DNA of 27,076 bases from a virus, in the IMG/VR virus record IMGVR_UViG_3300031227_000339, positions 1 to 27,076 of that record; one strand, given 5' to 3'. Below the pieces are notes generated by a model. That model saw nothing but the letters and a program-made list of their open reading frames with translations, searched no databases and had not been told where the DNA came from. This document shows positions 1-27,076 of the stretch, in pieces. Position numbers and translations under genes: made by a program. Position 1 is the stretch's first letter, and each line of letters opens with the position of its first letter.

Positions 1-178
1 GATCAGATGGTTTATACCTATCACCACCAAGTACCCATTGAATAATTCTCAGCAGGCTTGTTTTGCCCTGCTTGTTTTTACCACCTACAATGAATAACCC
101 TTTTTCATCTGGTATGAATGTTACTGCCTTAACTCTCAGCATGTCTTTGACTTCTAACCCATTAATTTTTATTGCCAT
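1..178 (-). CDS. AAA/SMC-like ATPase, N-terminal part (runs off window)
   Basis: Only the first 59 codons are in the window; the gene continues past base 1. The protein opens with a beta-strand-rich start and then a clear Walker A loop, GGKNKQGKTS, at about residues 32-41. It is followed by a helix and the segment LGGDRYKP. This layout is that of SbcC/RecN/SMC-like phage ATPases, in which the P-loop lies near residue 30. I chose the ATG at 178 because the ribosome binding site AAGGAG at 185-190 then has a 6-base spacer; an ATG at 181 would leave only 3. The gene starts just after the DUF3799 nuclease stop. With RecT and the nuclease it forms a recombination module, so a role in DNA end processing is likely. 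The exact subfamily cannot be decided from this fragment. Confidence 0.75.
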   Translation of the reverse strand, partial: MAIKINGLEVKDMLRVKAVTFIPDEKGLFIVGGKNKQGKTSLLRIIQWVLGGDRYKPSD

Positions 179-188
179 CATTTACTCC

Positions 189-923
189 TTATTGCAACAA
201 ATCAGTATAATCTCTAATCGTCGCTTTCTTAATTGTCTTACAATAATCACATACACCACAATATTCAGGCTCAACTTCTCCGTTTTTAACATCCATGATA
301 TGCAGTATGTTTTCCTCGATTTCTTCAAGTGCTTGTTTCAGTAGATAGTTTGGTATCTGAAATATGTCAATATCGGTTACGGTTTCTTTGGTTGCAATAG
401 ACAGATAAAACGGTAACTTCTTACCTGTATTAGCTTTGACTATCGCCTGATAAACTGCTCCCTGAATGTCATATCTCCACTTGTCGATGAACCTCATATC
501 TTTTAATGTTTTTAAATCGACAATACATTTATCAGAAATATAACTATCAATTTTAACCTTCCACTCAATACCAAATAATTCACCTATAAATATTGTTTGC
601 TTTTCACCACTTAGAAACTGCATAAATAATTCGTCACGTTCTATCCGTTTAATTATCTCGTTAGCCTTTTTGTATTCTGACCGTAGCGTACCCTTCTGTG
701 TGAATATTAAAGGGTTTCTGGTTATAAATTCATCAAGACTACCTTCAAAGTGTGCATCAACATAGCTGCCGACTAACATTGAAATTGAGGAAGGGTATAT
801 GTATTCACCTTTCAGCATAGCCATTGCCATACCTTCACATTCAGTGAATCGCTTATACTGTGATACAGACATATACTTCATATTCATTGCTGGTTCAAAA
901 TAATTATCTTTATTCAGCAACAT
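189..923 (-). CDS. PD-(D/E)xK nuclease-like protein (DUF3799 type), RecT partner
   Basis: This 244-residue protein resembles the DUF3799/YqaJ-like nucleases that accompany RecT in phages of Gram-positive bacteria. Visible motifs fit a PD-(D/E)xK core: His58 in AHFEG, Asp126 in KIDSY, the DLK triad at 136-138 and Gln154 in YDIQGAVYQ. Three cysteines near the C-terminus (CGVCDYC, 222-228) and one near the N-terminus (Cys29) could form a metal or Fe-S site, as in Cas4/AddB-type nucleases; that is inference. The presumed role is 5'-to-3' degradation of DNA ends to give single strands for RecT. Its start overlaps the end of recT by 14 bases, so translation is probably coupled. The first ATG is kept because NKDNYF...YMSVSQYKRF matches the usual start of the family. 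Confidence 0.8.
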   Translation of the reverse strand: MLLNKDNYFEPAMNMKYMSVSQYKRFTECEGMAMAMLKGEYIYPSSISMLVGSYVDAHFEGSLDEFITRNPLIFTQKGTLRSEYKKANEIIKRIERDELFMQFLSGEKQTIFIGELFGIEWKVKIDSYISDKCIVDLKTLKDMRFIDKWRYDIQGAVYQAIVKANTGKKLPFYLSIATKETVTDIDIFQIPNYLLKQALEEIEENILHIMDVKNGEVEPEYCGVCDYCKTIKKATIRDYTDLLQ

Positions 924-1674
924 TATCTTCTATGTCCTGCTGTCTGCTGTCTGTTTCTGTGAATGGATTTACAACTTCATCGCCACTGCCTATCATCTCT
1001 GTTTCTCTTTTAAATTCTGTGTTGAGAATGGTTTGCATTTCAGAGGACATTACACCATATACCGATATCAATTGTCGTAAACATGTTTTCATTGCCATTT
1101 TATCAAATTCATTTACCCAAGGACTAAAGTTCGATCCATATGATGGTGAATACTTCTTACCGTATTTTTGAACCTTTTCTATTGGCATGTAAAAAGCTTT
1201 TTGAAAACCATTATGCAATTCAATATATGCAAAATACCCTGTGATATTATCGCTTATGATATCGCCTGTTATATCTAATTCGCCTGTCAATCTAAATTCT
1301 TTTTTATCAATAAGCATACCTTCATAGATAATATCAGCATTGATAAATTTGTATTGCCCTGTTCTTTGTGCAAGCTGTATCAGACCTTTGTAACCGATTG
1401 TAAATGTTGGCTTATTTTTGAATGGTACTACATATGCAAAACCGAGGTTTTTAACTATAGGAAGTTTCAATGCACATGCCTTTAAGACCTCAACCAATAC
1501 CGCTTTTGGGTCACAATTTTGCAGCCCTGTTTCTGTACTGTATAAGTCAAGTACCGATGCTCTGAATGCTCCTGCATTGTCCTTGCCCCAACTGTTCTGT
1601 ATCTGTGCCATTACCGATTTGTCATTTAGTAGATTCTTAAAATCATTGATTTTTACTAATGATGTATTGTTCAT
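910..1674 (-). CDS. recT: RecT-family single-strand annealing protein
   Basis: This 254-residue protein has the RecT family layout. An N-terminal region is followed by the segment containing CDPKAVLVEVLKACALKLP (about 54-72), then PTFTIGYKGLIQLAQRTGQY (about 89-108), and later FDKMAMKTCLRQLIS (about 190-204). RecT proteins bind single-stranded DNA and anneal complementary strands during phage recombination and replication. The C-terminal tail is acidic and probably disordered. The start codon overlaps the stop of the preceding gene as ATGA, and the nuclease gene begins inside the last codons of recT. This makes a co-translated recT-nuclease pair. Length and motifs are normal for the family, and I see no defect. 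Confidence 0.93.
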   Translation of the reverse strand: MNNTSLVKINDFKNLLNDKSVMAQIQNSWGKDNAGAFRASVLDLYSTETGLQNCDPKAVLVEVLKACALKLPIVKNLGFAYVVPFKNKPTFTIGYKGLIQLAQRTGQYKFINADIIYEGMLIDKKEFRLTGELDITGDIISDNITGYFAYIELHNGFQKAFYMPIEKVQKYGKKYSPSYGSNFSPWVNEFDKMAMKTCLRQLISVYGVMSSEMQTILNTEFKRETEMIGSGDEVVNPFTETDSRQQDIEDNVAE

Positions 1675-2036
1675 AATAGATCCCTTTCATATTCGCTATT
1701 TAAAGCTGCTTCATCTTCCTTTGCTCGTTGTGTGCAGAGTTCCCTTAACACTGCTATTGCAGCTTTGTTTATTTCTGCTGTCTGCATAACATCAGATAAG
1801 TAATCATCGACATTTTCCATTAAAGATTGAAATACGAATGCATCATATCTCCTTTGTGAATATTCATCTTCCGGTTCTAATTGTTCAGCTTCATAATTGC
1901 TGATTAACTCATTAACGCCTGCATCATGTATAATCTTATAGATGCGTAATCTCACATCATTCATACCGCATGATAACATTATTGCCCTGATTTCCTCCAA
2001 GTCTTTGAGCGTTCTCACATCTATTAATCTGTCCAT
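1671..2036 (-). CDS. hypothetical early phage protein, 121 aa
   Basis: I do not recognise this protein. It is predicted to be almost entirely helical and acidic, with a run of charged residues at about 50-62 (EAEQLEPEDEYSQRR). There is no signal peptide, membrane segment or cysteine motif. It overlaps the XRE-type regulator upstream by 13 bases and shares an ATGA stop/start overlap with recT downstream, so it belongs to the same co-translated early operon. The position between a regulator and recT suggests a replication or recombination accessory role, but nothing in the sequence proves that. Confidence 0.7.
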   Translation of the reverse strand: MDRLIDVRTLKDLEEIRAIMLSCGMNDVRLRIYKIIHDAGVNELISNYEAEQLEPEDEYSQRRYDAFVFQSLMENVDDYLSDVMQTAEINKAAIAVLRELCTQRAKEDEAALNSEYERDLL

Positions 2037-2260
2037 AGTTCACCCTCCATGATATCCGACATCTTAACTACAAGCCCTGTACGCTCTGATAAATACAGCC
2101 TTATGTTAGATAGCATATCAACTTTTAGGCTGGTATTGCCGTTGATAATCTGGCTGATGGTTGCCGGACTGCATCCGACTGCTGCAGCAAGCTCTCCCTG
2201 CTTAATCTTATGCGTGAACATAAAGATAGCAAGTTTGTTTTTCAGTTTAAATTTTGTCAT
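2024..2260 (-). CDS. XRE/Cro-type helix-turn-helix regulator, 78 aa
   Basis: This small protein consists essentially of one helix-turn-helix DNA-binding domain. Helix two and the recognition helix are visible as QGELAAAVGCSPATISQIING (residues 21-41), a typical XRE/lambda-Cro pattern. There is no extra C-terminal peptidase or dimerisation domain, so it resembles Cro or a small operon autoregulator rather than a CI/LexA-type repressor. Its start overlaps the stop of the 74-aa gene. It lies two genes downstream of the promoter at 2517-2544, around which a 10-base sequence is directly repeated at 20-base spacing. Autoregulation through that repeat is a reasonable guess. Confidence 0.85.
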   Translation of the reverse strand: MTKFKLKNKLAIFMFTHKIKQGELAAAVGCSPATISQIINGNTSLKVDMLSNIRLYLSERTGLVVKMSDIMEGELWTD

Positions 2261-2484
2261 TAAGCATTAACCTCCTTATAAACTGTGTAGATGAAGTTCT
2301 GTGCTGCTGTGTAGCCCATGAAATAATCTGGCACTATAACGCCGTTTATATCTGAGTTGTCTACACTTGCAACAAATCCTTCTGGCACTCCTAATGTTTC
2401 TTTGAGTGCGTCCCTGCTACCAAATATTGCCCATCCTACCTGCTCTGAGTTCATACACTCAACCTTCATTTTGTATTCGTGCAT
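2260..2484 (-). CDS. hypothetical protein, first gene of early operon, 74 aa
   Basis: I do not recognise this protein. It has no predicted membrane segment or cysteine cluster; notable pieces are GWAIFGSRDALKETLGVPEG in the middle and an aromatic C-terminal region, PDYFMGYTAAQNFIYTVY. The start is secure: GGAGG stands 7 bases before the ATG at 2484. It is the first gene after the consensus promoter at 2517-2544, and its end overlaps the start of the helix-turn-helix gene. It may be a small early regulator or host-interaction protein, but this is only position-based. Confidence 0.7.
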   Translation of the reverse strand: MHEYKMKVECMNSEQVGWAIFGSRDALKETLGVPEGFVASVDNSDINGVIVPDYFMGYTAAQNFIYTVYKEVNA

Positions 2485-2516
2485 TTCGCTACCTCCATTT
2501 ATTAATCTCTATCTAT

Positions 2517-2544
2517 AGTATACCACGCTTTTCTAACTTGTCAA
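2517..2544 (-). promoter_or_regulatory. sigma-A promoter of early operon
   Basis: On the minus strand a perfect -35 box TTGACA (2539-2544) is followed after 16 bases by TATACT (2517-2522), preceded by TG as in an extended -10 element. The start of transcription would be near 2510, about 25 bases before the ATG at 2484. The plus-strand sequence CTTTTCTAA(C/A) occurs at 2528-2537 and again at 2548-2557, exactly 20 bases apart, flanking the -35 box. This is a candidate operator. Confidence 0.8.
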
Positions 2545-2628
2545 CCCCTTTTCTAAAAGTATTTTATTTATTTTATAACTATTTTAGATAATTAATATGT
2601 AAAGGTTATTGGCTGTTGGTAAAAAAGG

Positions 2629-2661
2629 GTAAATAAAAAAGACCCTCGTTAGAAGGTCTTT
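2629..2661 (-). terminator. rho-independent terminator after endolysin
   Basis: On the minus strand AAAGACC (2661-2655) pairs with GGTCTTT (2644-2638) across a 10-base loop, and TTTTTTATTT follows at once. It lies about 50 bases after the endolysin stop. It would end the long late transcript before the early promoter at 2517-2544. Confidence 0.85.
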
Positions 2662-2708
2662 AATCATATGCTATCCGCTTCGCTATGTTGCTGCAATAAC
2701 AATTTATA

Positions 2709-3194
2709 TTACCATCTGGCATGATACCCTCTATTATCTACATGGGTAAAATTCTTGTATTTGCCTACACCGCCCCTTTTGAATATCTGATTAGCTGCCT
2801 CGTATACTTTATTTGCTGACATTCCTTCGACATCTATATCTGCTGCCTCTGCGTACATATGACGTGATTTCTTAGCACCATTAATTTTTCTATTGTACTT
2901 GCGTGATCTGTACCCTGAATTAATAGTAATAGCCCTATCACCAAGCAATGACCTTAGATGTTCTAATTTATACATCAATAGCTGTAAATCATCCCAATAC
3001 CGCTTCGGAGGGTATGAACCATCATTACATTTAAATTCTTCATAAGAAAAATGCTCTGTCTTTGGCTTGATATCCAAGGCAGTATCTAATGCCATTTCCG
3101 TAACATCACCTGCATAACCATCGACAACAACCCTCTGTGTGCCGTATTTATTCAATAGCCGTTGTATATATTCTATCGCTTCTTTTTTAGTCAT
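2709..3194 (-). CDS. M15-family peptidoglycan peptidase, endolysin
   Basis: This 161-residue protein is the phage endolysin. It has a short N-terminal region of about 45 residues resembling a small peptidoglycan-binding repeat (YIQRLLNKYG...VVDGYAGDVTEMAL). A VanY/M15-type zinc peptidase domain follows. The zinc-site motifs are intact: SRHMYAEAAD gives His112 and Asp119 in the H-x6-D pattern, and THVD gives His151; the segment INSGYRSRKYN at 91-101 is typical. It should cut peptide cross-links or the D-Ala end in cell-wall stem peptides at lysis. There is no signal peptide, so it depends on a holin; the two small membrane proteins just upstream fit that need. The start overlaps the stop of the upstream membrane-protein gene as ATGA. 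Confidence 0.92.
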   Translation of the reverse strand: MTKKEAIEYIQRLLNKYGTQRVVVDGYAGDVTEMALDTALDIKPKTEHFSYEEFKCNDGSYPPKRYWDDLQLLMYKLEHLRSLLGDRAITINSGYRSRKYNRKINGAKKSRHMYAEAADIDVEGMSANKVYEAANQIFKRGGVGKYKNFTHVDNRGYHARW

Positions 3195-3451
3195 TTGTTA
3201 TCATCTGCTTTCTTCTTAGTTTGGTAGCCAAGAAAATATGTAACCGACATTAATATAATCGTGAATGTATCTTTAATTGGTAACACTTCTTTGAGTGCCA
3301 ATATCACAAACACAAGCAATACACACATGGTTATTATCGACTTCATATTTATTAGCTTTGCCAACTGCACTTTAAATAGTGACTTTTCTTTTATTGCTTC
3401 TTCTAAAAATTCGCCGTTGTTGTTCAGGTTCATACCGTCATATTCATTCAT
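3191..3451 (-). CDS. small membrane protein, probable holin, 86 aa
   Basis: The protein has a hydrophilic N-terminal half of about 35 residues. Two hydrophobic segments follow, roughly IITMCVLLVFVILALKEVL (39-57) and FTIILMSVTYFLGYQ (63-77), and the protein ends in a positive tail KKKADDNK. Two membrane segments, small size, a charged C-terminus and translational coupling (ATGA) to the endolysin gene are typical of phage holins, which form membrane lesions that release the endolysin. No sequence family is certain by eye. The neighbouring 84-aa membrane protein might be a partner or antiholin. Confidence 0.75.
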   Translation of the reverse strand: MNEYDGMNLNNNGEFLEEAIKEKSLFKVQLAKLINMKSIITMCVLLVFVILALKEVLPIKDTFTIILMSVTYFLGYQTKKKADDNK

Positions 3452-3453
3452 TA

Positions 3454-3708
3454 CTACCTCTCCTTACCATTATTATCGTGTACATCAGCCCGTAATTCGT
3501 CAATTCGCCTATGTGCAGACTTGATATCCCTTGTGTTGATAGTTGTCTTTTCACATTCTACCCTCATGGTACTTGATATTTTGTCAACTTCTTTTTCAAC
3601 ATAAATCAGTTTAACACGCATAACAGCTATTGCTACTATAAATGATAACACATATACGAATAATTGTATACCAATTCCAATCCAAAAACTTACGTCTAAA
3701 CCTTCCAT
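3454..3708 (-). CDS. small membrane protein with coiled coil, lysis-associated, 84 aa
   Basis: One N-terminal hydrophobic segment (FWIGIGIQLFVYVLSFIVAIAVM, about 8-30) is followed by a charged helical tail, EKEVDKISSTMRVECEKTT...AHRRIDELRADVHD. This 'membrane anchor plus coiled coil' layout is common among small phage proteins just before the holin or endolysin, some of them annotated as haemolysin XhlA-like or spanin-like. In a Gram-positive host a XhlA-like partner of the holin is more plausible than a spanin. Its ribosome binding site AGGGAG is 5 bases before the ATG. It ends 2 bases before the next gene. Confidence 0.7.
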   Translation of the reverse strand: MEGLDVSFWIGIGIQLFVYVLSFIVAIAVMRVKLIYVEKEVDKISSTMRVECEKTTINTRDIKSAHRRIDELRADVHDNNGKER

Positions 3709-3717
3709 AATATCTCC

Positions 3718-4509
3718 CTACTTCACAAATTCAGTTCTGCTGCCTAATGTATCTATCTGATAATGAACGCCTATCATCTCAACGAATGGATCGCTAATAG
3801 GTTCTACTCCTGTACCCGCTATCCTTTTAACTCTTAACTTTAATAATGATCCTACCTTATAATTAGTGCCTGTAATTTCTCCTATATCTATATAGTGGTG
3901 AGTTATATCAGGTTCGTTTGCAGGTATATCTTCCTCGCCACTGAAATTTGCTTCACCAGCCATTTGCTCACCCATGTCACCAATATCATAAAATATCTGG
4001 TACTTTACTTTTCGTGCTGTTGCGTTATTATCTCCATCTGTGATTATATGTACGTGTACATCAATGTCAGTACCTTCTTTCCAGTTATGCAAAATCTCTA
4101 CCGTTGATAAATCTGCATAATCATTCAACCCAAATGTATAAGATTTTAAATTCGAACTATATGTCGACCATGTTGGAGCGTTTGACGCTGGTACTTTTGC
4201 CGCAGCTAACGGTATGTATATATCATTCCAACTCGGTGTTTTTAACCCTCCTGCAATATACCAATTAGTACCGTTGTTTAAAAACAAACACGATTCATCT
4301 TGATATAATACTTTCAATGCTACATCTGACGGATTAGTAGCTGTTACTATTCCTGCATTAATATTTGTTAGTCTATACCATAGACCATCTGATACAGCAG
4401 GCATCTTGTAAGTCTGTGCCGATGTAGAACTACAAAACATATCACCCATCTGCGAAACGGTCAATGTTGCACCTGTTGTTATTTCTTTTACATTCCTTTG
4501 TCTTATCAT
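3718..4509 (-). CDS. tail fibre/receptor-binding type protein with jelly-roll-like C-terminus
   Basis: This 263-residue protein has two parts. Residues 1-90 form a small beta-rich domain ending in CLFLNNGTNWYIAGG, similar in pattern to the last 60 residues of the hub protein two genes upstream. Residues 95-263 match by eye a domain common at the ends of phage virion proteins. Key segments are WNDIYIPLAAAKVP, IDVHVHIITDGDNN, EPDITHHYIDIGEI, LLKLRVKRIAGTG and the end, FVEMIGVHYQIDTLGSR. It probably makes a beta-sandwich exposed at the tail tip. Position after the hub and the beta-propeller and before the lysis cassette supports a role in host recognition. The receptor is unknown. Confidence 0.7.
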   Translation of the reverse strand: MIRQRNVKEITTGATLTVSQMGDMFCSSTSAQTYKMPAVSDGLWYRLTNINAGIVTATNPSDVALKVLYQDESCLFLNNGTNWYIAGGLKTPSWNDIYIPLAAAKVPASNAPTWSTYSSNLKSYTFGLNDYADLSTVEILHNWKEGTDIDVHVHIITDGDNNATARKVKYQIFYDIGDMGEQMAGEANFSGEEDIPANEPDITHHYIDIGEITGTNYKVGSLLKLRVKRIAGTGVEPISDPFVEMIGVHYQIDTLGSRTEFVK

Positions 4510-4519
4510 ATCATATCAC

Positions 4520-5494
4520 CTATCTATCAACAAATTTTAGGAGCTGACCTTTTTCACCCGTACCTGCATATAGAACACCGTTTAGGTCTACCATATCCCA
4601 TATATATCTATTGCCATTTACTTGATCCGCTGCTTGTACCCATGTGTCAACGTCGTTCCATTTAAATAATTTAGCACCCTGTGTATCATTCCAGCCTGTA
4701 CCACCATATAAGCTACCATCAAATTCTATCAATGATTGTATTGAATGATTACCTTCTACCAATGAACCTGCTTTTTGTGTAAAAACTTGCGTTGTTGTTC
4801 CCGGTGTCCATTCCAATAATCTTCCGTCAGAATAAGTACCAATGTACATATTGCTATTATATGCTGCTAAACTCGTAGCCCAACTGGCATCCGTTGTGGT
4901 TGCATCAATAGTCCATGATGCTCCTGTACTATTATGTTCTAATAATTTTGCTCCACCATCACCGCCCCAAGCAGCACAATACAATGTTCCATCATATGAT
5001 ACTAATTCCTCTAAATATTCAGTACTCGTAGTTGTTGAAAACCCATCAGCAACCATAGTCCATTCTGTACTGCCAACATCCCATTTAAACAGCATGCCAT
5101 CAGGGTTTGTACCTCCGTACAAAGAACCACCATGTACACCCATACAACGGACACCCTGTGCAGATAATTGACCTGCTACTGTACTCCATGTCTCGCCTGT
5201 GGTATTCCATTCTAATAATAAGCCTGTTGGAGAAGTGCCTGCATAAATCTTGCTATCAAACTCAATTATATTTATTTCCGGTTGTCCTGCATAAGTACCA
5301 GCCTTTAAAGTCCATGTATCACCGCCGTTCCATTCTAACAACTTACCTGCACTTCTTGTGCCTGCATATATCTTACTATCAAATTCTATCATTTTCCATA
5401 TTTTTGTTTGATCTTCATACTGTGGCAATATAGTCTCCCATGCACCACTAACATAATATCGTTTAATATTTCTAACTCGTTTCCAAACTCCCAT
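4520..5494 (-). CDS. seven-repeat beta-propeller protein, probable tail-tip adhesin
   Basis: After a short basic N-terminus, this 324-residue protein is built from seven repeats of about 40 residues. The repeat core is hydrophobic-FDSKIYAGT-x-GxLLEWN-xxxTW, as in IIEFDSKIYAGTSPTGLLLEW. The last repeat, DMVDLNGVLYAGTGEKGQLL, ends at the C-terminus, and the N-terminal GAWETI strand could close the ring. Seven such four-strand units suggest a seven-bladed beta-propeller. No catalytic motif is seen. Placed between the tail hub and the fibre protein, it is probably a receptor-binding or adhesion protein that may recognise a glycan. The start is clear: GGAGG with a 6-base spacer, next to the hub stop. 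Blades 1 and 2 are also similar as DNA, suggesting recent duplication. Confidence 0.75.
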   Translation of the reverse strand: MGVWKRVRNIKRYYVSGAWETILPQYEDQTKIWKMIEFDSKIYAGTRSAGKLLEWNGGDTWTLKAGTYAGQPEINIIEFDSKIYAGTSPTGLLLEWNTTGETWSTVAGQLSAQGVRCMGVHGGSLYGGTNPDGMLFKWDVGSTEWTMVADGFSTTTSTEYLEELVSYDGTLYCAAWGGDGGAKLLEHNSTGASWTIDATTTDASWATSLAAYNSNMYIGTYSDGRLLEWTPGTTTQVFTQKAGSLVEGNHSIQSLIEFDGSLYGGTGWNDTQGAKLFKWNDVDTWVQAADQVNGNRYIWDMVDLNGVLYAGTGEKGQLLKFVDR

Positions 5495-6943
5495 TTAATG
5501 CCTCCATTCTGTGCCGTCTGTTATCAAGTGGACACCCTCGTTTGGATATAACAATATGCCGCCTGTGCTACCATTTACTGTGCCGATAATACCTATCGTG
5601 CCTGTGCCGTTGTTATATATATCCTTGATAATCCCTGCAATAGATGCAGTATGTAATGTTATATTGAATGTTCCGGATGCTGTTAGAAATTCATTGTCTG
5701 TAGTAACCAAAACAACATCGCCTGTTAATTCGGTTAGATCATATCTGGTCATATCATCGCTATCATCCCACAATGTTTTTGCAGGTATACCGATAGGTGC
5801 TTCATCTTGTGAATACATATCGACTTTGAAAGCATTACTTTCTCTTGTTGCACGAACTAAATCGGTCATAAAGTCCACATCATCAGGCACTTTCTGTGAT
5901 GAAAAATCTGACGGATCTCTTTTGCTTGCTACTATAGTTGATACAAACTCATTAGCGTTTATCTTGTCCAATGTAACTTCTTCAACTAAATAATAGGTCG
6001 TATCATCAATACCGTATTTAGGCAGCTTCAACTTTAACTTTGTTGACGGTTCCCAATCTGTCTGCCTGCTTTTGAATTGGATTCCTTCCGGATAGCCGTA
6101 TTGCTTCAATGCGTTGTTTGCTACCGTTGTCGCATCCGTAGCATTGGTGATATTAGTATCATTTATTATATTGGCATATATACCGGATGAATAAGATGAG
6201 CCACCCTCTAACGCCTGTTGTGTTGCTATCTGTGCTGAACTGTCAATTTCAACCTGTACTGCTAACCCTGTATCTGAATCAGAGCCACCAACTACTATCT
6301 GCCTATTCCGATATTCTGCTATATTCTGTGTAACTGAAAAATCAAAGTAATCATAAAATGTGCCTGTACTCATTATTTCATGTGCTGCATCCGGTGTTGA
6401 TGATTCCTGTGCAAAGTACAAATCCTTACTATCATCAATGTACCATTTGAAGCCTGAGGCATTAGCTAATTCATCATATACATCTTTGATAGATGTTAGC
6501 GGTCTGGCGAATCGCTCATAATATGAACCATTGTCAATAGTACCTGCCCCGATTCCTTCACTTGCACCAACTTCATTTAGTACGCCACTTCGCAAGTTCT
6601 CTACAATAACCCCTGCATAGCTTGTACTGTACGCCATGAGCGACACACGCCTACCAGCTATACTGTTGTAACCATCTGAATAGATGCTTGTTAGGACGTT
6701 CACAGCGTTACCCTTGCCACTGTCATATTGCTGAGTACCAAGGTTTTTTATAATACCACCGAATATTAAATTTAAATCATCATCATAAACTTTCAAGTCC
6801 TGACCTATTCCCGGAACAAAAGAAGATGCAGGAGCAAATAAAGACATTGAACAGGTTCTTCTTTGTTTTGATATTCTTGTTACATTCAGCGTTGCTGCTG
6901 ATAGTGCCGATGTTCTGTCAACTCCTAATACTTCAATCTTCAT
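5495..6943 (-). CDS. tail hub/baseplate-type protein (tape-measure downstream), 482 aa
   Basis: The gene overlaps the tape-measure stop as ATGA and begins with a beta-rich region (MKIEVLGVDRTSALSAATLNV). A region resembling gpD/gp27-like hub proteins follows, with RPLTSIKDVYDELANASGFKWYIDDSKDLYF at about 147-177. Such proteins form the channel below the tape measure and anchor receptor-binding proteins. A middle part, PSTKLKLKLPKYGIDDTTYYLVEEVTLD, is also typical of hub proteins. The last 60 residues (GDVVLVTT...LITDGTEWRH) form a small beta domain like that at the start of the fibre protein 3718-4509. No lysozyme or peptidase domain is seen. The identification rests on position and pattern, not on a catalytic signature. 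Confidence 0.65.
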   Translation of the reverse strand: MKIEVLGVDRTSALSAATLNVTRISKQRRTCSMSLFAPASSFVPGIGQDLKVYDDDLNLIFGGIIKNLGTQQYDSGKGNAVNVLTSIYSDGYNSIAGRRVSLMAYSTSYAGVIVENLRSGVLNEVGASEGIGAGTIDNGSYYERFARPLTSIKDVYDELANASGFKWYIDDSKDLYFAQESSTPDAAHEIMSTGTFYDYFDFSVTQNIAEYRNRQIVVGGSDSDTGLAVQVEIDSSAQIATQQALEGGSSYSSGIYANIINDTNITNATDATTVANNALKQYGYPEGIQFKSRQTDWEPSTKLKLKLPKYGIDDTTYYLVEEVTLDKINANEFVSTIVASKRDPSDFSSQKVPDDVDFMTDLVRATRESNAFKVDMYSQDEAPIGIPAKTLWDDSDDMTRYDLTELTGDVVLVTTDNEFLTASGTFNITLHTASIAGIIKDIYNNGTGTIGIIGTVNGSTGGILLYPNEGVHLITDGTEWRH

Positions 6944-9309
6944 CGTGCTTTACCTACTCCCATTGACTGCCAATATTGATATACACTATTTGATAATTTA
7001 CGAATATCGTTTGTATCAAATACTTTTGTATCATAGAAATTTACTATTAAACCCTGTGAGCCATTACCCATACCTGCTATCATTGGTGTATTAGCTAATG
7101 GACTATTCACAGCACCCATATTTATAGGATTAGCAACTGCATCAATCGCAATACCACCCATCTTACCTGCAGCTTTCTTAACTACATCAATGGATTTTAT
7201 AATACCTTTTGCTAAACCTTCATCAAGATTAACACCGATACCTGCCATTACTGTAGATGGCGACCTTACGCCGAATATAGATTTTATTTTCTTGATAACA
7301 GAACTTGAAAAACCTTTTATCTTATTTGTTATCCATCGTACTTTACTTGATATACCGTTCCATAAACCTGTTATTAAATTGCTACCTGCTGCCTTTAATC
7401 TGGTTTTAAAATCACTGAATTTATCTTTTATTTTCTTAGGTATCTCTTTAACTTTATCGATTAATTTAGTAACAGCTTCACCTACTGTTTTCCGGATATT
7501 CCACCATGCCATGAATATAGTTCCTTTTAATTGCAAGAATGCCTTTTTTGTAGCCCATTTTATTTTTTCCCAAACTGCCACAATTTTGTTTTTAAGTTCC
7601 TCAATAATTGCAGGTATCTTTGCGGGTAATTCTCTAAACCATTTTACCACCTTGTTAATCGCTGGTTTAATTTTTCTCAATGCTTCTAATATTTTCGGAA
7701 ATACTTTTTCTGCTAAGAATGTTAAACCTGCTATAAATACTGGTAATATTGTATCGACTAACCATAACAAAGCATCTATCCATAATAACCATATAGGCAT
7801 CATTATTTCAAGCAGTTCAATTATTATAGGCAGTATTGCTTCAATCAAAGGCATGAATGCCTCTACTAACTTCAGCACAAGATCCATCAATGGCGGTAAA
7901 ATCGCCTCGACTAATTGGAAAAATAATTTAACCAATGGTTCTAATATCGGTATTAACATATCTAATAATTTAACGAACACTGGCATTATCTGTTTAATAA
8001 TAGGTACTAATACATCAATCAAAGGAATTAATACACTATCAACTAAAAATAGGAATATATCAATTAATGGATCAAGTATAGGCATAAATGCATCTAATAA
8101 TTCAAGAAATACAGGAAACAACCTATCAATAATTGTTTTAACTACTGGCATCAACTTATCAATCAATGGCTTTATAAACTCCATTAACGGAGGTACTAAC
8201 TCCATAAATGCATCCATTAATTCTTCTACTATAGGTAATAGTTTTGTACCTATATCAACCAATGCAACATTCAGCTTTTGTTTCATCCTTGCCATACTGT
8301 TGGCAAATGTTTTTGACTGTACTTCATAAGCATTAGATGCCTCACCTGATGCCTCACTCATTGCAAGTGTTTTTTCTGTGAAGTTTTCTGCCTGTGATCC
8401 TGTCAACGCCATGACCGCTGTTCCACCTTCTATACTGCCCCACATACCAGCCAATTTTATTGTATCGCCGTCTACTGTATCACTCAATCCTTTCAATACA
8501 CCTTGTAAACCTAAACTATCTATAGCTGCCTCGCCAGTTTCAAAGCCCATTTTATCAAGTGCCGCTGTCATTTCTTTCGATGGCTTCATTAAACCCTGTA
8601 AAACACCTCTAAACTGTGTTGATACTTCGGCTGTGTTACCTGTTACACCTGTCAATGTTGACATAACACCGAATAATTCTTCTTGACTTACGCTTAATGC
8701 GTCTGCTAACGGTACAACTTTTCCCATAGAGGATGCTAATTCAGGGAAGGTTGTCTGTCCTAATTTAACTGTTAAAAACGCTAAATCTGATGCTTTTTCT
8801 GCAGCTTCTACAGATGTATCACCATAACCTTTTGTAATTCCTGATACTAAATTTAACGAATCAGCCACAGATACATTACCTGCAACTGCGGCTTTTGAAA
8901 CAACCTCTAACAAATCAGCAGTATCTTCGGTATCACCAAATGCTGATATTACTTGGTACGCACCTTCTTGTACTGATTCAGCTGATAATCCTGTCTCTAT
9001 TGAGAGTTTTTTCATAGCATCGCTTATAACTCCCAATCTAAGTGGATCTTTTCCACCTAACAATGTATCAATATTTGCAAGCCCTGTTTCCCATGATTCG
9101 GCTGCCTTTACTGCTTTAGTGCCTACAACTACAGCAAACGTAGCAGCAGCTGCACCTGCAACTAACGCACCCTTACCAACCTTCTTCATGGTCTTAGCTA
9201 ATCCACCAGTCTTTTTATCTATGCCGTCAAGTTGTTTGTCAACGCCGTCTGCACCTTTTAATCCTATAGAGCCAAATAATCTAAATAGTTCAAAGCCGCC
9301 TAATGCCAT
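6940..9309 (-). CDS. tail tape measure protein, TP901 type
   Basis: This is the largest protein of the window, 789 residues. A small N-terminal region precedes an Ala/Gly-rich stretch, GKGALVAGAAAATFAVVVG, at about 46-64. The TP901-type core follows to about residue 330, with SMGKVVPLADALSVSQEELFG at about 200-220. From about 360 to 545 there is a long series of hydrophobic proline-punctuated helical repeats such as LIPLIDVLVPIIKQIMPVF. The C-terminal part has basic helices and the segment IFGVRSPSTVMAGIG typical of these proteins. Tape measure proteins set tail length; at the usual 0.15 nm per residue the tail would be near 120 nm. I prefer ATG 9309 to GTG 9318 because AGGTG then has a normal spacer. 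The start overlaps the zinc-ribbon gene. Confidence 0.93.
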   Translation of the reverse strand: MALGGFELFRLFGSIGLKGADGVDKQLDGIDKKTGGLAKTMKKVGKGALVAGAAAATFAVVVGTKAVKAAESWETGLANIDTLLGGKDPLRLGVISDAMKKLSIETGLSAESVQEGAYQVISAFGDTEDTADLLEVVSKAAVAGNVSVADSLNLVSGITKGYGDTSVEAAEKASDLAFLTVKLGQTTFPELASSMGKVVPLADALSVSQEELFGVMSTLTGVTGNTAEVSTQFRGVLQGLMKPSKEMTAALDKMGFETGEAAIDSLGLQGVLKGLSDTVDGDTIKLAGMWGSIEGGTAVMALTGSQAENFTEKTLAMSEASGEASNAYEVQSKTFANSMARMKQKLNVALVDIGTKLLPIVEELMDAFMELVPPLMEFIKPLIDKLMPVVKTIIDRLFPVFLELLDAFMPILDPLIDIFLFLVDSVLIPLIDVLVPIIKQIMPVFVKLLDMLIPILEPLVKLFFQLVEAILPPLMDLVLKLVEAFMPLIEAILPIIIELLEIMMPIWLLWIDALLWLVDTILPVFIAGLTFLAEKVFPKILEALRKIKPAINKVVKWFRELPAKIPAIIEELKNKIVAVWEKIKWATKKAFLQLKGTIFMAWWNIRKTVGEAVTKLIDKVKEIPKKIKDKFSDFKTRLKAAGSNLITGLWNGISSKVRWITNKIKGFSSSVIKKIKSIFGVRSPSTVMAGIGVNLDEGLAKGIIKSIDVVKKAAGKMGGIAIDAVANPINMGAVNSPLANTPMIAGMGNGSQGLIVNFYDTKVFDTNDIRKLSNSVYQYWQSMGVGKAR

Positions 9310-9599
9310 GATGTACACCTGCTTTCAGTATCATTTAATTCATCCATAATCTGTTTATGATGTCGCATCATTTCTTGTAACTCTGCAAATAATTTCATAT
9401 CAGTTCTATCTTCAAGTAATCGCTCTTTTAGTTTTTGCATTTTTATGTTATGTTCTCTGATTTCCGAATCGGTAAATGCTATATGATATTTTTTCATACA
9501 ACGAGGACACTCAAAATATATATCCTGAATGTCCTTATCTAACATTATTCTTTTAATTTTAGCTTTAAATACCTTTCCACAACTGCATTTAGTCCTCAT
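9300..9599 (-). CDS. zinc-ribbon protein between tail chaperone and tape measure, 99 aa
   Basis: The N-terminus has a zinc-ribbon pattern, CSCGKVFKAKIKRI...FECPRCMKKY, giving C-x-C and C-x2-C knuckles. It is followed by AFTDSEIREHNIKMQKLKERLL and a long charged helix, probably a coiled coil. Proteins with this layout are recurrent between tail chaperone and tape-measure genes of phages of Gram-positive bacteria, but their function is unknown; a role in tail assembly is inferred from position. ATG 9599 is preferred over GTG 9608 because GGTGG stands 6 bases before it. Its end overlaps the tape-measure start by 10 bases. Confidence 0.75.
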   Translation of the reverse strand: MRTKCSCGKVFKAKIKRIMLDKDIQDIYFECPRCMKKYHIAFTDSEIREHNIKMQKLKERLLEDRTDMKLFAELQEMMRHHKQIMDELNDTESRCTSWH

Positions 9600-9601
9600 A
9601 C

Positions 9602-10188
9602 TTACCACCCATATTTTTTTCGCATTGTAGCAACTTCATCAATGATATCTTCTGTCGGTCTGGTACTCATTTTTGGATTACTCTTTTGATAAAATTGTTC
9701 AAAAGTCATGAAGTTCTTCTCTGTATAATGTGGATATGCGGAGCAGTATAATTCCCATTGCCGCCGTTCTTGTTTAATCTCTGTTGCCTCACGAAACAAC
9801 TCTAAGCATTCATCAAAATCCATAGCCATCAGATATTTTAAATCCGGATATGTTGTTGCCAATAAGCTAAGGATTTCAAAATAGCTTATTTCACCGTTTC
9901 GGGAGGATTGATAAAATTTATCACTGACATAACAACAGTTCGTAATGCTCCTGCTATTTCTTCAAGTGCCATATCATCAATGTTTTCAGCCGGAACATTT
10001 AATATATCACCCAATAATGCGTTTAGTTCTGTGTCTGCTAAATAGATCTTTTTAATGATTTCAATTACCATAGCAAAACCAAACGCCATTTGTGACATAT
10101 CTTTTGATGTTTCTACTTTGAGATTCATCTTGAATATCATCTTACTTATCATTTTGATATGTTTACCTTTTAACTGCATATCTGCCAT
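9602..10188 (-). CDS. tail assembly chaperone, -1 frameshift product (gpGT type)
   Basis: The second reading frame (stop at 9602) has no good ATG or ribosome binding site at its beginning. Its protein-like sequence continues upstream of the first possible TTG (9862) as ISYFEILSLL, back into the end of the first chaperone gene. In the first frame the heptamer A AAT TTT lies at 9919-9913. A -1 slip there joins residues 1-92 to FYQSSRNGEISYFEILSLLATTYP and onward, giving a protein of about 195 residues. The T-like part has conserved-looking LECLMA-type and QERRQWELYCSAYPHY segments. A 9-base-pair hairpin at 9861-9890 lies downstream. Frameshifted G/GT chaperones that coat the tape measure are the rule in siphophages, so the mechanism is expected, though the site is my reading. 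Confidence 0.7.
9886..10188 (-). CDS. tail assembly chaperone, short form (gpG type), 100 aa
   Basis: This is the unshifted product of the chaperone gene. It is helical, without cysteines or membrane segments. Notable pieces are HIKMISKMIFKMNLKVETSK near the start and LADTELNALLGDILNVPAENI in the middle. It lies between the major tail protein and the tape measure, exactly where gpG-type chaperones are found. These proteins bind the tape measure and recruit tail tube subunits, and are absent from the finished virion. Start: GGAGG is about 10 bases before the ATG. The gene ends with TAA at 9888-9886, but part of the ribosomes probably slip at 9913-9919. Confidence 0.75.
   Translation of the reverse strand: MADMQLKGKHIKMISKMIFKMNLKVETSKDMSQMAFGFAMVIEIIKKIYLADTELNALLGDILNVPAENIDDMALEEIAGALRTVVMSVINFINPPETVK
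9913..9919 (-). promoter_or_regulatory. putative -1 ribosomal slippery heptamer A AAT TTT
   Basis: In the chaperone frame the codons are ATA AAT TTT ATC, so A AAT TTT fits the X XXY YYZ rule. After slippage the tRNAs can re-pair with AAA and TTT. The -1 frame is open across the site. An inverted repeat, AATAAGCTA (9890-9882) and TAGCTTATT (9869-9861), lies 22 bases downstream. That is farther than usual, so its stimulatory role is doubtful. Confidence 0.6.
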
Positions 10189-10210
10189 AATCCTATTCCT
10201 CCATTTTTAT

Positions 10211-10735
10211 TTATGTGGTAGCGAACTCTACAGTCCATGATGGTGTTGATGTAGATGCTTCAAGTGATGTTGCTGTGAATACCAATTCAGGAACAACTTC
10301 ATCTTTGTCAATTAGATCCCATGATAACGGATCCATATTGATTGCATTATCAACTGTAATGGTTACTGCGTTATTGCCTTTTGTATTACCTGTCCATTTA
10401 ACCTTTTTGTAATCGCCTGCTGCAACTTCCATTAGTCCTGTGATTGTGGTTACTGCTGCACCTGCTGAACTATTCATTGCAGGATAGAAGTCATTGACTG
10501 CCGCTGGTAACATCTCTAATGCTCTTACTGTTAGTGTTGCCACCTGTTCGTCAATAGCAATACGACCTTTTACAAAACCGAAATCACCATCTGCTAACTG
10601 CTGTCTGAATGTATTGGTAACTGTGAAATTACCGCCACCTCTGGTAACTGCTATATCAGTTAGTGTTGCTGTAGTTAGTGCATCGCCATAACTAAATATG
10701 CCATCACCTAATATAATATCTCTTGGACTTGCCAT
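10211..10735 (-). CDS. major tail tube protein
   Basis: This 174-residue, beta-rich protein lies between the tail completion gene and the tail chaperone, the usual place of the major tail protein. It starts MASPRDIILGDGIFSYGD and has many short beta-strand patterns rich in Thr, Val and Ala. It contains VAAGDYKKVKWTGNT in the middle and ends WTVEFATT. Major tail proteins stack as rings to make the tail tube. There is no additional Ig-like C-terminal domain. The ribosome binding site is AAAGGCGGTGG before the ATG. The family was not confirmed by a motif, so the call rests on size, fold type and position. Confidence 0.8.
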   Translation of the reverse strand: MASPRDIILGDGIFSYGDALTTATLTDIAVTRGGGNFTVTNTFRQQLADGDFGFVKGRIAIDEQVATLTVRALEMLPAAVNDFYPAMNSSAGAAVTTITGLMEVAAGDYKKVKWTGNTKGNNAVTITVDNAINMDPLSWDLIDKDEVVPELVFTATSLEASTSTPSWTVEFATT

Positions 10736-10751
10736 TTTTCATCCACCGCCT

Positions 10752-11147
10752 TTATAAATTATATACTCGAACCTGATACCGCAATTCTCGCCTGAGAAGA
10801 TTCTCATTAACTGCAGGAACTGATCCTCGATTCATTCTATACATTCTGAACGATGGAGATGAGCCTCCACCATAATCATAATAGTTTAACCCTGTTGGGT
10901 TTGTCTGATCTCCGTCACCGTCAACCGCATCAACGGCTGTTTCAATTCTTGTTGCATCTGTACCGCTATCTGTGAAACTCACTTCTATAAAAAAATCTTC
11001 GATTGTTTCAAGTGGGTTACTTGCTGTGTACTTCCAACTGATATAAGGTATCGGTGTATTCGGATTTATCTGATCACCGTAAAATACACGACCGCCTAAT
11101 GCCTTTAATTTTGTATCTACTGCTGTTATAAAACTAACCAATCCCAC
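10752..11147 (-). CDS. tail completion/terminator-type protein, 131 aa
   Basis: The protein begins with an amphipathic helix (FITAVDTKLKALGGRVFYGD) followed by NPNTPIPYISWKY. It then has the acidic, Ile-rich strand TIEDFFIEVSFTDSG. This order is typical of tail completion or tail terminator proteins that cap the tail at the head side. It lies between the HK97 gp10-like protein and the major tail protein, as expected. The start is probably GTG at 11147, inside the end of the previous gene; TTG at 11141 is possible. No ATG is available nearby, so translation probably depends on coupling. Confidence 0.7.
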   Translation of the reverse strand: MGLVSFITAVDTKLKALGGRVFYGDQINPNTPIPYISWKYTASNPLETIEDFFIEVSFTDSGTDATRIETAVDAVDGDGDQTNPTGLNYYDYGGGSSPSFRMYRMNRGSVPAVNENLLRRELRYQVRVYNL

Positions 11148-11577
11148 CGAACTTCACCGCCTTAATTATTGCTTGAATTTTTGATATATTTTCATCTACT
11201 GCAGGTTGTAAAAACGGCTGTGGTTTCATGCCTCTGGTAAAATGTCCGATTCCCATATCGTCAACATATAGCCAAGGAGTTTTCCGACCGTCACCTTTTT
11301 CTGCATAGATACCTGTTCCCTTTTCAACATAGATTGCATATTCTACAGGTGTTCCGATTCTAACAGTTTTCTTTCCCTTATCCACTATGTGGCGTATAGA
11401 ACTCCTTAGATTGCCGCCTGTCTTGCCACCTTCATATGTACCAACAGGAGCACGACTTACAGCCTCACCATCTACAAATGCACCTATAGCCAATAGGATG
11501 TTATCTTCCATTTTATCAAGTAGTTTCTGAGCTTCCACATTATTCGATACATATTCAACACCATCTTTTTTAGCCAT
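11134..11577 (-). CDS. HK97 gp10-like tail/head-tail joining protein, 147 aa
   Basis: The sequence has the familiar features of HK97 gp10-like proteins: an N-terminal helix with DKMEDNILLAIGAFVDGEAVSRAPVG, then GGNLRSSIRHIVDKGKKTVRIG. It continues with VEYAIYVEKGTG and near the end GMKPQPFLQPAVDENISKI. These proteins take part in joining the completed head and tail. The ribosome binding site AGGGAG is 6 bases before the ATG. The gene overlaps the next one by 14 bases. Length is normal for the family. Confidence 0.88.
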   Translation of the reverse strand: MAKKDGVEYVSNNVEAQKLLDKMEDNILLAIGAFVDGEAVSRAPVGTYEGGKTGGNLRSSIRHIVDKGKKTVRIGTPVEYAIYVEKGTGIYAEKGDGRKTPWLYVDDMGIGHFTRGMKPQPFLQPAVDENISKIQAIIKAVKFGGIG

Positions 11578-11587
11578 TACATACTCC

Positions 11588-11932
11588 CTATGTCGATAAG
11601 TTATCGGACTTATTATACTCGATTAGTATTTCAAGATGGTGACTTCTCCGTACTGGATTATCAACATGTGACACCCTGTAGATACTACCATCTGAATCTT
11701 TAATCCTGTGGCTGTTTAGTACCCAACTATTAGTTGATGAGCAACCTATTACATGAGTAGCTACATCAATATATTGTGCTGATACCAATGCATCACGCCC
11801 TGTTACATAGTCTATCCAGCCTTTAAAAGTGCCTGCTGTAGACCATACCGGATTCCATGAGCCAATACCTGATACTGCTGATGAACCAACTTCAACTGTG
11901 AATGATTCGGTATAATAATCTTGAATACTCAT
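11588..11932 (-). CDS. head closure/head-tail adaptor protein, 114 aa
   Basis: This protein resembles the SPP1 gp16-like head-tail adaptors. It is beta-rich, with GTFKGWIDYVTGRDALVSAQYIDVATHVIGCS in the middle and SHRIKDSDGSIYRVSHVDNPVRRSHHLEILIEY near the end. Adaptors of this group form a ring below the connector, close the filled head and offer the tail binding face. Its order, after the gp6-like connector and before the HK97 gp10-like gene, is the standard one. The start overlaps the connector stop as ATGA. Confidence 0.85.
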   Translation of the reverse strand: MSIQDYYTESFTVEVGSSAVSGIGSWNPVWSTAGTFKGWIDYVTGRDALVSAQYIDVATHVIGCSSTNSWVLNSHRIKDSDGSIYRVSHVDNPVRRSHHLEILIEYNKSDNLST

Positions 11933-12537
11933 TTAAACACGACATTCCGCCATTTGTTCAACGCTGACATTGTCTTTTTCGGATAGCCATTTGATGCCAT
12001 CTCAGCACCTGCAAATTCAACACGATATCTTGAAACCGTTTCTGATTTAACATTATCATCTACCGTAGCAACTACCAATTTTGATTGAACCATCTTAACA
12101 ACTGTGTTATCTAATGCCCTTGGATATAGTACTTGATTTATCTGTACATAAGCCGCCTCATCTTCTGTAACTAAATTATCAAAATATGGTCTTGCTGTGC
12201 TGCTGTATAATGTCATTACTGTGCTGCTTACTGTTTCTATATCAAAGAACCCATCATTGTTATATGAGTTTTGTACCTGTACTGTATAGCCTGCCTTGAA
12301 ATTCGCATCAATAAATCCTTCGCCTGTGCCATCGTATGTTATTACATCGGCACTTGTAGAATTTCTGGTAAAAGTAACATCACCAGTTTGAATATAAACT
12401 CTATCATTAGCGAACCCGTTATTACAATATACCCGTATATCATCTTCGATTATAGGGATATTTCTGTTAATCAAATCGTCTTGCGATGTGGTTGTAATGG
12501 ATAGTAAAGCCTTAATTTCGCTTAATGATGTTATCAT
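11929..12537 (-). CDS. head-tail connector, gp6/YqbG-like, with extra central domain
   Basis: The ends of this 202-residue protein look like phage head-tail connector proteins: SLSEIKALLSITTTSQDDLINRNIPIIEDDIRVYCN at the start and a C-terminal helical region ending MSALNKWRNVVFK. Between about 45 and 125 there is a beta-rich segment (YIQTGDVTFTRNSTSADVITYDGTG...YTVQVQNS) that makes it longer than simple gp6-like connectors of about 100-130 residues. The connector attaches to the portal dodecamer. The start has AAGGAG 6 bases before the ATG, directly after the structured gap 12567-12632. Confidence 0.75.
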   Translation of the reverse strand: MITSLSEIKALLSITTTSQDDLINRNIPIIEDDIRVYCNNGFANDRVYIQTGDVTFTRNSTSADVITYDGTGEGFIDANFKAGYTVQVQNSYNNDGFFDIETVSSTVMTLYSSTARPYFDNLVTEDEAAYVQINQVLYPRALDNTVVKMVQSKLVVATVDDNVKSETVSRYRVEFAGAEMASNGYPKKTMSALNKWRNVVFK

Positions 12538-12566
12538 TGTGCATCTCCTTCATATCTATAAGGGTT

Positions 12567-12632
12567 GGCGGCAACTTATTTAACCGACAATGCCGGAGGT
12601 AAGCCCTGCCGACAAAATATCTAATTACCGCC
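12567..12632 (-). other. structured non-coding gap in the head operon
   Basis: The approximately 100 bases between genes hold the strongest non-coding RNA-like structure of the late operon. Reading the minus strand, GGCGGTAA (12632-12625) pairs with TTGCCGCC (12574-12567), eight pairs with one GU, enclosing the rest. Inside, GTCGGCAGG (12613-12605) pairs with CCTCCGGC (12599-12592) across the loop GCTTA, with one bulged C. The GTCGG sequence recurs at 12588-12584 and could pair with the same CCGGC instead. No known RNA family is assigned. Confidence 0.5.
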
Positions 12633-12637
12633 ATGTA

Positions 12638-13030
12638 CTATATTAATTCTTCAATGCTCTGTACTGCTAATTTGTAACCATCTTCATGCATTAATGTTAC
12701 GCCTGCTATATCCGCTATCCTTAACGCATCTGAACATTTAATCCATGACTTGTTGTGTGATAGTATACAGTACCATAAGCCGTCTATTAATCTCCCCTTA
12801 GTAGTTAGCCAGTCTCTTACTTTAGGTGCTGTATAGCCGTCTGGTGGTACGTCAGGTTGTAACCATGCAGGTATTGTTGCATTATATTTATTATCTGTCA
12901 TCTTTGCAAAAATGGGATAGTTGTATATCTCGCCACCATCTGCAATGGTATCAGTTACATTCTGCAAAGTTAGGCTAATTTTATCTACTGTGCTGAACCA
13001 TTTGCCAGTGCTATTAACTAATTTAACCAT
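12638..13030 (-). CDS. hypothetical protein in head gene block, 130 aa
   Basis: I do not recognise this protein. It begins with a beta-rich part (LVNSTGKWFSTVDKISLTLQNVTDT) and ends with a mixed region, KVRDWLTTKGRLIDGLWYCILSHNKSWIKCSDALRIADIAG. It has no signal peptide or membrane segment, and its two cysteines are too few for a metal site. Its start overlaps the stop of the LamG-like gene as TAATG, so it is translated together with it. It may be a partner or chaperone of that protein or a minor head protein. The structured gap starts 5 bases after its stop. Confidence 0.65.
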   Translation of the reverse strand: MVKLVNSTGKWFSTVDKISLTLQNVTDTIADGGEIYNYPIFAKMTDNKYNATIPAWLQPDVPPDGYTAPKVRDWLTTKGRLIDGLWYCILSHNKSWIKCSDALRIADIAGVTLMHEDGYKLAVQSIEELI

Positions 13031-14697
13031 TATTCAGTTATCCCCTTTCTGCGTTGAATTATTGTGCTATCGTAGGCATCTTGTTTCCTGTGATATACCG
13101 TCATGCCTTTAGCTGTTTTCGCTGTATTATCTTTTGCTGTTGCAATGTCCATACCTAAATATTTCAGATAATCTCTATCCAATATATCTTGTGATGGAAT
13201 CAACATATGCAAACCTTTGAACAAATCAGTCTTATCAAAATATGTTAAATCTTTAACCGATATAGCTTGCCATCCTGTGGAATTAATATCCATGATTCGG
13301 GCTAATTGTGCTGTACTGGTTGCTGTGAATGCAAACGATAAATCTTCATACTCACCGCCACCACTATGTGCAATGCCTAATGTTGCTGCCTCTGTCGCTA
13401 AACCTACATTGCTACTATCTCCATCAATACTTGCACGCATATAATACTCATGTCCTACAATAGTACCTATACCTGATGGTACATTAACTTGCCCACCTGA
13501 CGATGTTGCTGTGAATGATAAAACATTGTTAATTAATGTTAAACCTGTTGAATTGGCTGCTGTGAAACCATCTGGTAAACCGTCACCATTTGTATCGCTC
13601 AACATGCTGCCATACCTACCCAGCAAATCATTCTGTCCTATCCTTGTCGGGATATTCTGGAATGTGTTAGCAATCGGGTCTTGTGAGCCGTCATACCATA
13701 AATTTTGATAGTCAGCAGCGATTAAAGCTGTGTTACCTGCTGGCATGAGAAACTTAGTTGAACATCCATTATGCCCTTGTGGGATATATGGATGAGTGCT
13801 AACCCATGTATGACCTGCTATTGCATCACCATTGGTTAAAGAAGGTGTACCGTCTGACTGATATGGTACTTCTAATATCGAACCGTCTGCATCTAATGTC
13901 CATTTATCAAATCCTTTTGTGATATTGTAATGGAAACTATCTTGTGTGTTATCCCATATGTTGGATGTAGTACCTTCCATAGTTACCTGTAAATCATTTT
14001 CAGTATCAGATACATCATCGTATTCACCTTCGCTCATAGGGAACTGTGCTACCAGCGTTCCGTTCTTTGTGAACTTGAGGTATGAAATAGAGCCATCAAG
14101 GAAGGCACTTATATCATATTTAGCACAAAATGTTATATTAGATGCAGTGTTTTCATCCGTACCTATTGAACTATCACCTGCCGTTGGTGTTTGTATCGTA
14201 TTATCAATATAAACCTTTAAACCTGTTGCTGCCGCTGGAATTTCAATTCTAACTGTATGGGGTTTACTATCAGTTAAAACTGTCTCTGAAAATCTCGTTC
14301 TAACTCCACCTACATATACATCAAAGTTAGCATATAAATTAATTAGTAATGAGGTAGTGGTATCTCCTACGCTTCTTTTGTCTATTACAGCCACATCAGC
14401 GGAACCATCAAAATTACTTATCCCAAACTCAATTTCAAAACTGTCTGTGCGTGGAATGAAATTCAGATAAGCTGGGTTTCCTAAGTTCATGTAATTGTCA
14501 GTACCGTTGAATGTTAGTGAAGGCGATTCAACGAATGATGCATCGTAACCATTTACCGAATCTTGCCATGATGTATTTTCAGGATCAGCAGGTACAGAAG
14601 AAAACTTCGACATCCTCTTTGCACCTGCTCTTGCAGGGTTATCGTAATCTATTATTTTCTGGTTGTTATATCTCGGCTCATATCTTGGATTAGCCAT
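13030..14697 (-). CDS. LamG/concanavalin-like plus CBM-like virion protein, 555 aa
   Basis: After about 50 polar residues, a LamG-type jelly roll can be read at about 55-240 (LTFNGTDNYMNLGN, DSFEIEFGISNFDGSADVAVIDK, KPHTVRIEIPAAATGLKVYIDN, ISYLKFTKNGTLVAQFPM). A second beta-rich part at about 365-490 resembles CBM_4_9-type carbohydrate-binding modules. It starts after the calcium-loop-like SDTNGDGLPDGF and includes HEYYMRASIDG and LSFAFTATSTAQLARIMD. The last 65 residues are more polar and basic. It lies after the coat and decoration genes and before the connector, so it is probably exposed on the capsid or attached near the neck. It may bind glycans of the host, of mucus or of the virion itself. 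No catalytic motif is seen. Ribosome binding site AAGGAG supports the start. Confidence 0.7.
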   Translation of the reverse strand: MANPRYEPRYNNQKIIDYDNPARAGAKRMSKFSSVPADPENTSWQDSVNGYDASFVESPSLTFNGTDNYMNLGNPAYLNFIPRTDSFEIEFGISNFDGSADVAVIDKRSVGDTTTSLLINLYANFDVYVGGVRTRFSETVLTDSKPHTVRIEIPAAATGLKVYIDNTIQTPTAGDSSIGTDENTASNITFCAKYDISAFLDGSISYLKFTKNGTLVAQFPMSEGEYDDVSDTENDLQVTMEGTTSNIWDNTQDSFHYNITKGFDKWTLDADGSILEVPYQSDGTPSLTNGDAIAGHTWVSTHPYIPQGHNGCSTKFLMPAGNTALIAADYQNLWYDGSQDPIANTFQNIPTRIGQNDLLGRYGSMLSDTNGDGLPDGFTAANSTGLTLINNVLSFTATSSGGQVNVPSGIGTIVGHEYYMRASIDGDSSNVGLATEAATLGIAHSGGGEYEDLSFAFTATSTAQLARIMDINSTGWQAISVKDLTYFDKTDLFKGLHMLIPSQDILDRDYLKYLGMDIATAKDNTAKTAKGMTVYHRKQDAYDSTIIQRRKGITE

Positions 14698-14707
14698 AGA
14701 TTACTCC

Positions 14708-15157
14708 TTACACACTTTTCAAATTCAGTGTTGCTGTAAATCCTGCACCTAATACTGTATCGTTGCTTGCTACTACGGTCAATGCACCGCCAACGAATAA
14801 ATCGCTTAACGATATTCTGACCTGACCTGCTCCTGCCTCTGTGCTTGCCTTGGCAGGTATTACTTCTGACCATAGTTCATATAGTGTACTTGATGTACTG
14901 AATGCATCATAGAACGTCATTGTTAAATCCGTTACTGTTGATGGATTGTCAATGTAGGCAGCATGTGTTTTAAATATGTCACCTGTTGGTTGTGCTATCG
15001 ATGCTGTGACTAATGTACTAACAACCGATGATGTCGGATATGCAAAAGATATTTCACTGCCAACGGTAGAGCCGTCAACATAATTCTGACCTTCCATCGC
15101 ATCAATAGCTGTTCGTAAATTTTTAACTTGTATTAGTAAAGGTGCTGACTCTGCCAT
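14708..15157 (-). CDS. probable head decoration protein, 149 aa
   Basis: The protein begins with a helix (SAPLLIQVKNLRTAIDAMEGQNY) and is then almost wholly beta-rich and poor in charged residues. It contains DIFKTHAAYIDNPSTVTDLTMTFYDAF and ends GAGFTATLNLKSV. Composition, size and position two genes after the coat protein suggest a decoration or head-fibre protein on the capsid surface. I do not recognise a specific family. AAGGGGTGA before the ATG is its ribosome binding site. Confidence 0.6.
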   Translation of the reverse strand: MAESAPLLIQVKNLRTAIDAMEGQNYVDGSTVGSEISFAYPTSSVVSTLVTASIAQPTGDIFKTHAAYIDNPSTVTDLTMTFYDAFSTSSTLYELWSEVIPAKASTEAGAGQVRISLSDLFVGGALTVVASNDTVLGAGFTATLNLKSV

Positions 15158-15180
15158 CTTATTTCACCCCTTGTTTAGTT

Positions 15181-15567
15181 CTATACGTAAGGCATTTTTG
15201 CAACGCCTATGAATCCTGCTATACCTGTGCCGGATGATGTAATTGCCACTGAAATATTACCTGTACTCTGCATGAATCTGGAACTCTCAAGAGGCCCGAT
15301 TAGCTTTCTGTAAGTTACTGTTCCGGTAGATGTTAGGGTTACTGCTAATGCACCCAAACCCCTACGGAATGCCATTACTGTTGAGCCTGCTGCAATAGTG
15401 AATATTGCATCGTCACCCGATGTGGTACTGTTCAATTCCACATATAAAAAGAATTTATCGTCATTAGGTTGGTCAAATGTATATGTTGCTGCTGCCGATG
15501 TGAACGCTGTAGGTGAGAACACTACATATGAATCTCTAACCATTTTTGCCGGTGTAATTGCTGCCAT
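15181..15567 (-). CDS. probable head decoration protein, 128 aa
   Basis: This small beta-rich protein follows the coat gene directly. It starts AAITPAKMVRDSYVVFSPT and has repeated Thr/Ser/Gly-rich strands (FFLYVELNSTTSGDDAIFTIAAGS). The segment RFMQSTGNISVAITSSGTGIAGFIGVAKMPYV closes the protein. This pattern is usual for decoration or stabilising proteins that bind coat subunits. The ribosome binding site AAGGGAG is 8 bases before the ATG. No cysteine or membrane segment. Function is inferred from position and composition. Confidence 0.6.
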   Translation of the reverse strand: MAAITPAKMVRDSYVVFSPTAFTSAAATYTFDQPNDDKFFLYVELNSTTSGDDAIFTIAAGSTVMAFRRGLGALAVTLTSTGTVTYRKLIGPLESSRFMQSTGNISVAITSSGTGIAGFIGVAKMPYV

Positions 15568-15618
15568 TATAATTCACTCCCTTGTTTATATAATTTATCA
15601 ATATTCAGGTTATGAATA

Positions 15619-16467
15619 TTAGGTTGTTTCTGCTGCATATGTTAATACTAACTGAACTAATCCCTGTGGCTGTACTACTTTCATACCATATACGTGCAAG
15701 CCCTTCATAGCGTCAGTAAATCCAGTTTCAGGTCTGTATGCTTCAACTGATGTTAGCTGCTCTGCGTAGGTTATTGCCTGTGGTACTCCTGCCATAGCGT
15801 AAGTAGTATAATCCGGTGCTGTACCTGTCTGATATAATCCCATTGATTCATAAACATCGAAGCCCATGATACGACCTACAAAGCCATTGGCAAACTCTGA
15901 ATTAGCATCAACTGATCCTTCTGTTTCCAATATCTTTGCTAATACTAATTTTGTTATAGCCCAAGGTGGCAATGCTAACCATCTGCCGTTTCTTGGAACT
16001 CCCGCTTCATTCAATTTCTGTTTAGCTTCTGCAATAGTATTCAATGCAAGTGATGCATCAAATGTTGCATCGGTTACTGTATGTGCTGCTTGGCTATATA
16101 ACAAACCAATAGCGACATCAACCGAATCGGACATTTCATAAGCTGCTATCTCCATAGCCTCGCTCATTACCGTAACATTTGCCTGTACTGCGTCAACATC
16201 ATCAACCTGAAATGCGAAATAATCCGCTTTGTCGATTAATAATACTGTCTGTGCTACTTGCAATTCTTCCGGTGATATTGATGTGCTATTTTTAGTATAT
16301 GTCGATACTGAAATTTTACCGATTGAATTTATTTTAACTGTATCGCCCTGTCCTGTAATTTCACCTGTATAATTCCTATTTGTGAGTGACGCTAAAACAT
16401 GAGAAGTCTCAAATGTTTTTAGGATTTGTGCACTCCAAATTGTTGGAATAAAATTGTTTAATGACAT
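15619..16467 (-). CDS. major capsid protein, P22 coat-like
   Basis: The N-terminal sequence NFIPTIWSAQILKTFETSHVLASLTNRNYTG is the hallmark of P22-type coat proteins. GQGDTVKINSIGKISVSTY follows, and then VLLIDKADYFAFQVDDVDAVQANV. The C-terminal part has SEFANGFVGRIMGFDVYES and GLHVYGMKVVQPQG. The HK97-like fold is expected. At 282 residues it is shorter than P22 gp5 (430), so it probably lacks the inserted surface domain, a loss that the two decoration proteins downstream could compensate. The scaffold gene is directly upstream. Ribosome binding site GGAAGGTG supports the start. Confidence 0.9.
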   Translation of the reverse strand: MSLNNFIPTIWSAQILKTFETSHVLASLTNRNYTGEITGQGDTVKINSIGKISVSTYTKNSTSISPEELQVAQTVLLIDKADYFAFQVDDVDAVQANVTVMSEAMEIAAYEMSDSVDVAIGLLYSQAAHTVTDATFDASLALNTIAEAKQKLNEAGVPRNGRWLALPPWAITKLVLAKILETEGSVDANSEFANGFVGRIMGFDVYESMGLYQTGTAPDYTTYAMAGVPQAITYAEQLTSVEAYRPETGFTDAMKGLHVYGMKVVQPQGLVQLVLTYAAETT

Positions 16468-16486
16468 TAAATTTCACCTTCCCTTT

Positions 16487-17119
16487 TTACCATGATTTTT
16501 GTGACAGCAAGACCTTATCCAAATTCTTGGTCACTTCTGCTTGTGACATCTTGTCCACTTGTGCAAATGTATACAAGCCCTGTTTTTCCTTTTCTTTCTG
16601 CAAACCACTGTCCGGGCTTCTGCCATTCTTCTTGAACTCATTTTCAATAGCTGATTTCAATGCACCTTTCCATGATGTTTCAAAATCCAATAAACCTGCC
16701 TTTGTACCTTCCGCATCTTTACCTACAAAATACTTTGTTAGTCCTATCGGTAAGCCTTTTGTATTTGCATCTGCTGTAGCACTCATCAACATTTCAGCCT
16801 GTATACGTTTGCCTGTTTCTGTTGTCAAATCAAGTTCAAGCTTTCTAAGCCGTTTGTCTGCTTCTGTTTCTTCCGGATATTTTGCCTTGATAACCTTCTC
16901 AACCTCTGCACTTGTAATCTTATCTAAATTATTAGTTTTCCATGTTTCCAATCCCTTAGTAAAATTGCTGTCAAGTCTCGGCTGCATTACCTTGATACCT
17001 GCATCTGAATTTAGAAACTCATTCACGCTATCAACTGTTGTTAAACCTTTGATATAGTTCTTGACTTCATCCGTTCCTGCATTGTCTTTTAGATACTTCT
17101 GTACTTCTTTAAATTCCAT
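16487..17119 (-). CDS. capsid scaffolding protein (DUF4355/GP20-like)
   Basis: This 210-residue protein directly precedes the coat gene and has the make-up of phage scaffold proteins: a helical, charged N-terminal part and a likely coiled coil at about 80-110 (ETEADKRLRKLELDLTTETGKRIQAEMLMSA). A central LPIGLTKYFVGKDAEGTKAGLLDFETSWKGALKSAIENEFKKNGRSP segment and a C-terminal helix end in KVLLSQKSW. Scaffolds fill the procapsid and leave before or during packaging. A longer reading from 17155 is possible, but ATG 17119 has GGGAG 7 bases upstream and matches the usual MEFKEVQKYL start. The gene is preceded by its own promoter and a terminator-like hairpin. Confidence 0.85.
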   Translation of the reverse strand: MEFKEVQKYLKDNAGTDEVKNYIKGLTTVDSVNEFLNSDAGIKVMQPRLDSNFTKGLETWKTNNLDKITSAEVEKVIKAKYPEETEADKRLRKLELDLTTETGKRIQAEMLMSATADANTKGLPIGLTKYFVGKDAEGTKAGLLDFETSWKGALKSAIENEFKKNGRSPDSGLQKEKEKQGLYTFAQVDKMSQAEVTKNLDKVLLSQKSW

Positions 17120-17136
17120 TATGATACTCCCTTTGC

Positions 17137-17157
17137 CTTTGAGTACTCGCCTCAAAG
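17137..17157 (-). other. second hairpin in scaffold leader
   Basis: CTTTGAG (17157-17151 on the minus strand) pairs with CTCAAAG (17143-17137) around a 7-base loop. It lies between the terminator-like hairpin and the scaffold ribosome binding site GGGAG. It may be part of the leader structure of the capsid transcript or protect the RNA end. Confidence 0.45.
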
Positions 17158-17174
17158 TCTTTTATTAATTTTTT

Positions 17175-17218
17175 CCAAAAATAAAGGAGCATCCCCCACT
17201 GCTAATGAGGAACGCTCC
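17175..17218 (-). terminator. terminator-like hairpin in leader of capsid operon
   Basis: On the minus strand GGAGCGTTCCTC (17218-17207) folds back on GGGGGATGCTCC (17197-17186). It makes about 12 pairs, three of them GU, with a 9-base loop, followed by TTTATTTTTGG. This is a good intrinsic terminator. It lies downstream of the promoter at 17258-17285, so it acts on that promoter as well as on transcripts from the genes to the right. Confidence 0.8.
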
Positions 17219-17257
17219 AAAATGGCGTCTGTGTTATTATTTAATTATTCACTTAAC

Positions 17258-17285
17258 ATTATAACACTTTAATTTTATTTGTCAA
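17258..17285 (-). promoter_or_regulatory. consensus sigma-A promoter before capsid genes
   Basis: On the minus strand a perfect -35 TTGACA (17285-17280) is followed after 16 bases by a perfect -10 TATAAT (17263-17258). The -35 box lies partly inside the end of the zinc-ribbon gene. Transcription should begin near 17251, leaving a leader of about 130 bases before the scaffold start. Confidence 0.85.
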
Positions 17286-17475
17286 TTCTTATCGGTTCAG
17301 CAACATTCATATTTATTTTATATACATTGGATTCATGGCAATGACCACAGTTAATATCCATACTCACTGCCATGATAACTGCACCTGTGCTTTTAATCTC
17401 AAATGGCAATTCAATATTTGCGTTGAATATAAATCTGCCACACTTAGGACATTTCTGTCGTTTGTGTATTTTCAT
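17275..17475 (-). CDS. Com-like zinc-ribbon protein, 66 aa
   Basis: The protein is a single zinc ribbon: CPKCGRFIFNANIE gives the first C-x2-C knuckle and INCGHCHESN the second, separated by a beta-rich middle (KSTGAVIMAVSMD). It resembles Com of phage Mu, a zinc-ribbon protein that activates translation of the mom gene by binding its mRNA. Here no mom-like gene is visible. It begins one base after the stop of the Rossmann protein gene and is the last gene before the capsid promoter. An RNA-binding regulator of head-gene translation is possible, but that is inference. Confidence 0.7.
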   Translation of the reverse strand: MKIHKRQKCPKCGRFIFNANIELPFEIKSTGAVIMAVSMDINCGHCHESNVYKINMNVAEPIRIDK

Positions 17476-17476
17476 A

Positions 17477-18733
17477 TTACAGCATCCCCCAAACTTTTAG
17501 TGTCTGGTCTATATCAGCCAATGAGCCTTGATATTGGAATTTGGTTGCTGTAAGCTGTTGTATGTTATTCTGTGCCTTTGCTATCTCTGCATTGATATTG
17601 GCAACCTGCCCTTCCTGAAATGCCTTACGGTCATTCATCTTCATAATAAACGGTTCTATCTTTGTACTCCTGCCATATACAACCATTGTTTTTAACAAAT
17701 CTGAATTATCAGGTATGTATACTTTGATACCTCTACCCTTTGCAAGACCTACCCAAAATTCACACGATGGTCTTTGCTTCTCATACTCTGAGCCTACCGC
17801 CATATCAACACCATATAATGATATCTCATCAAATCCCTCGTATATAGCAAGTGCTATCATAAATGATACCGAATTGGTGAAATAGTCTCTGCCCGATTCG
17901 TCTAAATCACATATAAAATCATTTACTTCATCATATGGATATTTGACCGACATCGGGATATCGTCGTAATGTTCTTCCATGTACACAGGTATCGGACACT
18001 TTTTCAACCAATCAACACGTAACATATCTGGTTTATGAGATACTTTGGCTATCCTGCACGCTGCATTGTTAGCTTCGAACCATCGTGTCGCTCTCGGTAA
18101 GTTATTCCAGTGGTCATTCAATCCCCAAATCTCCCATGATGGATCGTCATAAGGTGCATTTTTATACGTCATAGCTGTGCCTACTATAGCGACCTTCTTG
18201 ACCTTTGTTTTGTATAGCTTTGCTCTGGCTTCATCTAATTGTTTCTTTGCCTTTGTCCTTATGATCTTGAGTGCCTCATCATCTACCGAACCATCGATTA
18301 GGAAGTTGCTAAATTGGATTGTATCAGGAACTTCCCCCTCAATCATCGAGCTGGCTATTACCTCGCTATCATACACCTTTGCAATCTCGCCGAATTCCCT
18401 CGGCTCATTTGGTGGAGTTTCAGCCCATTCTAATTTCATTTGCTTTTTTCTATCTTTCATCAATCCGATAACGTAATCCCTTTCAGTTTCATCTAATCCC
18501 ATTGATTCAAAGGTGTAATCATCTAACTCTGTATCGTCAAAATATCCGTTATTGACCTGAGTCCTGGTTATTCTTTCCCTATCAGGTATTGTTACATGTG
18601 GTCTTGCCAACCTTGCTTGTTTCATTTCTTCGGCTGATGCTGTCCTCTGTTTATCAAGTGCGTGCTGTAAATCCTCCTGTGCTATCTTCTCTTTTACTGC
18701 TTCTGTCTGTGCCTCATATCCTGCCTTATTCAT
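17477..18733 (-). CDS. Rossmann-type phage protein resembling DUF115/MAF-like proteins, 418 aa
   Basis: Residues 1-180 are helical and highly charged. Residues 180-348 form a compact alpha/beta domain: KVAIVGTAMTYKNAPYDDP, WEIWGLNDHW, RWFEAN, PVYMEEHYDDIP, YFTNSVSFMIALAIYEGFDEISLYGVDM, then SEYEKQRPSCEFWVGLAKG and GIKVYIPDNSDLLK. I know this pattern from phage proteins of unknown function. It is reminiscent of the DUF115 Rossmann domain of motility accessory factors (MAF), which act in nonulosonate transfer to flagellin, but by eye the relation is weak. A coiled coil follows (about 375-411). The start is ATG 18733, since the ATG at 18745 lies in front of its own GGAGG. The gene overlaps the cytidylyltransferase gene by 8 bases, suggesting that they act together. 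Confidence 0.6.
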   Translation of the reverse strand: MNKAGYEAQTEAVKEKIAQEDLQHALDKQRTASAEEMKQARLARPHVTIPDRERITRTQVNNGYFDDTELDDYTFESMGLDETERDYVIGLMKDRKKQMKLEWAETPPNEPREFGEIAKVYDSEVIASSMIEGEVPDTIQFSNFLIDGSVDDEALKIIRTKAKKQLDEARAKLYKTKVKKVAIVGTAMTYKNAPYDDPSWEIWGLNDHWNNLPRATRWFEANNAACRIAKVSHKPDMLRVDWLKKCPIPVYMEEHYDDIPMSVKYPYDEVNDFICDLDESGRDYFTNSVSFMIALAIYEGFDEISLYGVDMAVGSEYEKQRPSCEFWVGLAKGRGIKVYIPDNSDLLKTMVVYGRSTKIEPFIMKMNDRKAFQEGQVANINAEIAKAQNNIQQLTATKFQYQGSLADIDQTLKVWGML

Positions 18734-19508
18734 CTTTACCTCCATTTGATTTCCGTAGTGTCAAGAAATATTCTGCCAGTAATATATCATCTTCTGTGTC
18801 GATATCCCATCCCGATATATCGTCAATCTCATAGCCGTATGTTTTATTGATATCCTTTTGAAATTCCTCACAAGCACCTGCATATAAGGCATCCACATAT
18901 TCAAACGTCATATCTTCTGTGATATCCGGTAACTTGCTGTAATCAATTACATTCGGGTTATATATTCCGAATGCTCCGTTAGTTCTTACTGTCGGCATCA
19001 TAAGATAATGAACAGGAAGACCAGCAGCACCAAACGGACTTAATAACAATTCACTCCTAATATCGACAAATTGAATATGTATTAATTCTGTGCTTTTTAC
19101 CTTTGTAACTGCTGTTAATTGCTTTGTATACTCCTGATTAGTGAACTTCTCTATTGCGTCATCTACCTGCCAACTTTGCACTAATGGCGATGTACACCAT
19201 AAATTTACCACATAGTCATAATCATCAAACTGCATCATTTCTTTTAATGCATGTATTTGTGTTGCACCTCCGCCTGACTTAGGTAATATTAATTGATGTG
19301 GTCTATCAATCGGAATAGCACCTGCCTTTGCTGCCATTGATTGTATTATATCACACTCAGTGCTAACAAAAACCTCATCAATGTACTTTGACTGCATACC
19401 GATATCTATAGCCCACTCTACTAATGATTTACCAGCGACAACACGTCTATTTTTTAGGTGTACTCTTGTGCTTGTACCTTTCGCCTGTATTAGTGCAGCA
19501 ATTTTCAT
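18726..19508 (-). CDS. CMP-nonulosonate (sialic acid-type) cytidylyltransferase
   Basis: This 260-residue protein fits the N-acylneuraminate/pseudaminate cytidylyltransferase family, which couples CTP to a nonulosonic acid to make the CMP-sugar donor. The nucleotide-binding start is IQAKGTSTRVHLKN (7-20), compared with the usual PARGGSKRIPxKN. The VSTE motif stands at 48-51, TSPL at 106-109 and the NGA motif at 177-179. The metal-binding D-x-D is WDIDTEDD (235-237) as in FDIDTPED of the family. A second-position Lys10 replaces the usual Arg, and the QPTSPL glutamine is replaced (LWCTSPL), so substrate or activity may differ. Length is normal. Its start overlaps the 90-aa gene as ATGA with GGAGG at 6 bases. 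Such a gene in a capsid operon is rare. Confidence 0.8.
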   Translation of the reverse strand: MKIAALIQAKGTSTRVHLKNRRVVAGKSLVEWAIDIGMQSKYIDEVFVSTECDIIQSMAAKAGAIPIDRPHQLILPKSGGGATQIHALKEMMQFDDYDYVVNLWCTSPLVQSWQVDDAIEKFTNQEYTKQLTAVTKVKSTELIHIQFVDIRSELLLSPFGAAGLPVHYLMMPTVRTNGAFGIYNPNVIDYSKLPDITEDMTFEYVDALYAGACEEFQKDINKTYGYEIDDISGWDIDTEDDILLAEYFLTLRKSNGGKDE

Positions 19509-19777
19509 TCATTACCTCCTGCTGGATTGAATCCAAAGGCTGGTTTGATATCTTCCGGTAGTTTGCCGACACCTGTTTTAATATCCATGCTTTCAAATGT
19601 GCCATATTGAATAGCACCCATCATAACCCATTCTTTCACGACATTTGTTTTCTGCATTTTGACCTCATGAATTATTTTGAACCCTTTATCTTCAAATAGC
19701 TTTTTCAGGTTATTTTTTTGCTTTACTGTATCGCCTTTCTCGAATGTTACCAACATCATGCTTTTTATTAGTGCCAT
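19505..19777 (-). CDS. hypothetical protein, 90 aa, between MuF and cytidylyltransferase
   Basis: I do not recognise this protein. It looks like a small alpha/beta domain: MLVTFEKGDTVKQKNNLKKLFEDKGFKIIHEV, followed by KEWVMMGAIQYGTFESMDIK and a Pro/Gly-rich end (PEDIKPAFGFNPAGG). There are no cysteines or membrane segments. Its start overlaps the MuF stop as TAATG and its end overlaps the cytidylyltransferase start as ATGA, so it is in the same coupled block. It may serve that enzyme or the head. Confidence 0.65.
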   Translation of the reverse strand: MALIKSMMLVTFEKGDTVKQKNNLKKLFEDKGFKIIHEVKMQKTNVVKEWVMMGAIQYGTFESMDIKTGVGKLPEDIKPAFGFNPAGGNE

Positions 19778-20703
19778 TATGCTACCTCCGCTAATTTATG
19801 AGCCTCCGCCCAATCTTTGTAATTCGTGTATGGTATTATTCCTTCGCCTCTTGCCCTTCTAAACTCTGGCTTGATTCCTGCTACTTCTACCCTAAATGTA
19901 CAACGACAATTAATATCATCCGCTGCTGTGCCTAAACTGCCGGGATATAGCCCTGAACCGCCGTTACTGCTTGTAAAATTCTCTGTCATACTAACACCTG
20001 TGCCATCAAGGCTTTGATGTGCCGACCTTGTCCTGCTATCTAACGTAGCAACCCATATCTTTTCAGTTTTCACCCCCAACTTATCAGCGTGTTCGAGACT
20101 TGCAAACCTGCCTATATTATTAATACGATGTGTCTCAGTATTTGCTATTTTTATAGCTTTAGCTGCATCACCTGCATATAAGCCCTTGATTGCTTTCATT
20201 GTCTTACCATAACTATCACCATTGATTAATGACCTTGTGATTTCCTGATTAGTCTTGCTGATTATATTTGCTCTATCTCGCTTAAACCTATCATCCAATG
20301 TCAGACCATCAATCGGGTTTTGTATAGCTGCTGTGATACGTGCCTCATCTATCGGTATATAAGATAACTTAGCCTGTATATCCTTTTCTAATGCATACCC
20401 TGTTCTGAAATACTCGTCTTTGTAGTCTACTGTCATACCGTTCACAAGCAGTCTATGATCCTTTGCGTATAGTGATGTTAGTTCCTTCTGCATCTCTTTT
20501 TCCATACGTTTTAATCTGTCATACTTCACCATCTCGGCATATGTCAGCTTACCGCCTACCTCATATTTAGCAGTTGCCTCTGCAAAGATACTCCTAATCT
20601 GTTTGTATGACTTCTTGTAATTATTACGTGTCTGTCTTTCGATAAACTTTAATCTTCGTGCTGCTGCTTTATCAGCATCGTTCAAATCGCTTGTTATTGA
20701 CAT
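19777..20703 (-). CDS. MuF/SPP1 gp7-like head morphogenesis protein
   Basis: The C-terminal domain of this 308-residue protein carries the MuF signature. ANTETHRINNIGRFASLEHA is followed by KIWVATLDSRTRSAHQSLDG, and further on LYPGSLGTAADDINCRCTFRVEV gives the INCRC cysteine pair. The N-terminal part (about 1-130) is helical. MuF proteins are minor head proteins that bind near the portal and assist assembly or DNA ejection; in some phages they carry a fused toxin domain. Here the protein ends soon after the domain (GIKPEFRRARGEG...LAEVA), so no toxin is attached. Ribosome binding site AGGTGATG precedes the ATG. Confidence 0.92.
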   Translation of the reverse strand: MSITSDLNDADKAAARRLKFIERQTRNNYKKSYKQIRSIFAEATAKYEVGGKLTYAEMVKYDRLKRMEKEMQKELTSLYAKDHRLLVNGMTVDYKDEYFRTGYALEKDIQAKLSYIPIDEARITAAIQNPIDGLTLDDRFKRDRANIISKTNQEITRSLINGDSYGKTMKAIKGLYAGDAAKAIKIANTETHRINNIGRFASLEHADKLGVKTEKIWVATLDSRTRSAHQSLDGTGVSMTENFTSSNGGSGLYPGSLGTAADDINCRCTFRVEVAGIKPEFRRARGEGIIPYTNYKDWAEAHKLAEVA

Positions 20704-20713
20704 TATTCATCAC

Positions 20714-21031
20714 CTACCTATGTTTAAACATTTCAACCACGTTAGAGGGTATTTTTAATGGTTGTGGTTTTTCATATCCTTCAGGTGCTTTTGGTAACTC
20801 CATATAAAAAATTATATCCTGCTTATTGCACCATCCATCTATCCATCCATACTTTTTGCTATAATACCCTACTATGCAGCTATAAGTAGTATTATCATAA
20901 TTTACACCTTTCCACTCTTCATTAATATATAAAGTTTCTGATGTATGTTTTACATAACACAGATATGGGCTGTGTTGTTTATCTGGCGGATTATTAATCG
21001 CATCAATCCAATTTACTTTGTCATTAGGCAT
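20714..21031 (-). CDS. DUF551-like small protein, 105 aa
   Basis: The pattern WIDAINNPPDKQHSPYLCYV...IVGYYSKKYGWIDGW and the ending YMELPKAPEGYEKPQ resemble DUF551, a small domain common in phages. In it a start of the type 'W I xx xx x P' is followed by a strand and a final W/YMxLPxPP. Its function is unknown. The start codon lies within the end of the GIY-YIG gene (19-base overlap), with AGGTGA 5 bases before the ATG. No catalytic residues are known for the family. Confidence 0.65.
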   Translation of the reverse strand: MPNDKVNWIDAINNPPDKQHSPYLCYVKHTSETLYINEEWKGVNYDNTTYSCIVGYYSKKYGWIDGWCNKQDIIFYMELPKAPEGYEKPQPLKIPSNVVEMFKHR

Positions 21032-21669
21032 TGCATCACCTGTTGTTTTTCGAGTTTCTTTTTTGCTCTGTATGTTTTTTGATACTCTTTCTTGTATTCT
21101 AATATATGTTCTTTGTTGCTTGCATAGTATTTTTTATCGTATATCGCTCTTTCTTCTTTGTGGGTTTCTCGATATTTTTTACCGCGTGTCGTTATATGTT
21201 CTTTGTGAATTGTGTTGTATTCTGGTTGATATTTTTTCGCATATTCCTTCTTATTTTCCACAGCCTCTCTTGTAGTCATCATCTCGCCGTTTCTTCTCTT
21301 TTCTACACAAGTATTTTTCTGTGCATTACTCATATGTTGTTTTGCTTTTTCTGTATGTCTCTGCCCTACATTTTTACCTACAAGCCTAACAATATTGTAT
21401 TCAGGATTCAATTTGTCTAACCATTTTTGTTTTGCTACAACACAACTTTCTCTCATTTTTATTACTTCTAAAATCTCAAATTTAAAACATTCTTCGCCGT
21501 ATTTATTATAAGCCTCTTGTAGGTATTCATTTTTATGTGTACCTGCTCTTAGATGACTTCTTGTCACACACCATATCAGTTTTAATGTCCTGCCTGTTGC
21601 CCCTATATATCTATATCTATTCTTAATATTTAATATCTGATATACTCCCATTTTATCATCATTTAACAT
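21013..21669 (-). CDS. GIY-YIG domain protein, free-standing homing endonuclease type, possibly inactive
   Basis: The N-terminal domain shows GVYQILN (8-14) and YRYIG (19-23), the GIY and YIG motifs. A matching middle follows: SHLRAGTHKNEYLQEAYNKYGEECFKFEILEV. Toward the C-terminus are LDKLNPEYNI and basic repeats of the type KEHI-x-Y-KKEY, probably binding DNA. The arginine expected in the 'KRW' segment (Arg27 in I-TevI) is Ile32 in KLIW, and the glutamate expected before 'QxWID' is Lys80 (AKQKWLD). By eye the catalytic pair is missing, so the protein may not cut DNA. ATG 21669 is chosen: the upstream TTG lies in the ribosome binding site GGAGG, 11 bases away. The gene sits between portal and DUF551 genes, where free-standing homing genes often lodge. 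Confidence 0.75.
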   Translation of the reverse strand: MLNDDKMGVYQILNIKNRYRYIGATGRTLKLIWCVTRSHLRAGTHKNEYLQEAYNKYGEECFKFEILEVIKMRESCVVAKQKWLDKLNPEYNIVRLVGKNVGQRHTEKAKQHMSNAQKNTCVEKRRNGEMMTTREAVENKKEYAKKYQPEYNTIHKEHITTRGKKYRETHKEERAIYDKKYYASNKEHILEYKKEYQKTYRAKKKLEKQQVMQCLMTK

Positions 21670-21693
21670 TGTTCTATTTACCTCCAAATAAAA

Positions 21694-23139
21694 CTATTCT
21701 TCTTCCTCCTGCTCCTCAACCTCTAACGGTGCATCCATATCAATCATACTCTCATTCTGTGCTGCCATCTGTATAATAACCTTGTCGGGATCGTCAATGA
21801 AACTCATTAAACCGTATATTATTTCATCAGGGAATATACCCTTCATTAGCTGTGCTGTCTGTGCTTCGTCAAGTAGGTTCAATGGGAAGTTACGTGTCCA
21901 TATGAAGTTCATATCGAGATAGTCTATATCTGTACCCTTAGCTTTCCATACAGGTGTTAGTAGCTTATATTGGTTTCTCAGGGCTGTGTTAAATTTACGT
22001 TCTGATATAATACATTTACTTTCTAACCCGAACATTTTAAATTTCATTGCAATGCCTGATACATTACTGCCGAATGCTTCATCATCGAAATTTACCGACT
22101 TAGCGAACCTGTATATATTCTTATCTAATCTATCAAGATGGTGTTCGACTACATCGTCATTTAAATCCTTTGTTACAAACTCAATCTTTGAATCGGTGTC
22201 AGGCATGCCAAACGCACCTGTTTTCTTTGCTGCTTCAATAACATCTGCATCGGGAACTATACCGTAAAACGCCATATACGCCAATCTGAACTGCTCTATT
22301 TCCGATGCTACATCAGATAACGCAAAGTCATAATCATCAATCAGCTTATATACCTTATCGCAATCGCCCTGTTCTTCTTCATTGTTTAGAAACTCATATA
22401 ATGGATTGCCGCCAAACATATGAGGTATCTGGAAATTGCCATCTCGCTCATATGGTATGAACAACATTTGAGTGCCTTCGGTATCGTTGATATCTGCCTC
22501 TGTAATATAATATGTTACAAATTTATCATCGTACCACTCAACATAATAAAACTTATTTGTTCCTACTGTAATTTCATAGTACCGCATTGAATACTGTGCT
22601 TCGTTCAATGAGCCGTCATTGATAAAGATACATTCCCATGGTTCGATGTTTTTAACTCGTTCATTGCCCTCTGTATCTATGTATAACAGCCTTGCACCAT
22701 AACCGCATATAGATGCTAACTTCAATGTTTCACCGTCTAAATCATCTGTATCATTTCTAATATTAAAATCGCCTATAACACTATAATCGAGTGCATAACG
22801 CTTTTCGTCAAATATATCTGCTTCATCAGCAGGTGTTATATACTTCTCTTTGCCTAACTGATATATAATAGGGTTACCTACCATATACCCCAGCTTAACA
22901 TCAATAATATCAGTATCAAAAGCGTTATTATCCTGCCTGTTTATCTTTGACTTATCATCAAACGTTCTTGAGAATATAGGAACACCATCAGGATCTTCTG
23001 ATGCCTGATACCTCTTATAGTTCGATATCATCTTATCTTTTTTTGCCTGATGATCCTTTATTAAATCAGATAATACCTCTGACATAATGCTTTCGCCATC
23101 TGTTCTGATTTTCTCTATTATCCATTCCATATTCAGCAT
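21694..23139 (-). CDS. portal protein, SPP1 gp6-like
   Basis: The protein (481 residues from ATG 23139) has the signature of SPP1-like portal proteins. These include SNYKRYQASEDPDGVPIFSRTF, then VKLGYMVGNPIIYQL, later LKLASICGYGARLLYID and ANVSGIAMKFKMFGLESK-type text (here SNVSGIAMKFKMFGLESK) and LRNQYKLLTPVWK. The C-terminus is strongly acidic (EVEEQEEEE). Twelve copies form the portal ring for packaging. GTG 23148 is an alternative start overlapping the previous stop, but AGAGGG stands 8 bases before ATG 23139. It follows the terminase genes and precedes MuF, as in SPP1. Confidence 0.93.
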   Translation of the reverse strand: MLNMEWIIEKIRTDGESIMSEVLSDLIKDHQAKKDKMISNYKRYQASEDPDGVPIFSRTFDDKSKINRQDNNAFDTDIIDVKLGYMVGNPIIYQLGKEKYITPADEADIFDEKRYALDYSVIGDFNIRNDTDDLDGETLKLASICGYGARLLYIDTEGNERVKNIEPWECIFINDGSLNEAQYSMRYYEITVGTNKFYYVEWYDDKFVTYYITEADINDTEGTQMLFIPYERDGNFQIPHMFGGNPLYEFLNNEEEQGDCDKVYKLIDDYDFALSDVASEIEQFRLAYMAFYGIVPDADVIEAAKKTGAFGMPDTDSKIEFVTKDLNDDVVEHHLDRLDKNIYRFAKSVNFDDEAFGSNVSGIAMKFKMFGLESKCIISERKFNTALRNQYKLLTPVWKAKGTDIDYLDMNFIWTRNFPLNLLDEAQTAQLMKGIFPDEIIYGLMSFIDDPDKVIIQMAAQNESMIDMDAPLEVEEQEEEE

Positions 23140-23144
23140 ATCAC

Positions 23145-23384
23145 TCACCCTCTATTTTCAAAACATTTATCGTTATTATCATCTTCATATCTCTGAATCT
23201 CACCATCTATTGTATAATACAGTTGTACGTCGAGTTTAGAACAGGTTTGTTCTGGTGATGTAACTTGAATCGGCTTAAAGTTATAATCAACAGGGTTTTG
23301 TCGTGGTAAAAAGCAATCCCTATAATCTTCCACCCTATGTTTGCAATATGCACATGATTTATCTTTGTAAACATCCTTCAACAT
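23145..23384 (-). CDS. Cys-rich small protein between terminase and portal, 79 aa
   Basis: A small protein with five cysteines: KSCAYCKHRVEDYRDC (11, 14, 24), TCSKL in the middle and CFENRG at the end. The C-x2-C plus two further cysteines could bind zinc. No family is recognised. It lies between large terminase and portal genes and its stop lies just before the portal start, so coupling is likely. Ribosome binding site AAGGGGAG precedes the ATG. A role in packaging regulation is possible, but unproven. Confidence 0.65.
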   Translation of the reverse strand: MLKDVYKDKSCAYCKHRVEDYRDCFLPRQNPVDYNFKPIQVTSPEQTCSKLDVQLYYTIDGEIQRYEDDNNDKCFENRG

Positions 23385-23400
23385 AACTTATTATCTCCCC

Positions 23401-24648
23401 TTACATAAACGCCTTAGCCGCTGTCATTTTCCTGCTTGTCATTTCATCTTCGTATGCGTATCGTAGTGCATCGATCAGGTGATTGAACTTGTCTACCGGA
23501 TCACGCAATACATTACCATCTTTATCTTCTCGCCGTTTATACTGCTGTACTTCGTTTTTGAAGTTCTGGCATGATGTATTGATAATGATGTTCTGGTCAC
23601 GTAACCAATCAACACCGAAATTAACGCTGTCCTTGCCCTTCTTTGCTTTCAAGGCATTCATACCTAACTTACGCAATCGGGCTATACTCTTAGGTTCTGC
23701 ACTATCACAGACAACATACTCTTTACCGAACATCTCTGTACCTTCTCTGTATAAATCCTCGTTAGACATCTCCCTGCCATATGCCTCATCACATATAAAC
23801 AAATCTTTGGTATTGCTGTTATAGTGTGACCGTATTATTGCAGCAGGTTCAGAGAAACCAAAGTCAATGCCGTTCCTGAACTTATCAAAGGATTTCATTT
23901 CTTCTGTCAAGTCTCGCATTACCCAATCTCTGAATATGATATTACCCAATACTCCCCAATTACCGAGTGTATAAACCTCATAGTAATACTTATCTGTTTC
24001 ATCTTCCAACAATGCAATATCGCCTTTATCTAAGAATCTGAGATTGTCCTTATATGTGGTTTTCAAGATACTTACCTTACCATCAGCATATGAGTTCTTG
24101 CTATCATCCCAGCCTTTGAAATATTCGGTAAATATCCAATGGCTTTGTAATATCGGGTTAAAACTCAACATAATACGCTTTGCTACCTTTGCCTTACCTC
24201 TTAACCTTCTCTGTAGCTGTCTGACATCGTTCTGACCGACCTCTGTGGCTTCTTCTATCCATATGTCTGTTAGTACACCCTTGACCGGAGTGATACTCTT
24301 GACCTTCTCTACGTCATCTAAGCCTGCAAATAGAATCTGATAGCCATTATCACATGTTATCTTTAAATCAGATCTATTGACCTTAAAAAACTTAGTTAGA
24401 CCGAATCTGGTGATGGTCTTGCATATCTCATTAAACATACTATTGTGAATAGTCTTTTGAACATTCCTAACACATAAATAATTATGACCGCCTCTTGCCA
24501 TATCTATTATACACCGTTGAGCCATGAACACAGATTTACCTGATGAACTACCACCGTAAAATATCTGGAATGGTGTTTCCGTATTCAAATAATTCAGATA
24601 GCATTTGTTAAAAATTTTACTGTTTATCTGTAGATTAATCACTGACAT
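23401..24648 (-). CDS. terL: terminase large subunit, PBSX/Terminase_3 type
   Basis: This 415-residue protein has all motifs of the packaging motor. The ATPase domain has Walker A YGGSSSGKS (about 31-39), Walker B DIWIEEATE, and coupling motif LSFNPIL. The nuclease domain has GIDFGFSEPAAI with the first aspartate, VCDSAEPKSI with the second, and FNHLIDALRYA near the end. It cuts the concatemer and pumps DNA into the procapsid through the portal. TTG 24657 is an alternative start; ATG 24648 lies inside the end of the upstream gene. Length and order are normal. Confidence 0.95.
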   Translation of the reverse strand: MSVINLQINSKIFNKCYLNYLNTETPFQIFYGGSSSGKSVFMAQRCIIDMARGGHNYLCVRNVQKTIHNSMFNEICKTITRFGLTKFFKVNRSDLKITCDNGYQILFAGLDDVEKVKSITPVKGVLTDIWIEEATEVGQNDVRQLQRRLRGKAKVAKRIMLSFNPILQSHWIFTEYFKGWDDSKNSYADGKVSILKTTYKDNLRFLDKGDIALLEDETDKYYYEVYTLGNWGVLGNIIFRDWVMRDLTEEMKSFDKFRNGIDFGFSEPAAIIRSHYNSNTKDLFICDEAYGREMSNEDLYREGTEMFGKEYVVCDSAEPKSIARLRKLGMNALKAKKGKDSVNFGVDWLRDQNIIINTSCQNFKNEVQQYKRREDKDGNVLRDPVDKFNHLIDALRYAYEDEMTSRKMTAAKAFM

Positions 24649-24961
24649 TATACTCAAGTTCTATTTTTTCTTTAACGGCTTTCCATAGTGAATCACACAA
24701 TTCATAGCAAGACCATGCATGACCCTTATCAAGAGTGTGTGTTCCTTGTGGTATTTCTATTGCTACACGGTAGGCATTACCCATGATGTAGATAGATTCA
24801 AGCCAATCACCCAAGTATTCAATCATTCTTCCGATAGTGAAATAATCTCTACATATTTCGTGTTCATACAAAAATGTTTGTTTTTCTTTATATTTAAAGT
24901 ATTTTGATAATGTTTCTATTTTAACTCCCCTCAACTGCTCAACGGTTATGTATCGTTTCAT
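24635..24961 (-). CDS. hypothetical protein between small and large terminase, 108 aa
   Basis: I do not recognise this protein. It is helical with many aromatic residues, beginning MKRYITVEQLRGVKIETLSKY. It has FTIGRMIEYLGDWLESIYI in the middle and HAWSCYELCDSLWKAVKEK near the end. Its start is 3 bases after the stop of the small terminase gene, with GAGGAG 6 bases before the ATG. Its end overlaps the large terminase start. It may be an accessory packaging protein, but only the position suggests this. Confidence 0.65.
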   Translation of the reverse strand: MKRYITVEQLRGVKIETLSKYFKYKEKQTFLYEHEICRDYFTIGRMIEYLGDWLESIYIMGNAYRVAIEIPQGTHTLDKGHAWSCYELCDSLWKAVKEKIELEYNVSD

Positions 24962-24964
24962 TTC

Positions 24965-25348
24965 CTACTCCTCCGAATCTTCGTCAACTATATCAACATA
25001 TATCGTTTGCTCGCCTATGTTCTCAACTGTTTGTTTATCAGTGTAACCATGACAAGGTTGTTTTAATATAAAGATACTCATAGTACTATTAAGTTCACCT
25101 TTCAGACCACCTTTTTCTAAATATAGCTGTTGTTTCATCAACGCCTTTTTTTTAGTGTCCTCTAACTCTTTGTATTCTTTACATAAATTGTATAATCTAC
25201 TACGTGCTATTCCTTCTCCATCAAAGCATTGTAAACAAAAAGCGTTAATATGTGGGTAGTCTTCCACTTCTACAAATGTTTTAAATTCTTCTATCAATTT
25301 AGCCCTATCGATAGTTATTGGACTACCACCTTTATTTTTGCCTGCCAT
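24965..25348 (-). CDS. terS: terminase small subunit
   Basis: The 127-residue protein has an N-terminal helical DNA-binding part (KLIEEFKTFVEVEDYPHINAFCLQ, then ARSRLYNLCKEYKELED) and a central helix, KKALMKQQLYLEKGGLKGEL. The ending STMSIFILKQPCHGYTDKQTVEN is typical of small terminases of PBSX/SPP1-like phages, where NPTxxIFxLKxxHGxxDK(Q/T) closes the oligomerisation region. It binds the packaging site and brings the large subunit. An acidic tail follows (DIVDEDSEE). Ribosome binding site TAGGTGA precedes the ATG. Confidence 0.87.
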   Translation of the reverse strand: MAGKNKGGSPITIDRAKLIEEFKTFVEVEDYPHINAFCLQCFDGEGIARSRLYNLCKEYKELEDTKKKALMKQQLYLEKGGLKGELNSTMSIFILKQPCHGYTDKQTVENIGEQTIYVDIVDEDSEE

Positions 25349-25375
25349 ATCTCATTCACCTACTTTATAATTAAA

Positions 25376-25396
25376 GGGCAACCATAACAGCTGCCC
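25376..25396 (-). terminator. hairpin downstream of tRNA-like element, weak terminator
   Basis: On the minus strand GGGCAGC (25396-25390) pairs with GTTGCCC (25382-25376), seven pairs with one GU, across the loop TGTTATG. TTTAATTATAAA follows, a poor U-tract. It may end a transcript coming from the solute-binding protein and tRNA-like region just before terS. Confidence 0.5.
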
Positions 25397-25409
25397 TCCT
25401 ATTCTGTTA

Positions 25410-25486
25410 TGCTGATAGAGGGATTCGAACCTTCGCAATCACATTTTTTTATAAAATGGATTATCTTCCAAATAATTTATATCAGC
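25410..25486 (-). tRNA. degenerate tRNA-like element, anticodon uncertain (perhaps UAA)
   Basis: The minus strand folds as a cloverleaf of 77 bases. The acceptor arms GCTGATA and TATCAGC pair fully, with discriminator A and no CCA. A D-arm ATTAT/ATAAT carries a GG-containing loop. An anticodon arm CATTT/AAATG has the loop TATAAAA. A T-arm has the canonical loop TTCGAAT with stem GAAGG/CCCTC, one mismatch. Unusual points are A instead of U at position 33, a 7-base variable region, a 3-base linker after the acceptor and the T-stem mismatch. The loop centre would read TAA, but a leucine tRNA should have a long variable arm. It may be a decayed tRNA, an odd phage tRNA or an attachment-site relic. 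Confidence 0.5.
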
Positions 25487-25508
25487 ATATTTTCAGTTCT
25501 ATTTGTTA

Positions 25509-25685
25509 TTACCTTGCCAAATGTTTTATACTATCCATACCCTTTTCAAACTTATCCATATGCCATTTAGCTTTCAATAACGCTCTCAATACAAACATAC
25601 TTGCCGGATTTATGGGTATCAGTATCGGGCTTATCACCTTATCAGTATTAGCTTTTACAGTATAATATATAGTATCTACTTTCAT
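25509..25685 (-). CDS. small ORF after the solute-binding protein, 58 aa
   Basis: A 58-codon frame starts at ATG 25685 with GGGAG 6 bases before it; the GGGAG follows directly on the stop of the solute-binding protein gene. The predicted protein begins MKVDTIYYTVKANTDKVI. It has SPILIPINPASMFVLRALLKA in the middle and a helical basic end, KWHMDKFEKGMDSIKHLAR. I recognise no family, and no clear signal peptide is present. The good ribosome binding site and tight spacing suggest it is translated with the upstream gene. It stops 23 bases before the tRNA-like element. Confidence 0.55.
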   Translation of the reverse strand: MKVDTIYYTVKANTDKVISPILIPINPASMFVLRALLKAKWHMDKFEKGMDSIKHLAR

Positions 25686-25694
25686 GATATCTCC

Positions 25695-27076
25695 CTATTT
25701 GTTATACATATCCACTAATGTTTGAATGCCCATATCCTCAACCTCAATCACGAATGCGTCAAAATTATCCATATGTGTTTTACCGTTTATGAAGTTTGTT
25801 ACATTTTCTGTAATAAAGGTATTTAACGGTGTTGCAATTTCTTTGAATGTTTCGCTGTCTGCCTCGTCAAGTGCTACAGAAGGGATTGAATAGGTATAAA
25901 CATTATCGCCGTATACCTTACCATGTTTAGCCCACAATCTTGCTCCGTCATACCATCTGTCATTATAGTATTCGACATCTGTAAATACTTTCATCCAGTT
26001 ACTATTTTCGCCTACTCCGTATATCTCGGTAATTATATTTTTGAAAGCATCGGTTTTTTGTACGCCCTTCTCAGTGTTACCAAATTCACCTGATGCTAAC
26101 TGTTTAGTGGTGATTCCTTCTTCACCCCAATACAATTTATCATGTGATGCTGCTGTGTCGTACGTCCAGTCTAACATAGCAAGAATATTATCGAGTAACT
26201 CTGTCTTTGCACTCACAACAGAACCAGTGGTACTGAATCTGCTCTTACCTGCCCAGCCGTAAAACTTGCCGTTATACATTGGAGGTACAAATGCTTCAAA
26301 CTGTCCTGATAGTCCATTTTCCTTTAAGCCGTTATTATGTGTTGGAGCGTTCATCATATTATCTACCCAGAACTGACAATCTCCTGCTTTTGCATCTGCG
26401 TACCATTGTGGTTCAGGATATGCCGACCATTCAGGTGTTAATATTCCTTCATCGACTAATTTCTTTAAGAACAATATAGCATCTTTGAAATTCTGTGTTG
26501 CTACCGGATTAACAAATGTTTCTGCATATTGGTCATAGTATGGAAATTCAATCAATGAAGTTCCGAAACTATATGATAACAAGTTTAAATCCAGTATGCC
26601 GTTTCTGTTAGTCCATATTGGTGTGTCTGCCTTATCTTGCATAGCTTTCAGTGTATTATACAGATCGTCAAATGTTTCAAAATTCATCGTATCTGCAAGA
26701 TCGCTTCGGATCACTCCTCCCAAACTTGATGTCGGGTTATAGCTTCTAACCACTGATGCGAAATAGATTTTACCGTCTGGTGATGTAATACCACCTTTGT
26801 ATTCCTCGTATTTGTCTAACCATAATTTATAATGTGGAAGTTTATCTAAGTTATCAGATAATGGAACTAATAAACCTTTTGTACCTATGTCTTTTGCAAG
26901 TGCAAAATCCGGTGTGTATGATTCATGGAATAGATCCTGATTGCCTATGTTTATGATATCTGGTAAGTCTCCCCCTGCTACTGTGATTGATAGCTTATCC
27001 ATGTAAACATCTACAGGTACAAGTATCGGTTCAATAACCATATCTCCTGCATCACCTAACCACTCATATACCTTCA
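25695..27076 (-). CDS. extracellular solute-binding protein of ABC importer (5' end outside window)
   Basis: The frame is open to the end of the window, and 11 further codons upstream of ATG 27041 (KVYEWLGDAGD) fit the same protein, so the start, including any lipoprotein signal, lies beyond. The visible 459 residues match solute-binding lipoproteins of oligosaccharide importers, LplA-like. KLSITVAGGDLPDIINIG is the usual 'LmlasGDlPDii' segment, and LVPLSDNLDKLPHYKLWLD follows. DGKIYFASVVRSYNPTSSLGGVIRSDLAD and, near the end, FNTFITENVTNFINGKTHMDNFDAFVIEVEDMGI-type text (here PLNTFITENVTNFINGK) are also typical. Such proteins carry sugar to a membrane permease; no permease gene is in the window. 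It is either host flank of a prophage or phage cargo. Confidence 0.85.
   Translation of the reverse strand, partial: KVYEWLGDAGDMVIEPILVPVDVYMDKLSITVAGGDLPDIINIGNQDLFHESYTPDFALAKDIGTKGLLVPLSDNLDKLPHYKLWLDKYEEYKGGITSPDGKIYFASVVRSYNPTSSLGGVIRSDLADTMNFETFDDLYNTLKAMQDKADTPIWTNRNGILDLNLLSYSFGTSLIEFPYYDQYAETFVNPVATQNFKDAILFLKKLVDEGILTPEWSAYPEPQWYADAKAGDCQFWVDNMMNAPTHNNGLKENGLSGQFEAFVPPMYNGKFYGWAGKSRFSTTGSVVSAKTELLDNILAMLDWTYDTAASHDKLYWGEEGITTKQLASGEFGNTEKGVQKTDAFKNIITEIYGVGENSNWMKVFTDVEYYNDRWYDGARLWAKHGKVYGDNVYTYSIPSVALDEADSETFKEIATPLNTFITENVTNFINGKTHMDNFDAFVIEVEDMGIQTLVDMYNK

Follow-up and report, generated by a model that had tools for sequence, protein, structure and literature searches.

The window, the whole stretch of DNA analyzed here, spans 27,076 bases and is a complete linear record in IMG/VR (IMGVR_UViG_3300031227_000339). 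Its right end carries a gene for the solute-binding protein (SBP) of an ABC importer, followed on the same strand by the packaging genes of a phage. The features at this end are as follows.

25695..27074, minus strand: solute-binding lipoprotein (SBP) of an ABC importer, AlgQ-type; 5′ end cut by the contig end
25509..25685, minus strand: 58-aa ORF between the SBP gene and terS; gene status unproven
25410..25486, minus strand: tRNA-like element (Rfam RF00005, 33.5 bits versus a gathering score of 29)
24965..25348, minus strand: terminase small subunit (terS); weak GP3_package and phrog_309 matches
23401..24657, minus strand: terminase large subunit (terL); PBSX family, TIGR01547; start set at 24648 for later alignments
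21694..23148, minus strand: portal protein, SPP1 Gp6-like

Read along the minus strand from the right end, the order is SBP, tRNA-like element, terS, an ORF without assignment, terL, and portal. Next come genes for a minor head protein, a scaffold, and a P22-like coat protein and the tail genes with the tape measure, and then an endolysin-like M15 peptidase, RecT, and a DUF3799 nuclease. A perfect TTGACA/TATAAT site lies upstream of the head scaffold gene (~17285-17200, minus strand) and recurs at the same spot in two related records (L002 and L003, listed below). In all three records the site is followed by a similar leader, GCCATTT(T)GG(A/T)GCG, which might be a small regulatory RNA element.

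The SBP frame (25695-27074, minus strand) encodes 459 residues, is free of stops, and is still open at the end of the window. Compared to the 536-residue SBP of L002, it is short of the first ~77 residues, which carry the signal peptide and lipobox. Using phmmer, we matched the window SBP to AlgQ1 and AlgQ2 with E values of 7e-9 to 1e-7; profiles from Pfam, PHROG, and NCBIfam all gave no match. We modeled the L002 homologue, obtaining a pLDDT of 36 when the input consisted of four phage SBPs alone and of 82 when 39 sequences (3 phage, 36 bacterial) were added to give 43. The model matched 5gx8, a chondroitin-disaccharide SBP described as "related to glycosaminoglycans" (Z 29.4, rmsd 3.4, 449 residues aligned), and AlgQ2 (1kwh; Z 28.9, rmsd 3.1, 453 aligned). 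The next-best matches were SBPs that bind HMOs, fructo-oligosaccharides, and N-glycans. MBP-class proteins scored Z 15-18, versus 24-29 for the AlgQ/FusA-class SBPs of ~500 aa. A BFVD search returned no match at E <= 0.001. Identity to the best-matching solved SBPs was at most ~20%. Relative to AlgQ1, the SBP has a 7-residue gap, at AlgQ1 "kdpngngKADE", and the handling of ligand or calcium may therefore differ. Inspection by eye revealed a hydrophobic signal peptide and a Cys at the lipobox position in the SBPs of L002-L005 and L017. We conclude that the gene at 25695-27074 encodes an ABC-importer solute-binding lipoprotein of the AlgQ type. The initial annotation had called an ABC-importer solute-binding protein here, running in the same direction as terS and about 350 bases upstream of it; the AlgQ1/AlgQ2 match and the L002 homologue model bear out the first point, and the gap is 346 bases.

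The two genes had also been described as linked through a small ORF and a tRNA-like element. The latter exceeds the Rfam gathering score and has well-paired acceptor and T arms and a weak anticodon arm; it could be a degenerate tRNA. ARAGORN, run on the window and L002-L007, called no tRNA in any of them. The small ORF is the one at 25509-25685, which is unproven as a gene because a significant family match was absent from Pfam, PHROG, and NCBIfam.

Since the contig ends inside the SBP gene, the window's own permeases are out of view, and we read permeases from relatives. Scanning 2.9 million viral contigs with SBP and permease alignments, using short peptide patterns that can miss relatives, we found seven other related phage records.

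L002 (also G001): 3300035698_001793, 37.5 kb
L003 (also G002): 3300035698_007052, 29.9 kb
L004 (also G003): 3300025736_000095, 33.9 kb
L005: 3300022871_000264
L017: 3300031227_007527; contig ends within the SBP N-terminal region
L006: 3300035698_003744; contig breaks inside the SBP gene
L007: 3300005935_001418; contig breaks inside the SBP gene

Of the source metagenomes, 3300035698, the best sampled, comes from Ace Lake, Antarctica, according to the available part of PMC8542988. A broader permease profile built from phage and bacterial sequences recovered only four records from the viral contigs, none of them new. The remaining source metagenomes are presumably from Ace Lake as well.

All five records that reach beyond the SBP start contain two BPD_transp_1 permease genes directly upstream of the SBP gene (5/5, with L017 contributing the first SBP codons only). 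The order of this cassette is perm1 (AlgM1-like), perm2 (AlgM2-like), and SBP (AlgQ-like lipoprotein), and its reading frames have no internal stops. The perm1 and perm2 genes overlap or abut in L005 and L017, and small ORFs separate them in L002, L003, and L004. Downstream, the cassette is bounded by terS, terL, and portal. Upstream of it, L002 has a DnaB helicase along with small ORFs, L003 and L017 a DNA methylase, L004 Phage_rep_org_N and ERF, and L005 small ORFs and, at a greater distance, a PAPS-reductase-like gene. The initial annotation had offered two readings of the SBP gene, phage cargo or the edge of a prophage, and the phage genes that flank the cassette in the relatives bear out the former. 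Adjacent permeases and host chromosome genes, with an att repeat, had been named as the mark of host flank. Permeases do adjoin the SBP, but beyond them lie phage or phage-typical genes, and neither Phage_integrase (PF00589) nor Resolvase (PF00239) was found in any of the eight records. Given that all eight are linear and possibly incomplete, these phages could still be temperate.

Two further features lie elsewhere in the relatives. L007 contains a Skipping-rope RNA (RF02924, 56.9 bits, gathering score 36.7) at 4102-4179, plus strand, directly after the portal gene; this RNA scored below the gathering score in the window and the other five loci scanned. L002 encodes a 436-aa Kelch-repeat protein (5620-6930 in cassette orientation; PF24681, E 2.7e-31) downstream of the tail genes, which distantly resembles the product of window 4520-5494 (29% identity).

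We also searched the phages collection, where the SBP matched none of 50,697 records (E 1e-3) and perm1 matched 97. Three of the 97 (MT835684.1, MT835985.1, and MT836055.1) were opened. These are phage-labelled, unverified faecal scaffolds, and the ten ORFs scanned from them resemble bacterial chromosome: none was a phage gene, and those with Pfam matches were of bacterial type (histidine kinase, GH95, GH32, PheT, QueA, and others). We suspect the 97 records to be bacterial DNA under a phage label; a further phage lineage among the other 94 is possible.

Both permeases exceed the cut-off for PF00528 (BPD_transp_1). perm1 aligned to AlgM1 (4tqu_M) over 282/292 residues with an E of 1.7e-84, and perm2 to AlgM2 (4tqu_N) over 286/293 residues with an E of 9.3e-49. 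AlgM1 and AlgM2 were the top permease matches, well ahead of MalF/SugB. The EAA-type loop of the permeases, which we take to be the loop on which the ATPase of type I importers docks, aligned with that of AlgM1/AlgM2 and is conserved. Judged by these similarities, the three proteins would make up an AlgQ/AlgM-type (type I) oligosaccharide importer, save for a dedicated ATPase.

An ABC ATPase (PF00005) was found in none of seven records, which may be fragments; the control was positive in 14/14 genomes. The phage loci also have no LSGG[QE] frame. A frame combining Walker A with LSGG occurs in only 3 of the 80 related bacterial loci, indicating that importers of this family are normally encoded without their own ATPase. 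In the available parts of two sources, the multitask ATPase MsmX energizes several ATPase-less sugar importers of B. subtilis (PMC5730181) and multitask ATPases are exchangeable between species (PMC7658222). With no ATPase gene and intact EAA coupling loops, the cassette appears to fit the pattern of an MsmX-dependent importer. No sugar-degrading enzyme lay beside the cassette among the proteins scanned.

Shortly before the SBP start, L002, L003, and L017 contain a perfect sigma-70 consensus, TTGACA-16-TATAAT, together with a common leader, AGGYGCTAAA. No perfect consensus promoter precedes the SBP in L004 or L005. Perfect sites with spacers of 16-18 occur eleven times on both strands of the eight records, and three of these are the sites before SBP. 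A looser count of promoters across the L002 region was not above shuffles.

To place the cassette among bacterial homologues, we searched genome contigs. The window SBP returned nothing, and perm1 returned 381 relatives, of which 80 were kept; our identification of the closest bacterial operon is limited to these loci. In quick trees that included the top-scoring homologues from these 80 bacterial loci, with SH-aLRT as the only support, the phage copies formed a single clade for perm1 (97), perm2 (99), and SBP (100), and an operon of Paenibacillus cymbidii (L020) was sister to this clade in all three. Identity between the phage proteins and those of L020 is 46-56% for the permeases and 32-35% for the SBP. 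Among phage copies it is 61-85% for perm1 and 51-77% for perm2; for the SBP, it is 61-74% among the four complete copies and up to 86% including partial ones. Apparently, the cassette was taken from bacteria long ago, and the trees indicate a single acquisition by the phage clade.

A terL tree built from 81 sequences placed the cassette phages within one supported set of 11 (99). Seven of the 11 show the cassette or the SBP end; in the other four (L106-L109), the upstream sequence is just 0.4-1.6 kb long, too short to judge. No cassette was found in 74 terL relatives, 26 of which extend 5 kb or more upstream of terL. None of the three cassette proteins was detected in any of the 26, in upstream stretches of up to 8 kb. 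Pairwise identities of SBP correlated with those of terL (r 0.89, 20/5040 permutations as high) and portal (r 0.89, 2/5040 permutations as high). Thus, the cassette co-diverged with the terminase and portal.

The neighborhood upstream of the cassette has a different history. In an all-against-all protein comparison, which could miss very short genes, every called gene of L002 between terS and the tape measure (18/18) has a match in one or more of the other records. Between position 8667 and perm1 of the same record, 1/27 called genes matches the window, L003, L004, or L005, and before perm1 in L004, 0/24 called genes match the window, L002, L003, or L005. The cassette genes are the exception to this unshared upstream region. 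Modular exchange is strong upstream, and the head module is conserved. The early and replication regions of L002, L003, L004, and L005 are nearly all different by record and include DnaB; SNF2 with a UvrD-like protein; ERF with Phage_rep_org_N; and PAPS reductase.

With pS at 0.63-0.88 in the cassette genes, synonymous sites are saturated and the ratios of pN to pS rough; these ratios were 0.125-0.397 for SBP, 0.13-0.31 for perm1, and 0.19-0.45 for perm2, compared to 0.15-0.36 for terL and 0.18-0.38 for portal. The cassette genes are under strong purifying selection. Their GC content tracks that of each phage (0.33 versus 0.32 in other genes; 0.40 versus 0.40). Codon use, which had been suggested as a check on the origin of the SBP gene, gave a mildly mixed picture: the share of shuffles as far was 0.00 in L003, where cassette codon use is unusual, and 0.08 in L002, 0.07 in L004, 0.10 in the window, and 1.00 in L005, where it is not clearly so.

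We propose, with a probability of roughly 0.7, that the phage cassette adds a further oligosaccharide importer to the host membrane, driven by a shared MsmX/MalK-type ATPase of the host. In the infected cell, the permease genes would be transcribed by the host polymerase, and the extra promoter would yield more SBP in some members. perm1 and perm2 would form the membrane channel, and the lipid-anchored SBP would capture an oligosaccharide, perhaps an acidic one, outside the cell and hand it to the permease pair. Since the phage records contain no ABC ATPase, we ascribe the energy to the shared host ATPase, which would dock on the permease coupling loops and drive uptake. Host enzymes would then use the imported sugar, and the infected cell would probably gain carbon and energy, to the benefit of the phage. 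The initial annotation had weighed improved sugar uptake against the binding of glycans outside the cell. As the SBP gene is the last of a permease-permease-SBP cassette in the relatives, uptake is favored, and the initial interpretation is, overall, partly supported.

Other functions can be considered for the same genes. It is unlikely that the cassette serves superinfection exclusion or receptor masking, in which the importer or its SBP would occupy the surface or replace a receptor transporter used by other phages. In favor of such a role are the surface location of the lipoprotein, the strong consensus promoter that precedes its gene in three records, and the retention of the cassette in every readable member of the clade, but one surface protein would suffice for it, and both permeases are intact and conserved, including the ATPase-coupling loop. 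Also quite unlikely is a working importer that carries a non-carbohydrate substrate or serves signalling instead of feeding. Saccharide-binding proteins are the best structure and sequence matches of the SBP, which counts against this possibility, despite the low identity (at most ~20%) to the best-matching solved SBPs and the lack of a sugar-degrading enzyme beside the SBP among the scanned proteins. We consider it improbable that the SBP alone functions, as a glycan adhesin or decoy, and that the permeases are relics: in three records a promoter precedes the SBP gene itself, and the SBP is conserved to about the same extent as perm1 and more than perm2, but the permeases are intact in 5/5 records, show pN/pS of 0.13-0.45, and are co-inherited. 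Very improbable is host flank or an assembly chimera, with a bacterial operon at a prophage edge or misjoined to a phage contig, since, even though the window SBP sits at a contig end and all three genes have bacterial homologues, the gene order is identical in records from several metagenomes, phage genes lie on both sides in L002, L003, and L004, the integrase and resolvase families were not found, SBP co-diverges with terL and portal, and cassette GC follows each phage.

The importer reading is consistent with the status of the three genes as phage auxiliary metabolic genes, which best explains a cellular origin, viral genes on both sides, intact frames, and purifying selection; the metabolic effect is predicted. 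More tentatively, and at somewhat less than even odds, the importer may be part of the heritable core of these phages and not dispensable cargo: locked to the packaging and head module, it would outlive the replacement of replication genes and set the sugar diet of the infected cell through the host's shared ATPase, complete but for its motor.

As for the host, the isolate phages nearest in terL infect Marinitoga and Thermoanaerobacterium, and the coat protein is closest to those of an Aeribacillus phage and of a thermophilic phage from the deep sea. The nearest kin of the cassette are in the Bacillota. The endolysin-like M15 peptidase suggests a host with peptidoglycan, and our guess is that the host belongs to the Bacillota.

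If the importer reading is true, phages can specify the carbon source that an infected cell imports, and the multitask ATPases of bacteria are a point at which phages plug into host metabolism. We found no published precedent for a phage-encoded permease-permease-SBP sugar importer in a search that left most subscription journals, preprints, and supplements outside its range. Weak as such evidence of absence is, a clade-wide importer of this kind may be new; phage genes for nutrient uptake are already known.

Among the closest known systems is the alginate importer of Sphingomonas sp. A1, AlgQ1/AlgQ2-AlgM1-AlgM2-AlgS (4tqu, 1kwh), in which AlgS is the ATPase. The cassette has two permeases and an SBP in common with it. 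Unlike that importer, the cassette is phage-borne, has no adjacent ATPase gene, and encodes an SBP with a 7-residue gap at AlgQ1 "kdpngng". The cassette also resembles the MsmX-dependent importers of Bacillota (B. subtilis YtcQ-YtcP-YteP; P. cymbidii L020), which consist of two permeases and an SBP with no ATPase of their own. It differs from L020 in that the phage copies lie in a phage genome and sugar-degrading neighbors have not been found so far. Among viruses, poxviruses, mimiviruses, and chloroviruses carry ABC transporter genes, but these viruses infect eukaryotes and, in the available part of the source, the genes are not SBP-dependent importers of a bacterial virus (PMC6163359). Cyanophage PstS is a phage-encoded ABC-importer SBP that raises nutrient uptake by the host (PMC12713726; PMC10436341). 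The cyanophage pstS cases, in the available parts of these sources, name the SBP only, with host permeases used, whereas the cassette described here adds two permeases and a probable saccharide substrate. Cyanophage pstS supplies one subunit to a host importer; the cassette omits a single subunit, the one that hosts use in common for many importers.
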